DNA from: Halopiger xanaduensis SH-6
GTDB lineage: Archaea; Halobacteriota; Halobacteria; Halobacteriales; Natrialbaceae
Reading direction: 5' to 3'
Assembly (NCBI RefSeq): GCF_000217715.1
Contig: NC_015658.1
Span: 310,001-374,000 of the forward strand
DNA length: 64,000 bases
Shown: one piece after another, positions 1 through 64,000 of the stretch
Numbering within the stretch: position 1 is the first letter of the stretch
How the letters are laid out: every line of letters starts with the position of its first letter
Notes under the pieces: generated by a model
What the model saw: the letters and a program-made list of their open reading frames with translations, nothing else
The model's database searches: none
What the model was told of the DNA's origin: nothing
Translations under genes and position numbers: made by a program

Positions 1-986
1 CGCTCGCGTCCGTCGCTCAGGAAGATCGTCCCCTCGGCGACCGCGGCCGCTCCGTCGACCGCGTTCCCCTCGAGGTCGCGCCACCAGAGTACATCGCCGG
101 TGTCGGCCTCGAGGAGCGCAACCCCGTGTCGCGTCGTGACGACGACCCTCGCGTCCGTCGCCGGTGAACAGAGTCGCATGTGATCGACGTCGTCGTGGAG
201 CGCTGCCTCCCGTTGCCACAATTCCGTGCCGTCCTCGCAGTCGTAGGCCAACACCTGGCCGGGCCAGTTCGCGACGAACAGCGCGCCGTCGCGGACCGTC
301 GGCTGCCCGAACGAGGTGCCGACAGTCTCGTCGTCGTTGACGGTGACGCACCAGCGCGTCGACCCGCTGTCGGCATCGACCGCCGCGACGTCGTTGGTTC
401 CGGGGACCGGCGCGTACACCGTGCCGTCGACCGCGACGGGATCGACGGTCGGTCGGTGCTCGATCGTCGATCGGTACCGACCGGATCCCGGTCCCGTCCA
501 GCGTCGGCTGCCGATGGCGCGGTCGAGCCCCGGCACTTCGAGCCCGCCGCCGGCGTTCAAGCCGTATATGCCGCCCGTCGCCGTCACCGCCAGCGTGAGC
601 GTCCGGTACGACGACGCCGTCGCCGCAGCCGCGCTCGAAGTGTACGGTCCCGGGTTGCCGAACCGTCGCTCGCCGCCGTCGACCGCGAGCGCCAGCAGTC
701 CGTGTCCGATCGCGTAGAGCGTGTCGCCGAGGCGGATGGGTGCGCTGGCGCCGCGGAACCACGCTGGTGCGTCGTGGGCCCATGCGACTCGCACGTCGTT
801 AGCCGGTCCCGACGCGTCGGGATTGTATCCGGTACCGGCGGGGTCGTACCGCGGCAGCGGCCAATCAAGGTGCGACGACGCGACCGGGCCGGGTTCCGGC
901 TGCGCTCGCGAGACGACACTGGCACCGGCGGCGCCGCCGACCAGCGTGATCCCCGCGCCGGTCAGGAGCTGACGTCTGGAGGGCAT
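1..986 (-). CDS. Tat-exported PQQ-like beta-propeller protein (3' end outside window)
   Basis: The open frame starts at the ATG at 986 and runs off the left edge without a stop, so only about 328 residues are visible. The N-terminus reads MPSRRQLLTGAG followed by a glycine/alanine-rich hydrophobic stretch, a twin-arginine signal, so the protein is probably exported folded. The mature part starts with a WPLPRYDPAGTGYNP segment typical of haloarchaeal PQQ-binding-like (BamB-type) beta-propellers, and several blades of the form 'A.GDTLYAIG...ALAVDGG' follow. The family binds ligands or scaffolds on the outer cell face; no specific substrate can be read here. It diverges from the gene at 1082 across a gap of about 95 nt. 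Confidence 0.8.
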   Translation of the reverse strand, partial: MPSRRQLLTGAGITLVGGAAGASVVSRAQPEPGPVASSHLDWPLPRYDPAGTGYNPDASGPANDVRVAWAHDAPAWFRGASAPIRLGDTLYAIGHGLLALAVDGGERRFGNPGPYTSSAAAATASSYRTLTLAVTATGGIYGLNAGGGLEVPGLDRAIGSRRWTGPGSGRYRSTIEHRPTVDPVAVDGTVYAPVPGTNDVAAVDADSGSTRWCVTVNDDETVGTSFGQPTVRDGALFVANWPGQVLAYDCEDGTELWQREAALHDDVDHMRLCSPATDARVVVTTRHGVALLEADTGDVLWWRDLEGNAVDGAAAVAEGTIFLSDGRE

Positions 987-1049
987 TCGATCTCGAGGTG
1001 GGCTCTTCGCTCCCGGTAATTGTTTCTACCGATACTAGTCCCGATAGAT

Positions 1050-1062
1050 TTGTTTTTATTAC
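1050..1062 (+). promoter_or_regulatory. TATA-like tract for the gene at 1082
   Basis: A T/A-only tract centred near 1056 lies about 26 nt before the ATG at 1082, the spacing expected for an archaeal TATA box of a leaderless transcript. It supports the ATG at 1082 rather than upstream GTG or TTG codons. Confidence 0.5.
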
Positions 1063-1081
1063 TACCGGATCAAACGGGGAT

Positions 1082-1603
1082 ATGGTTTCCCGTCGCTCCG
1101 CACTCCTCCTGACTGTACTCCTCGCGGCGGCAGTCGCAATCGCCGGCGTCGGCGTTGCCATGGGCACCCCGGAACCCGTCCTGACGCTCGAGAACGACGA
1201 TACCGCGTCCTACCACGTCACCGCCTACACCGTCGACGATCGGGACGAAGCCGGCTACCTGAACTTCGAAGTGACGACGCGGGACGGCGACCGACGGCTC
1301 GTGAGCTACGCCGATCTCGTCTGGCCGGACGGCTATCGGAACGTGACGCTGGTCGACGACGGCGTCAATCGGCAGGCGTTCGTCGTCGGTCCGAACGAGA
1401 CCACCACCGAACCCGTGGAGGGGTGGACCCGCGGCGACGTGACGGTGTACGTGATCGAGCGCGGTGACGAGCGAACGCACGAATGGTCCCGAACGGTCAC
1501 CTGCGGCGGTCGTGGCCAAGAACACGAACTCCGATTCGACGATGACTCCGGCGGAGGCGGTTCGACGGTCTGTGCGGGCGGGGTCGGCTGGCTATTCCGG
1601 TGA
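1082..1603 (+). CDS. Small secreted protein of unknown function
   Basis: This encodes 173 residues. MVSRRSALLLTVLLAAAVAIAG is a Sec-type signal or anchor with a basic start and one hydrophobic helix; no lipobox cysteine is evident. The mature part is acidic and beta-rich, with segments such as VLTLENDDTASYHVTAYTVD that resemble a small Ig-like or sandwich fold. The C-terminal tail ends in a glycine run (DDSGGGGSTVC) with two cysteines. No family is recognised. The start was chosen because the TATA-like tract lies 26 nt upstream. It is divergent from the propeller protein, so the two may share a regulatory region. Confidence 0.65.
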   Translation: MVSRRSALLLTVLLAAAVAIAGVGVAMGTPEPVLTLENDDTASYHVTAYTVDDRDEAGYLNFEVTTRDGDRRLVSYADLVWPDGYRNVTLVDDGVNRQAFVVGPNETTTEPVEGWTRGDVTVYVIERGDERTHEWSRTVTCGGRGQEHELRFDDDSGGGGSTVCAGGVGWLFR

Positions 1604-1631
1604 CTGGCGGCGACCGGCCTGCCACGGTCCT

Positions 1632-1775
1632 GTGAATTTCAAAGCTCAACTCCTCGAGGCTGTCCCCGAACTCGAATCCCACGTTGATCTCTCGGATGTT
1701 GAGGAATCGATTCAGGAAACGTTCGCGCCTGCCGATCGATCCCGATTAGGTGACTCGAGGACAGCTCAAACGTAG
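1632..1775 (+). pseudogene. Possible gene fragment, convergent with the deacetylase
   Basis: A GTG-initiated frame of 47 residues (MNFKAQLLEAVPELESHVDL... if GTG is read as Met) has haloarchaeal codon use and a helical, acidic composition, as in the N-terminal part of a larger protein. It stops at 1775, overlapping the 3' end of the deacetylase gene on the other strand. It could be the leftover N-terminus of a transposase or other gene. No family is recognised, so treat it as tentative. Confidence 0.3.
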
Positions 1776-2665
1776 TCGCTCTGACTCTCGTACACCGACG
1801 GGTCGTCTTTATATTTCTCGGCGATGGTCTCGAGGGTAACGAACTGCGCGTTCTCGTGCCCCTGCACGTACTGGATGAACTCCTCGAGCAACGGAATCAT
1901 GTGCGGCAGGCCGTGGATGTCTGGGTGGATCGTGAACGTGTACACGCCGGCGCCGCGGCGGTTGTAGAGGTAATCGAACTGGCGCTTGTAATACTGCTCG
2001 TACATCATCTCCGGGTCCTTGTACCCGGCGTGGTAGATCGGCTGTTTGATGAACAGCATCGGCGGGATGTCGTCCCGGTACCAGCTGATCGGAATTTCGA
2101 CGACGTCGGTCTCCTCGCCGTACTGGTAGGGTTCCATCCACGTCTCCGGCTCCTCGTCGTACTGGATCTTCTTCCAGCTATCGTCCTTCCGCATCCAGCC
2201 CGGTTCGAACATCCGCTCCATGAGGCTGCTATCGTACAGGAAGCCGTGCTTTTCGACTAGTTCTGGCGTGTTCTCGCTGAATTCCCACCAACTGGCGCGG
2301 TGGCCGACCGGTTCCGAACCGGTGACGTCCTCGATAAGATCGATCGAGACCTCGAGGATCTCGTCCTCCTGGTCCCGCGAAAGGTCCGTCGGGTTCTCGT
2401 GGGAGTAGCCGTGGACGCCGAGTTCGTGGCCGTCGGCCGCCACCGCCTCGATCTCGTCGCGGAAGGTCTCGATCGTGTGGCCGGGGACGTACCACGACGT
2501 CTCGACATCCAGGTCGTCGAAGAGCGCGAGCATCCGCGGAATACCCTCGTTTCCGGCGGCCAACCCTCGAGAAAGATCCGCAGGCGAGTCTGCGCCGCCG
2601 TAGGAGCCGAGCCACCCGGCGACGCAGTCCGCGTCGACACCGATTGCGACATCTACTGTTCCCAT
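1766..2665 (-). CDS. Polysaccharide deacetylase family protein (NodB fold)
   Basis: This is a 299-residue carbohydrate esterase 4-type hydrolase, without a signal peptide, so probably cytoplasmic. Numbered from the chosen Met, D11 and D13 (GVDAD) fit the first NodB motif and H85 and H89 (VHGYSHENP) form the metal-binding H-x3-H motif. HRASWW and the late HPDIHG supply further active-site elements. The lineage is close to PuuE/peptidoglycan-deacetylase-like proteins, several of which act on small amides rather than sugars, so the substrate is open. An upstream in-frame Met at 2710 exists, but the fold starts at MGTVDVAIGVDAD, so 2665 is preferred. It is transcribed alone; its 3' end meets the fragment at 1632-1775. 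Confidence 0.8.
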   Translation of the reverse strand: MGTVDVAIGVDADCVAGWLGSYGGADSPADLSRGLAAGNEGIPRMLALFDDLDVETSWYVPGHTIETFRDEIEAVAADGHELGVHGYSHENPTDLSRDQEDEILEVSIDLIEDVTGSEPVGHRASWWEFSENTPELVEKHGFLYDSSLMERMFEPGWMRKDDSWKKIQYDEEPETWMEPYQYGEETDVVEIPISWYRDDIPPMLFIKQPIYHAGYKDPEMMYEQYYKRQFDYLYNRRGAGVYTFTIHPDIHGLPHMIPLLEEFIQYVQGHENAQFVTLETIAEKYKDDPSVYESQSDYV

Positions 2666-3084
2666 GTCCAGCAGTGACTCTCGATAACCAGCGGGAAAGA
2701 AGTGTATCACGGGTGTCCGTGACCGTGTTCAAATCTGACAGGGTACGCCTAGAATCCTCGGGGATCCGCTGGTCCCGCTTGTCCCAGCGGTACTCGACTA
2801 AGTCACTTTCACCCGCCGCTGCCTCGGCATCGGTACGGCGTACCGGTCCGTACGGTTCGGCCCGATACGAACATCCGGTGCAAACGTTACCCCGATATCG
2901 TCGAGTTCCTCAGCAGCGCTTACAATTGTCGAACCCGGTACGAGTCCGTCGATCGATACGCCGTTCGCCGCGGAGGCCGACAATTCGGTCCTCCGATGAC
3001 GCAGTCGCTGCGTTATCGACTCGATATAATATACCAATATAATTAGCCAGCAGGACTATAGCTTCTACTGATCATTTGCTATAC
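2666..3084. other. Intergenic stretch without a convincing gene
   Basis: A minus-strand frame (2798-3037) would give 79 residues, but it lacks a recognisable family or a good promoter. An AT-rich tract at about 3027-3045 looks like a plus-strand TATA region that would place a transcript start close to 3070, just before the stem element at 3085. Confidence 0.3.
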
Positions 3085-3175
3085 GACGAGGGGGTGTGGG
3101 GAGCGGTACCGACCCAACCGTCCCTTTGGCCCGAAGACAGAGCCTCCTCGTCTACCAACACGCCGTTCCGTTGGT
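3085..3175 (+). repeat. Stem-forming repeated element, copy A (candidate structured RNA)
   Basis: The left arm GACGAGG (3085-3091) can pair with CCTCGTC (3146-3152) over a 54-nt interior. The 15-nt core TTGGCCCGAAGACAG lies at 3126-3140, five nt before the right arm. It is followed by a hairpin ACCAAC/GTTGGT (3054 offset: 3154-3159 and 3170-3175) with a 10-nt loop. Copy B at 6195-6288 has the same arm spacing, the same core and its own downstream hairpin with a 10-nt loop. An AT-rich promoter-like tract lies about 50 nt upstream on the plus strand. The strand and the RNA nature are inferred. A conserved short peptide on the minus strand (DEEALSSGQR-like) is the alternative reading. Confidence 0.4.
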
Positions 3176-3327
3176 ATGCACCTCACCATTCCGATCATCG
3201 ATTCGGTCACCGGCTCATCCCACCGGTGATTCTCACCCCAGAGTTAACTGCGTCGTAGACAGTCAAACTCGCGGGCCTCGATAGAGTAGACGGCTCCGCT
3301 ACAGTAGACGTGTACGATAGCGATAGC

Positions 3328-3438
3328 CTACGTACTGTCCCTTCGTGCCGGCACCCCGTAGTCAATGTGGACCTCGGGCGTGCTCGGCGAGTTCGGAGCG
3401 GCAATGCCGTTCCAATCGATGATACGGATATCCGCCAT
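3328..3438 (-). pseudogene. Short ORF or downstream piece of an IS-disrupted gene
   Basis: A 36-residue frame (MADIRIIDWNGIAAPNSPST...) lies just beyond the right end of the tnpB element. The same frame stays open into the element's end, so it may be the 3' part of a gene whose 5' part is the fragment at 4899-4971. No family is recognised. It could also be an independent small ORF. Confidence 0.3.
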
Positions 3439-3470
3439 TTCACCGGAAAATCGGAACCGCTTGACCTCCT

Positions 3471-3490
3471 CCCACCCCTGAAGGGGTGGG
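3471..3490 (-). repeat. Right-end hairpin of the tnpB element
   Basis: A perfect 9-bp stem with a 2-nt loop (CCCACCCCT-GA-AGGGGTGGG). It lies about 20 nt past the tnpB stop, where IS605-type right ends and the 3' part of the TnpB guide RNA are expected. Confidence 0.7.
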
Positions 3491-3509
3491 ATTCCCGAGC
3501 GTTGGGATA

Positions 3510-4781
3510 TTACGGTTTGCAGTCTCCCTGTTCTCTCGGTGTGAACCATCCGCTCTCGCGGTCGAACAGGAAGACTCCGGGCTGGGCCAACCAGCCGTTA
3601 CTCATATCCCCGGTCGGGGGACTCTGAGTTATCTTTCGTCGGATATTCACCGCACCGTTCACGTCGGCGTTCATCGTCGTCTCGCACGACTCACAGACGT
3701 ACAGACCACGCTCCACGCGGTTGCTGTCTCGAATCTGCCCACAACACGAACACGTCTTCGAGGTGTTGTCTTCGTTCACCCGGTCAACGAGGATGCCGTG
3801 TTCTTCGGCCTTGTATTCGAGCAGGTTCGTGAACCGGTCGAATGCCCACCCGTGCAATTTCTTATTCCCCGACTGACCCCAGTTCCGCGAGTCACCGTTT
3901 TCGTCTTCCCGGATGTCGCTGAGGTCGCCAACCGCGATCTTCGCCACATCTTCTTCGAGACACCGCTCAACGATGTGCTTGCTGAGAGTGTGGAGGAAGT
4001 GGGCTTTGCGTCGGGAGAGTTTCCGACGAGCTTTCAACGCACGCTTTGACGGTCCGTTCTCGCCTTCGGTCTGGTACTCCTCGCGAGTGAAATAGTGCTT
4101 ATCCTCTTTCAGCACGTTCCCCGGATACAACTCCGAGGGGCCGTCCTCGTAGTCGATGGCGAGGTAATTGCTGATGCCAAGGTCGATGCCTGCCGTGTTG
4201 TCGCCGGGCGCGTCTTCGACAGGAATTTCTTTCTTGCAGACGAGGTGGAGTTCCCATTCGTCTCCGTTCCAGACGGCACGCACCTGCTGGATGTTCTCGA
4301 CTTCTACGTCTGGTCGGGTTTCGTACTCGGCGAGGATGAAGTCAGACCGTCCCTCTTTCAGATTCCAGCCTTTCGAGAGTCGGAGTTGACCGTGTTTAGC
4401 GTCGTGCTTGATGCCTTTCTGTTTCCACGTCACGGTGGAGCGTGGGTGTCGATCGCCACGTTTCCGATAGCCCGGTGGGTTGTTGCCATCGTCGGAGCTG
4501 TACCACCCATTGAACGCCTCAGCAAGCTCTTCGAGAACTCGCTGACTTGACTGGGAATGCAGGTCACTGTAGCGTTCGTGGTCTTTCAACTCCGACTTCA
4601 GCTCGGCTTCGTCGGGTATCTCACTGTCTTCAGCCCACCGTTGTTGGATGTAGTAGCGGCCGACGTTCCACAGTTTGGACGCGGCGAACCCGCACTGGTC
4701 GAGGTCGTCACGAACCTGTGAGTGGTTCGTGATGCGTGCGACATAGGTGCGGGTCGTCTCCAACATCCGTACTGTATTCAT
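3510..4781 (-). CDS. tnpB: TnpB-like RNA-guided nuclease homologue (IS1341-type 'transposase')
   Basis: This has 423 residues, a normal length. Family members are RuvC-fold, guide-RNA-dependent nucleases that promote retention of IS200/IS605 elements. RuvC-I is AGIDLGISN with D200; RuvC-III is MNADVNGAVNI with D373; the zinc finger uses C344, C347, C363 and C366. At the RuvC-II position the usual catalytic glutamate is not seen: the motif reads KIAVGDLS, with G285 followed by D286. Either another acidic residue takes over or cleavage is impaired. The start at 4781 follows a TATA-like tract at about 4805-4812 at leaderless spacing; the family's usual beginning (MLETTRTY) is five residues later. 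Confidence 0.85.
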   Translation of the reverse strand: MNTVRMLETTRTYVARITNHSQVRDDLDQCGFAASKLWNVGRYYIQQRWAEDSEIPDEAELKSELKDHERYSDLHSQSSQRVLEELAEAFNGWYSSDDGNNPPGYRKRGDRHPRSTVTWKQKGIKHDAKHGQLRLSKGWNLKEGRSDFILAEYETRPDVEVENIQQVRAVWNGDEWELHLVCKKEIPVEDAPGDNTAGIDLGISNYLAIDYEDGPSELYPGNVLKEDKHYFTREEYQTEGENGPSKRALKARRKLSRRKAHFLHTLSKHIVERCLEEDVAKIAVGDLSDIREDENGDSRNWGQSGNKKLHGWAFDRFTNLLEYKAEEHGILVDRVNEDNTSKTCSCCGQIRDSNRVERGLYVCESCETTMNADVNGAVNIRRKITQSPPTGDMSNGWLAQPGVFLFDRESGWFTPREQGDCKP

Positions 4782-4878
4782 AACCAGTTATGAGCAATAT
4801 ACTATTAAAAATTATGACCGGCGTGGAATATCCATCCGAGCGTTCGAGCGTGGTGAGTCTCCCAGTTGTCGGCTTCAT

Positions 4879-4898
4879 CCCACGGCTAAAGCCGTGGG
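4879..4898 (-). repeat. Left-end hairpin of the tnpB element
   Basis: A perfect 9-bp stem (CCCACGGCT with AGCCGTGGG) and a 2-nt loop, about 100 nt upstream of tnpB. This is the typical subterminal left-end structure of haloarchaeal IS1341-type elements. Confidence 0.7.
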
Positions 4899-4971
4899 TT
4901 TTCGCCTCGAAATCTCTATAAGCCTTCTCTTCGGTGAAACCATAGAAATTGATTAACTGCTCATCGCTCAA
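4899..4971 (-). pseudogene. 5' fragment of a gene cut by the tnpB element
   Basis: A frame beginning MSDEQLINFYGFTEEKAYRD starts 12 nt after the padR stop on the same strand, an operon-like spacing. It runs straight into the left-end hairpin of the IS, after which the residues no longer look like a protein. The natural reading is a small gene co-transcribed with padR and interrupted by the insertion. The family is unknown. Confidence 0.45.
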
Positions 4972-4983
4972 CCATCATATACC

Positions 4984-5259
4984 CTATAAATCGACATACT
5001 GGCGCTCCCACTCTTGTCGTTCCGCAATCGCTTCTTCACCGTCCGCAGTGATAGCATAGTAGTTCGTTCGGCGATCGAGTTGCCCCTTCTCGACGAGTTC
5101 CTTATTAACGAGCGTATCGAGATTCGGATAGAGTCGCCCGTGATTGATCTCGTTACTGTAGTACTGCTCGACTTCCTCCTTTACATCCTGGCCCGATGGC
5201 TGATCATCACCCGCGATGACGTACAGCAAGTCGCGTTGGAATCCAGTGAGGTCGTTCAT
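4984..5259 (-). CDS. PadR-family transcriptional regulator
   Basis: A compact 91-residue winged-helix protein. The N-terminal LTGFQRDLLYVIAG, the recognition-helix region with GRLYPNLDTLVNKELVEKG and the wing RRTNYYAITADG are characteristic of the PadR/phenolic-acid-responsive family in haloarchaea. It would bind DNA as a dimer and probably regulates itself and its downstream neighbour, whose remains start 12 nt after its stop. The effector is unknown. Confidence 0.85.
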   Translation of the reverse strand: MNDLTGFQRDLLYVIAGDDQPSGQDVKEEVEQYYSNEINHGRLYPNLDTLVNKELVEKGQLDRRTNYYAITADGEEAIAERQEWERQYVDL

Positions 5260-5519
5260 CCTACATGAGTATTCAACAATGCTGTATTTGAGTTCTTTTC
5301 CGGATAAGACTAAATGTATATATCGGATGAAAGTCTATTTTTCCATCACGGTGGGCTTCAAATCGAGAGTTATTGCACCCGTACAGCAACAAATCGAATG
5401 AGTAACGGTTGGAAGGGAGCAGCTCCACGAATTTGGGATAGAATACGACTGCGAGTCTTATCTTTCCACGCCTTCACAAATACGTAGCTGTCGCTGCCGT
5501 CCGAACTCAGACTACCTCG

Positions 5520-5990
5520 ATGCGGCCCGCCTGTGTACATCACGAGCCAACTCGTCCAACTCCAGAACGCGAGATTCTCGGATTCGAATCCGGTCTCGAA
5601 GCCTTCAAAGATAGTTCTCGAAAGTTGGTTGAACCAGTAGCCGAACACGAGTCCTACAATCATCTCGCACTCATCTACGATTCTCAGGATGAGCAGTTCG
5701 AAACCGTGATTCCGTTCATCACGCACGGACTCGAGTGCGGGGAACAATGCACTACATCGTCGATGAAAACGATCCTGAAGCGGTGCTGACAGCGCTTCGT
5801 GAAGCCGGGACGAACGTTGACGAGGCGATCGAGTCGGGAGCGCTCGTGATGGCTACCGCCGAGGACTCGTATATGTGGAACGGGTCGTTCGATCCCGATG
5901 AGATGGTTTCGATAGTCTTCGGGATGATCGAGGACGGATCCGAGGAGTACGAGGAGGTGCGGATTACCGGTGAAACGACGTGGGCCTTAC
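5520..5990 (+). pseudogene. Broken MEDS-domain sensor gene
   Basis: The two plus-strand frames, taken together, match a MEDS (DcmR-type sensory) domain. The first part, up to 5750, contains the hallmark HLALIYDSQDEQ and VIPFITHGLECGEQC. The continuation HYIVDENDPEAV ... MWNGSFDPDEMV ... EVRITGETTWAL is in the -1 frame. A one-base loss at about 5748-5750 explains the switch. Homology ends at TWAL near 5990 and the rest of the frame to 6088 is unrelated, so the gene is frameshifted and 3'-truncated. Intact relatives sense signals upstream of HTH or kinase outputs. The 260 nt before 5520 show no gene apart from an AT-rich upstream region of padR. Confidence 0.7.
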
Positions 5991-6669
5991 ATAAGTTCAC
6001 CGCCATTCCCGGGTATCCATTAGGAAATTGGCATTGTGAACAAACAGTCATCACGCCACTGGGGAAATATTACCACAGTATCACATAAGAGTCTTCGTCC
6101 GTGGTGATGGAAAACTCACACGACTTTCCGCGTGGAAGGAGAGGCTTACAGGTCAGCGACCCCAACTATGGGTTCGGCCGAGCAAGTAGGTACTGGCGAG
6201 GGGGGTGGGGGACATACTGTCGTTGCCAGCCAATCGTTGGCCCGAAGACAGCCCCTCCTCGTCTAGTAGACCGATATTTTGAGCGGTCGGAGACCGATTG
6301 GCGGTTCGAACCAGTCCTGATGGCGTCGCTAGAGAGAGTGCCAATCGGCCGAACTGATACGGGTCTGGATCGATCTCCAGACCCCGCGGTGATGCCAACG
6401 AATAGCTGATTCGCTGTTGACGAAGGGACGGGGTGGGCCGACGGAATATCGGGCAGCGACCCGTCCACCTCGCGTTTAACTGTTCGGTCAGTCAGTGTTG
6501 TAGATCTGTCGGTCGGCAACTAGATTGCCTGTACCACTCCGCCAAGACGAGCCACTCCAGCCATCAAAGAGACGGACAAACGCATCCGGTAGCTCGACTA
6601 CTGGTAGTCAGTCACGAGTCGCTGTCGAGGAAAGCTTGAAGAGATGAAGTGTGGTTGTCACCATCTGTC
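5991..6669. other. Intergenic/remnant stretch that holds copy B of the stem element
   Basis: Apart from the repeat at 6195-6288, no convincing gene is seen. Minus-strand frames across 6153-6519 are open but lack family resemblance. The last part is the promoter region of the operon at 6670. Confidence 0.3.
6195..6288 (+). repeat. Stem-forming repeated element, copy B (candidate structured RNA)
   Basis: Second copy of the element at 3085-3175. The left arm GGCGAGG (6195-6201) pairs with CCTCGTC (6257-6263); the single arm difference from copy A (A to G) keeps pairing as G.U. The interior is 55 nt (54 in copy A). The same core TTGGCCCGAAGACAG is at 6237-6251. A following hairpin GACCG/CGGTC (6269-6273, 6284-6288) has a 10-nt loop but a stem sequence wholly different from copy A. 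It lies just after the broken MEDS gene. Confidence 0.4.
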
Positions 6670-7503
6670 ATGGAATTTGCACACGACGAATCGAGACGGC
6701 GACTCGAGGAAACGGTTGCGAACGGCGAGCCGATCATCGGCGCGGGTGCCGGGACGGGTATGTCGGCGAAGTTCGCCGAGCGCGGCGGCGTCGACCTGCT
6801 GATCATCTACAACTCCGGCCGGTACCGGATGAACGGTCGGGGCTCGCTGGCGGGCTTGCTCCCGTACGGCGACGCCAACGAGATCGTCCTCGACATGGGT
6901 CGCCAGGTATTGCCGGTCGTAGAGGACACGCCCGTGCTGGCAGGGGTCAACGGAACCGATCCGTTCCGACAGATGGACGTCTTCATCGAGGATCTCAAGC
7001 GGCGCGGATTCTCGGGCGTCCAGAACTTCCCGACCGTCGGACTCATCGACGAGGACAGCCAGTTCCGCCAAAATCTCGAGGAGACGGGAATGGGCTACGA
7101 CAAGGAAGTCGAGATGATCCGGGAGGCCGCCGAGCAGGACATGCTGACGTGCCCGTACGTCTTCACCGAAGAGCAGGCCCGCGAGATGGCCGAAGCTGGT
7201 GCGGACGTCATCGTCTCGCACATGGGACTGACGACGTCGGGCGACATCGGCGCCGAAACGGCGCTCGATCTCGACGCAGCCGCCGAACGGGTACAGGCCC
7301 ATCACGACGCTGCCACGGACGTCAACAACGACGTGCTCGTCATCTGCCACGGCGGGCCGATCGCCTGGCCGGATGACGCCGAATACGTCCTGAACGAGAC
7401 GGAGGGCGTCGTCGGCTTCTTCGGGGCCTCCAGCCTCGAGCGGTTGCCGACGGAGGAGGCCATCGAGAACCAGGCTGCCGAATTCAAGTCGATCGAGTTC
7501 TGA
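6670..7503 (+). CDS. PEP-hydrolase-like TIM-barrel protein (Tm-1 C-terminal-domain family)
   Basis: A 277-residue protein of the phosphoenolpyruvate hydrolase-like family, a TIM-barrel group related to PEP mutase/isocitrate-lyase-like enzymes whose members are mostly uncharacterised. Typical segments are PIIGAGAGTGMSAKFAE near residues 20-36, GGVDLLIIYNSGRYRM, NFPTVGLIDEDSQFRQ and AGADVIVSHMGLTTSGDIG near residue 180. It is the first gene of an operon; the stop is 2 nt before the cupin ATG. In plants the same domain is the C-terminal half of the tobamovirus resistance protein Tm-1, and the N-terminal half is encoded two genes downstream here. The reaction is unknown. Confidence 0.85.
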   Translation: MEFAHDESRRRLEETVANGEPIIGAGAGTGMSAKFAERGGVDLLIIYNSGRYRMNGRGSLAGLLPYGDANEIVLDMGRQVLPVVEDTPVLAGVNGTDPFRQMDVFIEDLKRRGFSGVQNFPTVGLIDEDSQFRQNLEETGMGYDKEVEMIREAAEQDMLTCPYVFTEEQAREMAEAGADVIVSHMGLTTSGDIGAETALDLDAAAERVQAHHDAATDVNNDVLVICHGGPIAWPDDAEYVLNETEGVVGFFGASSLERLPTEEAIENQAAEFKSIEF

Positions 7504-7505
7504 CC

Positions 7506-7943
7506 ATGACCGATACACACTTCGTCGAACCGGACGACGTCGAGAGCCTGGCGTTCGACTGGGGCGTCCTCAAGTGGTTGCACACACCCGACGTCACCGG
7601 CGGCGATCGGTTCAGCGCGGGCGTCGTTCGACTCAAGCCGGGGAAGGGCCACGAGCGGCACACCCACCCCGAAAGCGACGAAATCCTCTACGTCCTGCGT
7701 GGGGAGGGGAGACAGGAGGTCGGCGACGAGACGCGCGAGATCGCGGCCGGCGAGTTGGTGTTCGTTCCCGAGGGCGTCGAGCACGGGACGGAAAACACCG
7801 GCTGGGAGCCGCTGCTCCTGCTGGCCGTCTACGCGCCGCCGGGGCCGGAGGCACAGCTGCGTGAGCAACCGGACTGCGAGGTCGTTCCCGCCGGTGAACT
7901 GCCGACCGGGGACGCCGTCGAACCGGGTGATGGCGACCCATGA
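7506..7943 (+). CDS. Cupin-domain protein
   Basis: A single-domain cupin of 145 residues. Motif 1 is seen as HERHTHPESDEILYVLRG, with the H-x-H-x(n)-E pattern of metal-binding cupins, followed by the motif-2 region LVFVPEGVEHGTENTG with its histidine. The function could be an isomerase, a dioxygenase or a small-molecule sensor; the sequence does not decide. It sits between the TIM-barrel and UPF0261 genes and its stop overlaps the next start by 4 nt, so the three products probably act in one pathway. Confidence 0.85.
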   Translation: MTDTHFVEPDDVESLAFDWGVLKWLHTPDVTGGDRFSAGVVRLKPGKGHERHTHPESDEILYVLRGEGRQEVGDETREIAAGELVFVPEGVEHGTENTGWEPLLLLAVYAPPGPEAQLREQPDCEVVPAGELPTGDAVEPGDGDP

Positions 7944-9166
7944 GCGTCGTCATCATCGGAACGCTGGACACGAAGGCGGAGGAAATCGGCTTCGCCAGGG
8001 ACGTGCTCGAGTCGCAGGGCGTCGACGTTCGCGTCGTCGACGCCGGCGTGATGGGCGAACCGGGGCCGACGGTCGAACCGGAAACGCCGGCGAGCGAGGT
8101 CGCCGAGGCGGCGGGAACGACGCTCGAGCGCCTTCGGAACGAAGCCGACCGCGGCGAGGCGATAGAGGCGATGGGGGAGGGCGCGGCCGAAATCGCCGAG
8201 GAACTCCACGAGAAGGGTGTCATCGAGGGGATCCTCGGACTTGGCGGATCGGGCAACACCTCGATCGCGACGGCGGCGATGCGATCGCTGCCGGTCGGCG
8301 TTCCCAAACTCGTGATTTCCACGATGGCCTCCGGCGACACGGAGCCCTACGTCGGTGCGCGAGATATCGCGATGCTGTACTCGGTCGCGGACATCGAGGG
8401 GCTAAATCAGCTCTCGCGGCGGATTATTACGAACGGCGCCCTGGCGATGGTCGGGATGGTGGCGAACGATCCCGACGTCGACGTCGACGATCGGCCGACG
8501 ATCGGCGTGACGATGTTCGGCGTCACGACGCCCTGCGTGCAGGCGGCCCGCGAGCGACTCGAGGACATGGGCTACGAGGTGATCGTCTTCCACGCGACCG
8601 GGACGGGCGGACGCGCGATGGAGTCGCTCGTCGAGGAGGGCATCATTGACGGCGTCCTCGACGTCACGACGACCGAGTGGGCCGACGAACTGGTCGGCGG
8701 CGTCTTGAGCGCCGGGCCGGAGCGACTCGAGGCGGCCGGCGACGAGGGCGTCCCGCAGGTCGTGTCGACGGGCGCGCTCGACATGGTCAACTTCGGGCCG
8801 CGCGATTCGGTTCCCGAGGAGTTCGAGGGACGGCAGTTCCACGTCCACAATCCGCAAGTGACGCTCATGCGGACGACGCCCGAAGAGAACGCCGAACTCG
8901 GGGCGATCATCGCCGAGAAACTCAACGCAGCGACCGGCCCCACCGCGCTTGCACTCCCCCTCGAGGGCGTCTCGGCGATCGACGCCGAGGGCGAGGACTT
9001 CCACGATCCCGAGGCCGACGACGCGCTGTTCGACGCGCTGCGATCGACGCTCGACGACGATATCGAACTGCTCGAACTCGAGACCGACATCAACGACGAA
9101 ACATTCGCCGAGGTGCTCGCAGAGACGCTCGACGAGTACATGCGAGACGCCGGCCGAGCCCCGTAA
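7940..9166 (+). CDS. UPF0261 protein (Tm-1-like ATP-binding domain)
   Basis: This has 408 residues, the expected length of the UPF0261/Tm-1 N-terminal family. It opens with VVIIGTLDTKAEEIGFARD, the family signature, then LGLGGSGNTSIATAAM (nucleotide-binding glycine-rich region near residues 100-115) and STMASGDTEPYVGARD. The second half holds GVTMFGVTTPCVQAAR and FHATGTGGRAMESLVEEG. In tomato Tm-1 this domain precedes a TIM-barrel domain like the one encoded at 6670, and it binds ATP and a viral replication protein. The prokaryotic role is unknown, probably enzymatic. Last gene of the operon. Confidence 0.88.
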   Translation: MSVVIIGTLDTKAEEIGFARDVLESQGVDVRVVDAGVMGEPGPTVEPETPASEVAEAAGTTLERLRNEADRGEAIEAMGEGAAEIAEELHEKGVIEGILGLGGSGNTSIATAAMRSLPVGVPKLVISTMASGDTEPYVGARDIAMLYSVADIEGLNQLSRRIITNGALAMVGMVANDPDVDVDDRPTIGVTMFGVTTPCVQAARERLEDMGYEVIVFHATGTGGRAMESLVEEGIIDGVLDVTTTEWADELVGGVLSAGPERLEAAGDEGVPQVVSTGALDMVNFGPRDSVPEEFEGRQFHVHNPQVTLMRTTPEENAELGAIIAEKLNAATGPTALALPLEGVSAIDAEGEDFHDPEADDALFDALRSTLDDDIELLELETDINDETFAEVLAETLDEYMRDAGRAP

Positions 9167-9295
9167 CAGCGGGCGCCAGTCGAAAGCGGTCGATAGAACG
9201 AATACCGAGTCGGGGTCGATGATGTGGGTGTAGCGCCCGACTCGGTACCGTCCCGTCGTCGGCAGCGACGATAGCGCTGTCGTCAGGATTTTCGA

Positions 9296-11317
9296 CTAGT
9301 GGCTGGCATCCCCGCCGTCCGCTTTCCCGGACCCAGCTCTCTCACCGTTCTCGTCGGGGATGGTGAAGAAGAACGTCGTCCCTTCCTCGGGCTCGGATTC
9401 GGCCCAGATACGGCCGTTGTGAGCCGTCACGATGCGTTTGCAGATAGCGAGACCGATACCGGTTCCGGGGTACTCATCGCGGGCGTGGAGGCGGTTGAAT
9501 ACCTCGAAGATGTCGTCGGTCATGTCCGGGTCGATCCCGATCCCGTCGTCGCGGATCGAAAAGAGCCACTCGTCGTCCCGCCGTTCGGCGGAGACGTGAA
9601 TGTTCGGTGGGTCGTCGCCCGCATACGTAATGGCGTTATCGAGGAGGTTCTGGAAGAGGAGAACGAGTTGCCGCTCATCTCCGTTCACAGTGGGTAGTTC
9701 GTCCGACGTGATGGTCGCATCGCGTTCGTCAATTGCCACCCGAAGGTCCTCTCGCGCCTCCTCGAGGACCGTCTCGCAGTCAACCGGTTCAAAGTCCTCG
9801 GCGTACGTGTTTACTCGAGAATATTCGAGCAACGCGTTGACCATCTCCCGCATCCTGTCCGCGCCATCGACGGCGTACTCGATGAACTCCTGGGCCTCAG
9901 TATCGAGGTCGTCGCCGTATCGATTTTTGAGTAGTTGGAGATAGCTAGAGACCATCCGTAACGGTTCTTGAAGGTCGTGAGAGGCGGCGTGAGCGAATCG
10001 CCTGAGCTCTTTATTCGAGCGTTTCAACTGGGCGTTGGTCTGTTCGAGCTTCCGCTCGTACTCCTTGCGTTCGGTGATGTCGCTCGCCATCCCGATCCAC
10101 TCGACAATGGTGCCGTCGTCGTCCAGCATCGGTACCGCACGCGAGAACGTCCAGCCCAAGCTCCCGTCGACCTGTTCGACCTGGTGTTCCAGCTCGAAGG
10201 TGCTCTTGGTCCGGATCGCCTCGTCGATAGCCTCCTCGACACGCTCCTGATCGTCCGGATGAATGTATTTATCGAGCCAATCGCTGGTCGATTCGTCCGT
10301 GTCGTCGATGAAATTCTTCCCCTCGAGCTGGTGCATTTCGCTCCAATCCGGGCTCATGCGATACACGACGTCCGAACTCGCGTTGACCAGTGCTCGGAAC
10401 CGCTCCTCACTCCGCTGCAGCGCCTCCTCGGCCTCCTTGCGCTCGGTGATATCTCGTGTCGTCCCGGCGATGGCTTCGACGTCCCCCTCATCGTTGAATA
10501 CCGGTGCAAAAATGTAGTCGTAGATTCGACGACCCTGCTCGGCGTGTTCGAACGCTACTTCCCCCCGGATCGGTTCTTTCGTCTCCACGACCCGGTCGAT
10601 CTCGCGTTCGTGCATTTCCGCGTGCCACGGTTCGTAGCCGTTTTCTCGGAGGGTGTTTCCGATGGACTCCTCGTAGGTTTGGTCCCACATCTCCAGCAGG
10701 GCGTCGTTAGCGAAGATGAATCGGTAGTCGAGGTCGAACGCGTAGACGAGGTCGGGAGTACTGGAGACGATAGTCTCGTAGAGTCGCCGTTCCTGCTCGG
10801 CCTCGATAGACAATTCCGTCGTTTCGGTCTCGGGTCCCGTTCGGTCGGGACTCTCAGTCTTCGTCGCGGAGTCCGCATTTTCGACGGCACAGGCGATCGT
10901 TATCCCGACCTCTGCAAGTGGTTCTCGTTCGACTGCGTCGAATCCGTGCGGGCGGTCGGTGGCCAGTTGCAAGACGCCGTACAGTGACTCTTCGTAAACG
11001 AGGGGGATGACCGCACAGTTCTGTCCGATCGCGATCTCGCGTGTACGCACTGCCTCCCTCGTTAGTTCCCCTCGAGGGGAGTCCTCCGTGAGCGTGATTT
11101 CGTCGAGCGTCTGCTCCCCGATCCCAGCAAACGCTGTTGGGACCACCGCTTCTTTCGTCGGCTTGTAGCGACCGATCCACGCAAACGAGTACAACTCCGA
11201 TGCTTCGAACAGTTCGCAAACGCGTTGTCGGATCTCGTTTGTAGAGATGCTCGGAATCAAGGCTCGGGTGACCGCTCCTGTCACCTCGTGTACGGAGTGT
11301 CGCCCGGTGGAACTCAT
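9296..11317 (-). CDS. GAF-PAS-PAS sensor histidine kinase
   Basis: A soluble 673-residue kinase with no membrane helices. It has a GAF-like domain (about 10-150), two PAS domains each ending in a DITERKE-type PAC motif (about 180-300 and 305-425), a HisKA dimerisation helix with the phosphoacceptor H447 in AHAASHDLQEP, and an HATPase domain with N-box LLDNAITYAG, G1 DDGIGIDP, F-box IFEVFNRLH and G2 GTGIGLAI. It would sense a cytoplasmic cue (redox, light or a ligand) and phosphorylate an unlinked response regulator; none is adjacent. It is transcribed alone; the 3' gap of 129 nt separates it from the convergent UPF0261 gene. Confidence 0.9.
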   Translation of the reverse strand: MSSTGRHSVHEVTGAVTRALIPSISTNEIRQRVCELFEASELYSFAWIGRYKPTKEAVVPTAFAGIGEQTLDEITLTEDSPRGELTREAVRTREIAIGQNCAVIPLVYEESLYGVLQLATDRPHGFDAVEREPLAEVGITIACAVENADSATKTESPDRTGPETETTELSIEAEQERRLYETIVSSTPDLVYAFDLDYRFIFANDALLEMWDQTYEESIGNTLRENGYEPWHAEMHEREIDRVVETKEPIRGEVAFEHAEQGRRIYDYIFAPVFNDEGDVEAIAGTTRDITERKEAEEALQRSEERFRALVNASSDVVYRMSPDWSEMHQLEGKNFIDDTDESTSDWLDKYIHPDDQERVEEAIDEAIRTKSTFELEHQVEQVDGSLGWTFSRAVPMLDDDGTIVEWIGMASDITERKEYERKLEQTNAQLKRSNKELRRFAHAASHDLQEPLRMVSSYLQLLKNRYGDDLDTEAQEFIEYAVDGADRMREMVNALLEYSRVNTYAEDFEPVDCETVLEEAREDLRVAIDERDATITSDELPTVNGDERQLVLLFQNLLDNAITYAGDDPPNIHVSAERRDDEWLFSIRDDGIGIDPDMTDDIFEVFNRLHARDEYPGTGIGLAICKRIVTAHNGRIWAESEPEEGTTFFFTIPDENGERAGSGKADGGDASH

Positions 11318-11470
11318 TGGTTACTTTCTCTCGGTAGAAGCGGTTTACCCTATCGGTTCTGATAGCAGCGGACGACCTGCAAACGGTCTACGGACATGGC
11401 GTCGTCGCAACGTCTTTCAAAAAAGAAACTGATGCTGACGGGTTACCCAGTCGATCCGAAGCCGACAACC

Positions 11471-12652
11471 CTAACACTCGAGAGCGCGGCCGATCTCGAG
11501 CGCGAGGTGTCGATCGTCGGCGAGGCCGTCGCTGACGAAGATCGAATAGTACAGGTCGCCGTTGGTGGTGGCGCCGCCACACGACCACTCGAGTTCCGTA
11601 CCCTCGTCAGTATCGGCGATCGTCCCCGTCGCGTCGCCGATGGAGACGTTGTCACCGCCTCGGGCGAACAGTCGCGGTCCGTCGCTGGTCGTCACCGTGA
11701 TCGTTTCGCCGTCGCCCCGATACGATAGCGAGACCTGTTTTCGCTCTTCGTCGGGGAACTCGTAACTGGTGATCTCGTCGAGCGCGAGTGCGTCCGGGAC
11801 CGTCGCAGCCGACGGCTCCGCGACGGAAAACGGAACAGCGTCGGCAGCAGCGTCGACAGTCTCGTAGCTCTCGATCGACGGGAGAGCGATTTCGTCGACG
11901 CTCTCGCTTCCGTTCTCGTCCGTCGGCGGCTCGAACTCGAAGCGATCGTCGTCGAACCCCGGATCGACCGTGAGGTTTCGATAGGTCGTCTCGAGCGAGA
12001 CGCTCTCGCCCGCGACGCGATGCTTGACGGGGAACAGGTGGTCCTGATCAAACCACACGGCGACGGTCTCCGTCGATCGGTCCGCACCGTCGACGTCGCC
12101 GCCGTCCCGCTGCAGCGGGATGGCGTACTCGGTGTCACCGACGAGGACGGTGACGGAGCGACCGATCGACTCGTTCGCGGGCGGGTCGAATGCGACCCGA
12201 TACGTCTCCCTCCCGTCGATCGTCGTTTCTTCGATCGATTCGATTTCGTACCGTTCGACGTACCGCTGTTGGTGGGCGTACACGCCCTCGAGGAACGACG
12301 ACGCGTTCGGATCGACCTCGAGGCGCTGCGCGGTGTCGGCATCGCGGTCGTACTGCCACCGTGTGGAACCGTTGCTGACGATCACCACGCCGTCGCCGGT
12401 CTCGATACGGCTGGCACCGTCGGCGCGGAACTGGACGTCCTCGCGGACGGTCGTCGTCTCGCCGTCGATCGTGTGGTTGATTTCGACGGTCGCGGCGAGT
12501 TCCGCCGGCGGTGTTGCCTCGGTTATCCGGGTCTCGAGGGACGCGTCGGAGACGCCGGTACTCGGGACGGCGACACACCCCGCGAGGAGCACCGCGAACA
12601 GGACGGCGATCGCCGCGGGTATCGCTCGCGTTCCCGCGAAGTTGGGGGCCAT
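11471..12652 (-). CDS. LolA-like lipoprotein
   Basis: A 393-residue lipoprotein with a hydrophobic N-terminal helix ending in the lipobox LLAGC at about residue 26. The mature part has a LolA/LppX-like region: ATVEINHTIDGET, DVQFRADGASRIE, RWQYDRDADTAQRLE, RVAFDPP and VAVWFDQDHLFPVKH. It then carries a C-terminal DUF4367-like region (VPDALALDEITSYEF ... VSLSYRGDGETITVTTS). In bacteria this fold carries lipids; haloarchaeal members are membrane-anchored and uncharacterised. It is a single gene with AT-rich DNA just upstream of the ATG. Confidence 0.75.
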   Translation of the reverse strand: MAPNFAGTRAIPAAIAVLFAVLLAGCVAVPSTGVSDASLETRITEATPPAELAATVEINHTIDGETTTVREDVQFRADGASRIETGDGVVIVSNGSTRWQYDRDADTAQRLEVDPNASSFLEGVYAHQQRYVERYEIESIEETTIDGRETYRVAFDPPANESIGRSVTVLVGDTEYAIPLQRDGGDVDGADRSTETVAVWFDQDHLFPVKHRVAGESVSLETTYRNLTVDPGFDDDRFEFEPPTDENGSESVDEIALPSIESYETVDAAADAVPFSVAEPSAATVPDALALDEITSYEFPDEERKQVSLSYRGDGETITVTTSDGPRLFARGGDNVSIGDATGTIADTDEGTELEWSCGGATTNGDLYYSIFVSDGLADDRHLALEIGRALEC

Positions 12653-12992
12653 ATTGCATACACATTAGTCGAGCAACATTACCTCTCTGATGCTCGATTC
12701 GAACGTCGGGCGAGCGCGTTCTGTCCTCGAGTAGACCGGACCGAAAAAAGTCACCGCTAGATCGCGGACTATATTTCAGTTCGATAACCAGAACGTAACG
12801 ACGGTGTCCCCGAAGCACCACATCGAGACGCTGCCTTCGCCCGCAACGGTCACTCGACGCCGCTCGTGTGCATCCGCCGTCGGACTAGCACGACGCGAGA
12901 CGATCAGACGACCGGACGGATGAGTCGAGAACGCCTTAGTCGACGCCGACTGCTCGCGATAGTCGACGACCGACAGACAGTCGTCTATCGGG
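12653..12992. other. Intergenic, no gene seen
   Basis: About 340 nt between two minus-strand genes. It contains the upstream region of the lipoprotein gene; no RNA gene, repeat or convincing ORF was recognised. Confidence 0.4.
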
Positions 12993-13688
12993 CTACTCGC
13001 GGTCGTCGTCCTTGTCGCTGGCTTCGCTGCGAGCCTGATCGACCGCGTCGATGACGTCGATCGAGACGCCCTCGTCTTGCTCGACCTCGGAACCGTTTCC
13101 GAATCCGCCGCTGATCACGCGTCCGAGCGCCCGCTCGAACGGCTCGTCGAGTTGTTCCACCTCGTCGGGGTCGGCCTCGACGAGAAAGCCGCTCGTCACG
13201 TTCGGCGACGTCGGCACGAAGTACAGCGCCTGCCCGTCGGCCGTCGAGCGGCCGGTTTTGAACGCCGTCATCCAGATCTCGTCCCAGGCCTCGAGTTTGA
13301 CCGGCTGGCGGAGTTCCGTCTGCTCGTTGACCGCGGTTTCGGCGGCCGTCTTCGAGGCGTTGTAGACGACGCGGACGCCGGGAAGCGCGTTGGCGCTGGT
13401 ATCGATCGCTCGTTCGACGACGGCACCGAGTGCCGTCCGCGCTACCAAGCCGGTTGCATAGAGCAGCCCCAGCAACAGCCCGCCCGAGACAGCGACACGA
13501 AGCAGCGCCGTCAGTCTGGCGCGGACCATCTCGTTCGCGATGAGCGTCTCGAGAAACCACTCGGGGACCAGCAGGTCGGGCGTGAATCCGTCGACGAACC
13601 CGTACAGGACGTAGCAAAGGTAGCCGATGACGAGGATCGGCGCGAGGACGATCAGGCCGCGGGAGAAATCTCGTTTCCAGGAAGCCAT
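12993..13688 (-). CDS. DUF502 family membrane protein
   Basis: This has 231 residues from the chosen Met (MASWKRDFSRGLIVLAP), which begins the DUF502 family consensus; an upstream Met at 13739 is possible. Two membrane helices (IVLAPILVIGYLCYVLYGFV and LLRVAVSGGLLLGLLYATGL) flank a short exposed segment. They are followed by the conserved core LPGVRVVYNASKTAAETAV and FVPTSPNVTSGFLVEA. The C-terminal tail is acidic and charged. The family is widespread in bacteria and archaea and its function is unknown. Confidence 0.85.
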   Translation of the reverse strand: MASWKRDFSRGLIVLAPILVIGYLCYVLYGFVDGFTPDLLVPEWFLETLIANEMVRARLTALLRVAVSGGLLLGLLYATGLVARTALGAVVERAIDTSANALPGVRVVYNASKTAAETAVNEQTELRQPVKLEAWDEIWMTAFKTGRSTADGQALYFVPTSPNVTSGFLVEADPDEVEQLDEPFERALGRVISGGFGNGSEVEQDEGVSIDVIDAVDQARSEASDKDDDRE

Positions 13689-14241
13689 GTAATGACGAGC
13701 GGTGGTAGCTACCAGAACTCGGACGGCTGCCGAGTTCAACGTTTCGACACGCTCGAGCGACTCGCGGACTTCGGGCGGGGACGGTACTCGAAGTTGCCCT
13801 CGGCGTCGTAGCGGGAGCCGCGCTCGAGCGGTCGTGTTACCGCGCGCTCGACATCGCGTCGGTCGCGGTGTACCTCGTCAGTAGACGGCAATAGTTCGAC
13901 CGCCTCATCACGGGTGATCGCTGGAACCTAGCGGTCGTTCTCACTACCCTCTCGTTGCGAGATGGCGTCAGTGAGGACGGAATACGTATCCAGTATCCAC
14001 TCAGAGAGTGGCGGACGCGGGTCATCAGCCGGGCACGTGGATGCTCATCAACCAGAAAACCGTTCTACACACTGCCGTGTAACTGTATTCTCCGATTCGA
14101 CTGGACCGCGACGACGGAGACTCGTCGCGCGATCGCTTCGACGGCGAGAAATCGATGAATCAACGAGTAAGAGACGGTATATTCTGGTGGACCTGTTTGG
14201 GTAGGGCTCGAGACAGATGGTGCCTTATGCATGAATATTAA
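13689..14241. other. Intergenic with a possible decayed gene end
   Basis: On the minus strand about 13740-13850 encodes ERGSRYDAEGNFEYRP, which looks like real protein. It is followed, only after a frame change, by EVRESLERVETLNSAAV, which leads into the upstream extension of the DUF502 frame. This suggests a frameshifted remnant upstream of DUF502. Nothing else is recognisable before the TATA region of the next gene. Confidence 0.25.
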
Positions 14242-14243
14242 CT
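14233..14243 (+). promoter_or_regulatory. TATA-like tract of the gfo6-type gene
   Basis: An AT-rich tract (GAATATTAAC) lies about 27-30 nt before the ATG at 14268, fitting a leaderless transcript and supporting that start over one seven codons upstream. Confidence 0.5.
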
Positions 14244-14267
14244 ATTGTGGGCGGCCAATCCTGGCTC

Positions 14268-15338
14268 ATGGAGTTCGATCTCGACAGTTTCAGTGCTCGC
14301 GACTGGGAACGCCCGACGGACGCCGATCCGATCCGGTTCGCTATGGTCGGGCTCGGGTGGTGGACGCGCGAGCAAGCGATCCCTGCCGTCGAAAACTCGG
14401 ACTATTGCACGACGACAGTCCTGGTCAGTTCCAGCACGGAGAAGGGCGAGGACGTCGCGGCCGACCTGGAGGGGGTCGAAGCGACGCTCACCTACGACGA
14501 GTACGCCGACGGCGCGGCGACCGACGCCTACGACGCGGTGTACGTCTGCACGCCGAACGGACTCCACCGCGAGCACGTCCAAGCGGCGGCCGACCACGAG
14601 AAGGCGGTCCTCTGCGAGAAGCCCCTGGAAGCGACCGTCGAGGACGCCCGGGCGACCGTCGACGCCTGCCGGGACGCGGACGTGCCGCTGATGGTCGCCT
14701 ACCGGCTCCAGACCGAGCCGGTGGCCCGCCGCGCCCGAGAACTGATCCGGGACGGCGCCATCGGCGATGTCGTCTCGGTACTCGGGCACATGTCGGACAC
14801 GATCCTCGACGCCGTCGACGAGACGAGCTGGCGGTTCGACCCCGACCTCGCCGGCGGGACGACGCTCAACGACATCGGGATCTACCCGATGAACACGATC
14901 CGATTCATCCTGGAAGAGGACCCCCAAGCGGTGTACGCCCGGACGGAGTCCGAGCAACCGGCCTACGAGGGAACCGACGAGCACGCGGCGTTCCAGCTCG
15001 AGTTCCCCGACGGCAAGCTCGCCTCGTGTACGGTCACCCACAGCGCGTCACTGGCCTCGAGCCTTCGGTTCGTCGGCACCGAAGGCGAACTGAGCATCGA
15101 GGGGCTGTTCTTCCCGAACACCCGGAAGGTACTCCGGGTGTCCGGACCGGACATCGAGGGCGAGTATCGGCCGGACCCGGTCGACCAGATGCGCGAGGAG
15201 TTCGACTACTTCGCCAACCGCCTCCAGCGCGGTCTCGACCCCGAACCCGACGGCGAACACAGCATGGTCGACATGCGCGCCATCCGCGCCCTCTACGAAT
15301 CTGCCGAGACGGGACAGCGCGTCGAACTCGACCTGTGA
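14268..15338 (+). CDS. gfo6: Gfo/Idh/MocA oxidoreductase, D-xylose 1-dehydrogenase-like
   Basis: This has 356 residues. The N-terminal Rossmann domain has FAMVGLGWWTREQAIPAV (glycine-rich NAD(P) loop) and VYVCTPNGLHREHV; CEKPLEATVEDA carries the conserved EKP lysine. The C-terminal alpha/beta domain contains GGTTLNDIGIYPMNT with the D-x3-Y-type motif that supplies catalytic residues. The overall pattern, including GWWTREQA and EHAAFQLEFP, resembles haloarchaeal NADP-dependent xylose dehydrogenase, which opens the Weimberg-type pentose pathway. No other pentose genes are adjacent, so the substrate could be a different sugar. Confidence 0.75.
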   Translation: MEFDLDSFSARDWERPTDADPIRFAMVGLGWWTREQAIPAVENSDYCTTTVLVSSSTEKGEDVAADLEGVEATLTYDEYADGAATDAYDAVYVCTPNGLHREHVQAAADHEKAVLCEKPLEATVEDARATVDACRDADVPLMVAYRLQTEPVARRARELIRDGAIGDVVSVLGHMSDTILDAVDETSWRFDPDLAGGTTLNDIGIYPMNTIRFILEEDPQAVYARTESEQPAYEGTDEHAAFQLEFPDGKLASCTVTHSASLASSLRFVGTEGELSIEGLFFPNTRKVLRVSGPDIEGEYRPDPVDQMREEFDYFANRLQRGLDPEPDGEHSMVDMRAIRALYESAETGQRVELDL

Positions 15339-15464
15339 ACGAGCTCGGAAACCGGTGCCGGCCAGTTGTTTGAGCGGATTTGCTCGAGGCGGTATGCTGT
15401 CGGAGATTGTCGGCTGAACGTAGGTCTCGAGGTATGTGAATGAGGAGTAGGGTGGATCGTGGAG

Positions 15465-15480
15465 TGTCGCCAAGGCGACA
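15465..15480. repeat. 7-bp inverted repeat at the left edge of the AT-rich island
   Basis: TGTCGCC-AA-GGCGACA is followed by an A-rich run. It could be a transcription end signal for the gfo6-type gene or a recombination/operator site, because base composition drops sharply right after it. No second copy was found at the other edge near 18340. Confidence 0.35.
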
Positions 15481-15567
15481 ACGTCAAAAAATTACAGCGC
15501 CCCGCTCACCTTCGCGCAAAATCTCCAATTGAAACTCACGAAGTGCAGTGGTATTATACGAGAGTTT

Positions 15568-15759
15568 ATGAGTGAAGATAGTGCCAAACTGGATATCATG
15601 CAACACCCCCAAGATGATTTGCTAATCGTCTACGCGCACTCATTACTTGCTCAAGAATACAAAGGCTCAGAGAAAGAAGAATGGGCCCTGTATCTCGCAT
15701 CCAAGATTGCAGATCAGCACGGACTTACCATTTCCGAAGCGATTCGCCAACTCAATTAG
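15568..15759 (+). CDS. Small acidic protein at the head of the island
   Basis: This has 63 residues from MSEDSAKLDIMQ; an upstream Met at 15529 is possible. It is predicted helical, with DLLIVYAHSLLAQEYKG and a C-terminal DQHGLTISEAIRQLN that could form a short HTH-like pair of helices. The size and position before a recombinase fit an excisionase or antitoxin-like regulator, but no family is recognised. Confidence 0.5.
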   Translation: MSEDSAKLDIMQHPQDDLLIVYAHSLLAQEYKGSEKEEWALYLASKIADQHGLTISEAIRQLN

Positions 15760-15852
15760 ATTCGTTCGATTTTGCTACTGCACCAGTACTGCCGTTTGTT
15801 ACTGATATCTTTCTCAACTAAGTTTTTCAATCATAATATCGTACTTGTTTCT

Positions 15853-16560
15853 ATGGCACGGACTGAAAACGCTAAAGAAGATGCCCCTAAGCCTCGAGAG
15901 TACCGTGCACTGAAACGTGCCGCTCAAGAAAAAGTAACATCTGCAAGGCAAGACGATGTTGAGTTTCAACTTGAGTGTGAATTTGTTCTTCGAACAATGG
16001 GCGAGTTAGGCCTTCGAGCAGGTGAAATATCTCATATGAGGGAATCTTGGATTGACTTCGATCGGTGTGAAATCCACGTTCCAGAGCACGATCAATGTAA
16101 TATGGGTGATGATGGTGGACCTTGTGGGTACTGTAAGGCTCAAGCAAAGGATTCTGCCGAAAAACGTGATATCACGTACGAAACAGCCCTTCGGGAAAGG
16201 TGGAAACCAAAAAACGAACATGCAGCACGAACAATTTGGTTCGGTTGGGATGAAGATTTAGTGGAATTAATTGACGAATTCATGTATAAAAATGGAGAGT
16301 ATCTTCATTCTCGAGTCTCTGTGAATCGTCGCATCAAAACTATTGCTTCGGAATGTGAGATGGTCGATAAGGATGAGGTATACCCTCATGCTCTACGGGC
16401 GCACGCAGCAATGTATCATGCAAAGAAGGGAATGCGTGCCTATCACTTATCAGAATTGATGGGTTGGTCAAATATTGATGCAGCGATGGACTATATAAAA
16501 ATGACCGCAGATGATGTTAAGACAGAAATGAAGAGAGTTCACAACGGCGCAAGGTATTGA
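15853..16560 (+). CDS. Tyrosine recombinase/integrase (catalytic-domain type)
   Basis: This has 235 residues from MARTENAKED. Catalytic residues of the lambda-integrase family can be placed: R55 in GLRAGEISHM, a lysine near 120 (KPKNEHAARTI), H179-x-x-R182 in YPHALRAHAAMYH, W205 at the second histidine position (LMGWSNID) and the nucleophile Y214 in AAMDYIKM. An inserted cysteine cluster (H79, C82, C91, C94) resembles a zinc knuckle, as in other haloarchaeal integrases. The arm-binding N-terminal domain is short or absent. It would catalyse insertion and excision of the island. Codon use is AT-rich like the next two genes. Confidence 0.85.
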   Translation: MARTENAKEDAPKPREYRALKRAAQEKVTSARQDDVEFQLECEFVLRTMGELGLRAGEISHMRESWIDFDRCEIHVPEHDQCNMGDDGGPCGYCKAQAKDSAEKRDITYETALRERWKPKNEHAARTIWFGWDEDLVELIDEFMYKNGEYLHSRVSVNRRIKTIASECEMVDKDEVYPHALRAHAAMYHAKKGMRAYHLSELMGWSNIDAAMDYIKMTADDVKTEMKRVHNGARY

Positions 16561-16682
16561 TTTAGTTTAGATCTACTTTGTCATCTCCTCCATCCGGATC
16601 AAGAAGGGTGTTACCTCACGATTTCACTTTCACTGTGGTTTGATTGATATTATATGTTTATGCTTCATGCTATCCACTATAC

Positions 16683-17384
16683 ATGACTAAGTATGAGTTT
16701 GTGAAAGGGCGATGGAAGAACTTAAGCGGATTTGACGGTGCACCTGTTCTACATCCAAGAAATCAGTGTAAATACTGTGGAGAGCCAATACAGGGTCAAT
16801 ATCGGAAGTGCTACTTTTGCAAAGAGGGAAGGAATGCAGTACGAACACACATTGAAAGAGTATATACTGTCTCTGTCTACTTTAAGCAAAGGACAGAGGG
16901 TCACGAATTTTCTAAAGAACTGCTTGAAGCAAAAGAGGGAGACCATAAAGAAAAAATGGCTAAAGTCCTGAAATGGGGTATTGATAACCTAGGTCTCCTA
17001 TCAAGTACTGAACTCCTTGTCGTACCTCCGTCGGGTAGTGGTGCGGATTATAATCATATGGTCGAGATCGGCAAAGTCGTCAGTGATTTGACTGGGAAGC
17101 CGCTTTGCACATCTACGTATAAAGAAAAGGATTACCAAGCTCAAAAAGAACTGCCCAGTGAAGAGCGGATAGAAAATGTACGTGACGGCGTGGGTTGCGA
17201 TAAAGATTTGAGCGAATATTCCTCTGCCGCAATTATTGACGATATAGTTACAACTTGTGCTACAATGTCAGATACAGCCCGTGCAGTGAAGGAATCTGGT
17301 GTTGACAGAGCATTCGGACTAGGTATTGCTCGATCAGTCAGCTGTGATGGATTAGTTCATGCCCATGCAATGAGGGAGGTGTAA
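16683..17384 (+). CDS. ComF-like zinc-ribbon phosphoribosyltransferase
   Basis: This has 233 residues. The N-terminal zinc ribbon (C29, C32, C43, C46: CKYCGEP ... CYFC) is followed by a type I phosphoribosyltransferase domain with the PRPP loop AAIIDDIVTTCATMSDTA (D186-D187), in which the usual TTG-A-T glycine is cysteine. LLVVPPSGSGADYNHM is a plausible second active-site strand. ComF proteins act in bacterial DNA uptake, and isolated PRTases also appear in nucleotide-based conflict systems. The stop is 2 nt before the DprA-like ATG, with a strong GGAGGT ribosome site between them, so the two are translated together. Confidence 0.8.
   Translation: MTKYEFVKGRWKNLSGFDGAPVLHPRNQCKYCGEPIQGQYRKCYFCKEGRNAVRTHIERVYTVSVYFKQRTEGHEFSKELLEAKEGDHKEKMAKVLKWGIDNLGLLSSTELLVVPPSGSGADYNHMVEIGKVVSDLTGKPLCTSTYKEKDYQAQKELPSEERIENVRDGVGCDKDLSEYSSAAIIDDIVTTCATMSDTARAVKESGVDRAFGLGIARSVSCDGLVHAHAMREV
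17375..17380 (+). promoter_or_regulatory. Strong Shine-Dalgarno site for the DprA-like gene
   Basis: GGAGGT sits about 6 nt before the ATG at 17387, inside the last codons of the PRTase gene. It fixes the start and shows translational coupling, in contrast to the leaderless style of most genes nearby. Confidence 0.6.
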
Positions 17385-17386
17385 AG

Positions 17387-18331
17387 ATGAACACACATAT
17401 GGTAATAGCGGCTTTGAATGATGAATACAAATTGAATAGCCAGCGAATGGTAGACCTTCTTAGAGACGCAAATGAGAAGAAGCCATTAGAGGAAGTGGAT
17501 ATAAATATATTTAAAGATCTCATTAGGGCAAAATCGCTGTCTGACGATGACATTGCGCCTTTAGCTAAAAAGGCCCTCTCTGTGCTGAATAACTCTGATT
17601 GGGATTTTTATGAGGATTATATTAGAGATGTTGAAGAAAAAGGTATGAAGGTGATATCCATTTTAGATAAGGAATATCCTTCACAACTTCTCAGAATACA
17701 AAAACCACCTCTACAGTTGTATATCAATGGTGATCCTCAGTCTTGGAACGACGCCATCGCGGTTGTTGGGACTAGGGAAGCGCATGATCACAGGATCAAG
17801 TTCGTAGAGGAGATCGGCGAACAGTTGGTTAATGGAGGACACACAGTCGTAAGCGGTCTTGCTAATGGAGTAGACGAATCAGCTCACCGTTCAGCAATTG
17901 AGTCAAATGGAGATACCATTGCTGTCCTTCCGAGCCATATTGAAAATATATACCCCAAAAGTAATGTGCCGCTCGGAGAGGAAATACCGTCAAATGGGGC
18001 CTTGATTAGTGAGGTAACATCAAAAATAGGCATTCATCGTGGCCGCTTCGTTGAGAGAAATAGAATTACATCTGGGCTTTGCAAAGCTGTAATTATCGGA
18101 GCATCTGGTGATAGCGGTGGTACTGTCCATCAGGCTAAGTTCGCAGATAGCCAGAATATTCCTATATTCCTATATGACCCGAAGAATGGGGATGGGCAGT
18201 CTCCCGATAAACTTGATAAATATGGAGTGCACCGTTTCGAAAGTCTCGAAGAATTGGAAGACTTGGTCCAATCCCTTGAGAACGAATCTAGGTCCGGCCA
18301 TAATTATACTTTAAACGAATACTCCAACTAA
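17387..18331 (+). CDS. DprA/Smf-like SLOG-fold protein
   Basis: This has 314 residues. The Rossmann-like DprA core is complete: AIAVVGTRE (126-131), HTVVSGLANGVDESAHRSA (152-170), TIAVLPSHIENIYP (177-190), LISEV (206-210), GRFVERNRITSGLCKAV (219-235) and SGDSGGTVHQAKFA (240-253). The usual SGxAxGID arginine/isoleucine pair is NGV. An N-terminal helical region (1-80) and an acidic C-terminal tail flank it. Bacterial DprA binds ssDNA and loads RecA; stand-alone relatives bind nucleotides or nucleic acid in defence-like settings. Pairing with a ComF-like PRTase on an integrase island is unusual in archaea. Confidence 0.88.
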   Translation: MNTHMVIAALNDEYKLNSQRMVDLLRDANEKKPLEEVDINIFKDLIRAKSLSDDDIAPLAKKALSVLNNSDWDFYEDYIRDVEEKGMKVISILDKEYPSQLLRIQKPPLQLYINGDPQSWNDAIAVVGTREAHDHRIKFVEEIGEQLVNGGHTVVSGLANGVDESAHRSAIESNGDTIAVLPSHIENIYPKSNVPLGEEIPSNGALISEVTSKIGIHRGRFVERNRITSGLCKAVIIGASGDSGGTVHQAKFADSQNIPIFLYDPKNGDGQSPDKLDKYGVHRFESLEELEDLVQSLENESRSGHNYTLNEYSN

Positions 18332-18677
18332 CTAGTTGAGGTCTCCTCACTCATCTCCCTCTGCCTTCCCCTCTACGGTCGTCCGTCAAGAGAACTGGTT
18401 TCCCAGATATGCACACGAACACCGACTTATCGTGTTCACGATCGAAATACGCTGTATGAGCGTTTACAGCAATAACTTGGGGCATTTTCCAGAGCTCTTT
18501 GGCTGAAGATATAGACGCCAACCGACGACCTGGGTTCACGAGCGGGTGATGACAGCTTCATCCCGGAACCCAAACGAAACTGGAACGGATCTCATCGTCA
18601 CCGAGTACGATACGTGTTCGAGCGCCCACTCTCAAGTACGAGAAGGTAGTCGGCAAAGGTAGTTGACCGACTCGACA
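18332..18677. other. Intergenic right flank of the island
   Basis: About 345 nt. GC content returns to the host level after about 18345. No gene, tRNA or repeat matching the left border was recognised. Confidence 0.35.
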
Positions 18678-20042
18678 ATGGAACGGCGCACTATCCTTCG
18701 AGTCCTGCTGCTAGCCGTCGTAGTCGGATCTGCCGGATATCTCGCGATCGCGTGGGTCAACGCACCGACTAACGCGACCGCTGCCGCGGCGAATCAGACG
18801 CAGTTACCGCTCGAGGATCGGACGCCGGTCGTCGAGAACCGCGACGGGGCGACCGTCATTACGACCGATCCGCCGGCGGGAAATGACGGCCTCGGGGCTA
18901 TCGTCGCGTTCGGTACCGACGGACGGCCGCTCTACCACAACGATACGTACGGCAGTTACTTCGACGTCGACCCCGATCCGCCCGGCTCGAAGACCGTTCT
19001 GTACGTCGCGGGGAGCCGGTACGACCCGTGCCCCGACAGGCTCCAAGCAGAGACGGACAGCGCCGGTGACGACGGCTGTGCTGAAATCGCGGTCGAGCGC
19101 GTCAACCTCACGACCGGCTCGACCGAGCGAATACACACCGCCGTTACCGGCTGGGACATCTGGCACGACGTCGACCGGATCGACGAGCACCGACTGCTCG
19201 TGGCCGACATCGCTCGAGACCGCGTATTCGCGCTGAACACTACCACCGACGAGGTGACGTGGGAGTGGCGCGCCGAGGACGGTCTCGATCCGGACAGCGG
19301 CGGGCAGCCCGGGGACTGGACCCACGTCAACGACGTCGAACTGCTCGAGGACGGTCGCGTGATGGTCAGTCTCCGCAATCAGGACCGGGTCGCCTTTCTC
19401 GAGCCGGGCGAGGGACTCGAGCGCGACTGGACGCTCGGCGCCGAGGACGCGTACGGGATCCTCTACGAGCAGCACAATCCGGACTACATCCCGCCCGCCC
19501 GCGGCGGTCCGGCGGTGATCGTCTCCGATTCGGAAAACAACCGCGTCGTCGAGTATCAGCGCGAGAACGACACGTGGACGCGAACCTGGGAGTGGCGAGA
19601 CCAGCGGCTCCAGTGGCCGCGCGACGCCGACCGACTCCCCGGCGGCCACACGCTCGTGACGGACTCCAAGGGTGATCGGGTGCTCGAGCTCTCGGAGACC
19701 GACGACGTCGTCTGGAGCGTGGATATCGCGACGCCCTACGAAGCGGAGCGTCTCGGGACCGGCGACGAGAGCGCGACCGGGAGGAGTACGACCGCACTCG
19801 CGAACGGTTCCATCGACACGAGGGCCGCCGAAACGGATCGAACCTCGAAGACCGGTCTGTCCTGGCTCGTCGCCTTCATCACCGGCCCGGCAGTCAACGG
19901 CGTGCTGCACGCGGCCCCGACGTGGATGACGATCGAGGATTTGCTGGTCGCCGGCGTATTCGGTATCACAGCCGTGACGGCCGGCGCATTAGAGGTATAC
20001 TGGTCGAGAGTCGGCCGACGACTGTTAGAACGGCTGAGATGA
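18678..20042 (+). CDS. Arylsulfotransferase-like (ASST) membrane-anchored beta-propeller
   Basis: This has 454 residues. An N-terminal membrane helix (ILRVLLLAVVVGSAGYLAIA) leads to an external beta-propeller with ASST-family repeats (GWDIWHDVDRIDEHRLLVAD, WTHVNDVELLEDGRVMVSLR, EQHNPDYIP, WPRDADRLPGGHTLVTDS). A second hydrophobic helix near the C-terminus (LVAGVFGITAVTAGALE) anchors the end. The nearest relative in the window is the gene at 33064-34467, with the same order of motifs. True arylsulfate sulfotransferases use a catalytic histidine in the propeller; whether these haloarchaeal proteins are enzymes is unknown. The ATG at 18678 is preferred to a TTG at 18663. Confidence 0.8.
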   Translation: MERRTILRVLLLAVVVGSAGYLAIAWVNAPTNATAAAANQTQLPLEDRTPVVENRDGATVITTDPPAGNDGLGAIVAFGTDGRPLYHNDTYGSYFDVDPDPPGSKTVLYVAGSRYDPCPDRLQAETDSAGDDGCAEIAVERVNLTTGSTERIHTAVTGWDIWHDVDRIDEHRLLVADIARDRVFALNTTTDEVTWEWRAEDGLDPDSGGQPGDWTHVNDVELLEDGRVMVSLRNQDRVAFLEPGEGLERDWTLGAEDAYGILYEQHNPDYIPPARGGPAVIVSDSENNRVVEYQRENDTWTRTWEWRDQRLQWPRDADRLPGGHTLVTDSKGDRVLELSETDDVVWSVDIATPYEAERLGTGDESATGRSTTALANGSIDTRAAETDRTSKTGLSWLVAFITGPAVNGVLHAAPTWMTIEDLLVAGVFGITAVTAGALEVYWSRVGRRLLERLR

Positions 20043-20196
20043 AAACTCGTGATCTCAACCGCTGACAACCACTAATAAGGTCCTGTTGGAATTCTATTCA
20101 TCATCCGCAATGTCGAATGAAACAATCGTTAGCTGAAGACTGCGTCTTGATCAATGTCGGCAGTTAACTATTGTACTTGGGCCGGTGAAACGGGAT

Positions 20197-20346
20197 ATGG
20201 CGATTCGGACGACAATAGGGTGGTCGCTCATCACGTCTGGTATCGTAACACTCGTCCTTGCGTATCTTCCGTATCCATCCTTCTATTGGGGTATTGGTCT
20301 CCTCGTGGTTGGCACCCTCGTTTTCGTCACTCGTCGGATTTTCTGA
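20197..20346 (+). CDS. 49-residue membrane protein with two helices
   Basis: MAIRTTIGWSLITSGIVTLV is followed by a turn LPYPSFYWG and a second helix LLVVGTLVFVTR. This is a two-helix hairpin of the kind common in haloarchaeal small proteins. It lies 150 nt upstream of the ZIP transporter gene on the same strand. Function unknown. Confidence 0.5.
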   Translation: MAIRTTIGWSLITSGIVTLVLAYLPYPSFYWGIGLLVVGTLVFVTRRIF

Positions 20347-20503
20347 GACTGCAATACGCAAAGAGCCACCGTTCCTGAGCGGTAACATATATACGTATTG
20401 AACACTGCGGAAAGTGTATGCTCACCGTGATTTCGACGGGGTATTTTGTCACCCCGAATTTGACGGCGAGTACATTCACTCAGTTCGAGACACAATCACT
20501 AGT

Positions 20504-21226
20504 ATGACCGGAACCCTAGTTCAAGCGCTTTCGTACACGATGTTGGCAGTCGTCGCCGCGTTCGTTGGGGGAATTGTGGCCGTCTACCGGACCCCGGGAC
20601 CACAAATGGAGAGTAATGTCCAGCACTTCGCGGCTGGCGTCGTGTTCGCCGCCGTCGCCGCCGAACTTCTCCCAGATGTCCATACACGGGCCCCAACCAT
20701 GGTCGTCATTGGATTTGCGATCGGTGTCGCCACTATGCTCGGCATCCATCGACTCAGTAAGTACATCGAAAAGCGGGGTATCGGCGGAAAGATGGCGGGT
20801 GCTGCTGGTCTGCTGATCACCGTGAGTATCGACATGCTGATCGATGGAATCCTAATTGGCGTGACGTTCCTGGCGGAGGCGGCCACGGGTATTCTCATTG
20901 CAGTGGCACTCGCAATCGAGGTCCTCTTTCTCGGGGTAACCGGCGTCATAGCACTCCCGGAAGAGACGAGTACGCTGAAGAAACTCGCCGTCCCCGCCGG
21001 ATTCGGAACGCTACTGCTGACCGGAGTGACCGCTGGCGTACTCGTGTTCGATGGCGTTACGGGCGCTCCGATTGCGCTCGTGCTCGCGTTCGGATCTGCT
21101 GCGCTCCTTTATCTGGTGACCGAGGAACTCCTCGTCAAAGCTCAGAAGGTACCAGAAACACCGACATCGACGACGCTGTTCTTCGTCGGGTTTCTTCTTA
21201 TCTTCCTCATCGATATGCTGCACTGA
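20504..21226 (+). CDS. ZIP-family divalent metal transporter
   Basis: This has 240 residues and about eight hydrophobic helices. Helix 2 carries the ZIP motif VQHFAAGVVFAAVAAELLPD, with the histidine and glutamate expected near the metal path, and a central helix has TVSIDMLIDGILIGV in place of the usual HNFPEG motif, so metal choice may differ. ZIP proteins import zinc, iron or manganese. The start was set at MTGTLVQALSY, because the upstream in-frame residues are not membrane-like. Confidence 0.8.
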   Translation: MTGTLVQALSYTMLAVVAAFVGGIVAVYRTPGPQMESNVQHFAAGVVFAAVAAELLPDVHTRAPTMVVIGFAIGVATMLGIHRLSKYIEKRGIGGKMAGAAGLLITVSIDMLIDGILIGVTFLAEAATGILIAVALAIEVLFLGVTGVIALPEETSTLKKLAVPAGFGTLLLTGVTAGVLVFDGVTGAPIALVLAFGSAALLYLVTEELLVKAQKVPETPTSTTLFFVGFLLIFLIDMLH

Positions 21227-21325
21227 GTTTCAGGACATATTTAATAACAAATTTATACTTGAATCGGAGTCGGTCTCGACTTCGATATCGAAAGCCATAG
21301 CTCGAGCAAGGAGAAATCCCGGGTG

Positions 21326-21649
21326 ATGTCGTGGCTCATCCTGTTCATCGCCGGCCTCTTCGAGATCGCGTGGGCGATCGGCCTCGCTTACTCTGACGGA
21401 CTCTCGAAGCCGCTGCCGACGGCCGGAACGGCTATCGCGCTCGTCATTAGCATGGTGTTGCTCGCGAAAGCGGTCCAAGACCTCCCGATCGGAACCGCCT
21501 ACGCCGTCTGGACGGGGATCGGTGCCGTAGGGACCGCGACGCTCGGTATTTTCCTCTTCGACGAGCCCGCAACGAGTGCGCGCATCTTCTTCATTTCCGT
21601 GATCGTCGTCGGAATCGTCGGCCTCAATCTCGTCTCCGGAGGTCACTAG
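21326..21649 (+). CDS. SMR-family exporter, SugE/Gdx type
   Basis: This has 107 residues and four helices. The conserved helix-1 glutamate is in LFIAGLFEIAWAIGLAYSDG; WAIGLAYS and the helix-3 segment GTAYAVWTGIGAVGTATLG are characteristic of the small multidrug resistance family. The residues around the glutamate (GLFEIAWA) favour the guanidinium-exporter (Gdx/SugE) branch. It works as an antiparallel dimer that exchanges substrate for protons. A Shine-Dalgarno-like GGAG precedes the start. No guanidine riboswitch was recognised upstream. Confidence 0.85.
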   Translation: MSWLILFIAGLFEIAWAIGLAYSDGLSKPLPTAGTAIALVISMVLLAKAVQDLPIGTAYAVWTGIGAVGTATLGIFLFDEPATSARIFFISVIVVGIVGLNLVSGGH

Positions 21650-21763
21650 GACCGATCGACCCCGCTGCGAGTAGCTAGCTCGAGCAACAGCACAGCTGGC
21701 GCTGCCGCACCTGACAACGTACCGTAAGCATATGTGGCGAGTCAATGTACTCCGACGAGAACT

Positions 21764-22510
21764 ATGGCAGATGCATCCGACGGGCTGTTTCATCAGTCGA
21801 CCGACCTCGAGGCCGAGTCGCCGACGCTGATCGAAGGGTTACCGGGCCACGGACTGGTCGCGTCAATCGCCGTCGATCGGATCACCGACCAGCTCGATCT
21901 CGAGGAGTACGGGTCGATCCGATCCGACGCCTTGCCGCCCGTCGCTTCGTTTACGGACGGGCTGGTGCAGGATACGGTACGCGTCTACGGCGGCACGGAG
22001 CCGGAGCTCATGACGCTCCAGAGCGACGTCCCGATCCCGGAAGATGCGTTCGACGAGTTGAGTCGGTGCGTCCTGGAGGAGCTGGTCGATGATTTCAGCC
22101 GGGCGATCTTCCTCGCCGGTGCGCCGGCCCAGTCCGAGGAGCAGCAGGGCGACGTCGTCGGGGTCGCGACGACCGAGGAACTGAAGGCGGAACTCGAAGA
22201 CGCTGGAATCGAACTGGCGGAGGAGTCCGGCGCCGTAAGCGGCGTGACCGGAGCGCTCATCAACGCCTGTTATCAGGCGGATGTACCGGCGGCGCTGCTG
22301 CTCGTCCGCGCGGATCCTCGGCTCCCGGATCCGGCCGCGGCGCGGTCCGTAATCGAAACGGCGCTCGAGCCGCTCGTCGAGTTCGACATCGATACGACCG
22401 AACTTCGCGAGCAGGCGGAGGAGATTCAGCGGCAGAAACAGCAGGTTGCACAGCAGTTACAGCAGGCACAAGGCCAACAGGACGAACCTATTCGAGGAAT
22501 GTTCCGATAG
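21764..22510 (+). CDS. PAC2-family (proteasome assembly chaperone-like) protein
   Basis: This has 248 residues. The PAC2 fold shows LIEGLPGHGLVASIAVDRI near the N-terminus, then AIFLAGAPAQSEEQ, GAVSGVTGALINACYQ and AALLLVRADPRLPDP. The C-terminal 45 residues form a glutamine-rich coiled coil (EEIQRQKQQVAQQLQQAQ). Eukaryotic PAC2 helps assemble proteasomes; haloarchaeal members are thought to play a similar or enzymatic role, untested. Single gene. Confidence 0.85.
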   Translation: MADASDGLFHQSTDLEAESPTLIEGLPGHGLVASIAVDRITDQLDLEEYGSIRSDALPPVASFTDGLVQDTVRVYGGTEPELMTLQSDVPIPEDAFDELSRCVLEELVDDFSRAIFLAGAPAQSEEQQGDVVGVATTEELKAELEDAGIELAEESGAVSGVTGALINACYQADVPAALLLVRADPRLPDPAAARSVIETALEPLVEFDIDTTELREQAEEIQRQKQQVAQQLQQAQGQQDEPIRGMFR

Positions 22511-22751
22511 GGGCGAGATCGACGGTCGATAGAAGAGTCGTCGGTTCGGGCGCAGACTTACACGTGGCCCACCAATCGGGGAGGGCTTTGAGCAATGGCG
22601 GGAGCGCGGCGAACGACTTCGCTCTGGGCTAGTGACGCTCTCGTACCGGCATCGGTACGCCGTCGCAGAACTATGTAAACAGTATCTGTATCTATTATAC
22701 ACGAAAAGCTTTTGATGATAGTAGATGATCCTCTCCGTAGGGTCTGTTACC

Positions 22752-23930
22752 ATGTCTCGCAACGTTTTCGACGAGCGCGAATACGAACGCCGGGTCGATC
22801 GGACGAAAGAGCGGTTGCGCGAGGAGAACCTCGACGCGATCGTCGTCGCCGATCCGGCCAACATGAACTACCTGACGGGCTACGACGGTTGGTCGTTCTA
22901 CGTTCACCAGGCGGTTATCGTGACGGTCGAACGCGACGACCCCGTCTGGGTCGGCCGAGAGATGGACGCGAACGGTGCGCGGGCAACGACCGCCCTCGAG
23001 GACGACAGCATCCGGTCGTACAGCGACGACCACGTCCACTCCCCGTACGACCTCCACCCGATGGATTACGTCGCCGGCGTCCTCGAGGAACTCGAGGTCG
23101 CGGACGGCCGGATCGGCCTCGAGATGGACGCGTCGTACTTCACCGCCAAGTCCTATACGCGACTGCAGGAGAACCTCCCGGAGGCGGACTTCGAGGACGC
23201 GACGCTGCTGGTCGGCTGGGTTCGGATCAAGAAATCCGAGCGGGAACTCGAGTACATGCGCGAGGCTGCACGGATCTCCGAGAACGCCATGCGGGCGGGC
23301 CTCGACGCGATCGAGGCGGGCGTGCTGGAGTACGAGGCCGCGGCCGCGATCTACGAGCAACTCGTCAGGGGAACCGAAGAGTACGGCGGCGACTACCCCT
23401 CTATCGTGCCGCTGATGCCCTCGGGCGATCACACGGGGACGCCGCACCTGACCTGGACCGACCGCGAGTTCGAGGACGGCGATCCGGTCATCATCGAGCT
23501 CTCGGGCTGTCGCCACCGCTACCACTCGCCGCTGGCCCGGACGACGTTCGTCGGCGACCCGCCCGAGGAACTCCAGCGCACCGCCGACATCGTCGTGGAG
23601 GGGATCGAGGCCGCCCTCGACGTCGTCGAGCCCGGCGTCACCTGCGAGCGCGTCGAGAAGGCCTGGCGTGAAACGATCGCGCAGTACGGCCTCGAGAAGG
23701 AGGACCGCATCGGCTACTCGATGGGGCTGGGCTACCCGCCGGACTGGGGCGAGCACACCGCGAGCATCCGGCCGGGCGACGAGACCGTCCTCGAGGAGAA
23801 CATGACGTTCCACATGATCCCCGGCATCTGGACGGACGAGATCGGCATGGAGATCAGCGAGACGTTCCGCGTTACAAGCACCGGCGCCGAACCGCTGGCC
23901 GACTTCCCGCGACGGCTGTTCACGGCGTAA
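22752..23930 (+). CDS. doeA: Ectoine hydrolase-like M24 protein (DoeA/EutD family)
   Basis: This has 392 residues in the creatinase/prolidase (pita-bread) fold. The N-terminal domain contains DPANMNYLTGYDGWSFYVHQ, which closely resembles DoeA/EutD ectoine hydrolases. The catalytic domain has PLMPSGDHTGTPHLTW, ELSGCRHRYHSPLART and SMGLGYPPDWGEHT. DoeA opens the ectoine ring to N-acetyl-diaminobutyrate. A TATA-like tract at about 22690-22702 would place the transcript start near 22725, where a second in-frame ATG lies, so the protein may have nine extra residues. Candidate partners lie at 36-44 kb. Confidence 0.75.
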   Translation: MSRNVFDEREYERRVDRTKERLREENLDAIVVADPANMNYLTGYDGWSFYVHQAVIVTVERDDPVWVGREMDANGARATTALEDDSIRSYSDDHVHSPYDLHPMDYVAGVLEELEVADGRIGLEMDASYFTAKSYTRLQENLPEADFEDATLLVGWVRIKKSERELEYMREAARISENAMRAGLDAIEAGVLEYEAAAAIYEQLVRGTEEYGGDYPSIVPLMPSGDHTGTPHLTWTDREFEDGDPVIIELSGCRHRYHSPLARTTFVGDPPEELQRTADIVVEGIEAALDVVEPGVTCERVEKAWRETIAQYGLEKEDRIGYSMGLGYPPDWGEHTASIRPGDETVLEENMTFHMIPGIWTDEIGMEISETFRVTSTGAEPLADFPRRLFTA

Positions 23931-24088
23931 CCTCGCTACTCCGACCCACCACCCGCTCACGACACCGGCGTCGAAGGCTCCAACGGCTCGACGACGTCCG
24001 CGACGCCGCCCTCGAGGCGAAGCTGCTTGCGGCTTGGGCGACGTTCGCGGGCGTAGTTTTTTCCGCGACCGTGTGGGAATACCGCGCG

Positions 24089-24775
24089 ATGTCTTTCGAC
24101 CCCGACGCCGTCAAGACGCTCGCGTTCGACTCCTACGGGACGCTCGTCGACGTGACGGCCGTCACGGAACCGCTCTCGGAGTACGTCGACGAGCCCGAAC
24201 TCGTCTCGAAGCTGTGGCGGGAGCGCTCGCTGGCGTACGCGATGGTCGGCAACGCGATCGACGAGTACGATTCGTTCTACGAGATGAACCGCTGCGCGCT
24301 TCGCTACGCACTCGAGACGGTCGGCGCCGACGTCGACGATGACGAGCGCGAGGAACTTCTCTCAACGTACCATGATCTCCCGCTGTTCGACGACGTCCGC
24401 CCCGGACTGGAGCGGTTGCACGACGCCGGGTACGAGCTGTACGTCGTTTCGAACGGGAGCGAGGAGATGCTCGAGTCGATGGTCGACCGCGGTGACCTCG
24501 ACGACCTCCTCGAGGAGACGATCAGCGCCGACGAGATCTCCCAGTTCAAGCCGGAGCCGGAGCTGTATCGCCACGCCGCCGATCGGATCGGCACGCCCAT
24601 CGAGGAGATAGCGTTCGTCGCGGCGGGCTGGTGGGACGTGCCGGGTGGGATCAACGCCGGGATGCAGGGTGTCTGGGTGGACCGACAGGATACGCTATGG
24701 GGACCCTACGAGACGGAACCCGACCTCACGATCGAGAGCTTCCACGAGCTCGCCGGCGAACTGGAAACCGAGTGA
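24089..24775 (+). CDS. Haloacid dehalogenase type II-like hydrolase
   Basis: This has 228 residues of the HAD superfamily. Motif I is LAFDSYGTLVD with the nucleophile aspartate, motif II ELYVVSNGS, motif III the lysine of ISQFKPEPELYRH, and the end VAAGWWDVPGGINAGMQ replaces the usual SSNxWDxxGA of L-2-haloacid dehalogenases. It would hydrolyse a C-halogen or phosphate ester bond. It stands alone between the DoeA-like gene and vapBC. Confidence 0.8.
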   Translation: MSFDPDAVKTLAFDSYGTLVDVTAVTEPLSEYVDEPELVSKLWRERSLAYAMVGNAIDEYDSFYEMNRCALRYALETVGADVDDDEREELLSTYHDLPLFDDVRPGLERLHDAGYELYVVSNGSEEMLESMVDRGDLDDLLEETISADEISQFKPEPELYRHAADRIGTPIEEIAFVAAGWWDVPGGINAGMQGVWVDRQDTLWGPYETEPDLTIESFHELAGELETE

Positions 24776-24825
24776 TTTGCCGTTGGACACCGCACATGAT
24801 TCGGGCAGCTCCCCTAGGTGCTGTA

Positions 24826-24843
24826 TAGTGTGCGGCCACACTA
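24826..24843. promoter_or_regulatory. Palindromic operator candidate of the vapBC pair
   Basis: A perfect 7-bp inverted repeat TAGTGTG/CACACTA with a 4-nt spacer lies 27-44 nt upstream of the antitoxin ATG, over the expected TATA/BRE position. AbrB-type antitoxins commonly bind such sites to repress their own operon. Confidence 0.5.
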
Positions 24844-24869
24844 GGTTTTTCAAATCGAATCCCGTACCG

Positions 24870-25127
24870 ATGAGTATGAGCAGTGAACGGGTCGATGCCG
24901 AGAGCAAAGTTTCGGGAAATCAGGCGAACATTCCGTCCAGAATTCGTCGCGAACTCGATATCGACGACGGTGATCAGCTTCGCTGGCGCCTCGAGGACGA
25001 CGGGAGCGCCCGCGTCGAGGTCGTCCGACAGAAAAGCGGAACGTTCGCCGAGTTCGACGGCTACGACGGGACGGAAGCGACCGACGTGACGACCGACCAC
25101 GATGCCTGGGGCGTCGACGGCGAGTAA
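24870..25127 (+). CDS. vapB: AbrB/MazE-like antitoxin
   Basis: This has 85 residues. SKVSGNQANIPSRIRRELDI followed by GDQLRWRLEDDG is the swapped-hairpin AbrB DNA-binding motif; the acidic C-terminal half would wrap the toxin. Its stop codon directly abuts the ATG of the PIN-domain gene. An inverted repeat upstream suggests autoregulation. Confidence 0.85.
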   Translation: MSMSSERVDAESKVSGNQANIPSRIRRELDIDDGDQLRWRLEDDGSARVEVVRQKSGTFAEFDGYDGTEATDVTTDHDAWGVDGE

Positions 25128-25562
25128 ATGCCTCGCGCACTCGTCGATACGTCGGTCCTCTTCGCAGCCGCTTACAGACGGGATAGCGCGCACGGGACTG
25201 CGCTTCCGGTGCTCCGCGGTATCGACAACGGATCCCTCCCGGAAGCGGTCGTCCTCGACTACGTACTCGCGGAAACGCTCAACGGACTCACGACGCACGC
25301 CGGACACGGTGCTGCCGTCGATCTGCTCGACCGCATCGAGGAAAACGCACGCTTCCACATCGATTCGCTCTCTGCGGACGCTCTCGCGACGGGAAAAGCG
25401 CTGTTCCGGCAGCACGAACCCCTCTCGTTCGTCGACGCTTGCATCGTTGCGTACATGAAAACCGAAGGACTCGGTTACCTCTACGCTCTCGACGACGATT
25501 TCGATGTCGCTGACGATATCTATCGACTCGAGACGGCGACGAACCCGTATGACCCGAGTTAA
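25128..25562 (+). CDS. vapC: PIN-domain toxin (VapC family)
   Basis: This has 144 residues. The acidic PIN quartet is visible: D7 in ALVDTSVLFAAA, E49 in YVLAETLNGL, D100 region in LSFVDACIVAYM and a final aspartate in YALDDDFD. The family cleaves tRNA or other RNA when the antitoxin is lost. Cotranscribed with the AbrB-type antitoxin. Confidence 0.87.
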   Translation: MPRALVDTSVLFAAAYRRDSAHGTALPVLRGIDNGSLPEAVVLDYVLAETLNGLTTHAGHGAAVDLLDRIEENARFHIDSLSADALATGKALFRQHEPLSFVDACIVAYMKTEGLGYLYALDDDFDVADDIYRLETATNPYDPS

Positions 25563-25641
25563 TCCGGTACTCTCGAGCGGGACCATCCGGCACGTTCACG
25601 GTGAAGAAAACGAGACACCGCCCGAGCGCCGCCCTCGAGAC

Positions 25642-28600
25642 TTACTGCGAGAGCGCGGCCGCAACCGCTTCGATCGGATGCGACGGGTCGTCGCAGCCGT
25701 CGTAATCCGATAGCTGCGTTCGGCAGGACGCGCCGGGCGCGACGACCCGATCGCCGTCGCTCGAGTCGATCTGATCGAACAGGATCTCGCCGATCCGCCG
25801 GCTCAGCGAGTAGTGTTCGGCCTCGTAGCCGAACGAGCCGGCCATCCCGCAACAGCCCGAATCCAGCGCGTCGACCTCGTAGCCGACCGCCTCGAGGACC
25901 GCCGCCGCGTGGCCGTCCTTCGTGGTGGCCTTCTGGTGGCAGTGGCCGTGGTAGGTCAGGGTCTCTGCGGGATCGGCGCGGTCCGTCGGCAACGCCGCGG
26001 CGAGGTCGAACCGGTCGAGGTACTCGCAGACGCCGTAGGTATTCGCGGCGAGCCGTTCGACGTCGAGTCCCGAGAGCAAGTCCAGATAGTCCGACTGGAG
26101 CATCACGGCGTCCGACGGTTCGACGAGAACGACGTCCCATCCGTCCTCGATGAACGGCACCAGCGCGTCGACGTTCGTCCGCGCCCGTTCGCGGGAGACG
26201 TCGAGGAACCCCTTCGAGTGGGCCGGCCGGCCCGTCGGCGCGACGCCGTCGGGGATCCGGACGTGGACGCCCGCCGTCTCGAGGACCTGCACGGCCGCCT
26301 TGCCGGCCCGCGGGTGATTGTAGTTCGTGTACGTGTCGGGGAACAACAGCACCGTGCGGTCGGCCTCCTCGAGGGGGATGCGGGGGCCGCGGTCGGTGAA
26401 CCAGTCCTCGAAGCTCTCGCTCGCGAAGGTCGGCAGGTCGCGCTCGCGGGCGATGCCGCCCGTCTTCTCGGCGAGCAGATCGGCGCCGGGAAGCGACGCG
26501 GCCCAGTTCGACAGCGGCGCGAGCGCGGAACCGACGGCGTTCAGCCGGTCGACGTTCGCGAACAGTCGTTCGCGGAGGCTCGCACCGCGTTTCCGGTGGG
26601 CCGCGTGTTCGACTTCGGCCTTGAGCTTCGCCATATCGACCTCGCTCGGGCAGTCCCGCGCACAGCCCTTGCAGCCGATACAGAGGTCCATCACCTCCGC
26701 CAAGAACTCCTCGTCGGTGGCGTCGGTCTCGAGGTCGCCGCTCATCGCGGCCCGAAGCATGTTCGCCCGGCCGCGCGTGCTCAGACTCTCCTCCTCGGCC
26801 GCGCGGTAGGTCGGACACATCACGCCGCCGGTGGTCACCTGCTCGCCGCGACAGCCGGCGCAGCCGTGACAGAGTTCGACCATGCCCTGAAAGCCGTTGT
26901 CGTTGTCCCACTCGAGGGTCGGCTCGAGCGAGGGGTCGAACTCGTAGTCGGGGTCGAACCGCAGGTGCTCGGTCATGTCGTGGTCGCCGCAGACAGTACC
27001 AGGGTTCAGGAGCCAGTCGGGGTCGAACACCGTCTTCAGCTCGCGGAACAGGTCCCAGACGTCGTCGCCGTAGAGCTTGTGGTTCCACTGAGTGCGCGCG
27101 CGGCCGTCGCCGTGTTCGCCCGACACGCTGCCGCCGTACTCGACGACGAGGTCGGTCACGTCGTCCGCGAGCGACTCGAAGTCCTCGAGCCCGGCCGTGG
27201 TCTTGGTGCTGACCAGCGGCCGCATGTGCATACAGCCCGGGCCGGCGTGGGCGTAGAAACTCGCGAACGTGTCGTAGTCCTCGAGCACCTCGCGGAAGTC
27301 GGCGACGTAGTCCGCGAGGTTCTCGGTGGGGACGGCGGTGTCCTCGATGAACGAGATGTGCTTTTCGTCGGAGGTGCGAGAGAGCAGAATGGGCGCTGCG
27401 CTCTTGCGAAGCTTCCAGAGTTCGGCGATCCCCTCGGGGTCGTGGGCCTCGAGAGCGTCGAAGGCGCGGACCGGCGCCGCGTCGTCGCTGTCGGCGTCGT
27501 CGAGAATCGGATCGTCGTCCGGCAGCCGATCAGCCAACAGCTCCGCCACCTGCTCGCGGCCGTGCTCGTCGTCCTCGGCGTAGAACTCGACGAGCAGCGC
27601 CGTCTCGGTGCCCTCGGGAAGCCGCTCGACGAGGTCGGCGAACTCCTCCGTCCGCCGTGCGAGACCGATTAGGACGTCGTCGATCGCCTCGACGGCGGCC
27701 GGATCGTGATTTCTGACGATGGTGTCGACGTCGGCCATCGCCTCGAGCAGGTCGCGGTAGGTCAACAGCGCCACGGACGTCGTCTCGGGGACCGGCTCGA
27801 GCGAGACGGTCGCTTCCGTGACGACGCCGAGGGTTCCCTCGCTGCCGGCGAAGACGCGGGCGAGGTTGACGGTGGCGTCGGGGTCGGGCTCGGAATCGCC
27901 GTCGATTTCGATCGAACCCTCCCCGCGCTCGTCGAAGGCGTCGGGGTCGCCGTAGGCCTCCGCGACCAGTCGATCGAGGTTGTACCCCGACACGTTGCGC
28001 TTCAGTTGCGGGAAGGCGTCGGCGATCGCGCCGGCTTCCTCGTCGATCACGCGAGCTAGTGCGGCGTGGATTCGCTCGAGGAGGTCGCCGTCGGAATCGG
28101 CCCGCTCGCGAAGTTCGCGGACGGTCACCTCACCGAAGTTCGCGACGGTGCCGTCGGCGAGGACGACCTCGCAGGCCTCGACGTAGGCGTCGGTCTTGCC
28201 GTACTGCAGCGAGTGGGCGCCCGTGGAGTTGTTCCCGATGGCGCCGCCGACCGTGCTGCGGTTCCCCGCAGCGGGATCCGGCGCGAACTTGAGGGCGTGC
28301 GGCTCGAGTTCGCCGTTGAGGTCGGCCAGCACCGCGCCCGCCTGAACGGTCGCTCGCCGGGTTTCGGGGTCGATTTCGAGCACGTCGCCCATGTGCGATG
28401 TGAAATCGAGAACGACGGCTTCGTTGACCGCCTGGCCGGCGAGGCTGGTGCCGCCGCCGCGGGGGAGCACGGGAATCCCCTCGGCGGCGCAGTAGGAGAC
28501 GACGCTCGCGACGTCGGCCGTCGACCGCGGCAGGACGACCCCGACGGGCGTCTGCTCGTAGGCGCTGGCGTCGGTGGCGTACAGTTGTCGGGAGTACTCG

Positions 28601-28836
28601 TCGAAGCGGACCTCGCCGTCGATGCGCTCGCGCAGCGCCGCGACGAGGTCGGGGCGGTCGATCTCCCCGCCGACGTAGTCGTAGTCGGCTCGCGGATCCG
28701 CGGCCGGATCGTCGGCGCGCGGATCGGCGGGCGGTCCGAGGACCGTCTCGTCGGGCGTCGACGTCCGGTCGCTGTGGTCGGTCGTCGACGAACGGTCGCC
28801 GCGGTCGGTCGTCGAATCAGGATGTTCGGTCGCCAT
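25642..28836 (-). CDS. FAD-linked oxidase fused to Fe-S/CCG domains (D-lactate/glycolate dehydrogenase-like)
   Basis: This has 1064 residues. After a disordered acidic start, the FAD_binding_4 domain (about 75-290) has LPRGGGTSLAGQAVNEAVVLD and NRSTVGGAIGNNSTGAHSLQ. The FAD-oxidase C domain follows, with HAGPGCMHMRP and GSVSGEHGDGRART. Next come cysteine motifs HGCAGCRGEQ and CIGCKGCARDCPSE for 4Fe-4S centres, and CCG-type motifs (YHGHCHQKA ... GCCGMAGSFG) near the end. It oxidises a D-2-hydroxyacid and passes electrons to the respiratory chain. It lies 16 nt after a D-2-hydroxyacid dehydrogenase gene, so they probably form one operon. Confidence 0.88.
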   Translation of the reverse strand: MATEHPDSTTDRGDRSSTTDHSDRTSTPDETVLGPPADPRADDPAADPRADYDYVGGEIDRPDLVAALRERIDGEVRFDEYSRQLYATDASAYEQTPVGVVLPRSTADVASVVSYCAAEGIPVLPRGGGTSLAGQAVNEAVVLDFTSHMGDVLEIDPETRRATVQAGAVLADLNGELEPHALKFAPDPAAGNRSTVGGAIGNNSTGAHSLQYGKTDAYVEACEVVLADGTVANFGEVTVRELRERADSDGDLLERIHAALARVIDEEAGAIADAFPQLKRNVSGYNLDRLVAEAYGDPDAFDERGEGSIEIDGDSEPDPDATVNLARVFAGSEGTLGVVTEATVSLEPVPETTSVALLTYRDLLEAMADVDTIVRNHDPAAVEAIDDVLIGLARRTEEFADLVERLPEGTETALLVEFYAEDDEHGREQVAELLADRLPDDDPILDDADSDDAAPVRAFDALEAHDPEGIAELWKLRKSAAPILLSRTSDEKHISFIEDTAVPTENLADYVADFREVLEDYDTFASFYAHAGPGCMHMRPLVSTKTTAGLEDFESLADDVTDLVVEYGGSVSGEHGDGRARTQWNHKLYGDDVWDLFRELKTVFDPDWLLNPGTVCGDHDMTEHLRFDPDYEFDPSLEPTLEWDNDNGFQGMVELCHGCAGCRGEQVTTGGVMCPTYRAAEEESLSTRGRANMLRAAMSGDLETDATDEEFLAEVMDLCIGCKGCARDCPSEVDMAKLKAEVEHAAHRKRGASLRERLFANVDRLNAVGSALAPLSNWAASLPGADLLAEKTGGIARERDLPTFASESFEDWFTDRGPRIPLEEADRTVLLFPDTYTNYNHPRAGKAAVQVLETAGVHVRIPDGVAPTGRPAHSKGFLDVSRERARTNVDALVPFIEDGWDVVLVEPSDAVMLQSDYLDLLSGLDVERLAANTYGVCEYLDRFDLAAALPTDRADPAETLTYHGHCHQKATTKDGHAAAVLEAVGYEVDALDSGCCGMAGSFGYEAEHYSLSRRIGEILFDQIDSSDGDRVVAPGASCRTQLSDYDGCDDPSHPIEAVAAALSQ

Positions 28837-28852
28837 CGTGTCTCGTCACTGG

Positions 28853-29830
28853 TCAGTTCGACTCCGGTCGGTAGACGACGTTCTCGAATGCCTCGTCCTC
28901 GTCGGCCTCGAGCGCGGCCACGTTGGCCGCGACGATGTCGGCCAGCCGGTCCCAGTGTTTCGGCGTGTGGCCGCCGGTGTGGGGCGTGAGCAGACAGTTC
29001 TCGAGGTCCCAGAGTTCGTGGTCGGTGGGCAGCGGTTCGGGGTCGGTGACGTCAAGCGCGGCGCCGCGGATGCCCTCGGACTGCAGCGCCGCGACCAGCG
29101 CGTCGGTGTCGACGAGACCGCCGCGGGCCGCGTTGACGAGGACGGCGTTCGGCGGCAGCGTCGCGAGTTCTTCTTCGCCGACGAGCCCGCAGGTGAGGTC
29201 GTTCAGCGGGCAGGCCAGCACGACGTAGTCGCTGCGGGAAAACGCCTCGTGGATATCGGCTTCCTCGAAGCCGAGCACTTCGTCGGTGGGACCGCCCTTC
29301 TCGGGCGTGTAGCGGATGCCGATCGTTTCGACCTCGAACCCCTCGAGGCGCTTGACGACCGCCTGGCCGATCGAACCGAGGCCGACGACCGTGACCGTGC
29401 TGTCGGTGAACTCGGACGACTGGAAGTGGCGCCACTCGCCGTTTCGCTTGCGCCGCCAGCCCTCGTGGAGATTGCGGGCGAAGACGAGCATGTTGGCGAT
29501 CGTCTGCTCGGCGATGCCGGGCGCGTGGATCCCGCCCGCGTTCGTCACGGCGACCTCGCGCTCGGCCAGCGCGTCCATCGGGACGTGATCGGTACCGGCG
29601 AACGTGCAGGCGAACAGCTCGAGCCGATCGGCCGCCTCGAGCAGCGACTCGTCGATCGTGATGCCGGTCACGACGCGCGCCTGCGGAACGAGTTCGCGCT
29701 CCTCTTTCGGCGTCCGCGCGAGCGCGACGGTGTGCTCGGGCAACCGGTCGCGGAGCGTCTCGGCGTACGATTCCATCGACAGCCCTTCCGTCCCCTCTCG
29801 TAGAACGACGATGTCCGGGTTCGTACTCAT
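28853..29830 (-). CDS. D-isomer-specific 2-hydroxyacid dehydrogenase
   Basis: This has 325 residues. The NAD-binding loop TVVGLGSIGQAVVKRL sits near residue 150, the catalytic arginine is in LVNAARGGLVDTDAL, the glutamate in DVTDPEPLPTDHELW and the histidine in LLTPHTGGHTPKHW. It interconverts a 2-oxoacid and a D-2-hydroxyacid with NAD(P). Its neighbour downstream, 16 nt away, oxidises the same compound class by a flavin route. The start at 29830 matches the family's first strand. Confidence 0.88.
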   Translation of the reverse strand: MSTNPDIVVLREGTEGLSMESYAETLRDRLPEHTVALARTPKEERELVPQARVVTGITIDESLLEAADRLELFACTFAGTDHVPMDALAEREVAVTNAGGIHAPGIAEQTIANMLVFARNLHEGWRRKRNGEWRHFQSSEFTDSTVTVVGLGSIGQAVVKRLEGFEVETIGIRYTPEKGGPTDEVLGFEEADIHEAFSRSDYVVLACPLNDLTCGLVGEEELATLPPNAVLVNAARGGLVDTDALVAALQSEGIRGAALDVTDPEPLPTDHELWDLENCLLTPHTGGHTPKHWDRLADIVAANVAALEADEDEAFENVVYRPESN

Positions 29831-29954
29831 GGGTGACCCGCGTCGGAGCGACGCGTTACCCTACGGTTGTCACCGATTCTCTTATCCTTTTTGTGTATCT
29901 GCCGTTAACACTGACTGTGTATAATTAAGTCGCTGGGGCACGTCAGTACCTCGC
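29831..29954. promoter_or_regulatory. Divergent promoter region
   Basis: The 124 nt between divergent genes contain an AT-rich tract (TGTATAATTAAGT, about 29916-29928) suitable as a TATA box for the plus-strand AbgA-like gene. The other side is also AT-rich for the dehydrogenase. A shared regulator is plausible; no palindrome was recognised. Confidence 0.45.
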
Positions 29955-31280
29955 ATGAACGAGCCAATACGGGATCGCCTCGTTTCGCTCAGACGGAGCC
30001 TGCACCGCCACCCCGAACCCGCGTGGCGCGAGTTCTACACGACTACACGACTCGTCGAGGAGATCCGGGCGATCGGCGTCGACGAACTGGCCGTCGGTCC
30101 CGACGCCTACGACCCCGCTGATCGGATGGCCGTCCCCGACGACGAGGAGATCCAGCCGTGGATCGAACGCGCCCGTGAACGCGGCGCCGACGAGGCCCTC
30201 TTGGAGCGGATGAGCGGCGGCAACACCGGCGCCGTCGCCGTCCTCGAGAAGGGCGAAGGTCCCGCGATCGGGCTACGAGTCGACATCGACGCGCTGTTCA
30301 TCGAGGAATCCGCCGATGAAGACCACGAACCCGCGGCGGAGGGCTTCCGCTCGCAGATCGACGGCACGATGCACGCCTGCGGCCACGACGTCCACATGAC
30401 GTGGGGGCTGGCCGTCCTCGAGGCGATCAAGCAAAGCGACTTCGCGGGTCGGCTCGTGGTCTTCTTCCAGCCCGCCGAGGAGACCAGCGGCGGCGGCTGT
30501 CCGATGGCCGAAAGCGAGTTCGCGGACGGGCTGGACTACCTGTTGGCCGTCCACGTCGGCCTCGACCATCCGACCGGCGAGGTCGTGGCGGGAATCGAAA
30601 AGCCGCTGGCGATGTGCCACGTCGACCTGACGATCGAAGGGACCTCCGCACACGCGGGGAAGGCCCCCAACGAGGGCGACAACGCGATGCACGCGATGGG
30701 GACGGCGATCGAGAACGCCTACGGCATTCCCCGTCACAGCGACGGGATGACCCGCGTGAACGTCGGCCGAGCGGAGGCCGGTACCGCGAGCAACATCATC
30801 GCCGAGCGCGCCGACATGGAGGCCGAAGCGAGGGGTGAAACGACGGCGCTGATGGAGTACGTGAAGGACCGCCTCGAGCGGACGGTGAAAAACGCGGCTC
30901 GAATGCACGGCTGCCGCGCCGAGTTCGACGTCGTCAGCGAGTCGCCGCGGGCCGATAGCGATCCGGAACTGCAGGCGCTGGTAAGCGATATCGCCCGCGA
31001 GGTTCGAGGAATCGACCGCGTGCTCGAGGCCGCCGACTTCGGCGCCAGCGAGGACGCCACCTTCCTGATGGACCGCGTCCAGCGCGACGGCGGACTGGCG
31101 ACGTACCTCATCGTCGGCACCGACCATCCGACGAGCCACCACACGCCGACGTTCGACGTCGACGAGCGCAGTCTCGAGCACGGCGTCGAGGTTCTCGTCG
31201 ACTCGATCCGGGAACTCGAGCGGCGGCATCCCGTTTCGCGGGTCGACCGCGAGGGCGCCGACCGCAGGGGCGGAGAATGA
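29955..31280 (+). CDS. AbgA-like M20 amidohydrolase (first copy)
   Basis: This has 441 residues. Zinc-peptidase M20D motifs are clear: LRRSLHRHPEPAWREFYTT, RVDIDALF (bridging Asp), MHACGHDVHMTWG (metal ligands), FFQPAEETSGGG, GTSAHAGKAPNEGDNAMHA (dimerisation domain) and SHHTPTFDVDE. The AbgA-specific insertion after the first strand (ADRMAVPDDEEIQPWIERAR and GGNTGAVAVLEKG) is present. AbgA releases p-aminobenzoate from its glutamate conjugate; relatives cut various N-acyl amino acids. Its stop overlaps the start of the ammonia-lyase gene by 4 nt. A second copy is at 38949. Confidence 0.87.
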   Translation: MNEPIRDRLVSLRRSLHRHPEPAWREFYTTTRLVEEIRAIGVDELAVGPDAYDPADRMAVPDDEEIQPWIERARERGADEALLERMSGGNTGAVAVLEKGEGPAIGLRVDIDALFIEESADEDHEPAAEGFRSQIDGTMHACGHDVHMTWGLAVLEAIKQSDFAGRLVVFFQPAEETSGGGCPMAESEFADGLDYLLAVHVGLDHPTGEVVAGIEKPLAMCHVDLTIEGTSAHAGKAPNEGDNAMHAMGTAIENAYGIPRHSDGMTRVNVGRAEAGTASNIIAERADMEAEARGETTALMEYVKDRLERTVKNAARMHGCRAEFDVVSESPRADSDPELQALVSDIAREVRGIDRVLEAADFGASEDATFLMDRVQRDGGLATYLIVGTDHPTSHHTPTFDVDERSLEHGVEVLVDSIRELERRHPVSRVDREGADRRGGE

Positions 31281-32530
31281 ACAGGGAAGGCAGTGCCGAG
31301 GAACTCGTCTCCCTCGAGGACGTCGAGGATGCCCGCGAGCGCATCGACGACATCGTCCACCGAACGCCGCTGGACACGTCTCGGACCTTCGCCGAACTGA
31401 GCGGCGCGGCCTCCGTGGGGTTGAAACTCGAGAACGTCCAGCGGACGGGCTCGTTCAAGATCCGCGGCGCGTACAACAAGATGAGCCAGCTCTCGGCGGC
31501 CGAGCGCGAGGCGGGCGTCATCTCCTCGAGCGCGGGTAACCACGCCCAGGGCGTGGCGTTGGCCGGCCAGTTGCTCGACATCGACACGACGATCGTCGTC
31601 CCCGCGGTGACGCCCGCGGCGAAGATCGAGGCGACCCGCGGCTACGGCGCCGAGGTCATCGTCGAGGGCGACATCTACGAGCGGTCCTACGCGTACGCCC
31701 TCGAGCGAGCCGACGAGACCGGCGAGACCTTCGTCCACCCCTTCGACGACGAGGCGATCGTCGCCGGGCAGGGGACGATCGGCCCGGAGTTGCTAGAGCA
31801 ATACCCCGATCCCGACACCGTCCTCGTCGCGATCGGCGGCGGCGGGCTGATCTCGGGGATCGGGACGGTACTGAAGGCACGCGATCCCGAGATCCGCGTG
31901 ATCGGCGTCCAGCCCGAGGGGGCGGCCCACGCGAAGCCGTCGCTCGAGGGAGGCGAGATCCGCGAACTCGAGGCCGTCGACACGGTCGCGGAGGGGATCG
32001 CCGACACCAGGATGCTCGAGACCACGTTCGAGATCGCCCGCGAGGTCGTCGACGACGTCGTCACCGTCAGCGATACGGAGATCGCGACGGCCGTGACGCT
32101 CCTGGCAGAGCGCGCGAAGACCGTGGCCGAGAGCGCCGGGGCGGCGCCGCTGGCTGCCGCGCTGTCGGACGAGACGGACCTCGATCTCGAGGGCGACCGC
32201 GTCGGGATCGTGATCTCGGGCGGCAACGTCGACCTCACCGAGCACGCCGAGTTGACTCGCACCGGCCTGCACGAACTCGAGCGCTACGTCGAGGCCAGAC
32301 TGGCCGTCGCGGGCTGGCCGACGACTGTGGGCGATGTCGCCGAGACCGTCGAATCGGCGGGCGCCGAACTGGACGCCCTCGAGCGCGCCCGGCGCACCCC
32401 GGTCGACGAACCGAACCGGGTCCCGGTTACCGTCGGCTTCGCGGGTAGCGGCCCCGACCATCTCGCGGGCGTGCTCGAGCTGCTGGATGGGCTCGAGGGC
32501 GTATCGGTGCTCGAGCGCTCGCTCGATTGA
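31277..32530 (+). CDS. Threonine ammonia-lyase-like PLP enzyme with ACT-type tail
   Basis: This has 417 residues, the length of catabolic IlvA/TdcB plus an ACT-like domain. The PLP lysine is in TGSFKIRGAYNK, followed by SSSAGNHAQGVALAG, the glycine loop AIGGGGLISGIGT and VISGGNVDL. The last 75 residues (ERARRTPVDEPNRV ... GSGPDHLAGVLELL) look like an ACT regulatory domain. The reaction is deamination of threonine or serine to the 2-oxoacid. Translational coupling to the AbgA-like hydrolase suggests that a hydroxyamino acid is released by that enzyme and then deaminated here. EutB of hydroxyectoine use is a homologue. Confidence 0.87.
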   Translation: MNREGSAEELVSLEDVEDARERIDDIVHRTPLDTSRTFAELSGAASVGLKLENVQRTGSFKIRGAYNKMSQLSAAEREAGVISSSAGNHAQGVALAGQLLDIDTTIVVPAVTPAAKIEATRGYGAEVIVEGDIYERSYAYALERADETGETFVHPFDDEAIVAGQGTIGPELLEQYPDPDTVLVAIGGGGLISGIGTVLKARDPEIRVIGVQPEGAAHAKPSLEGGEIRELEAVDTVAEGIADTRMLETTFEIAREVVDDVVTVSDTEIATAVTLLAERAKTVAESAGAAPLAAALSDETDLDLEGDRVGIVISGGNVDLTEHAELTRTGLHELERYVEARLAVAGWPTTVGDVAETVESAGAELDALERARRTPVDEPNRVPVTVGFAGSGPDHLAGVLELLDGLEGVSVLERSLD

Positions 32531-32658
32531 TTCGGCGAGGGCTCGAGCATCGCGGCCCGCGACCGCGAGAGCGGTCCGTCCGGCACGATCGGGGGTGTTA
32601 TAGTGTCTGTCGAAGTGCAGGGCAAGTCACAGAGGAACCCGACTAGAACACCGCACTT

Positions 32659-33018
32659 ATGGCTACCGTGGAGACCGTTCTTTCGTCGATCTTCAGCACG
32701 ATTCCCGAACTCCATTCTGGTCAACTCGGGTTGCTCGCGGGCGTTCTCGTCGGCATCGTCTACTGGCACGGGTATCGCCGGTCGTCGCTCGCTCTCCTCA
32801 CGACGCTCTATCTGCTGGCGCTCGGCGTCGTGCCCGCGTCCGCGAGAGGGCTCGCGGTCGTGCAGTCGAAACCGTGGTACTTCTGCTCGCTGCTGCTTAT
32901 CGCTTCGCTCGGTGCGATTGTCGGGCGCGTCATCTGGCAAACGGTGTCGCTCCCGCGCTCCCTTCGGTCGGTAGTTGCCGACCGGCGGAACGTCCGAGAG
33001 CTCGTTCGATTTCGCTGA
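32659..33018 (+). CDS. Small membrane protein, unknown
   Basis: This has 119 residues with three hydrophobic segments (LGLLAGVLVGIVYWHGY, LALLTTLYLLALGVVP and YFCSLLLIASLGAIVGRVIW) and a basic C-terminal tail rich in arginine. No family is recognised. It is convergent with the arylsulfotransferase-like gene that ends at 33064. Confidence 0.6.
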   Translation: MATVETVLSSIFSTIPELHSGQLGLLAGVLVGIVYWHGYRRSSLALLTTLYLLALGVVPASARGLAVVQSKPWYFCSLLLIASLGAIVGRVIWQTVSLPRSLRSVVADRRNVRELVRFR

Positions 33019-33063
33019 TCGGCCGGTGCTGCTCTCCGCGCGGTCGGAACCGACATCGACGTG

Positions 33064-34467
33064 TCACTCGCGGTCGCGATAGACCGGTGAGCGAACGGTG
33101 AGACTACTATCGCGGAGCCGCCACCCGAGTTCGAGCGCGGTCCAGGTCACCCCCGAGAGGAGTCCGACGGCGATGGCGGCGGCTTCGGCCTTGCCGATCC
33201 AGACCGGCGCGACGAAGATCAGCGCGTTGTAAATTCGATAGGGAAGGACCGACTCGAGAACGCCGCCGAAAAATTCGAGCGGGCGGAATCCGACGCCGCC
33301 GGCTTCGCGATCGGCGTCGGCATCGGCGGGCGTCCGGGACTCGAGGCCGAGTTCGGCCGCGCTGTGCCCGCTTGTGCTTTCGGCGCCGGTCTCGAGGCGC
33401 TCCACGTCGTAGGGGAGCATCGATTCGACCTGCCAGACGATCTCGCCGGACGGGTCGACCTCCAGCACGCGGTTGCCGTGGGTATCGGTGATCAGCGTGT
33501 TCCCGTTGGGAAGTCGATCGGCGTCTCGAGGCCACTGCATGCGATCGTCGGCCCACTGCCAGGTTCGAACCCACTCGCCGTCCTCGCGCTGGAACTCCTG
33601 GACGCGGCCGTTCTCGGAGTCGGCGACCACGATCGCTGGCCCGCCGCGAGATTCGGGGATGTAGTCGGGATTGTGCTGTTCGTACTGGATATCGTAGTCG
33701 TCCTCGATTCCGAGCGTCCAGTCCTCGACCAGCCCTGTTTCCGGATCCAGGAACACGACCCGATCCTGGTTCCGGAGACTGGCCACGATTCGACCCTCGT
33801 GCTCGCCTTCCTCGATGTACTCGACGTCGTTGAGGTGCGTCCAGTCGCGGGGATACGCGTGCCCGCTCTCGAGGGGGAAGTCGGCCTGCGCGTCCCAGAG
33901 CCACTCGACGATCCCCGTCTCGGTGTTGACGATGAACACCTGATCGGCGATCATATCGGCGACGACGACGTGCGACTCGTTGATCCGCGTCGAGTCGTGC
34001 CACTCGGCCGCGAGCTCCTTGCGGTCGTAGCGCTCGTACACGACCTCGACCTCGCCGGTCTCTAAGTCGGCCCGTTCGATGACGTTCAGCGCACACGGTG
34101 GGCTGGTGCACGTCGGACCCTTCGTGTGGATCGTCTCCGTCGCCGTATACTCGACGGTCAGCGGATCGCCCTCGACGGGATCGACGTCGAAGTACTTCGT
34201 TCGCGAGTTGTTGTAGTAGATCACGTCGCCGTCGGGCGCGTACGCGGTGATCGTGCCGACGCGTCCCGATTCGGTGACGACCGTGTGGTTCTCCGTCGGC
34301 GGGGCCGCCGGCACCGCTTCTTTCGACGCCGTCGAGAGGCCGCCTGAGGCCGCGCTCGCGACGATGGCGGCCGAGAGTACCACGAGGATTGCGAACCCGA
34401 CTCTGAGCCGAGTCCGCGTACCCAGCGATCGGAGGCGACCGAGCGGCGGAATCGAGAGCGCAGTCAT
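33064..34467 (-). CDS. Arylsulfotransferase-like (ASST) membrane-anchored beta-propeller, second copy
   Basis: This has 467 residues and the same organisation as the protein at 18678: an N-terminal helix (RVGFAILVVLSAAIVASAA), a propeller with EWHDSTRINESHVVVADM, WTHLNDVEYIEEGEHEGRI, YEQHNPDYIPESRGGPAIVV and WPRDADRLPNGNTLITDTHG, and a C-terminal hydrophobic segment. A disulfide-type pair (CTSPPC) lies in an early loop. Both copies are followed by short linkers rich in Asp and Glu before the last helix. Function unknown; a ligand-binding or sulfotransfer role is possible. Transcribed alone. Confidence 0.8.
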   Translation of the reverse strand: MTALSIPPLGRLRSLGTRTRLRVGFAILVVLSAAIVASAASGGLSTASKEAVPAAPPTENHTVVTESGRVGTITAYAPDGDVIYYNNSRTKYFDVDPVEGDPLTVEYTATETIHTKGPTCTSPPCALNVIERADLETGEVEVVYERYDRKELAAEWHDSTRINESHVVVADMIADQVFIVNTETGIVEWLWDAQADFPLESGHAYPRDWTHLNDVEYIEEGEHEGRIVASLRNQDRVVFLDPETGLVEDWTLGIEDDYDIQYEQHNPDYIPESRGGPAIVVADSENGRVQEFQREDGEWVRTWQWADDRMQWPRDADRLPNGNTLITDTHGNRVLEVDPSGEIVWQVESMLPYDVERLETGAESTSGHSAAELGLESRTPADADADREAGGVGFRPLEFFGGVLESVLPYRIYNALIFVAPVWIGKAEAAAIAVGLLSGVTWTALELGWRLRDSSLTVRSPVYRDRE

Positions 34468-34646
34468 GGACCATCCCGATCAACGCGGGCGGGTTGCCGG
34501 ACCGGATCGAGGCGCTGATCGTACGACATCGAATGTGAGGACTTCCTCCTTTTTACTTACGCCTCCGTCCGCATGGCGCTCGGTGCGCAGGCGTACCGAA
34601 CGGGCACTCGAGCAAAAGCCGCTGCCCGACGATCGAACGGTCCCCC

Positions 34647-36011
34647 TCAATCGGCCACTTTCGCGCTCGGCCCGACGGCTTCGATCGCCTCGAGAAGGAT
34701 CCCGATCCCCAACTCGATCTCGCGTTCCGTCGAGTCCAGCGGGGGGAGCAGCCGAATCGTCTTCTTGCCGCAGCCCAGCGTCAGCAGGCCGCGCTCGAGC
34801 GCGGCCTTCACGACCGCGTTCCGGCGCTCGGCGGTGTCGAACTCGACGGCCAGCATCAGTCCCTTGCCGCGGACGTCCTCGACGTAGTCGGGGGCGTCGT
34901 CGCGCAGGAGTTCTTTTGCCTGCCGGCCGCGTTCGGTTGCGTTCGCGAGCAGATCGTGCTCCTGGATGGCCTCGAGCGTGAACGTCCCCATCATCGCGCC
35001 GAGGATGTCGCCGCCGCCGAACGTCGAGCCGAGCCGGTTCTTCTCCTCGGGGAAGACCTCGGAGCGGGAGATGGTCGCCCCGACGCGCAGCGCCTTCGCG
35101 CTCGCGATGACGTCGGGCTCGATCGGGTAGTGATCCGAAGCCCAGATCTCGCCGGTGCGGCCGACGCCCGACTGGATCTCGTCGACGACCAGCGGAATAT
35201 CGTACTCGTCGGTGACGGCGGCGACTTCTTCCATGAACGCCTCGCTGGGAAACCGGTAGCCGCCGACGCCCTGAATCGGCTCGAGGGCGAGGAACGTGAT
35301 CTCGTCGGGATCTATGTGGCCGCCCTCGGGTGCGAGCATCGATCGGAGCTGCGAGTCGCCGCCGGCGAAGAAGCCGCAGTCACAACTGTCGGCGTCGCAG
35401 CCCCGATCCGCACAGAACGGCACCGTTTCGGTACCGCTGAGCTGCGGGTAGCGGCGCGTGTAGACGTCCTTCGACTTCGTGATCGAGAGCGTGCCGAGGG
35501 TTCGGCCGTGGAAACTCCCCGAAAAGGCGACCCCGTACGTCGAGGGCGCGCGGTAGTCGTGGGTGATCTTCATCGCGTTCTCCATCGCCTCCGCGCCGGA
35601 GTTCGAGAGGAAGACCGTGTCCATCCCGTACTGGCTCGAGACTTCGGTGAGCGCGTCCATGAGGTGGCTCGATCCCGGGACCGAGGACTCCTCGGGGGTG
35701 GGGCCGGCCCCGAAGTACATGTCCTGGCCGGCGATCTTCATCGGCTCGACGAGGTCGAACGCCTCGAGCTTGTCGGCGAGCTTCGCGTTGTTGTAGCCGA
35801 GCGGCGCCGCGCCGATGTGGCAGGTGAAATCCAGCAGGACGTTCCCGTCGACGTCGGTGACGAACGGGCCGTCGGCCTCGCGGGTAATATCCCAGACGAA
35901 CTCGTGGGAGTACTCGCTGGGCGCCGAGTTCGACTGGTGGAACTCGACCCACCGCTTCGCGTTGGGGCCGGGGAAGGCGCCGACGTCCGGTTCGGCTGCG
36001 TCCCTATTCAT
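34647..36011 (-). CDS. Class III aminotransferase with a cysteine-rich loop
   Basis: This has 454 residues in the acetylornithine/GABA aminotransferase group. SNSGAEAMENAMKIT binds the PLP phosphate, D277 in LVVDEIQSGVGRTG contacts the ring nitrogen, and the Schiff-base lysine is K306 in IASAKALRVGA. Residues 200-212 hold four cysteines (C200, C205, C210, C212) in an inserted loop, unusual for the fold and possibly a metal site. The start at 36011 follows a TATA-like tract near 36035-36042 (leaderless). It lies 136 nt after the BCCT transporter gene on the same strand, which suggests that it deaminates the imported compound. Confidence 0.85.
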   Translation of the reverse strand: MNRDAAEPDVGAFPGPNAKRWVEFHQSNSAPSEYSHEFVWDITREADGPFVTDVDGNVLLDFTCHIGAAPLGYNNAKLADKLEAFDLVEPMKIAGQDMYFGAGPTPEESSVPGSSHLMDALTEVSSQYGMDTVFLSNSGAEAMENAMKITHDYRAPSTYGVAFSGSFHGRTLGTLSITKSKDVYTRRYPQLSGTETVPFCADRGCDADSCDCGFFAGGDSQLRSMLAPEGGHIDPDEITFLALEPIQGVGGYRFPSEAFMEEVAAVTDEYDIPLVVDEIQSGVGRTGEIWASDHYPIEPDVIASAKALRVGATISRSEVFPEEKNRLGSTFGGGDILGAMMGTFTLEAIQEHDLLANATERGRQAKELLRDDAPDYVEDVRGKGLMLAVEFDTAERRNAVVKAALERGLLTLGCGKKTIRLLPPLDSTEREIELGIGILLEAIEAVGPSAKVAD

Positions 36012-36147
36012 ATACAGATTATGTATACGCCATACATTAAAACTTGTTATAGATTGGCGAGGATATCGGCCGGGAACGGCAGTGACGGTTCTGCCGACGG
36101 CGAGCGAGAATGGATGCCAGCCGACGAGGTGGAAGGCCGCGACCGGC

Positions 36148-37794
36148 TCAGTCGTCGTCCGATTCGACGGGACCGCCGGGTCCGGTCGGCGGCGATTCGG
36201 CGTCGCTCGTTCTGCTCGAGCCGATGAGGACGGTCTCGTCCTGTAGGAGCACGCGGCCGTACGACGAGCCGAAGTCCTTGATGAGCGAGAGCATCGCGGC
36301 GAAGCAGACGAAGGCGAACGGTGCACCGGTAATGATAACCGCGTTCTGGAGCGCGCTCGTCCCGCCCTCACCGCCGATGATCATGAGGATCGCCGCGGTC
36401 ATGCCGAGGACCACACCCCAGAAGATCCGATTGATATTCGACGGGTGCGCCTTGCCGCCCGTCGTCATCATCGAGACGGCCAGCGTCGAGGAGTCGGCCG
36501 ACGTGATGAAGAACGTCGTCACGAGAATCATGAACGCGATCATGAACACGGTTCCGAACGGGAACGCTTCGAAGAGGATGAAGCCCGACACTTCCGGCGT
36601 GTTATTGGCGATCACAGTGCTGAAGTCGGCCGTTCCGGTGTGGTGGTACCGGAGGGCAGTCCCGCCGACGAACGTGAACCACGGGATAGTCGCCGCCGAC
36701 GTCGCGCCGATCCCCGTGAACGCGACCTCTCGGACGGTCCGACCCTTCGAGATGCGGGCGATGAACAAGCCAGCGAACGGAGACCACGAGAGCGCCCACG
36801 CCCAGTAGAAGACCGTCCAGGTGTTCATCCAGCCCGTGCCGCCGTCGGAACCAGCACCGGTGTAGAGGCTCATGGACGTGAAGTCGGCGATCATGCCTCC
36901 CAGCGCCTGCGAGCCGAGCAGGAGCAAGAACAGCGTCGGCCCCAGAATGAACGTCGCGAGCATGAGCGTGACGAACAGGATCATATTGAAGTTCGACAAC
37001 CGACGGATCCCTCTATCGACCCCGAGCACCATCGAGATCGTAAACAGGAGCGTCATCGTCGTCACTACGAGGAGTATCCCGGCGTTCCCGAGATTGATAC
37101 CCCACTGATAATTGAGGCCGGCGATGAACTGGCTGCCGATGAAGCCGAGCGACGTCGCCACGCCGCCGATCGTCGCGAAGACGGCGAGGATGTCGACGAC
37201 TTTCGCGACCGGACCGTCAAGGTTCTCAGCGCCAATTATCGGCGTCAACGCCGAGGAGACGCGGAGCGGGACGTCCTCGTAATTGTACGCGAAGTAGCCG
37301 ATCGCGAGTCCCATAATCGTGAATACGGCTAGCTGGGGAAGCGCCCAGTGGAACAGCGTTTGCTGGATCGCGATCGGAACCGCTTCGCTCGTCCCGCCCT
37401 CGACGCCGAACAGCGGCGACGGGTTATCGTAGTAGAACAGCGCCTCGGTGGGTCCCCAGAAGACAACGCCCGCCGCGAATCCCGCGGAGTACAGCATCGC
37501 GAAGTACGACAAGAAGCTGTACTCCGGATCCGAGTCCCCCATCTTGATCTTTCCCCACGGACCGACGATCAAGAATAACAGGAAGAGGACGATCAGGAAG
37601 ACGATCACCAATAGCGCCCAGTTCAGATACGTGACCACCCAGTCGTAGACGGTCCCGATCGTCTCGGTCACCAGACTCTCGTTGGCGAAGAACGCCCCGA
37701 TCACGCCGACGGTAAGCAGCGCACCGAACGCGAAGACGATCGGATCGATCTCCTCGAAGAACGTATCGACCGGCCCCTTCTCGGCGTCGCTCAT
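36148..37794 (-). CDS. BCCT-family compatible-solute transporter
   Basis: This has 548 residues with twelve predicted helices. The family signature in helix 8 is intact (WTVFYWAWALSWSPFAGLFIARI), providing the aromatic box for trimethylammonium or ectoine-like ligands. Helix 3 has GFAAGVVFWGPTEALFYY. The C-terminal tail is short and acidic, lacking the long basic osmosensing tail of BetP. BCCT proteins import glycine betaine, choline, carnitine or ectoine with sodium or protons. Adjacent aminotransferase and amidohydrolase genes favour use of the substrate as nutrient rather than only as osmolyte. Confidence 0.9.
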   Translation of the reverse strand: MSDAEKGPVDTFFEEIDPIVFAFGALLTVGVIGAFFANESLVTETIGTVYDWVVTYLNWALLVIVFLIVLFLLFLIVGPWGKIKMGDSDPEYSFLSYFAMLYSAGFAAGVVFWGPTEALFYYDNPSPLFGVEGGTSEAVPIAIQQTLFHWALPQLAVFTIMGLAIGYFAYNYEDVPLRVSSALTPIIGAENLDGPVAKVVDILAVFATIGGVATSLGFIGSQFIAGLNYQWGINLGNAGILLVVTTMTLLFTISMVLGVDRGIRRLSNFNMILFVTLMLATFILGPTLFLLLLGSQALGGMIADFTSMSLYTGAGSDGGTGWMNTWTVFYWAWALSWSPFAGLFIARISKGRTVREVAFTGIGATSAATIPWFTFVGGTALRYHHTGTADFSTVIANNTPEVSGFILFEAFPFGTVFMIAFMILVTTFFITSADSSTLAVSMMTTGGKAHPSNINRIFWGVVLGMTAAILMIIGGEGGTSALQNAVIITGAPFAFVCFAAMLSLIKDFGSSYGRVLLQDETVLIGSSRTSDAESPPTGPGGPVESDDD

Positions 37795-38179
37795 CCGGTA
37801 TCACCCCGACTCGATCGACCGCTCGCCGGTTGGCCATGACTCCACCTACCGTTTGCCATGATTGGCGATGGCATACCACATCCATTTACGCCGTATACAA
37901 TAAGCGTTTCTCACTCTCGAGTCAAATATACGAATAGCGTTTACCACCTGGTCGGTCAGATATACTGGACTATCGCGCATTACTTGGATGTCTATCCCCC
38001 ATTTACCCAGGAAAGGAAGGCCATACGTTGTATAATCAGTCAAATACCGGCAATAGAAAAGTAGGGTCGAGCCCTCAATAACCGACTATATCGTGAGAGA
38101 AGGTTCGGGAAATACGTTGCTACGAGAAGGGGCTCGAGATCAAAAATACGGAAAGTGAAACCGGGTTCGGTGGCGGCCG
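37795..38179. other. AT-rich intergenic region upstream of the BCCT gene
   Basis: About 385 nt with several TATA-like tracts and short ORFs on both strands (for instance 37846-38043) that lack any protein-like pattern. It probably holds the BCCT promoter and its control sites. No RNA gene was recognised. Confidence 0.35.
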
Positions 38180-38827
38180 TTAGTTCGTCAGTTCCTCGAG
38201 TTTCTCGTCGCGGACTGCGGCACTCTCGGCGACTCGATCGGAAAACTCGTCGACGCGCTCTTTGATCTCCTCGCGGGTGTCTTCGGGCGAGAACGCGTCG
38301 GACATCGTCAGCAGCCGGACGAACGCCCGGAGTTCCTCGTCGGTGAGCTGGGCGAACTCCTCGTTTTCGAGTTTTGCGATGACTTCGTCGACGTCGATCT
38401 GGCCGACCGGGTCGACGTTGAACTCGACGTTAACCATTCGGTAGTTCGACCCTGCAAGGCGTTGTTCGGCCTTGCCGACGCCCTCCGAAAGCATGTCCTT
38501 GAACGGCGTGTGATAACCCATCGTTCCCAGGTGGAGGAAGGCCAGCATGTCGGTGATCCCCTGCGTGTAGGCGTCGCGATCCTCGTCGTCGGGATCGAAC
38601 ACCGTCTCGCGGTCGCGTTCCTCCATGTACTCGAACAGAATGCTGAAATCGAGAATCGCGTTTCGAACCCGCCGCCGGATGCGGTTGCGCTTTTGTTTCT
38701 TCGAGTGGTCCTTGTAATCGGTCTTCCGCCCGAGCAAGAAGTCGCGGTCGGACGGTGTGAGAATGCCGCGCGGCCGATCCGAATCCGCCGCCGTCTGCAG
38801 CGACGCCGGAACGTCGTCCTGACTCAT
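38180..38827 (-). CDS. Conserved haloarchaeal protein of unknown function
   Basis: This has 215 residues. GILTPSDRDFLLGRKTDYKD is followed by a very basic patch (KKQKRNRIRRRVRNAI), suggesting nucleic acid contact, then DFSILFEYMEERDRE and a helical acidic second half ending with a coiled-coil-like tail. The basic block in an otherwise acidic proteome is notable. The pattern recalls conserved haloarchaeal proteins seen in several genera, but no function is known to me. The start was placed at MSQDDVPAS, three codons after an alternative Met. Confidence 0.65.
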   Translation of the reverse strand: MSQDDVPASLQTAADSDRPRGILTPSDRDFLLGRKTDYKDHSKKQKRNRIRRRVRNAILDFSILFEYMEERDRETVFDPDDEDRDAYTQGITDMLAFLHLGTMGYHTPFKDMLSEGVGKAEQRLAGSNYRMVNVEFNVDPVGQIDVDEVIAKLENEEFAQLTDEELRAFVRLLTMSDAFSPEDTREEIKERVDEFSDRVAESAAVRDEKLEELTN

Positions 38828-38948
38828 ACCACACACACAGGTGGCTCGCGAATTAACGTTTCTGTTCTACAGGATTTGATTCGGTAATGACATCCGCTTG
38901 CCGGAAGCAACGAAGATCACGGACGGAGGATTGTTGAAGTGGAAGCGG

Positions 38949-40229
38949 TCAGACTGGCCGCTGGGAGAGCTCGACCGCAGTTTCGGTGAGGACGTCGACG
39001 CCGATCTCGAGACTCTGCTCGTCGATGTCGAACGTCGGCGTGTGGTGGTTCGTCGGATGGTCCGTTCCGACGAGGAGATACGAGGCGAGACCGCCGCTGT
39101 CCTGGACGCGGTTCATCAGGTAGGTAACGTCCTCGCTGACGCCGAACTCCGTCGTCGGCACGACGCGCTCGACGCCGGCGACGCCCCGAGCCGTTCGTTC
39201 GATGAGATCGCGCAGCGCCGGGTGGCTGTCCGCCCGGGGCGACTCGCTGGTAACTCGCAGCGTGACGTCGCAGTCGTGCATCTCCGCCGCGGCGTAGCAG
39301 ACGCGCTCGAGTTCCGTCCGCATGTACTCCATGAGGCCGGTCGTCTCGCCGCGGACTTCCGCCTCCATCGTGATTTCCTCCGCGATGACGTTGCTCGCGG
39401 TGCCGCCTTCGATGTAGCCGACGTTGACGCGGGTCATCCCGTCGCTGTGGCGGGGAATCCCGTAGGCGTTCTGGATCGCCGTCGCGGCGGCTTGCATCGC
39501 GTTCCCTCCCTCGTTCGGCGCTTTTCCGGCGTGTGCGCTGGCGCCCTCGAACGTCGCCGTCAAGTGAGCCATCGCCAGCGGCTTCTCGACGCCGGCGACG
39601 ATCTCACCCGTCGGGTGATCGAGGCCGACGTGCAACGCGAGCAGGTAATCGACGTCGTCGAGGTAGCCGCCCTCGGCCATGGCCTTCCCGCCGCCGGAAA
39701 TCTCCTCGGCGGGCTGGAAGAACACCTTCAGCGTCCCCGAAAAGTCGCTCTCCTGAATCGCCTCGATCGTCCCGAGCGCCATCGCGATGTGGGCGTCGTG
39801 GCCGCAGGCGTGCATGTAGCCGTCGTGTTCCGAGCGAAAGCCCTCCGCGACCGGCCGATGATCGTCGGCCGTCGACTCCGCCATCGAGATCGCGTCGAGA
39901 TCGACTCGCAGCCCCACGGTCGGTCCGTCGCCCCGGTCGACGACCGCGACGATTCCCGTGTAGCCGCCGGCCATCCGTTCGAGAATATCCTCGCTGACGC
40001 CGGCCTCGCGAGCCCGCTCGAGCCACGGCTCGAGTTCGTCCTCGTCGGGGACGGCCATCCGCGCGTCGGTCGCCATCGCCTCCCGGCCGACGGCGATTTT
40101 GTCGACCGCGAGCCGCTCGAGCTCCTCGACGACGCGAGCCGTCGTTTTGAACTCCCGCCACCCCGGTTCGGGATGACGGTGAAACGCGCGTCGTAATTCG
40201 CGCAACCTGTTTCGGACCTTGTATGCCAT
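38949..40229 (-). CDS. AbgA-like M20 amidohydrolase (second copy)
   Basis: This has 426 residues. It is a paralogue of the protein at 29955 with the same AbgA-type insertion (MAVPDEDELEPWLERARE, GGYTGIVAVVDRG) and metal motifs (MHACGHDAHIAMA, FFQPAEEISGGG, GASAHAGKAPNEGGNAMQA, NHHTPTFDIDE). It lies downstream of an EctB/DoeD-like aminotransferase and RidA on the same strand (gap to RidA 138 nt). An attractive guess is deacylation of N-acetyl-diaminobutyrate, the product of ectoine hydrolase, in place of the unrelated DoeB. The sequence alone does not prove this. Confidence 0.87.
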   Translation of the reverse strand: MAYKVRNRLRELRRAFHRHPEPGWREFKTTARVVEELERLAVDKIAVGREAMATDARMAVPDEDELEPWLERAREAGVSEDILERMAGGYTGIVAVVDRGDGPTVGLRVDLDAISMAESTADDHRPVAEGFRSEHDGYMHACGHDAHIAMALGTIEAIQESDFSGTLKVFFQPAEEISGGGKAMAEGGYLDDVDYLLALHVGLDHPTGEIVAGVEKPLAMAHLTATFEGASAHAGKAPNEGGNAMQAAATAIQNAYGIPRHSDGMTRVNVGYIEGGTASNVIAEEITMEAEVRGETTGLMEYMRTELERVCYAAAEMHDCDVTLRVTSESPRADSHPALRDLIERTARGVAGVERVVPTTEFGVSEDVTYLMNRVQDSGGLASYLLVGTDHPTNHHTPTFDIDEQSLEIGVDVLTETAVELSQRPV

Positions 40230-40367
40230 TGTCTCCCAAACGTACCAGCGGGATCTACTTAACGATACTCGATAATCGTATCCAGGCTACGAATGTTCAG
40301 TACGGACCGCTCGTCGATTCGAAATTCGGTCAGCTGTCCGGAGGTTGGCCGTCGAACCGACCGGCGG

Positions 40368-40757
40368 CTAGCCCAGGTACGCCGTCGCGTCCATCTCCAC
40401 GCGGACGTCCTCAGGTAGTCGCGAGACCTCGACGCAGACGCGGGCCGGCGGTTTGTCCCCGAACTGTTCCCCGTAGGCCTCGTTCACCCGTTCGTAGTCC
40501 TCGAGGTCGGTCAGGTAGACCGTGACTTTGACGACGTCCGCGAGGCCGTCGCCGCCGGCTTCGTCGACCACCGCGGCGATGTTCTCGAGGATGCGCTTGG
40601 TCTGGACCTCAATGTCGCCGTCGACGGATTCGCCAGTGTCAGGATCGACGGGGCCGTAGCCGGAGACGTACAGGGTGTCGCCGGCGCGGACGCCCTGCGA
40701 GTAGGGGTTGTCGTTGCTCGGTGCGCCGTCGGTTTCGATCGGGTCGGTGTCTGCCAT
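40368..40757 (-). CDS. RidA-family enamine/imine deaminase
   Basis: This has 129 residues. The fold markers are NPYSQGVRAGDTLYVSGYGP and DVVKVTVYLTDLEDYERVN, with the conserved arginine in PPARVCVEVSRLPEDVRVEMD. RidA proteins hydrolyse reactive imines released by PLP enzymes to 2-oxoacids and ammonia. The gene sits 22 nt after the aminotransferase gene, which suits that job. Confidence 0.9.
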   Translation of the reverse strand: MADTDPIETDGAPSNDNPYSQGVRAGDTLYVSGYGPVDPDTGESVDGDIEVQTKRILENIAAVVDEAGGDGLADVVKVTVYLTDLEDYERVNEAYGEQFGDKPPARVCVEVSRLPEDVRVEMDATAYLG

Positions 40758-40779
40758 AGCTGGGGCTCGAGTGGCGACG

Positions 40780-42162
40780 TCAGGCGGCTCGCTTTGCCTC
40801 CGCGATCTCGTGTTCGATCGCCTCGACGACGACGTCCAGCGCCGTCTCCGCCAGATCGTAGGTGAGCACGAGGGGCGGAAGGAATCGGAGCACGTTTCCG
40901 TGGCGGCCGGCCGTCCAGACGAGGACGCCGCGCTCGAAGCAGTACTGCTGGATCGCGTCGACGACGTCGCCGTCCGGCCGGCCGTCCGCGTCGACGAACT
41001 CGGCCCCGATGAACAGTCCCTTGCCGCGGATGTCGGCCAGCCGTTCCGTGCCGTCGGCGGCCTCGCGGAGTCGACCCTGAATGTACTCGCCGAGTTCGCG
41101 GGCGTGGGCGAGCAGGTCGTGCTCCTGTATGTACTCGATTGCACGGGTCCCGGCGCGCATGCCGACGACGTGGCCGCGGTAGGTCCCGGCGTGGTCGCCC
41201 GACCCCCACGTGTCGAGTTCCTCCCTGTACATCGTCGCCGAGAGCGGGAAGCCGACGCCGCCGAGCGCCTTCGCGGAGGTCATCGCGTCGGGCGCGACGC
41301 CCGCCCAGTCGCTGGCCCACCACTCGCCGGTCCGGCCGAGGCCGCTCTGGATTTCGTCGAAAACGAGCACGACGTCGTTGTCGTCCGCGATATCGCGCAA
41401 CCCTTGCAGGAATCCCTCTGGCGGCGTGACGATCCCGCCCTCGCCCTGGATGGGCTCGACGATGATCCCCGCCAGATTCGCCAGCCCGCCGTAGGGATCC
41501 TCGACGATCGCCTGGACCTCCTCTAAGGCGTGATCGACCGCCTCTTGGGGCGTCTTGTCCTGGCGGAAAGGATGCGGATACGGCGCGTGGACGACGTCCG
41601 AGAGCAGGGGCGTGTAGTGGCCCTTGAACTTCTTGTTCGACGTGACGCTCATCGCGCCGGTCGTCGCGCCGTGGTAGGCGCCGCGAAAGGCGATGAGGCC
41701 GTCACCGCCGGTGTTGTACTTGGCCAGCTTGATCGAGGCTTCGATCGCGTCACTGCCCGTCGGGCCGCCGAAGACGACGCGGTTGTTGCCCTGCAGTCCG
41801 TCCGGCGCGATCTCGTCCAACTTCTCGATCAACTCGAGTCGCGCTTCGGTCGGGAAGTCGACGGTGTGGACGAACTTGTCGGCCTGCTCGTGAACGGCCT
41901 CTAACACGTAGGGGTTCGCGTGGCCGACGTTGAGGACGCCGATCCCCGCGAAAAGGTCGATGTACGTGTTGCCGTCGGCGTCGCGCACCGTCGCCCCCTT
42001 TCCCTCCTCGAACGCGATCGGGATGTCGTTCGGGTACGCGACTGCGCTGCTGTCGATCTCCTCCTGTTTCTCGAGCAGCGACCGGGTCTTCGGCCCAGGA
42101 ACGGAGTCGACGTTCGGTGCCTCGTCGAAGTGGAGTTCGTCGATCGGCGGTCCTGCCGTCAT
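40780..42162 (-). CDS. Class III aminotransferase, diaminobutyrate transaminase-like
   Basis: This has 460 residues. [20 protein letters not shown] (131-150 region) with GPTGSDA is typical of EctB/DoeD-type L-2,4-diaminobutyrate transaminases and a few GABA transaminases. D269 in [16 protein letters not shown] and the PLP lysine K298 in TSAKALGG are present. It would convert diaminobutyrate and 2-oxoglutarate to aspartate semialdehyde and glutamate. TTATTAATA at about 42185-42195 is a TATA-like tract at leaderless spacing. First gene of a probable operon with RidA and the second AbgA-like hydrolase. Confidence 0.85.
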
Positions 42163-42475
42163 ACGTCACTCCAAGTGAAACAGGTATTAATAATTTGTCC
42201 ACACTAACCATACAGACCGTCTACAGATACCGGTTACAAATAGGAGAATCACGTGAAATATAGATGATAGAGTTAGCAGACATATTTCATACATGTATGA
42301 TCTCATTGACTCCTATTTGATTCCCTATAGTGGATTTATAGCGCCATAGATACTCTACTGACCCGTATTTCTCATAGCTATCTCGATCCCAATCTAATTT
42401 TAAATTAGACATGTTTGAATTCCGTCTCAATCGCCGATGGACAAAGCCTAATAGCGGTCCCGGAAATGACGACGT
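42163..42475. promoter_or_regulatory. AT-rich divergent promoter region
   Basis: A 313-nt gap between the divergent aminotransferase and AOR genes. It contains a TATA-like tract for each side (about 42185-42195 minus, about 42444-42454 plus) and a long AT-rich middle. No clear palindrome was recognised. Shared control of the two sides would fit a common pathway. Confidence 0.4.
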
Positions 42476-44146
42476 ATGCTACACAGTCGCGGGCCCTTAC
42501 TGACGATCGACGTGGGGGCGGAGACGACGGACGAAACGGATATCGAATCGGTCCACCGGGAGTACATCGGCGGCCGCGGCGTCGCGACGCGGCTCGCCCA
42601 CGAACGGATTCCGTTCGACGTCGGGCCGTTCGCCCCGGACAACCGACTGTTCTTCACCACCGGCCCGATGCAGGCCTCGAGAATGAGCTTCACGGGGCGG
42701 ATGAACTGCACCGGCGTCTCGCCGCTGACCGACGGGCTCCTCTCGAGCAACGCCGGCGGCTTCATGTCCCGAAACTTCGCCGCCACCGGCTACGGCGCCG
42801 TCGAGATCGCGGGTGCGAGCGACGAGCTGGTCGTCGTCCACGTCCGCGACGACGGCGTCAGGTTCGAGTCCGTCCCGGACCTCGAGGACGCGACCGTTCC
42901 CGAGACGGTTGCGTATCTCGAGGACGAACGCGGGATCACGGCGGATCAGACCGCCGTCATCGGGCCGGCCGGCGAACGCGAAGTTCGGTTCGCGTCGATT
43001 ATGACCTCCGAGGAGCGGGCGTTCGGCCGCGGCGGACTGGGCGCGGTGCTCGGTTCGAAGAACGTCAAGGCGATCACCTTCGACGGCGATTCCGCCCCCG
43101 ACATCGAGATTCCCGCGACGCAAAACGAGATCCACAGCGAAGCGGCGACCGACGATAACATCATGAAGCGCCAGGGGACCGTCGCGGTGATGGACCTGGC
43201 GAACGAGATCGAGGGCCTGCCGTCGTACTACTTCTCCGAGCGGCAGTTCGAGGGTGTCGAGGGGATCAACGGCGCGGCCGTCGAGGAGAAGAAGTACAAG
43301 AAAGGTACCTGCTCCGCCTGCGCCTTCGCCTGTAAGCTTCCGACCAAAGACGACGAACGCGGCGTCGAAACCGAAGGGCCGGAGTTCGAGGTCGCGATGG
43401 CCTTCGGCTCCAACTCCGGCGTCGACGACATCGTCGACGTGATGAAGTCGAACGAACTCTGCGATCGGTACGGTCTCGACGCGATCTCCGCCGGGAACAC
43501 CGTCGCGGCGTACCTCGCCGCCGAGGACGAGTTCGGCAACGACGACCTGATCCACGAGCTCGTCGAACGGATCGCGTTCCGGGACGGCGTCGGCGACACC
43601 CTCGCGGAGGGGATCGACCGCGCCCACGAGGAACTCGGCGTCGACAACTGGACGGTCAAGGGGATGGACTTCGCCGCCCACGAGGGGCGCGTCCTTCACG
43701 GTCAGGGCCTCTCTTACGCGGTCGCCAACCGCGGCGCCGACCACATGTACTCGGTCTTCTACTCGGTCGAATACCCGCTCGTCCCCGACGAGCAGGCCCT
43801 CGACCCGACCGGCACCGTCGGCAAGGCCGACCGACTCGTCCAACGGGAGAACCTGATGGCGCTCAACGACTCCGGCGTCGTCTGCAAGTTCTCGCGGGAC
43901 TACATGAATCCCGACCGGTACGAGAGCCTGTTCAGCGCCGACTTCGAGGAGTTGCTCGCGGTCGGCGATCGGGTCGTCACGCTCGAGCGTCACTTCAACA
44001 ACCAGCGCGGGTTCGACGCGTCGGACGACGACCTGCCCTACGAAATCCCCGATTTCGAGCGGGCGCTCGAGGAGTACTACGACGCTCGCGGCTGGGAGGA
44101 CGGCGTCGTTCCCGACGACGCAGTTCCTGCGGGCGTCTCCGTGTAA
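42476..44146 (+). CDS. Aldehyde:ferredoxin oxidoreductase family tungstoenzyme
   Basis: This has 556 residues. The N-terminal domain binds the tungsten-pterin (IGGRGVATRLAHE, GRMNCTGVSPLTDGLLSSN) and the region FGRGGLGAVLGSKNVKAI is diagnostic for AOR enzymes. The 4Fe-4S ligands are the three cysteines of GTCSACAFACKLP plus a late cysteine in NDSGVVCKFSRD. It oxidises an aldehyde to the carboxylate with ferredoxin. Next to transaminases, a semialdehyde is a likely substrate. It is followed by a regulator gene on the same strand, 113 nt away. Confidence 0.9.
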   Translation: MLHSRGPLLTIDVGAETTDETDIESVHREYIGGRGVATRLAHERIPFDVGPFAPDNRLFFTTGPMQASRMSFTGRMNCTGVSPLTDGLLSSNAGGFMSRNFAATGYGAVEIAGASDELVVVHVRDDGVRFESVPDLEDATVPETVAYLEDERGITADQTAVIGPAGEREVRFASIMTSEERAFGRGGLGAVLGSKNVKAITFDGDSAPDIEIPATQNEIHSEAATDDNIMKRQGTVAVMDLANEIEGLPSYYFSERQFEGVEGINGAAVEEKKYKKGTCSACAFACKLPTKDDERGVETEGPEFEVAMAFGSNSGVDDIVDVMKSNELCDRYGLDAISAGNTVAAYLAAEDEFGNDDLIHELVERIAFRDGVGDTLAEGIDRAHEELGVDNWTVKGMDFAAHEGRVLHGQGLSYAVANRGADHMYSVFYSVEYPLVPDEQALDPTGTVGKADRLVQRENLMALNDSGVVCKFSRDYMNPDRYESLFSADFEELLAVGDRVVTLERHFNNQRGFDASDDDLPYEIPDFERALEEYYDARGWEDGVVPDDAVPAGVSV

Positions 44147-44259
44147 CCGACGAGATCGACTCCGGGCCGGACCGTGTCCGGTAGGGAAACCGATGCCAGG
44201 GATCGAACCGAAACCAGTCGGTCGACAGGCTTTACCACCTGGTTAACTAGACCACGCCT

Positions 44260-45240
44260 ATGAGTCAGTTCGACCGGACGGTCGGCTCCGACACGAAATC
44301 GGGGCAGGGGACCGATCGGGATACCGGACCGGAGGGGGAGGAAAGCACAGAACCGGGTGCCATCGCACAGACCGAGTCGCAATTGCTCCCGGCGGACGTG
44401 TTCGCGACGCTCGGCAACGAAACGCGCGTCGACATCCTTCGGTCGCTGCTCAAGCTCGATGCCGACGAGTCCCCGGTGAGCTTCACGGACCTCTTCGACG
44501 CGGTCGATATCGAGGACAGCGCGAACTTCAACTATCACCTCCAGCAGCTCACCGATCACTTCATCGCACGGACCGACGACGGCTACGAGTTCCGTTACCC
44601 CGGCCGGAAGGTCGTCAGTTCGATCTTCAGCGGAACCTTCACCGAACGCGCGAAACTCGGCTTCTTCCCGGTTGATGGCTCGTGTTACGACTGCGACGGC
44701 TCGCTGCAGGGCTGGTACGTCGATGACACGCTCACGATCGGCTGTACCGACTGCGGCGCGATTCAGGTGAGTTATCCGTTCCCCACCGGCGGGCTGGACG
44801 ACCGCTCGACCGAGGAACTCCTGCAGGCGTTTCACCACTACGTGCGCCACCACTACTGTCTCGCCGCCGACGGCGTCTGTCCGGAGTGTACGGGCACCGT
44901 CGAAACCGATCTCGTCCGGGACCCCGACGCCGACGATCAGAACGTCGCCGTCGAACACGTCTGCCAGCGGTGCGGGTATCAACTGCAGTCGACGGTCGGC
45001 CTCACGCTGTTGGACAACGCCGACGTCCTCGTCTTCCACTCCGAGCGCGGCGTCGACCTGAACACGGCACCGTTCTGGCGCTTCGACTGGTGCGTCAGCG
45101 ATACCCGAACGACGATCGTCGAGGAGGACCCGCTCCGCGTACAGCTCACGCTTCCCTGCGAGGGCGACGAACTTCAGGTGCTACTCGACGAAACCGGATC
45201 GGTCCTCGAGACGGCGGTCGTCGAACACCTGCCGCAGTAG
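44260..45240 (+). CDS. ArsR-like winged-helix regulator with zinc ribbons
   Basis: This has 326 residues. After a disordered acidic start, an ArsR-type HTH (about 40-110: DVFATLGNETRVDILRSLL ... DSANFNYHLQQLTDHFIA) is followed by two CxxC-containing segments (CYDCDG with CTDCGA, and CPECTG with CQRCGY), each resembling a zinc ribbon. A C-terminal beta-rich domain may sense a ligand. It probably controls the neighbouring catabolic genes, because it follows the AOR gene on the same strand. The effector is unknown. Confidence 0.8.
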   Translation: MSQFDRTVGSDTKSGQGTDRDTGPEGEESTEPGAIAQTESQLLPADVFATLGNETRVDILRSLLKLDADESPVSFTDLFDAVDIEDSANFNYHLQQLTDHFIARTDDGYEFRYPGRKVVSSIFSGTFTERAKLGFFPVDGSCYDCDGSLQGWYVDDTLTIGCTDCGAIQVSYPFPTGGLDDRSTEELLQAFHHYVRHHYCLAADGVCPECTGTVETDLVRDPDADDQNVAVEHVCQRCGYQLQSTVGLTLLDNADVLVFHSERGVDLNTAPFWRFDWCVSDTRTTIVEEDPLRVQLTLPCEGDELQVLLDETGSVLETAVVEHLPQ

Positions 45241-45299
45241 GCGCTGCTCGAGATCATCAGGGCGCTCGGCTACTGTTCCGTCGAACGGCTCCGATCGGT

Positions 45300-46337
45300 T
45301 CACGTCCCTTTGAGTAGCTGCGTTATACCGGCGGTTTCCGCGATCACCCAGAGAACGAACAACCCGTACGCGAGCAACAGCGCGTAGGATTCGCCGCGCG
45401 TGATCACGAGGTCCGTCCGGAGAAACGTAAACAGCAGCACGGTCGCGAGCGTCAGGACGCCGAACATGGGAACGGCGACCGCGAAGTCGACGGGGACGCT
45501 CCCGGCGATCATCACCCCGAGCGGAATTGCGACGAGGAGGTCGAAGGTGTTCGACCCGAGCACGTTTCCGAGGCTCGTCACGCCTTTCCCCGCTTTCGCG
45601 GAGCGGACGCTGACGAGCGTATCCGGGAGGCTGGTCGCCGCCGCGATGATCGTGACGCCCGCCAAGAACTCGGGGATCCCGAACGTGTGGCCGAGCGATT
45701 CGACGCCGCCGACCAACTGTTCGACGGACACGAGTATCACGAGTAACCCGACCACTAGCTTCCCCCACGCCGTTCCGATCGAAACCTCGAGCGGCTCGTT
45801 CTCGGCGTCGTAATCGCTCACGTCCTGCCACTGAATGAAGACGTACAGGCCGTAGAGGAGGATCGGAATCAGCGCGAACGGTCGCGTGAGCCGTCCGGTG
45901 AGTTCCGACCCGTCGGGCACCGGAACGTAGATCACCGCGAGCGCGAACGTCACGACGAGCGCGGAGACGGCGATCATGTAGAACTGCGCCTCTTTGAAGA
46001 CGAGCGTCCGGTTCGTCTCGAGTTCGTCGTCGGTGGCGATGCCCGATACTGCGGGAATAACGAGGATATTGAAGAGCGCCGAGCCGACGATCGCGCCGAC
46101 GCCCATGTTGAACGTGCCGCCGAGCGCCGTGAAGACGACGCTGGCCAGTTCCGGAAAGCTGGACCCGATGGCCACGACGATCGACCCCTGAACGACGGCG
46201 GGAAGTCCGTAGTACGTCGAGAGGTGATCCGCGGATTCCTCGAGCCAGCCGCTGCCGAACCAGATGAAGACGGTTGCGACGACGATGGTTGCGATGTTGA
46301 CGCTCGGCGTATCCGGAAGGAGAGCGAGCGGGATCAT
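45300..46337 (-). CDS. Sodium/calcium exchanger family protein (YrbG/CaxA type)
   Basis: This has 345 residues and about ten helices. The two inverted alpha repeats are VAIGSSFPELASVVFTALGG with GAIVGSALFNILVIPA, and AAATSLPDTLVSVRSAKAGK with GNVLGSNTFDLLVAIPL, containing the acidic and GS(N/A)xFD motifs of the CaCA superfamily. It exports calcium or another cation in exchange for sodium. Transcribed alone. Confidence 0.9.
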   Translation of the reverse strand: MIPLALLPDTPSVNIATIVVATVFIWFGSGWLEESADHLSTYYGLPAVVQGSIVVAIGSSFPELASVVFTALGGTFNMGVGAIVGSALFNILVIPAVSGIATDDELETNRTLVFKEAQFYMIAVSALVVTFALAVIYVPVPDGSELTGRLTRPFALIPILLYGLYVFIQWQDVSDYDAENEPLEVSIGTAWGKLVVGLLVILVSVEQLVGGVESLGHTFGIPEFLAGVTIIAAATSLPDTLVSVRSAKAGKGVTSLGNVLGSNTFDLLVAIPLGVMIAGSVPVDFAVAVPMFGVLTLATVLLFTFLRTDLVITRGESYALLLAYGLFVLWVIAETAGITQLLKGT

Positions 46338-46617
46338 AGATAGCAGAAGTTTATAACGCGGGATACTCGTTCGGATTTGGACCGAACGCCCCGTATCGAT
46401 CGTCCGTCGGTCCGCAATCGAGTGGCGTTCACGTAGCGTCCTATTCGTGTAATTCCGATACCGTTTTCGACGTACGCGAATCGGATACCGGAGGATCAGC
46501 CAGCGACTCTACCAAGGAAGCCGCGAGCGAAACCGCTCGATCCAGTACGGAAAACGAGCAGCAGTTACAGCGTTCGGTGCGGAAAATCGACCGCCGTGAT
46601 GCCCACGTCGGATCGCG
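46338..46617. other. Intergenic, no gene seen
   Basis: 280 nt between the exchanger start and the SOD stop, both on the minus strand. It holds the exchanger promoter (an AT-rich TTATAAC-like tract near 46349) and nothing else recognisable. Confidence 0.35.
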
Positions 46618-47220
46618 TTACTCGAACAGTTCGACGGCCTGCTCGTATCGCGCCGACGGCTCTTCCCAGTCGACGACCTCGAAGAAGGCGTCGACGAAGT
46701 CGCCGCGGGCCGGGCCGTAGTCGTGGTAGTAGGAGTGTTCCCAGACGTCCAGCGCGAGGATCGGGTGGCTGCCCCAGAGCGCGCCCTGGTCGTGCTTGTC
46801 GACGACGACGTTGCGCAGCTGGTTGCTGAAGGAGTCGTAGACGAGCAGCGCCCAGCCGCCCGCGTTCGAGGCGGCGGCCTCGAACTCGCCCTTCCAGGCC
46901 TCGTAGGAGCCGAAGTCCTCCTCGATGCGGTCCGCGAGATCGCCCTCGGGCTCGTCGCCGCCCTCGGGGCTCATGGACTGCCAGAAGAGGTCGTGGAGGA
47001 TGTGTCCCGAGCCGTTGTGCGTGACGTTTCGGATCGCACCCGCCGATCCGGCGAAGTCGCCCTCCTCGCGGTTCTCGGCGAGGGTTTCCTCGGCGCTGTT
47101 CCAGCCGTTGACGTAGCCCTGGTGGTGGGTGTCGTGATGCCAGGTCAGGACCTGTTCGCTGATGTGCGGTTCGAGTGCGTCGTAGTCGTACGGCAGCGGC
47201 GGCAGTTCGTAGTCGCTCAT
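46618..47220 (-). CDS. sod: Superoxide dismutase, Mn/Fe family
   Basis: This has 200 residues, the normal length. Metal ligands are all present: the first histidine in LTWHHDTHHQGYVNG, the second in HNGSGHILHDLFWQSM, and the aspartate and histidine in ILALDVWEHSYYHDYG. It converts superoxide to peroxide and oxygen in the cytoplasm. A TATA-like tract (TCTTCATATC) around 47249-47260 is close to leaderless spacing for the ATG at 47220, which is preferred over an upstream frame extension. Confidence 0.93.
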   Translation of the reverse strand: MSDYELPPLPYDYDALEPHISEQVLTWHHDTHHQGYVNGWNSAEETLAENREEGDFAGSAGAIRNVTHNGSGHILHDLFWQSMSPEGGDEPEGDLADRIEEDFGSYEAWKGEFEAAASNAGGWALLVYDSFSNQLRNVVVDKHDQGALWGSHPILALDVWEHSYYHDYGPARGDFVDAFFEVVDWEEPSARYEQAVELFE

Positions 47221-47420
47221 GATACAGTACCGAATAGCAACGGGACGGATATGAAGATTTTCTGTAGGGCGTTCAAGTAACATCTATTAGATATAGAGTA
47301 TCGAAGATTCAAGCCGTTTCAGACTCCCCCTGCAGAGGATAGGAAAATAATATCTGATTTTTATCTGGTTTGCGTTTCCGGCTACGCGACCCTTATCAGT
47401 AGCGAGGGACGAGGTCGGGT

Positions 47421-48176
47421 ATGGCATCGAACGAAACGACGACCGACCGAGACGGGCCGCTCTCGGGCGGGTTGGTTCGACACGGGGCCGGCGTCACCGC
47501 GAACCGCGCGTTCCCCACGAACGACTACCCCGCGAATCTCGACCCGTTCGTCCTCTTCGAGCGGTTCTACATCGACCCGGAGAAGGGCTTCCCGATGCAC
47601 CCCCACAAGGGGTTCGAGATCGTCACCTACATGCTCGAGGGCGGGATGGACCACGAGGACACGCTCGACGTGAGCTACACGGCTCGAGCGGGAGAGGCGA
47701 TGCGGATCACGACCGGAAGCGGGATCCGCCACTCGGAGTTCGCCGCCGACGGGGCAGCCTGCAACGGACTCCAACTCTGGGTGAACCTCCCGGACGCGAA
47801 GAAAGACGCCGAACCGGACTACGCCGACGCGACGGCCGACCAACTGCCGACCGAGGACCGGGAGGGTGCGACCGTGACGACGGTCGTCGGCGACGGCTCG
47901 CCGCTCGACCTCCACACCGAGATGGAGTACCTCGACGTCCGCGTCACCGACGAGTGGACGTGGTCGCTGCCGGACGACTGGACCGGCTTCCTCTACAGCG
48001 TTGCAGGAGAGGGAACCGTCGACGGGGACGCCTTCGAGGAGGGAGACGTCCTCCCGGTCGAGGCGGGGCGGAGCGAGGACATCGTTCTCGAGGCTGAGGA
48101 GCCGTTCCGCGTCGTCGCCGTTTCCGGACGCCCCCACGGCGATCCGATCCGCCAGCGGGGGCCGTTCGTTCTCTAA
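47421..48176 (+). CDS. Pirin-family cupin protein
   Basis: This has 251 residues and two cupin barrels. The metal-binding motif is GFPMHPHKGFEIVTYMLEGG followed by MDHEDTLD, and GSGIRHSEFA is also typical. The C-terminal barrel ends with the family signature GRPHGDPIRQRGPFVL. Pirins have been linked to quercetinase activity and redox sensing; no specific role can be inferred here. Confidence 0.9.
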   Translation: MASNETTTDRDGPLSGGLVRHGAGVTANRAFPTNDYPANLDPFVLFERFYIDPEKGFPMHPHKGFEIVTYMLEGGMDHEDTLDVSYTARAGEAMRITTGSGIRHSEFAADGAACNGLQLWVNLPDAKKDAEPDYADATADQLPTEDREGATVTTVVGDGSPLDLHTEMEYLDVRVTDEWTWSLPDDWTGFLYSVAGEGTVDGDAFEEGDVLPVEAGRSEDIVLEAEEPFRVVAVSGRPHGDPIRQRGPFVL

Positions 48177-48477
48177 TCAGGGAGGAGTCAGAGGCGTCAA
48201 GATACTCGAGGCACTGCCGTGACGGCGACGATACTGGTACGGCCAATCGCCTCGACGGTCTTCGGTCGATGTGCAGGGTTTGCAACTGTAGCGGCATACA
48301 GGAACCGTTCACTATCGGTACGCTCGAGAGAGAACCAAATCGGACGACGAATCGAGAAACGGATTAGGTGAGTGGTCCCCTCGGTCACCTCTCGATCAGT
48401 CGACACCCGGAAGTCACCGCGACGTAGTCTTTTACTAGATGGTAAGATACATTAACCGAGATTAATTGGTTCTGAAT
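48177..48477. other. Intergenic, no gene seen
   Basis: 300 nt after the pirin gene. It contains an AT-rich promoter-like tract (ATTAACCGAGATTAATTGG near 48450-48470) for the flavoprotein gene. No other feature was recognised. Confidence 0.35.
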
Positions 48478-49041
48478 ATGGCAGACGTAGCAATCATCGG
48501 AGGCGGCCCTGCCGGCCTCAGCGCCGCACTGTACGCCGCGAAGAACGACCTCGAGACGATCCTCTTCGACACGGACGAGTCGTGGATGCACAAGGCGCAC
48601 CTGTTCAACTACCCCGCCGTCCGGAGCATCAGCGGCGACGAGTTCCTCGAAATCTCGCGCGGCCAGGCCCGCGACCGCGGGGCGACGCTCCACGAAGACG
48701 AGGAAGTGACGAACGTCGAGGAAGACGGCGACGGGTTCGCGATCACGACGGAATCGGATCAGTACGCCGCCGAGTACGTCATTCTGGCGACCGGCGGGAA
48801 CCGAGACCTCGCGGAGGGATTGGGCTGTGCGTTCACCGACGAGGACGTCGTCGACGTGAACCTGGACATGGAGACGTCGGTCGAGAACGTCTACGCGACG
48901 GGTGCGATGGGCCGCGCCGAGAAGTGGCAGGCGGTCATCGCAGCGGGAGACGGCGCCGCGGCGGTGCTCGATATTCTCTCGAAGGAGAAAGGCGAGTACT
49001 ACCACGACTTCGACATGCCGTCGGACGTTCCCGAACTCTGA
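48478..49041 (+). CDS. Short FAD-dependent oxidoreductase, thioredoxin-reductase-like
   Basis: This has 187 residues. The dinucleotide fold starts at once (MADVAIIGGGPAGLSAALYA) and a second glycine-containing strand is seen in YVILATGGN; DVNLDMETSVENVYATGAMG is the usual end motif for FAD ribityl contact. It lacks the NADPH domain and the CxxC pair of thioredoxin reductases, so it is a minimal flavoprotein. Haloarchaea often carry such short members; their electron partner is unknown. Confidence 0.82.
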   Translation: MADVAIIGGGPAGLSAALYAAKNDLETILFDTDESWMHKAHLFNYPAVRSISGDEFLEISRGQARDRGATLHEDEEVTNVEEDGDGFAITTESDQYAAEYVILATGGNRDLAEGLGCAFTDEDVVDVNLDMETSVENVYATGAMGRAEKWQAVIAAGDGAAAVLDILSKEKGEYYHDFDMPSDVPEL

Positions 49042-49124
49042 GCCTCGAACCGGACAGGTCGCAACGTAACGCACGGACGAAAGGTAGCGCAACCGCTTTT
49101 CGGTGCGGCGCCGTACAGTACCGT

Positions 49125-49403
49125 ATGGACCGTTCCGACTCCTATCGGCGCGAGGTCACCGCGATGGTCGAATCCGGATGGAAGATTGAGGAGGAGACCC
49201 AGGACCGAGTCACGCTCGTGCAGCGTGAATTCGGTAATCCGGGTATCCACCTCATCATCGCCATCTTGACGATCTGGTGGGCGATGGGCGTCCCGAACTT
49301 GCTGTACGCCGCGTACCGGTACTTCACCGGCAGCCAGCGCACCATCGTCTGGAAGGATCGAGCCGAATCCGACGTGGACGAACTGGCGACGAACGCGAAG
49401 TAA
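49125..49403 (+). CDS. Small predicted membrane protein
   Basis: This has 92 residues. A soluble N-terminal half with WKIEEETQDRVTLVQRE is followed by one hydrophobic hairpin (IHLIIAILTIWWAMGVPNLL) and a charged tail. The pattern recalls haloarchaeal DUF8108-like small proteins, but the assignment is not certain. The start is the ATG just before RSDSYRREVTAM. Confidence 0.6.
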   Translation: MDRSDSYRREVTAMVESGWKIEEETQDRVTLVQREFGNPGIHLIIAILTIWWAMGVPNLLYAAYRYFTGSQRTIVWKDRAESDVDELATNAK

Positions 49404-49672
49404 TACGTTACCGAGCCACTGGAACGCGCGTTCCAGCCAGTGAGACAGGTTTCGGACCGTCGTCGCGCCTATATCTCGTTGCCGCACACGCGCCCTGTTT
49501 TCGGCTGCTGAAACCGATCGCCAAGAGAGGGTTCAAGGCTCCTCTGCTGAAACGATTTACACACCGATCGCAATGGCGTCCTGCGATCGGGTGTGCAGAG
49601 ACTTTCAGTAGGCCGACCCGGTCGGCGCTGCCTTCGATCGAGGGATCGATCCGAGTCCCCGCGTCACGGTCA
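49404..49672. other. Intergenic upstream part of the TetR control region
   Basis: Nothing gene-like was recognised in this stretch between the small membrane protein and the paired palindromes at 49673-49698. Confidence 0.3.
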
Positions 49673-49710
49673 TCCCTCGAGGGACATGCCTCGAGGCAAC
49701 CGTTATATAC
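49673..49710. promoter_or_regulatory. Two tandem 12-bp palindromes next to a TATA box
   Basis: TCCCTCGAGGGA (49673-49684) and TGCCTCGAGGCA (49687-49698) are both perfect palindromes with centres 14 bp apart. They sit directly before a TATA-like GTTATATAC (49702-49710), which is 26 nt from the TetR start at 49733. This is the arrangement expected for operators of the divergently acting or self-acting TetR protein. Confidence 0.6.
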
Positions 49711-49732
49711 GACACGCCGCTGAATGCGGTGT

Positions 49733-50347
49733 ATGAGCGAGCCCCAGGGGGAGGCCGCGTCTACCGATACGCGGGAGGTGATCATGGAGGCGACGTTCCG
49801 CGCGATCAGCGAGCACGGGTACAAGGACCTCAGAATGCGCGATATCGGCGAAGAGATGGACATGACCAGGCAGGTCATCCACTACCACTTCGACGGAAAG
49901 TACGATCTCATGGCCTCGTTTCTCGAGTACGTCATCGAGCAGTACGAGGGGAGCGTCACCGTCGACAGCGAAGCGAATCCGAAAGCGCAACTCGACGCGC
50001 GGATCGATCAGTGCCTGTTTGGGCCCGAATTCGACGAGTTCACGCACTGGGACCGCATGAAGGTGTATCACGAGTTGTTCGCACACGCCCGAAACGACGA
50101 GCGACACCGCGAGATCTTCAACGATCACTACACGCGACTCCGGGAGAGCATCGTCGAGGTCATCGAGGAGGGGATCGAACAAGGCGTCTTCCGCGACGTC
50201 GACGCCGCACAGATGGGGCAACTGCTGACCGACGTGATCCACGCCGCTCGAGAGCGCCGGATTTCGCTGGGTGACGACGACGCCCCCGAAGACGCGCGGC
50301 GAGCTATCGACGAGTTCGTTCTCGACTCGTTGTACGCCAACGACTAA
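49733..50347 (+). CDS. TetR-family transcriptional regulator
   Basis: This has 204 residues. The N-terminal HTH (about 15-60) reads EVIMEATFRAISEHGYKD and MRDIGEEMDMTRQVIHYHF, followed by DGKYDLMASFLEYVI. The C-terminal helical domain would bind an unknown small molecule. It probably represses its own gene through the two palindromes that overlap its promoter. No transporter gene is adjacent to suggest the ligand. Confidence 0.9.
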   Translation: MSEPQGEAASTDTREVIMEATFRAISEHGYKDLRMRDIGEEMDMTRQVIHYHFDGKYDLMASFLEYVIEQYEGSVTVDSEANPKAQLDARIDQCLFGPEFDEFTHWDRMKVYHELFAHARNDERHREIFNDHYTRLRESIVEVIEEGIEQGVFRDVDAAQMGQLLTDVIHAARERRISLGDDDAPEDARRAIDEFVLDSLYAND

Positions 50348-50455
50348 GCGGATACAGTAGACAGTGTTCCGTTTCTGTCAGACTTACCGTATCGGTGAAA
50401 TCCGGGAGTTGGTCATGGAACTACATGTCATATTCTGATCCCTGAGTAAGCGTGA

Positions 50456-50839
50456 TCACTGCTCAAGGAGTGCCACCAACTGGGCGACGTACGGACTGTC
50501 GTCCCAGCTTCGATGCGGACTGATTACGGTGAGCAGCGTTCTCGCCGCTTCGGTGGTCATATAGCCGTTCCGGGCGTAGTCGTAGATGAGCCGCGCCGTG
50601 TAGTGACCGCGAGCCGCGAGGACGTTACTCGTAGCTGCGGCGTAAATGTCCTGATACTGCGTGATGTCGTGGAGCTCTGCGACAACTTCCGAGGGGACAA
50701 ACACGTCACACGAGGTGAGCAAGTATTGGAGCGGATCCGGGGCGTCGGTATCGACGGCCGCATCGGCACGGGGTACGGCGAGGCAGACGAGCGCGCTGGT
50801 GTCGGCGACGACCGTTCGTAGTTTCAGTCGGCTGCTCAT
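50456..50839 (-). CDS. PIN-like toxin of a second toxin-antitoxin pair
   Basis: This has 127 residues. VVADTSALVCLAVPRAD provides the first PIN aspartate near residue 13 and FVPSEVVAELHDITQYQD the next acidic residue. The C-terminal half is short with no clear last aspartate, so activity is less certain than for the VapC at 25128. Its start overlaps the stop of the upstream gene by 4 nt, the usual arrangement for an antitoxin-toxin operon. Confidence 0.65.
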   Translation of the reverse strand: MSSRLKLRTVVADTSALVCLAVPRADAAVDTDAPDPLQYLLTSCDVFVPSEVVAELHDITQYQDIYAAATSNVLAARGHYTARLIYDYARNGYMTTEAARTLLTVISPHRSWDDSPYVAQLVALLEQ

Positions 50840-51207
50840 CGATCGTCGTCTTCATCCGCGGTGTCCACGGCCATTGCGTCGCCGTCGTAGATGTCGACAT
50901 CGTTGGGAGCAGCGATGTCGAGCGGTTTGTCCTCGAGATCCGCTTTGAGGAGACGGAGCCACTGGGCAGTCTCGGCGCCGGCTAGTTGCTTGACCGTCTC
51001 GAACTCAAGTTGGTCGTCGTCGTATTTTGTTGCGACCAGTTCTTGGAACGTCTCACTGTCGGTCGTCTCCTCAATGTAGTTACGAATAGCCTCGACAAGG
51101 AGGTCCGTGCGGTCTTTGTCGAAGAGTTTCGCAATTGCATCGAGTCGATCGATGAGATACTCGGGCGATTGAAAGTGGACTCGTCGCGGATCGTCGCTCG
51201 CGCCCAT
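50836..51207 (-). CDS. RHH-type antitoxin candidate
   Basis: This has 123 residues from MGASDDPRRVHFQSPEYLID. RRVHFQSPEYLIDRLDAIAK and DKDRTDLLVEAIRNYIEE fit a ribbon-helix-helix DNA-binding domain. The acidic C-terminal half (DVDIYDGDAMAVDTADEDDD) would contact the toxin. An upstream frame is open to about 51384 but is hydrophobic and not needed. First gene of the pair. Confidence 0.65.
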   Translation of the reverse strand: MGASDDPRRVHFQSPEYLIDRLDAIAKLFDKDRTDLLVEAIRNYIEETTDSETFQELVATKYDDDQLEFETVKQLAGAETAQWLRLLKADLEDKPLDIAAPNDVDIYDGDAMAVDTADEDDDR

Positions 51208-51392
51208 TCCATGTACAAGGGTCATAACGGTTGCGCCAATCGCACAGAGGTAGCTCATCAACACCCTCGAGACGAGAATCGGCCGTCCGAATAGCGACAA
51301 TACCTCTTCACATGATACCACGTATTGAACGGACATCGATAGGGAGAATAGGAAGAATAGATAGAATAGTTTCAATAGGTGCAATAGGCAGT

Positions 51393-51655
51393 CGCCGTCT
51401 AGTACTGACGCTCGCCCGACTGCCCACCCACGAATTATGGAAGCGGTTAACCCGAATCTTGAAAGTCTGGAACCACTTTTCGATCAGGTATCGCTCGACG
51501 TAGTCGAGCTGACCGCTTAATCCTAATCGGGAGAGGGAAGTCAGATAGTCATAGCTATCGACGAGAAAGGCCGTCTCCGAGAGATCGTGTTTCTCGGTCA
51601 ATCGATACAGGAATGCAGCGGCTGGATCGGTGCCTTGTTGTCCGAACACTGCGAC
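51393..51655 (-). pseudogene. Fragment of an IS6-family transposase
   Basis: The frame contains FLVDSYDYLTSLSRLGLSG and VERYLIEKWFQTFKIRVNR with FHNSWVGSRAS, the C-terminal part of the DDE domain of haloarchaeal IS6 transposases. The N-terminal half and the last part (usual YYNxxRPHQAL end) are missing, and the frame then runs into unrelated residues. A dead insertion-sequence relic. Confidence 0.75.
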
Positions 51656-51801
51656 TTAGAAGGAAAAGGACGAACGTGGATCACAGGTACACAAACATAT
51701 CGGTAGAGGGGTGTCTCTTCGTTCAGAGAATCATCATATTGGCACCTCCACGACGTTTACTCCATGGAGTCCAGCATGAGATCCGGTCTGAGTTACTTGC
51801 T

Positions 51802-52125
51802 CTACTCGTTGGAGTTGACCGGTCCCTTATATTTAGACTTGATTTGATCTCCTTCCCTCCACTGCCAGTAGTAGTAGCGATTATCGTTGATTTCTTTGAT
51901 CGTGATCGTAGCCTTTGATGGGACGTCGTCAGGGAGGTCATCGGGGCGCTCTCTGATCTCGTCTTCGTCTGACTCTTCCTCGAGGCGGGTCTCGCGCTCT
52001 TTGTACTCAGCCAACTCTTCAGCGTAGCGGGCGATGTGTCGGAGTCGTTCGGAAGTGGACTCGTTGAGAGTGTTGACCAAATCCGTCGGGATGTCCGTTG
52101 GCGGGGTCGGTGGTCCGTAGGACAT
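51802..52125 (-). CDS. Small DUF6788-like haloarchaeal protein
   Basis: This has 107 residues. A helical N-terminal half (TSERLRHIARYAEELAEYKE) with a DEDEIRERPDDLPDDVP acidic linker precedes a beta-type end ATITIKEINDNRYYYWQWRE with SKYKGPV, typical of DUF6788-like proteins found in plasmid and virus-derived regions of haloarchaea. The start at 52125 lies 14 nt from the TTAACCAACA inverted repeat (52139-52179), so that repeat probably controls it. Function unknown. Confidence 0.6.
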   Translation of the reverse strand: MSYGPPTPPTDIPTDLVNTLNESTSERLRHIARYAEELAEYKERETRLEEESDEDEIRERPDDLPDDVPSKATITIKEINDNRYYYWQWREGDQIKSKYKGPVNSNE

Positions 52126-52138
52126 CAGCTGTCTCGTG

Positions 52139-52179
52139 TTAACCAACACGTGACGCCGATCAATAATTTTGTTGGTTAA
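52139..52179. repeat. TTAACCAACA inverted repeat, site 1
   Basis: The arms TTAACCAACA (52139-52148) and TGTTGGTTAA (52170-52179) have a 21-nt spacer. The repeat lies 14 nt upstream of the DUF6788-like gene. It is homologous to site 2, both in the arms and in about 90 nt following on the plus strand, ending with a TATGTTAC tract that leads into a non-coding stub. Confidence 0.6.
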
Positions 52180-52539
52180 GTTAGTGGCGATAACACAGTC
52201 TCTACTATCAATAACATTGTTTAATATTTATTAATATAATAGTTCTGTATTATGTTACTCCGTGATCGAATATATTGAATTGGTTGGTGGGGTCAAGGGC
52301 GGTCGAATGCATTACTGTAATTCAATTATCCACCGTGGTCAATTGATCCTAGGCAAAGTGTTGTGCGATCTACCTCACTACCACGGGTATTGCACGTTCA
52401 CAGCGCAGTCGCTTCCGGATAGCTGGATATCGATATTGCTATCATTGGCAGAAAAATCACAATCACGACCATTCGAAAACGACCGCAGACTTCCTTGAAC
52501 GAGTCGGAAGGGAGGACAAGCGCGTTTTCCGTGCCGTCT
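52180..52539. other. Promoter-copy remnant and EF-1alpha 3' flank
   Basis: AT-rich DNA. The first 80 nt match the region following site 2 and keep a short start (MLLRDRIY then a stop), suggesting the 5' stub of a lost plus-strand HTH gene. The rest shows no gene. Confidence 0.4.
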
Positions 52540-53811
52540 TCAGGTCCGTTCGTGGACCTCGAGGACCTTGCCGGCCGCGATGGTCTGACCCATGTCGCGG
52601 ATGGCAAAGCTCCCGAGTTCGGGGATCTCGCTGGACGGTTCGATGCTGAGGGGCTTTTGTGGTCGGATGGTGACTACGGCAGCGTCACCCGACTGGATGA
52701 AGTCGGGGTTTTCCTCGGCGACCTCGCCGCTTGAGGAGTCGATCTTCTGATCGATCGATTCGATGGTACAGGCGACCTGTGCCGTGTGAGCGTGGAAGAC
52801 AGGTGTGTAGCCGGCAGTGATGACCGAGGGGTGTTGCATGACGACAATCTGGGCCTGGAACGTCTCGGCGACACTCGGCGGATCGTCGGCGGGGCCACAG
52901 ACGTCACCGCGGCGGATGTCGTCCTTGCCGATGCCACGGACGTTGAAGCCGACGTTATCACCGGGTTCGGCCTTGGGCACCTCTTCGTGGTGCATCTCGA
53001 TCGTCTTGACCTCCCCGCCCACATCGCTGGGCTGGAAAGAGACGTTGTCGCCGGTCTCCATGACGCCGGTCTCGATCCGTCCGACCGGGACGGTACCGAT
53101 GCCCGAAATCGTGTAGACGTCTTGGATTGGAAGTCGCAGCGGCGCGTCCGTTGGTGGCTTCGGTTCAGGCAGTTCGTTGAGCGCCTTGAGCAGTATTTCG
53201 CCGTCGTACCACGGCGTGTTGTCGGAGTGCTCGGAAACGTTGTCTCCTTCAAAGGCAGAGACAGGAATGAACGATGCGTCGTCGGTATTGAACTGGACCT
53301 GCTTGAGTAGCTGTGTGACCTCCTCAACGACCTCGTTGTACGTCGACTCCTCGTAGTCGACGACGTCCATCTTATTGATGCCGACGATGAGTTCGTCGAT
53401 TCCAAGGGTGCGAGCTAGGAAGACGTGTTCCTGGGTCTGAGGCGCGACGCCGTCGTCGACGGCGACGACGAGGACGGCATGATCGGCTTGTGAGGCCCCA
53501 GTAATCATGTTCTTCACAAAGTCTCGGTGACCGGGCGTGTCGACGATGGTGAAGTCGTACGTGTCCGTCGAGAACTCTTGGTGAGCAATGTCGATGGTGA
53601 CACCGCGTTCGCGTTCCTCGGTGAGGTTGTCCATGACGTAGGCGAACTCGAAGCCGCCCTTGCCCTTCTCCTCGGCTTCTTCGCGGTGCTGTTCGATGAC
53701 GTGCTCGGGTATGCTCCCCGTCTCGTAGAGGAGGCGTCCTACGAGTGTACTCTTCCCGTGGTCAACGTGACCGATAATGGCCAGGTTCTGATGAGGTTTG
53801 TCTGCGCTCAT
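52540..53811 (-). CDS. tuf: Translation elongation factor EF-1alpha (stand-alone copy)
   Basis: This is a full 423-residue factor that delivers aminoacyl-tRNA to the ribosome with GTP. G-domain motifs are intact: [25 protein letters not shown] (most haloarchaeal copies have Cys before PGH), [10 protein letters not shown] and SAFEG; domains II and III ([31 protein letters not shown]) are complete. It lacks the usual neighbour rps10 and sits amid IS and HTH debris, so it may be a second, relocated copy. TATA-like AT-rich DNA near 53838-53850 could drive it. Confidence 0.92.
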
Positions 53812-54009
53812 GATGAATCGTCTCGAGGTCCGTTATCTAAAATACGTGCTAGACACCCGTAAATCTCTGTAATGATATACTGAAACGTCCGACGGACGGA
53901 AACGTCACCGTAGCTGAACGTGATGTCTTGGACCCTGATCAGGGTATTAGTCAAGTACATCAGTCACGACCGCGCTGAAATCGCTGAAGAATATGAAACC
54001 GGATTGCGA

Positions 54010-54090
54010 TCAGTTCCCAGTTCCGAGGTGAGTGTGAACGGCGTTTTCTTCTTCGAGTTCGTCCACGAGGGCTACGGCGAAGTCCTGCAT
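54010..54090 (-). pseudogene. Truncated 5' end of a divergent gene
   Basis: Only 26 codons (MQDFAVALVDELEEENAV...) remain between site 2 and an early stop. The start lies 8 nt from the inverted repeat, in the same arrangement as the intact gene at 52125 beside site 1. Probably the decayed stub of a gene formerly controlled by site 2. Confidence 0.35.
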
Positions 54091-54097
54091 CGAAATG

Positions 54098-54136
54098 TTA
54101 ACCAACACGGAGCGCCGTCCATAATTTGTTGGTTAA
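54098..54136. repeat. TTAACCAACA inverted repeat, site 2
   Basis: The arms TTAACCAACA (54098-54107) and TGTTGGTTAA (54127-54136) have a 19-nt spacer. The following about 90 nt (GTTAGTGG-GAT ... CTATC ... TAACATT ... TATGTTAC-CCGTG) match the region after site 1, so the whole divergent promoter is duplicated. Confidence 0.6.
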
Positions 54137-54204
54137 GTTAGTGGTGATGACCTACTCTCTGCTATCTGTAACATTACTCGAAACTGGATTATATACTGGT
54201 TTCG

Positions 54205-54658
54205 TACTATGTTACACCGTGCTTCGAAGGATCGAGCTCGAGATGCTCGCCGCCGTCAAACGGAGTGACACGATTTTCGAACTCGCGACGAAGCTCGGCC
54301 ATAGCGAGAGTTCTCTCGCGAGCCGTCACGGACCTCAGCAAGAAAGGTCTAGTCTACACGGAACGAGACGGTCACTGGAAGCGGGTCGACCTTCGGATAT
54401 CCGGGCAGTCGAAATCTACCAGAATCTCGTTCGCCAACACTCTCACATCGACTTCTCCGAGTTGTTGACTGGGAAGGCTCTGAAGATGCTCTATTATCTC
54501 GACTGACCACGGAAAGTCACCGAGATTGCTGAGGCCTCAAGGACGAAATTGACGCCTTACTCCGCTACCTCGAGACGCAAGGGGAGGTCGACGACGACCG
54601 CCTTCCGGAGTGGGACGAGTTCCAGGAGCTGGCGACTGACTATAAAATTAAATCCTGA
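54205..54658 (+). pseudogene. Frameshifted winged-helix regulator gene
   Basis: Three reading frames join into one regulator. MLAAVKRSDTIFELATKLGH lies in the first frame, LSRAVTDLSKKGLVYTERDG in the next, then IRAVEIYQNLVRQ with SELLTGKALKMLYYLD in the first again, followed by a TGA and PRKVTEIAEASR. A last piece, YLETQGEVDDDRLPEWDEF, is in the third frame and ends at 54658. The order matches haloarchaeal HTH proteins with two winged-helix domains. At least three frame changes and one in-frame stop show it is dead. Confidence 0.65.
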
Positions 54659-54690
54659 CCGAGTGCTAATTCGGGCCGAACTTACGGGAG

Positions 54691-55104
54691 TTACGCTTCT
54701 CCCGGACGAGGAGCGTTCTCGTACTTGACCATCTTCTCGGGCTTGTCTGAGATGGTGTCGTAGATCTGTTGGAGCGTCTCCTCTGCTGCGAGGAGGTTGT
54801 GGTCGTCGAGGAACTCCCGACCCTTTTCGGTGAGCCCGTAGAACTTCCACGGGTACCCCTGTCGACGTTCGTCATCGTCGAGGGCTACCTCTTTGACGAT
54901 ACCAGCGTCGATCAGCTTCTGGATGTGCTTGTAGACGGTGGCGTCGCTTACGCTGGGATTGAGCTCCTCGAGCTCGTACATTGAGGGGAGCTGCTCGGGG
55001 TGCTGGAGGATGTTGTTGATCAGCGCGAACCGCGTCTGTTGGGTAACGAAGTGGACGAGTTCCCGGGATTCCATCCCCTCAGCAGTCTCCAGGTCGGTGC
55101 TCAT
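54691..55104 (-). CDS. Winged-helix transcriptional regulator
   Basis: This has 137 residues from MSTDLETAEG. The HTH lies in TRFALINNILQHPEQLPSMY and SVSDATVYKHIQKLIDAG, followed by the wing PWKFYGLTEKGREFL, a PadR/ArsR-like arrangement. The C-terminal helix could dimerise. Just upstream of the start is a GTAGTTTAC/GTAAACTAC inverted repeat with extra GTAAAC half-sites, so autoregulation is likely. Confidence 0.8.
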   Translation of the reverse strand: MSTDLETAEGMESRELVHFVTQQTRFALINNILQHPEQLPSMYELEELNPSVSDATVYKHIQKLIDAGIVKEVALDDDERRQGYPWKFYGLTEKGREFLDDHNLLAAEETLQQIYDTISDKPEKMVKYENAPRPGEA

Positions 55105-55131
55105 ACGACACGATACACGTCCTGGCGGCAA

Positions 55132-55170
55132 GTAGTTTACCCTTGAGTAAACTACCCCTGGGTAAACCAC
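55132..55170. promoter_or_regulatory. GTAAAC operator cluster upstream of the winged-helix gene
   Basis: A perfect 9-bp inverted repeat GTAGTTTAC (55132-55140) / GTAAACTAC (55147-55155), 6-nt spacer, is followed by a third half-site GTAAACCAC (55162-55170). One more (GTAAACCAT) is near 55197. It lies 28 nt before the start at 55104 and probably binds its product. Confidence 0.6.
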
Positions 55171-55279
55171 ACTCGATTAAGTTAGTAATTTACTCCGTAA
55201 ACCATATCTCACGACGCTGAGAGCGTTCGTATATGTCCGACGAGGAGCCCCCGTCTACGAGAACGACCAGTCGTACTTC

Positions 55280-55675
55280 GTGCTGGGGAACTACGACCGG
55301 GAACCGATCCGCCGACTGAACCTCGTGGTCGACCGCCTCAACCGCCGGCAGGACGCCTACGCCTTCCGAATGGTTGATATCCGTGGCGAATGGGATAACA
55401 GCATCCAGAAGTTCTGCCTGATCGCCGACATCGTGACCTACCTCGTCGGCGTCGCCGAAAAAGAGCCGAGTGACTTTCTCGTCGAACAGGGACTCCTCGT
55501 CGGCACGACGGAGTTCTTCGCGAAGAGCCACGTCCTCAAACGGGAGTACGAGGACGAAGAACACCCATTCGGCTGGATGCAGGACGGCATCTTCGAGCTG
55601 TTCGACCGAGAGGGGCGGCTGTATCGCTGGCAGACCGAGGAGGAACTCGTCGACGTGACAGAAGACCTCCCGTGA
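55280..55675 (+). CDS. Uncharacterised protein, N-terminus probably missing
   Basis: 131 residues follow a GTG at 55280, but the same frame upstream (APVYENDQSYFVLGNYD) also looks like protein back to about 55190 without an ATG, so the gene has probably lost its 5' end. Visible parts are RRLNLVVDRLNRRQDAYAF, IADIVTYLVGVAEKEPSDF and EYEDEEHPFGWMQDGIF. They resemble a nucleotide-hydrolase-like or DUF-type alpha/beta protein, but I cannot name the family. The minus-strand frame over it is a shadow. Confidence 0.5.
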   Translation: MLGNYDREPIRRLNLVVDRLNRRQDAYAFRMVDIRGEWDNSIQKFCLIADIVTYLVGVAEKEPSDFLVEQGLLVGTTEFFAKSHVLKREYEDEEHPFGWMQDGIFELFDREGRLYRWQTEEELVDVTEDLP

Positions 55676-55820
55676 TAGCAGGGGACCGCGACTGCCTGTG
55701 TTAACTGACCTGGTCGTGCTGCTCGGCAACGTGCTCGGCTTCCTCAAGGACCGTCGTGAGATAGCGGTCAGTCATCATTCGACGAAGATGCGCCCCGCCC
55801 CTCCACGGGTGCAGAAAAAC

Positions 55821-55862
55821 TTAACCAACAGACCGGAAGGTACCCATCACTCCGTTGGTTAA
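55821..55862. repeat. TTAACCAAC inverted repeat, site 3
   Basis: The arms TTAACCAAC (55821-55829) and GTTGGTTAA (55854-55862) have a 24-nt spacer. The arm sequence is that of sites 1 and 2 but the flanks differ. It lies between gene debris on both sides: a 25-codon minus frame at 55701-55778 and a minus frame ending at 55868 whose last part (RISRTAEELIDVLEGE) looks like protein. Confidence 0.5.
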
Positions 55863-55962
55863 CTGAATTAGGACGAGGATTCGCCCTCGAGAACGTCGAT
55901 GAGTTCTTCTGCTGTCCGACTGATTCGGCCGAGCCGCTCGTGAACGATCCATAGGGGCGTGT

Positions 55963-56133
55963 AGTTCTCTATCGCAGCAGGAAAAACGAATATATATGTT
56001 GCTCTACCACACTCATATTCCGAAATTGGAGGAGGCAGGCATCGTAACATACGATCAGGAGCGAGATATAGTTACGCTTGCAGAGCAAGTGGAACACATC
56101 AAGCAGTATCAGGATTTACTCACGGTTGATTAA
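55963..56133 (+). pseudogene. C-terminal fragment of a DUF7344-type HTH protein
   Basis: The open frame reads SLSQQEKRIYMLLYHTHIPK, then LEEAGIVTYDQERDIVTL and ends with VEHIKQYQDLLTVD. This is the second half of the haloarchaeal DUF7344 winged-helix domain. The first half is absent. A relic in a gene graveyard; an ATG at 55996 falls inside the domain by chance. Confidence 0.6.
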
Positions 56134-56319
56134 CAAGACGAAGCCGACTCTGTGTAACTATTTCAGACTAATCGCTATAATACCCATATGCGATAATAAT
56201 TATATATTATTCGAGTTGTGTGTGCAAGCCTAATACACACATACAGCCCAGTATCAGGATTGTACTGTGAATGACATCCAGTAGAGAGGATCAGTATCGT
56301 ATCATAGTGGTGGTTCAGA
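56134..56319. other. AT-rich promoter region of the TRAP operon
   Basis: Long A/T runs around 56180-56215 could serve as TATA elements for dctP. No repeat or RNA was recognised. Confidence 0.35.
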
Positions 56320-57519
56320 ATGACGAGTAACGACGGCTGGACAAGACGAGCGTTGCTCGGTACTGGTGGGGTGACAATCACTGCAGGAATGGCCGGTTGT
56401 CTGAGTTTACTTACTGACCGCCAAGAGAGTAACGGAGAGTTCACAGTCGGCGAACTCGGCAACCCAGACGACAACTGTTTGGACTGTATCTCGCCATCGG
56501 CGTCGTTCGCGATTGCCGACCGCCTCGAGGCGGAGTCGGACGGCGAACTGACGATGATCATCCAGCCGAACAACCAGATTTGCAGTTCGGCGAGTTGCGG
56601 AACGAAAGTTCAGAGTCAGGTTATCGAGGCCGGCTACGGGTCGATCGGGAATTCGACGGCGTTCTTTCCGGAAAACCAGATCTGGCTCGTTCCGTACACG
56701 TTTCCGTCGCCTGAATCGATCACGTACACGCTCACACACGAGTACGCATGGGAGAACTTCTGGCTTCCATTCGCGCGGAAGTACAATGTGCTCCCGTTCT
56801 ATTACTGGACGCCTGCGCTCCGGGACGTCTTCATCTCCGAGGACGGAACGAAACAGATCGGCGGCGACCTCCGGCGACCGGAGCAACTCGAGGGTCTGAT
56901 CATCCGCCGGACCGCGTCACGGGCCGCAGACGAATCGCTTGGGACCTGGAGCGCGACGCCGACCGAAGTTTCGTGGGGCGACACCGTTCAGGGGATGGAG
57001 ACCGGCGTCGTGCAGGGACTCGAGACGTGGTCGTCGGTCGCGATCGGCTCCGGGATGGGGTCGGTCATCGATCAGGTCGTCGACGTGGGGTTCATGTGCG
57101 GGCAAGGCACCCTGTGGGTGAACACGGACTGGCTGCAGTCGCTCCCGGAGGAGCATCGCGATCTGATCGCCGAGGTCACGCGAGAGACGACCGAAGAAGC
57201 GGTCGCACAGGCTGACGAACTGGTCAACGAACGTGTTGGGCAGCAGGCGCCGCCGCCGGACGGTTCGGCATGGGACGAGTTCGGCGTGACGGTGAACATC
57301 CTCGACGACGACGAACGACAGGCGTGGGTTGATCCGCTCGATCCGCAACAGAACCCCGAGAAGTGGGAGCCCGAACGAGAACTGCTCGATAACTTTGAGG
57401 AGACGCCCGACGACTTCTACGAGCGGATCTACGAGATCGCTCGTGAGAGCAACGCACCGAACTCCCCGTCCGAGTTCAGCATCGATGCGTGGTGGGGCGA
57501 CTACCTCGAGGAGATCTGA
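56320..57519 (+). CDS. dctP: TRAP transporter solute-binding protein (DctP), Tat lipoprotein
   Basis: This has 399 residues. TRRALLGTGGVTITAGMAGC is a twin-arginine signal with lipobox; C27 would be lipidated, tethering the receptor outside. Typical DctP features follow: GYGSIGNSTAFFPEN, a long connecting helix, and GMETGVVQGLETWSSVAI, the segment that orients the ligand carboxylate arginine. Extra cysteine pairs (C53/C56, C88/C93) are unusual and could form disulfides. It captures an organic acid or related ligand for the DctQM permease encoded downstream. Confidence 0.88.
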   Translation: MTSNDGWTRRALLGTGGVTITAGMAGCLSLLTDRQESNGEFTVGELGNPDDNCLDCISPSASFAIADRLEAESDGELTMIIQPNNQICSSASCGTKVQSQVIEAGYGSIGNSTAFFPENQIWLVPYTFPSPESITYTLTHEYAWENFWLPFARKYNVLPFYYWTPALRDVFISEDGTKQIGGDLRRPEQLEGLIIRRTASRAADESLGTWSATPTEVSWGDTVQGMETGVVQGLETWSSVAIGSGMGSVIDQVVDVGFMCGQGTLWVNTDWLQSLPEEHRDLIAEVTRETTEEAVAQADELVNERVGQQAPPPDGSAWDEFGVTVNILDDDERQAWVDPLDPQQNPEKWEPERELLDNFEETPDDFYERIYEIARESNAPNSPSEFSIDAWWGDYLEEI

Positions 57520-57524
57520 CAATC

Positions 57525-58085
57525 ATGTCAACGATAACGGAAACGACCGACGTTCGGTTTCCGTCGTGGCTCGAGTACCTCGAGAAGTACTTCGAGGGGA
57601 TGCTCGCACTGACGCTGTTGATGGTGGTCCTGGCCATCACGGTCACGGACATCTTCGGTCGCACGTTCTTCGCGTGGACAATCGACTGGGGATTCGAAGT
57701 CGCACAGGGATTGTTCGTCTGGATCGCGTGGCTCGCGGCGTCGTTCGGTCTCCGCCACCAGTCGTACTTCCGGTTTACGCTGTTTCGGTCAAAGCTCTCG
57801 AAGGGCGGCCAGTACGCCATGTACGTGATCGAGTGGCTACTCTGGATCCTCGTCATCGGCGCGATCTTCTGGTACTCGATCCCAGAGTTCGTCCAGATGC
57901 TCGAGTCTGGTCGAATGGTCGTCGGCACCGAGAACGTGATGCAGGCCCACTTCTATCTCGCCGTGCCGGTTGGGACGGGGCTGATCCTGCTTCGCGTGAT
58001 CCAGCAGGCGATCACCACGACGATCGCCTATCGAGCCGGTGACGATATCCAGCCGGATCCGCAGATCGGGGTGAGAGATGAATGA
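57525..58085 (+). CDS. dctQ: TRAP transporter small permease (DctQ)
   Basis: This has 186 residues and four helices (MLALTLLMVVLAITVTDIF, GLFVWIAWLAASFGLR, VIEWLLWILVIGAIFWY and YLAVPVGTGLILLRVI). The segment TVTDIFGRTFF and SFGLRHQSYFRFTLF are characteristic of the DctQ family. Starts 5 nt after the dctP stop and overlaps dctM by 4 nt, so the three genes form one operon. Confidence 0.9.
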   Translation: MSTITETTDVRFPSWLEYLEKYFEGMLALTLLMVVLAITVTDIFGRTFFAWTIDWGFEVAQGLFVWIAWLAASFGLRHQSYFRFTLFRSKLSKGGQYAMYVIEWLLWILVIGAIFWYSIPEFVQMLESGRMVVGTENVMQAHFYLAVPVGTGLILLRVIQQAITTTIAYRAGDDIQPDPQIGVRDE

Positions 58086-59377
58086 TCACCGCGAGCCTTC
58101 CGCTTGAGCTGCTCCTGCTGGCGGTCGCGATCGTTAGCGTCCTGCTGTTCGCACTTGGCGTGCCACTCGTGCTCTCCTTCGGGCTCTGGGTCGTCGCGTT
58201 CTACCTCCTCGTTCCCGGATTCTCGATCGCGAACATGTCGATTACGGCCTTCTCGGAGCTGGAGTCGTTCACCTACATTGCGATTCCGCTGTTCATTCTT
58301 GTCGGCGATCTCTTCAGGAAGGCAGACGTCTCTAAGGACATCGTTTCGTTTTCGCGGGCCTGTCTCGGGTGGCTCCCCGGGAGCACTGGGAACACGGTCA
58401 TCGGGACATCAGCAATCTTCTCGGCGATCACGGGATCGAACGCCGCGACGACTGCATCCGTCGGTCAGGCGCTGTACCCGTCGATGAAGGAGGAAGGATA
58501 CGAGCCAGGATACGCGGCGGCCACGATCGCATCCGGCGGAACGATCGGGAGCGTGCTCCCGCCGAGTATCATGCTCATCGTCTATGGTGTCACCTTCGGC
58601 GTCTCGATTCCGGACCTGTTCATCGCCGGCATCATTCCCGGGATAGCGATGATGGGTATTCTGCTGGGAATCAACATGTTCATCTCGAATCGGTTTGATT
58701 ACGGCATCGATACGGACGCATACAACTTCGAAGTACGAGACGTCGCGGAGACCGCTTGGAAAGCGAAGATTGGACTCGGCGCGATCATCATCCTGCTCGG
58801 CGGCATTTTCGCGGGCATCTTCTCGCCTGCGGAATCGGCATCAGTCGCCGTGCTCTACATCCTCGTAACGGCTGTCGTCACCGGCCGACTCCGAAATGGG
58901 ACCAAAATGGTCCAAGCTGGCTATACGTCGCTTGTGCTGGTTGGCGTGCTGATGCCGATCATCGTCATCGCTGTTCTCGTCCAGCAGAATCTTGCGTATC
59001 TCAACCTGGAAGATGCCGTTTCAGAGGCGATCCTCTCGCTGGGATCGGACTGGCTCATTATCGTCGCGCTTGTTGCAACCGTGTTGATCGCGGGCCTGGC
59101 TCTGGCGTCGATTCCGAACGTCGTACTGACGGCACCACTACTGACGCCTGCCGCGCTCGAGATTGGTCTCGATCCAGTTACTTGGGGTGTTATTTTCATT
59201 CTAGGTGATGCAATCGGCTTTATCACGCCTCCGTACGGGCTAAACCTCTATATCATCAGCGGACTCACAGACATCGACTACATGATCGTGGCATACCGAG
59301 CGCTACCGTATCTCGGCGGTCTGCTGGTGCTCCTCTTCGTTCTCCTTGCCTTTCCCGAGGTCAATTTCCTCGCCTGA
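58082..59377 (+). CDS. dctM: TRAP transporter large permease (DctM)
   Basis: This has 431 residues with about twelve helices. Family motifs are FTYIAIPLFILVGDLFRKAD, SAIFSAITGSNAATTASVGQ, ASGGTIGSVLPPSIMLIVYG and the C-terminal GDAIGFITPPYGLNLYIISG, related repeats carrying the sodium and substrate sites. It imports the DctP-bound solute with sodium. Last gene of the operon. Confidence 0.92.
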   Translation: MITASLPLELLLLAVAIVSVLLFALGVPLVLSFGLWVVAFYLLVPGFSIANMSITAFSELESFTYIAIPLFILVGDLFRKADVSKDIVSFSRACLGWLPGSTGNTVIGTSAIFSAITGSNAATTASVGQALYPSMKEEGYEPGYAAATIASGGTIGSVLPPSIMLIVYGVTFGVSIPDLFIAGIIPGIAMMGILLGINMFISNRFDYGIDTDAYNFEVRDVAETAWKAKIGLGAIIILLGGIFAGIFSPAESASVAVLYILVTAVVTGRLRNGTKMVQAGYTSLVLVGVLMPIIVIAVLVQQNLAYLNLEDAVSEAILSLGSDWLIIVALVATVLIAGLALASIPNVVLTAPLLTPAALEIGLDPVTWGVIFILGDAIGFITPPYGLNLYIISGLTDIDYMIVAYRALPYLGGLLVLLFVLLAFPEVNFLA

Positions 59378-59436
59378 GATTTTGCCTTCTAGCTCTCTAA
59401 TCGCTTATTGAGGCGAAATCACTGATCACGCCACTC

Positions 59437-59961
59437 TTACCGAGAGCGCCCATCGCTTCCACCCGTCACTTCATAGTATCCAGTGAACTCGTTTCGAGTA
59501 CCTGGCTCTCGGACGACTTCTCCGTTCACTTTGAGTCCATCCGGGAAGTAGGACTCGAGTGTAAACGTGTAGAGACCGGGGCCCTTCGGGGGCGTCACAT
59601 ACTCCCACCAAACAACCCATTGGTCTTCATCATTCTGTTCAGGCTCTCCCCAATACTGGTCAGGGTCGGAGATCTCGTCGCCATCGATCCGCACCGTGAT
59701 CTCAGCGGCATCGAGGAAGGCTTCAATTCCGTCCTCAGTGGAGTCGCCACCATAGTCCGCATCGACCCATCCCCAGTAGTGGTTTACCCAGGTTCCTGAT
59801 GACACTTCGACCGGGTCATTCTTTGGAGAGAATATGTTGACGTCTGCCGTTTCGACGTTCCCATTTGGTGCCTCTCCATCGCTCCGTGCAGAGACTGTCG
59901 AACTGAATCCAAGTGCTGCGATACCCGATCCGAGCATCTGAACTACTTGCCGACGTTCCAT
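59437..59961 (-). CDS. Secreted protein of unknown function, Tat-like signal
   Basis: This has 174 residues. MERRQVVQMLGSGIAALGFS has a twin-arginine-type signal. The mature part is very acidic and aromatic (YWGWVDADYGGDST, DQWVVWWEYVTPPKGPG), with an immunoglobulin-like beta pattern. No family is recognised. It is convergent with dctM and lies 69 nt after the truncated primase-polymerase on the same strand. Confidence 0.65.
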   Translation of the reverse strand: MERRQVVQMLGSGIAALGFSSTVSARSDGEAPNGNVETADVNIFSPKNDPVEVSSGTWVNHYWGWVDADYGGDSTEDGIEAFLDAAEITVRIDGDEISDPDQYWGEPEQNDEDQWVVWWEYVTPPKGPGLYTFTLESYFPDGLKVNGEVVREPGTRNEFTGYYEVTGGSDGRSR

Positions 59962-60030
59962 AATTTGACGTGAATTTCTTACTCCATTACTCTAGGGGGC
60001 AAAGCACTCGAGATCGGTGGACACGGTGCC

Positions 60031-61150
60031 TCAACGATCAAGTAACCGCTTCGTCCGGTTCCAGATCGAGTCCGCATCATCAGCGGCCTCAGTGTCCTCG
60101 AGGGGTGACGACTGATCACGGTCCTCGAGTTGCACCTTACAGGCTGTAAGCGCCTCTCGAAGGGCCTGATTCTCTGCTTCGAGCTCGTCAATGCGACTGT
60201 CTTTTTGTTCGAGTGTAGCCTCGAGCTCGGCCACACGCTCGCTCACCAATTGATTCTTCTCGGCTAAATAGGCTGCTTGATCACTCCCTCCAGCAGCTTC
60301 AGTATCGGCAGTCACATCCGTCGATACTGACCCGTTATCTGTCTTCTTCGTCTCGTTTAGCGACCGGTCTACTGCGTTGGTACTCGCCTTCGTTCCAGTC
60401 TCGCTCGAGGGTTCGTACACATCGTCTGTTCTTCTGATAGCCCGTTCGATCGTTTTCTCGCCGTAGGTCGACCCGTCCGCGTAGTGAACCTCATCCCACT
60501 TGTCCCGCATCAGTCCTGACTGGCGAAAGAGACGATCCATTTGAGTGGCATCGCGGCCGGTCCAGAACGCGAGCAGACAACACAGCGCCATGTCGGCTTC
60601 CGACTGGCTCTCGTATCCGCTGATGTTCCCACGCCATAGTCGGTCGAACTTGTCGCCGTTGCTCGCCGAGCGAGCTTTCTCGAGGAGTTCCTCGTCCTCG
60701 AGTTCAAGTGACTGTGTCTGATCCGCAACACTGGGCTGATAGACATCGCTGGTATCGGTCTCGTTAGTATCGTCTGCTCCGACGTACTCGTCATGAATCG
60801 CTTCGAGGGCTTCCTGCTGTTCGATGGTTGACGTCAGCGTTCCTTCGACATGGTCACCAGTGACGGTGAAAAACCGCGCTTGATCGTACATCTCGATCAA
60901 ATCGTGGCAATTTCGACCGTCGGGTAACTCGCCCTCGAGGATGACGTGATAGCCGGTTCCCGATGGCGAGACTTCGGTGAACGAATCCAGACGCTCGATG
61001 ATCGTTGGCGCCGGCTCGAGTGGCTCACTCGTCTCGGGATCGCGACAGTCGTCCAAGTCGACGCCGACTAGTGGGTCCGTCACTGTGAATACGAACCCGA
61101 TCCCATCGGCTGCGTCGGTCGCTGCGTACTCGAGTGCTTCCTCGAGGTCG
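60031..61150 (-). pseudogene. N-terminally truncated primase-polymerase (NrS-1-polymerase-like)
   Basis: The frame is open from the junction with the MetE-like gene to 60031 and lacks the first domain part. Visible are LEEALEYAATDAADGIGFVF, GVDLDDCRDPETSE, PSGTGYHVILEGELPDG and RFFTVTGDHVEG, all from haloarchaeal primase-polymerase-like proteins of plasmids and viruses. Then come a CCLLAFWTGRDATQMDRLF helical region and a coiled coil (about 60060-60330). The usual N-terminus (PTKVPVAP-type strand) and start codon are missing, so the gene was cut, probably by recombination at the MetE-like stop. The remainder may still be open but unexpressed. Confidence 0.65.
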
Positions 61151-61157
61151 TTAGTAC

Positions 61158-62312
61158 TTAGTAGAGCCGGTCGGTCGCGATTTCGGCACCCTCGACGAGC
61201 GCCTCGAGTTTCGCCCACGCGATTTCGGGATCGACCATTCCGATGCCGGCCTGCGTGCCGAACCCGCAGTCGGGGGCGGCGACGATCGGCGTCGAGTCGT
61301 CGACCGCGTCGGCGACGCGCTCGAGGCGATCGGCGATGGTCTCTGGATGGTCGATGATGTTCGTCTTCACGTCGACGACGCCCGGCATCAGCGTCCAGCC
61401 GTCCGGGAGCGGGTGCTCGGCGAACGCGCGGTACTCGTGCTGGTGGCGGGGGTTGGCCTGCTCGATGCTGAGACCGGTGATGTCGGCCTCGTAGATCACC
61501 GGCAGCATGTCGGCGAGATCGGTATCGAGGTGGTGCGGTCCTTCGTAGCTCCCCCAGCAGGTGTGGAGGCGGACCTGCTCCGCCGGAACGTTCTCGAGGG
61601 CCTCGTTAAGCGCCTCGACGTGGAGCTGCGTGATCTCCTTGATCTCGTCGAGCGGCGCGTCGGCGTACGCCGCCGTCTGACCGGTCGTGAGTAACTCGGG
61701 CGCGTCGATCTGGATCGTCAGCCCGGCGTCGGCAATGAGTTCGTACTCCTCGGCCATCGCGTCCGCGACGTCGAAGAGGAACTCCGCGTAGTCGTCGTAG
61801 TGGTCGTTGACGTGCGTCGCCGTGACGATGCTCGGCGACGCCGAAGTCATGAACGTGTCCTCGAACTCGGCGTCGGCGTCCTCGAGGGCCGCGAGGAAGC
61901 CGTCGATCTCGGCTTCCGCCTCCTCGTGGCCGGTGTACTCGATTCGATCGTCGACGACGGGGTGCATCGAGAGGTCGATGACGTCCGTCTTGAACGTCTC
62001 CTCGGCGTACTCCGGGAACTCCTGGAGGTCGGCCCACAGCTCCTGCTCGCGTTCGCCTTCGATCCCGCTCAGCCGGTCCTTGACGTACCAGTTGAACGAG
62101 ACGCGGGATTGCTCGCCGTTGTTGGCGATGTCGAGGCCGGCCTCCGTCTGCCGTTCGACGACGGCGCGCGTCGCGTCCGCGACGGTCGACTCCCACTCGT
62201 CCTCGTCGACGCCCTCGCCGTCCTGGCGCTTCTCGAGCAGTTCGAGCAGTTCCGGCGGTCGCGGAAGACTCCCGATGTGCGTCGTGCGAATCCGATCTGC
62301 GGTATCTCTCAT
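61158..62312 (-). CDS. Cobalamin-independent methionine synthase-like (MetE C-terminal family)
   Basis: This has 384 residues. It opens with RIRTTHIGSLPRPPELLE, the (phosphate/folate contact) signature, continues with NNGEQSRVSFNWYVKDRL and IQIDAPELL, and has the zinc ligands H-x-C in QVRLHTCWGSY and the late cysteine in VAAPDCGFGTQ. It transfers a methyl group to a thiol such as homocysteine; haloarchaeal core MetE proteins of this length take the methyl from an uncertain donor. The start at 62312 has a TATA-like TATTTATTA at leaderless distance. A ladder of GAGTA/TACTC repeats covers the promoter. Confidence 0.87.
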   Translation of the reverse strand: MRDTADRIRTTHIGSLPRPPELLELLEKRQDGEGVDEDEWESTVADATRAVVERQTEAGLDIANNGEQSRVSFNWYVKDRLSGIEGEREQELWADLQEFPEYAEETFKTDVIDLSMHPVVDDRIEYTGHEEAEAEIDGFLAALEDADAEFEDTFMTSASPSIVTATHVNDHYDDYAEFLFDVADAMAEEYELIADAGLTIQIDAPELLTTGQTAAYADAPLDEIKEITQLHVEALNEALENVPAEQVRLHTCWGSYEGPHHLDTDLADMLPVIYEADITGLSIEQANPRHQHEYRAFAEHPLPDGWTLMPGVVDVKTNIIDHPETIADRLERVADAVDDSTPIVAAPDCGFGTQAGIGMVDPEIAWAKLEALVEGAEIATDRLY

Positions 62313-62313
62313 T

Positions 62314-62340
62314 GAGTACTCGTTTGAGTAATAAATACTC
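62314..62340. promoter_or_regulatory. GAGTA/TACTC repeat ladder over the MetE-like promoter
   Basis: GAGTACTC (62314-62321), TACTC-GTTT-GAGTA (62317-62330) and GAGTA-ATAAA-TACTC (62326-62340) overlap one another and the TATA tract of the gene starting at 62312. A regulator that binds GAGTA half-sites could thus block the promoter. The spacing does not match the longer TrmB spacing. Confidence 0.5.
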
Positions 62341-62592
62341 GCCATAATATAACCCACGGTATTTTCTCGACGGCTACGCGACGCTCATCGCCGCCGTCGA
62401 CAGGGACGATCGGACCTGTGTTTCCGGCGTGCGAGTGAGTCGCGTGTAACCCGTTCACGTATATGTAGAGATTTCGTGAACTGTATCCTATTTCTCCATT
62501 AAACATCGGTACCAGCACTCATAGCGTGCAAACGACCGTTACATACAGATGATATATGAAGCGTTTTACGCCTGAGACACGGACGAACTATC

Positions 62593-64000
62593 GTGGCTTC
62601 TCGAGTGCCGAATCCGTTCCGGTGGCTGCTGCTCTCGATCGGGTACCTCCTCGCTCGAGCGGACGTCGTCGACCCGCGCCGCGTCGAGCGGACGACCGAT
62701 CTCGCCTGGCCGCGGATCGTGACCGGGATCGCCCGGATGTCGAAATCCGCGGCCGACGTGGCGATGGTCGGGATAGCGCTGGGTCCCGCAGCGATCGCCG
62801 GCGTCGGATTCGCGACCCCCTTCTGGGGACTCGCGTTCGCGTTCGGCGGCGGCGTCGCCGGGGCGACGATCAGTCTCGTCTCCCAGCGGTACAGCGCCGA
62901 CGCGGACGACGAGCTGTCGCTGGCGGTGACCACGAGCGCGCTCCTCGTCGTCGCGATCACCGTTCCGCTCGCAGCCCTGTTCTGGACGCTCCCCGAGGGC
63001 CTGATCGGGCTCGTCGGCGACGGGACCGCGTCCGTCGCCTACGGTGCGGACTATCTGCGCGTCGTTGCCCTCGGCGTTCCGTTCGCCGGACTGAATCTGA
63101 TCGGGAGCCGCACGCTCGTCGGCGCGGACGACGCGTGGACGCCGATGATGCTGCGAGCGGGCGGTGCAGTCGTCAACGTCGTCATCAACGCCGTGCTGCT
63201 GTTCGTCCTCGAGGTCGGCGTCGTCGGCGCGGCGATCGGGACGGTCGCGGCGAACGTACTCGTACTGGCGGCCTTCGTGACTGGATTTACCGTCGGTTGG
63301 CTGCCGCTGATCGGCGAGTTTCCCGTCACCGTGGATCTCTCGCGACCCTACACGACGGTCGCCGATATTCGGGACGTGGTCGACATCGGAACCCCGCTCG
63401 TGTTCACGAACGTCGCCCGTCGCGCCGCGCAGTTCCCGATGCTCGCGATCGTCGCGCTGTTCGGCCCGAACGTCGTCGCCGCCTACGTCGTTGCCCGCCG
63501 CGTGCGCGATCTGATGGACACGCCCGGCTGGGGCTTCTCGCTGGCCTCCTCGAGTCTGGTCGGCCAGGAACTCGGCACCGGCGACGAGCGGGGCGCGGGG
63601 AGGTACGGGCAGGAAGTGCTCCGGTTCGGGACCGCCGTATACCTCTTTAGCGCAGCGGGCGTCTTCCTCTTCGCCGAACAGGTCGGCCGGCTCTTCGTCG
63701 ACGATCCGTCGATCCTGCCGCTGGTCACGACGTTCATCGTCGTCGCCTGCGTCAGCGTCATCTTCCGCGGCGTCAGCGGCGGCGCGACCGGCCCGCTCCG
63801 CGCGAGCGGCGACACCCGCTGGCCGTTCTACGGCCAACTGCTGGGACTGTACGTCTTCGCGCTTCCGCTCGCCGCCCTCGGCGCGATCTCGCTGCCGGTA
63901 CCCGTCCTCGGTGCCGTGACGCCGCTGGGAATCGAAGCGCTGTACGCGGCGCTGATACTCGAGACGCTCGTTCCCGCCGTGATCACCTACTACCGGTTCA
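62593..64000 (+). CDS. MATE-family efflux transporter (3' end outside window)
   Basis: 469 residues are visible; the frame runs off the right edge. The start is a GTG (62593, or 62605 in the same frame). RTTDLAWPRIVTGIARMSKS is the usual beginning of haloarchaeal MATE proteins, followed by helices VGIALGPAAIAGVGFATPFW, GGGVAGATISLVSQRY, and RLFVDDPSILPLVTTF near the end. It exports cationic compounds with sodium or protons. No start partner or regulator lies upstream apart from 280 nt of intergenic DNA. Confidence 0.85.
   Translation, partial: MASRVPNPFRWLLLSIGYLLARADVVDPRRVERTTDLAWPRIVTGIARMSKSAADVAMVGIALGPAAIAGVGFATPFWGLAFAFGGGVAGATISLVSQRYSADADDELSLAVTTSALLVVAITVPLAALFWTLPEGLIGLVGDGTASVAYGADYLRVVALGVPFAGLNLIGSRTLVGADDAWTPMMLRAGGAVVNVVINAVLLFVLEVGVVGAAIGTVAANVLVLAAFVTGFTVGWLPLIGEFPVTVDLSRPYTTVADIRDVVDIGTPLVFTNVARRAAQFPMLAIVALFGPNVVAAYVVARRVRDLMDTPGWGFSLASSSLVGQELGTGDERGAGRYGQEVLRFGTAVYLFSAAGVFLFAEQVGRLFVDDPSILPLVTTFIVVACVSVIFRGVSGGATGPLRASGDTRWPFYGQLLGLYVFALPLAALGAISLPVPVLGAVTPLGIEALYAALILETLVPAVITYYRF

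What the first reader, a model, noticed from the sequence alone, without database searches (positions are those of the whole stretch)
15485..18340. Integrase island pairing a ComF-like PRTase with a DprA-like SLOG protein in a haloarchaeon
Seen: an AT-rich block with a tyrosine recombinase, a zinc-ribbon phosphoribosyltransferase and a DprA/Smf homologue, the last two only 2 nt apart with a strong GGAGGT site. Known: ComF and DprA act in bacterial DNA uptake, while SLOG proteins and PRTases also occur in nucleotide-based conflict systems. Haloarchaea lack a classical competence apparatus, and no uptake genes are nearby. Inference: a self-contained two-gene module carried by a mobile island, either a defence system that senses foreign ssDNA or a nucleotide, or an aid to DNA handling on entry. 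The PRTase loop has Cys for the usual Gly, and the DprA core has NGV for the usual arginine/isoleucine part, so ligands may differ.
Basis: partly seen in the sequence, partly recalled or inferred. Interest (0 to 1): 0.78.

Follow-up and report, generated by a model that had tools for sequence, protein, structure and literature searches.

The report
Haloarchaeal ShosTA-like toxin–antitoxin defence pair
A salt-loving archaeon carries, on a foreign AT-rich island, a two-gene pair (a ComF-like phosphoribosyltransferase and a DprA-like DNA-binding protein) that is an archaeal variant of a known bacterial anti-virus toxin–antitoxin system called ShosTA, and in the haloarchaea sampled every DprA gene occurs only in such pairs.

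Summary
Window 15464-18331 is a low-GC island (GC3 0.36-0.39 against 0.82-0.88 in flanking genes) with a small ORF, a tyrosine recombinase, a zinc-ribbon ComF-type PRTase and a DprA-like SLOG protein 2 nt downstream behind a GGAGGT site. The pair is not a new kind: it is the haloarchaeal version of the PRTase+DprA toxin-antitoxin family (ShosTA/PsyrTA). Support: PADLOC hits, fold matches to ComF, ShosT (8zvd) and ShosA (8zva), and the same two-gene arrangement on bacterial plasmids and phages. In 392 Halobacteriales genomes all 18 true DprA homologues (15 genomes) have a PRTase-domain gene directly upstream; with three more loci, 21 of 21. Four toxin architectures occur. The toxin here lacks the HAD domain of characterised ShosT and carries a ComF-like zinc ribbon, so I call it a variant, not a strict ShosTA. 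Most likely it is an abortive-infection toxin-antitoxin: the PRTase disturbs nucleotide pools, and the DprA-like protein binds DNA and counteracts it. The island's left edge is an 80-bp element that marks variable, partly defence-gene cargo in many Natrialbaceae.

The parts
15464..15545 (+). ~80-bp conserved element at the left edge of the island (14-bp dyad GTCGCCAAGGCGAC, AAAAAATTACAG, CTCCAATTGAAACTCACGAA)
   Evidence: Repeated 1-4 times per genome in 41 of 125 same-family genomes, none in the reversed-pattern control; GC falls by >=0.08 across it in 29 of 35 copies
15529..15759 (+). small ORF1 (76 aa), viral family phrog_25699, function unknown; its start overlaps the element
   Evidence: E=5.8e-27
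15853..16560 (+). tyrosine recombinase (235 aa), phrog_216 integrase family; closest viral relative phiCh1 Int1
16650..16655 (+). TATA-like box ~30 nt before the PRTase ATG; suggests a leaderless transcript (inference)
   Evidence: sequence
16683..17384 (+). ShosT-like toxin candidate: 4-Cys zinc ribbon + ComF-type PRTase, no HAD domain (233 aa)
   Evidence: PADLOC ShosT E=5e-5; TIGR00201 comF E=1.5e-7; fold match to ComF 7p0h and ShosT 8zvd
17375..17380 (+). Shine-Dalgarno GGAGGT of the second gene, 6 nt before its ATG
17387..18331 (+). ShosA-like antitoxin candidate: N-terminal helical domain + DprA-type SLOG Rossmann core, no C-terminal winged helix (314 aa)
   Evidence: PF02481 E=1.3e-53; fold match to SpDprA 3uqz and E. 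coli ShosA 8zva

Best explanation
The pair is a ShosTA-type toxin-antitoxin / abortive-infection module that reached this haloarchaeon on a mobile island. Shown here: the two proteins are a ComF-family PRTase with a PRPP loop and zinc ribbon, and a DprA-type SLOG protein; they are arranged as a two-gene operon; all haloarchaeal DprA homologues found are coupled to a PRTase. Inferred from bacterial ShosTA: the PRTase is the toxin and acts on PRPP/nucleotide substrates, so that unrestrained activity unbalances nucleotide pools, damages DNA and stops growth or kills the infected cell. The DprA-like partner binds DNA (probably ssDNA or replication/recombination intermediates) and neutralises the toxin or its effect. 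Virus replication or a virus protein upsets the balance and releases the toxin. The 2-nt spacing and strong SD would keep antitoxin supply high relative to a leaderless toxin cistron.
For: Homology: PADLOC ShosT E=5e-5 and ShosA E=1.3e-60; profile match of the PRTase clade to bacterial ShosT partners, 98% probability, E=2.4e-13, and to the other haloarchaeal PRTases, 99.2%, E=8e-20. Structure: the PRTase model (pLDDT 80.7) matches ComF 7p0h first and also 8zvd 'ShosT with phosphate' (TMq 0.47, the highest of the 50 rows shown); the DprA-like model (pLDDT 90.9) matches 3uqz and 8zva ShosA. Linkage: 18 of 18 true DprA loci in 392 Halobacteriales, 21 of 21 with three more, have a PRTase-domain gene directly upstream. 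Phylum-wide, 12 of 15 PRTase hits have the DprA-like gene next door. The same pair lies on bacterial plasmids and phages. Published: a DprA+PRTase pair from a P2-like phage protects against T7 and lambda (PMC9122126); ShosT disturbs purine pools, ShosA binds DNA and counteracts it (Pu et al. 2025 as summarised in PMC12593503). Neighbours of relatives include R-M-like genes and recombinases.
Against: Sequence similarity to ShosT is weak (21 bits), and PADLOC's ShosA model also scores E. coli Smf (195 bits) and a canonical DprA (198 bits), so the ShosA hit is not specific. Characterised ShosT carries an N-terminal HAD domain (P2-like ShosT); this protein lacks it, and the reported pyrophosphatase activity may be missing. 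I found no toxicity, neutralisation or virus data for any archaeal pair. Direct binding of T and A was not tested.
Confidence: 0.72

Rival explanations
1. A DNA-handling aid on entry: the ComF-like and DprA-like proteins receive and protect incoming ssDNA and pass it to the recombinase (RadA), helping the island or a plasmid establish, as ComFC and DprA do in natural transformation.
For: H. pylori ComFC binds ssDNA and PRPP, and ComFC of other species interacts with DprA (PMC9005727); the PRTase is ComF-like by sequence and fold; the neighbour is a site-specific recombinase.
Against: No other DNA-uptake gene was seen among the ORFs around the island (no whole-genome search was made). The DprA-like protein lacks the winged-helix domain found in the two canonical DprAs tested and misses the curated TIGR00732 dprA cut-off (161 of 191 bits). 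Relatives carry toxins of four different architectures, as expected of conflict modules rather than uptake machinery.
Confidence: 0.13
2. A plasmid/island addiction module only: the toxin-antitoxin pair stabilises the island or the 437-kb replicon, and any virus defence is incidental.
For: The contig is 436,718 bp beside a 3.67-Mb contig, so the pair may sit on a secondary replicon; toxin-antitoxin pairs commonly stabilise replicons (general knowledge).
Against: Bacterial homologues protect against phage. Pairs lie beside R-M-like genes in G390 and G040, and the left-edge element marks cargo that includes defence domains elsewhere.
Confidence: 0.1
3. A small-molecule enzyme pair (nucleotide salvage or a nucleotide signal): the PRTase makes a phosphoribosyl product that the SLOG protein binds or hydrolyses.
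For: PRTase catalytic loop and SLOG Rossmann fold are present; LOG-type SLOG enzymes are among the weaker fold matches.
Against: The SLOG core is DprA-type (PF02481 E=1.3e-53 against PF18306 E=2e-8), with no LOG PGGxGT-E catalytic motif visible in the sequence; all close matches among solved structures are DprA or ShosA.
Confidence: 0.05

Closest known systems
ShosTA toxin-antitoxin / anti-phage system (E. coli and its P2-like phages; 8zvd ShosT, 8zva/9vzo ShosA)
   Same: PRTase toxin adjacent to a DprA-like antitoxin; same folds; carried on mobile elements
   Different: Here the PRTase has a ComF-like 4-Cys ribbon and no HAD domain; gene order is T then A, where the P2-like phage has A then T; A proteins 22% identical to the P2-like ShosA
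PsyrTA / RqlHI (RecQ-helicase-PRTase + DprA)
   Same: C-terminal PRTase coupled to a DprA-like partner; true relatives occur in haloarchaea (G335, G136: PsyrT 874 bits for G335)
   Different: No helicase domain in the window's toxin
ComFC-DprA of natural transformation
   Same: N-terminal 4-Cys zinc finger + PRTase with DDI.TT loop, partnered functionally with DprA (PMC9005727); best PDB fold match is H. pylori ComF
   Different: No uptake genes seen nearby; DprA-like protein lacks the winged helix of the canonical DprAs tested; rare accessory distribution

Membership tests
ShosTA | PRTase gene directly adjacent to a DprA-like gene | tested here: met
   2-nt gap; conserved in 21 of 21 haloarchaeal DprA loci
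ShosTA | toxin shares the ShosT PRTase fold with a PRPP loop | tested here: met
   8zvd E=3.2e-3, TMq 0.47; DDIVTTCAT loop; profile E=2.4e-13 to bacterial partners. Modest strength
ShosTA | N-terminal HAD domain on the toxin, as in characterised ShosT (reported PRTase and pyrophosphatase activities) | tested here: not met
   HAD found in P2-like and Pf-phage ShosT but not in the window protein; some bacterial pairs (Hymenobacter, Agarilytica) lack it too
ShosTA | ShosA-type antitoxin fold (N-terminal helices + SLOG core) | tested here: met
   8zva E=1.4e-18; but the PADLOC ShosA model does not separate it from DprA
ShosTA | toxicity of T, rescue by A, protection against virus | not testable with these tools
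   needs experiments
PsyrTA | RecQ-like helicase fused to the PRTase | tested here: not met
   233-aa toxin; no helicase domain
canonical DprA (competence) | NCBI dprA equivalog score and DprA_WH winged helix | tested here: not met
   161.1 of 191.15 bits; no PF17782, present in E. coli Smf and Vescimonas DprA
ComF/ComFC | N-terminal 4-Cys zinc finger + PRTase domain | tested here: met
   C29, C32, C43, C46 invariant in 5 relatives; best fold match 7p0h
ComF/ComFC | score above the curated comF cut-off; function in DNA uptake | tested here: not met
   31.6 of 233.55 bits; function not testable

The most novel reading that the evidence does not exclude
In haloarchaea the ComF-DprA partnership exists only as a virus-defence toxin-antitoxin, in at least four toxin architectures. 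These include a HAD-less zinc-ribbon form (this window) and ~800-1500-aa forms with metallophosphoesterase, HhH and pentapeptide domains. It works by a route distinct from bacterial ShosTA (no pyrophosphatase), perhaps with the zinc-ribbon PRTase itself reading DNA. The bacterial competence pair ComF/DprA and this defence pair would then be two uses of one ancient ssDNA-handling couple.
Probability: 0.3. Interest if true: 0.75.

Novelty: new variant of a known kind. Interest (0 to 1): 0.5.

Why it matters
It moves a recently explained bacterial anti-phage toxin-antitoxin family into haloarchaea in a HAD-less, ComF-like form that can be tested in a tractable host. It also explains why DprA homologues turn up sporadically in haloarchaea: all those found are halves of such pairs, so annotating them as competence genes is misleading. 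The shared parts list with ComFC-DprA makes the evolutionary link between competence and defence directly testable.

Tried and rejected
Exact back-translated scans with the DprA-like protein in genome contigs and viral contigs found nothing. att direct repeats flanking the island: none beyond chance. tRNA target: none in the window. Empty site: the sister genome shares both flanks (~91-93%) but holds 3.5 kb of unrelated ordinary genes where the window has 4.9 kb, so an exact junction could not be defined. 'Different ligand' from Cys and NGV: rejected on alignment. The PADLOC ShosA score as proof: rejected after canonical DprAs scored as high. A tree with a mis-framed row and long branches was rebuilt; haloarchaeal A proteins then lie on one side of a branch with 88/82 support, suggestive only. 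Pu et al. 2025 itself is not in the library; its content is taken from a review.
Full report
What is there. GC drops from ~0.63 to 0.40-0.45 between about 15,460 and 18,500, and GC3 of its genes is 0.36-0.39 against 0.82-0.88 in the flanking genes. In order on the + strand: a 76-aa ORF (phrog_25699, E=5.8e-27), a tyrosine recombinase (PF00589; phrog_216), a 233-aa PRTase and a 314-aa DprA-like protein. The last two are 2 nt apart with GGAGGT 6 nt before the second ATG. The first of the pair has a TATA-like box ~30 nt before its ATG, which fits a leaderless haloarchaeal transcript (inference). The window lies on a 436,718-bp contig of an assembly whose largest contig seen is 3.67 Mb, so a secondary replicon is likely but not proven.

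Identity of the PRTase. Pfam gives nothing, but TIGR00201 comF (E=1.5e-7) and PADLOC ShosT (E=5e-5) match. Across five close relatives the four ribbon cysteines, the DDI-T-T PRPP loop, and a K..Y..Q..R..N series resembling the ComF family pattern are conserved (the pattern comparison is from memory). An AlphaFold2 model (pLDDT 80.7) matches H. pylori ComF 7p0h best (E=4.4e-5) and also 8zvd 'ShosT with phosphate' with the highest query TM-score among the rows shown, 0.47. Published work describes ComFC as a 4-Cys zinc finger plus PRPP-binding PRTase with the loop DDIITTGTTL, binding ssDNA, with ComFC of two other species interacting with DprA (PMC9005727). The window protein has the same two-part layout. 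The characterised P2-like ShosT has an N-terminal HAD domain that the window protein lacks.

Identity of the partner. PF02481 E=1.3e-53. The model (pLDDT 90.9) matches S. pneumoniae DprA 3uqz and E. coli ShosA 8zva (E=1.4e-18). It lacks the DprA_WH domain present in E. coli Smf and Vescimonas DprA and falls short of the curated dprA cut-off. A caution found by control: PADLOC's ShosA model scores canonical DprAs almost as high (195-198 against 203 bits), so the model hit alone does not separate antitoxin from competence protein. Context does.

Context across genomes. A PF02481 search of 392 Halobacteriales genomes gave 18 true DprA-type loci (E<1e-20) in 15 genomes; the remaining hits are short, weak SLOG matches of at most ~30 bits. 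All 18, and three further loci (G008, G016, G109), have a PRTase-domain gene directly upstream (the last case, G108:C10, was read by hand). Two of them (G380) start at contig ends, so only the C-terminal PRTase part is seen. Four toxin architectures occur: (i) the window's short zinc-ribbon PRTase (window, G252, G040, G390, G008); (ii) ~310-330 aa with an N-terminal cysteine-rich start, a linker and PRTase; (iii) ~800-1500-aa proteins ending in a PRTase, variously with metallophosphoesterase, helix-hairpin-helix and pentapeptide domains; (iv) RecQ-PRTase, a clear PsyrT (874 bits). Searching 393 genomes of the whole phylum with the class-i PRTase profile gave 15 genomes; in 12 the DprA-like gene is adjacent. 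The other three were not resolved (one lies at a contig end). On bacterial plasmids and phages the same couple appears in Segatella, Agarilytica, Secundilactobacillus, Streptomyces, Hymenobacter, Thermus phage phiOH2, P2-like P24C9, Burkholderia phage Mana and Pseudomonas phage PfAC02a, the last annotated ShosT/ShosA beside Kiwa genes. A rebuilt tree puts the 20 haloarchaeal A proteins on one side of a branch (88/82, not decisive) and the five class-i proteins together (100/100).

Mechanism. A DprA-PRTase pair from a P2-like phage hotspot protects E. coli against T7 and lambda, and DprA homologues act as antitoxins in shosTA, syrTA and rqlHI (PMC9122126). A review (PMC12593503) summarises Pu et al. 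2025: ShosT is a PRTase and pyrophosphatase that disturbs purine pools and causes DNA duplications, filamentation and death; ShosA binds DNA and counteracts this; T7 Gp0.7 triggers it. Another paper lists ShosTA among systems activated by phage ssDNA-binding protein (PMC10732053). I therefore take the window pair to be a toxin-antitoxin used for abortive infection, with the PRTase as toxin. Shown here: identities, operon layout, constant pairing, mobile setting. Inferred: toxicity, trigger, DNA binding. The missing HAD domain means that half of the reported ShosT chemistry may be absent, so I do not file it as a strict ShosTA member. ShosTA has been reported in archaea before: a survey lists it among systems more frequent in Asgard archaea (PMC11291487). 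I found no paper on it in haloarchaea in the library searched.

The Cys in the PRPP loop is shared by three of five relatives and Gly by the other two; the NGV motif is NGV/NGI in all five and the site is variable across ShosA proteins. Neither signals a special ligand. The recombinase is most similar among viruses to phiCh1 Int1 (33.5% over its whole length), which lies in an invertible tail-fibre segment. G252 has a different tyrosine recombinase directly upstream of its pair and G008 a divergent serine recombinase-like gene, so association with recombinases is real, but no particular integration reaction is shown.

The island edge. The left boundary (15464-15545) is an ~80-bp element found 1-4 times per genome in 41 of 125 family genomes. 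It has a 14-bp dyad that also occurs in a compensated form (GTCCCCAAGGGGAC). GC falls by at least 0.08 across it in 29 of 35 copies (my notebook figure of 34/35 was wrong). In about half the copies the upstream neighbour is a homologue of betapleolipovirus ORF9 (HRPV-3), and conserved viral-family genes often follow on the far side. Between them lies AT-rich cargo that differs at nearly every copy. Cargo domains include a PD-T4-6-like kinase, a GmrSD/DUF262 nuclease, Mrr, AbiJ_NTD5, Schlafen AlbA_2, a LmuB/DndD-like ATPase, a DNA methylase and a type IIG R-M-like protein; many other cargo genes have no match, and no matched control was run. This looks like a proviral cargo hotspot comparable to the P2/P4 hotspots. 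It supports, by association only, a defence role for the window pair. In the window the flanking viral genes are absent, so the island may be a relic.

Noticed in passing
window 15464-15545; also L086-L090 and L092-L121: An ~80-bp conserved element with a dyad (GTCGCCAAGGCGAC, also compensated GTCCCCAAGGGGAC) marks the start of variable AT-rich cargo in 41 of 125 Natrialbaceae-family genomes, often next to a betapleolipovirus ORF9 homologue; cargo includes several defence-type domains. Candidate haloarchaeal proviral defence hotspot; no matched control was run.
   Followed up: partly
L046:4554-8183, L047:4837-8466, L054:3402-7832, L055:5569-7992, L058:5769-9392, L053:5573-8281: Giant (800-1500 aa) haloarchaeal proteins ending in a ShosT-like PRTase, variously with metallophosphoesterase, helix-hairpin-helix and pentapeptide regions, each directly upstream of a DprA-like gene; possibly an undescribed ShosTA architecture.
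   Followed up: partly
L057:4423-8283, L062:4893-8753, L061:1072-4920: Clear PsyrTA (RecQ-PRTase + DprA-like) in haloarchaea, with two copies about 36 kb apart in one genome (G335).
   Followed up: partly
L085:4629-8149 versus window 13763-18678: The sister genome shares both flanks but has a peroxiredoxin-like gene, a thioredoxin-reductase-like oxidoreductase and an HxlR-type regulator where the window has a sugar oxidoreductase-like gene and the island; a flexible locus.
   Followed up: partly
window 15853-16560: The recombinase's closest viral relative is Int1 of phage phiCh1, a recombinase within an invertible tail-fibre segment, rather than a prophage integrase.
   Followed up: no
L127:2228-5636: A Sinorhizobium plasmid carries two DprA genes with PRTase or unnamed partners in convergent orientation, seemingly two such pairs side by side.
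   Followed up: no
L169:9133-14365: On Natrialba magadii pNMAG01 the 80-bp element is followed within 7 kb by a phosphoribosyltransferase-family gene without an annotated DprA beside it.
   Followed up: no
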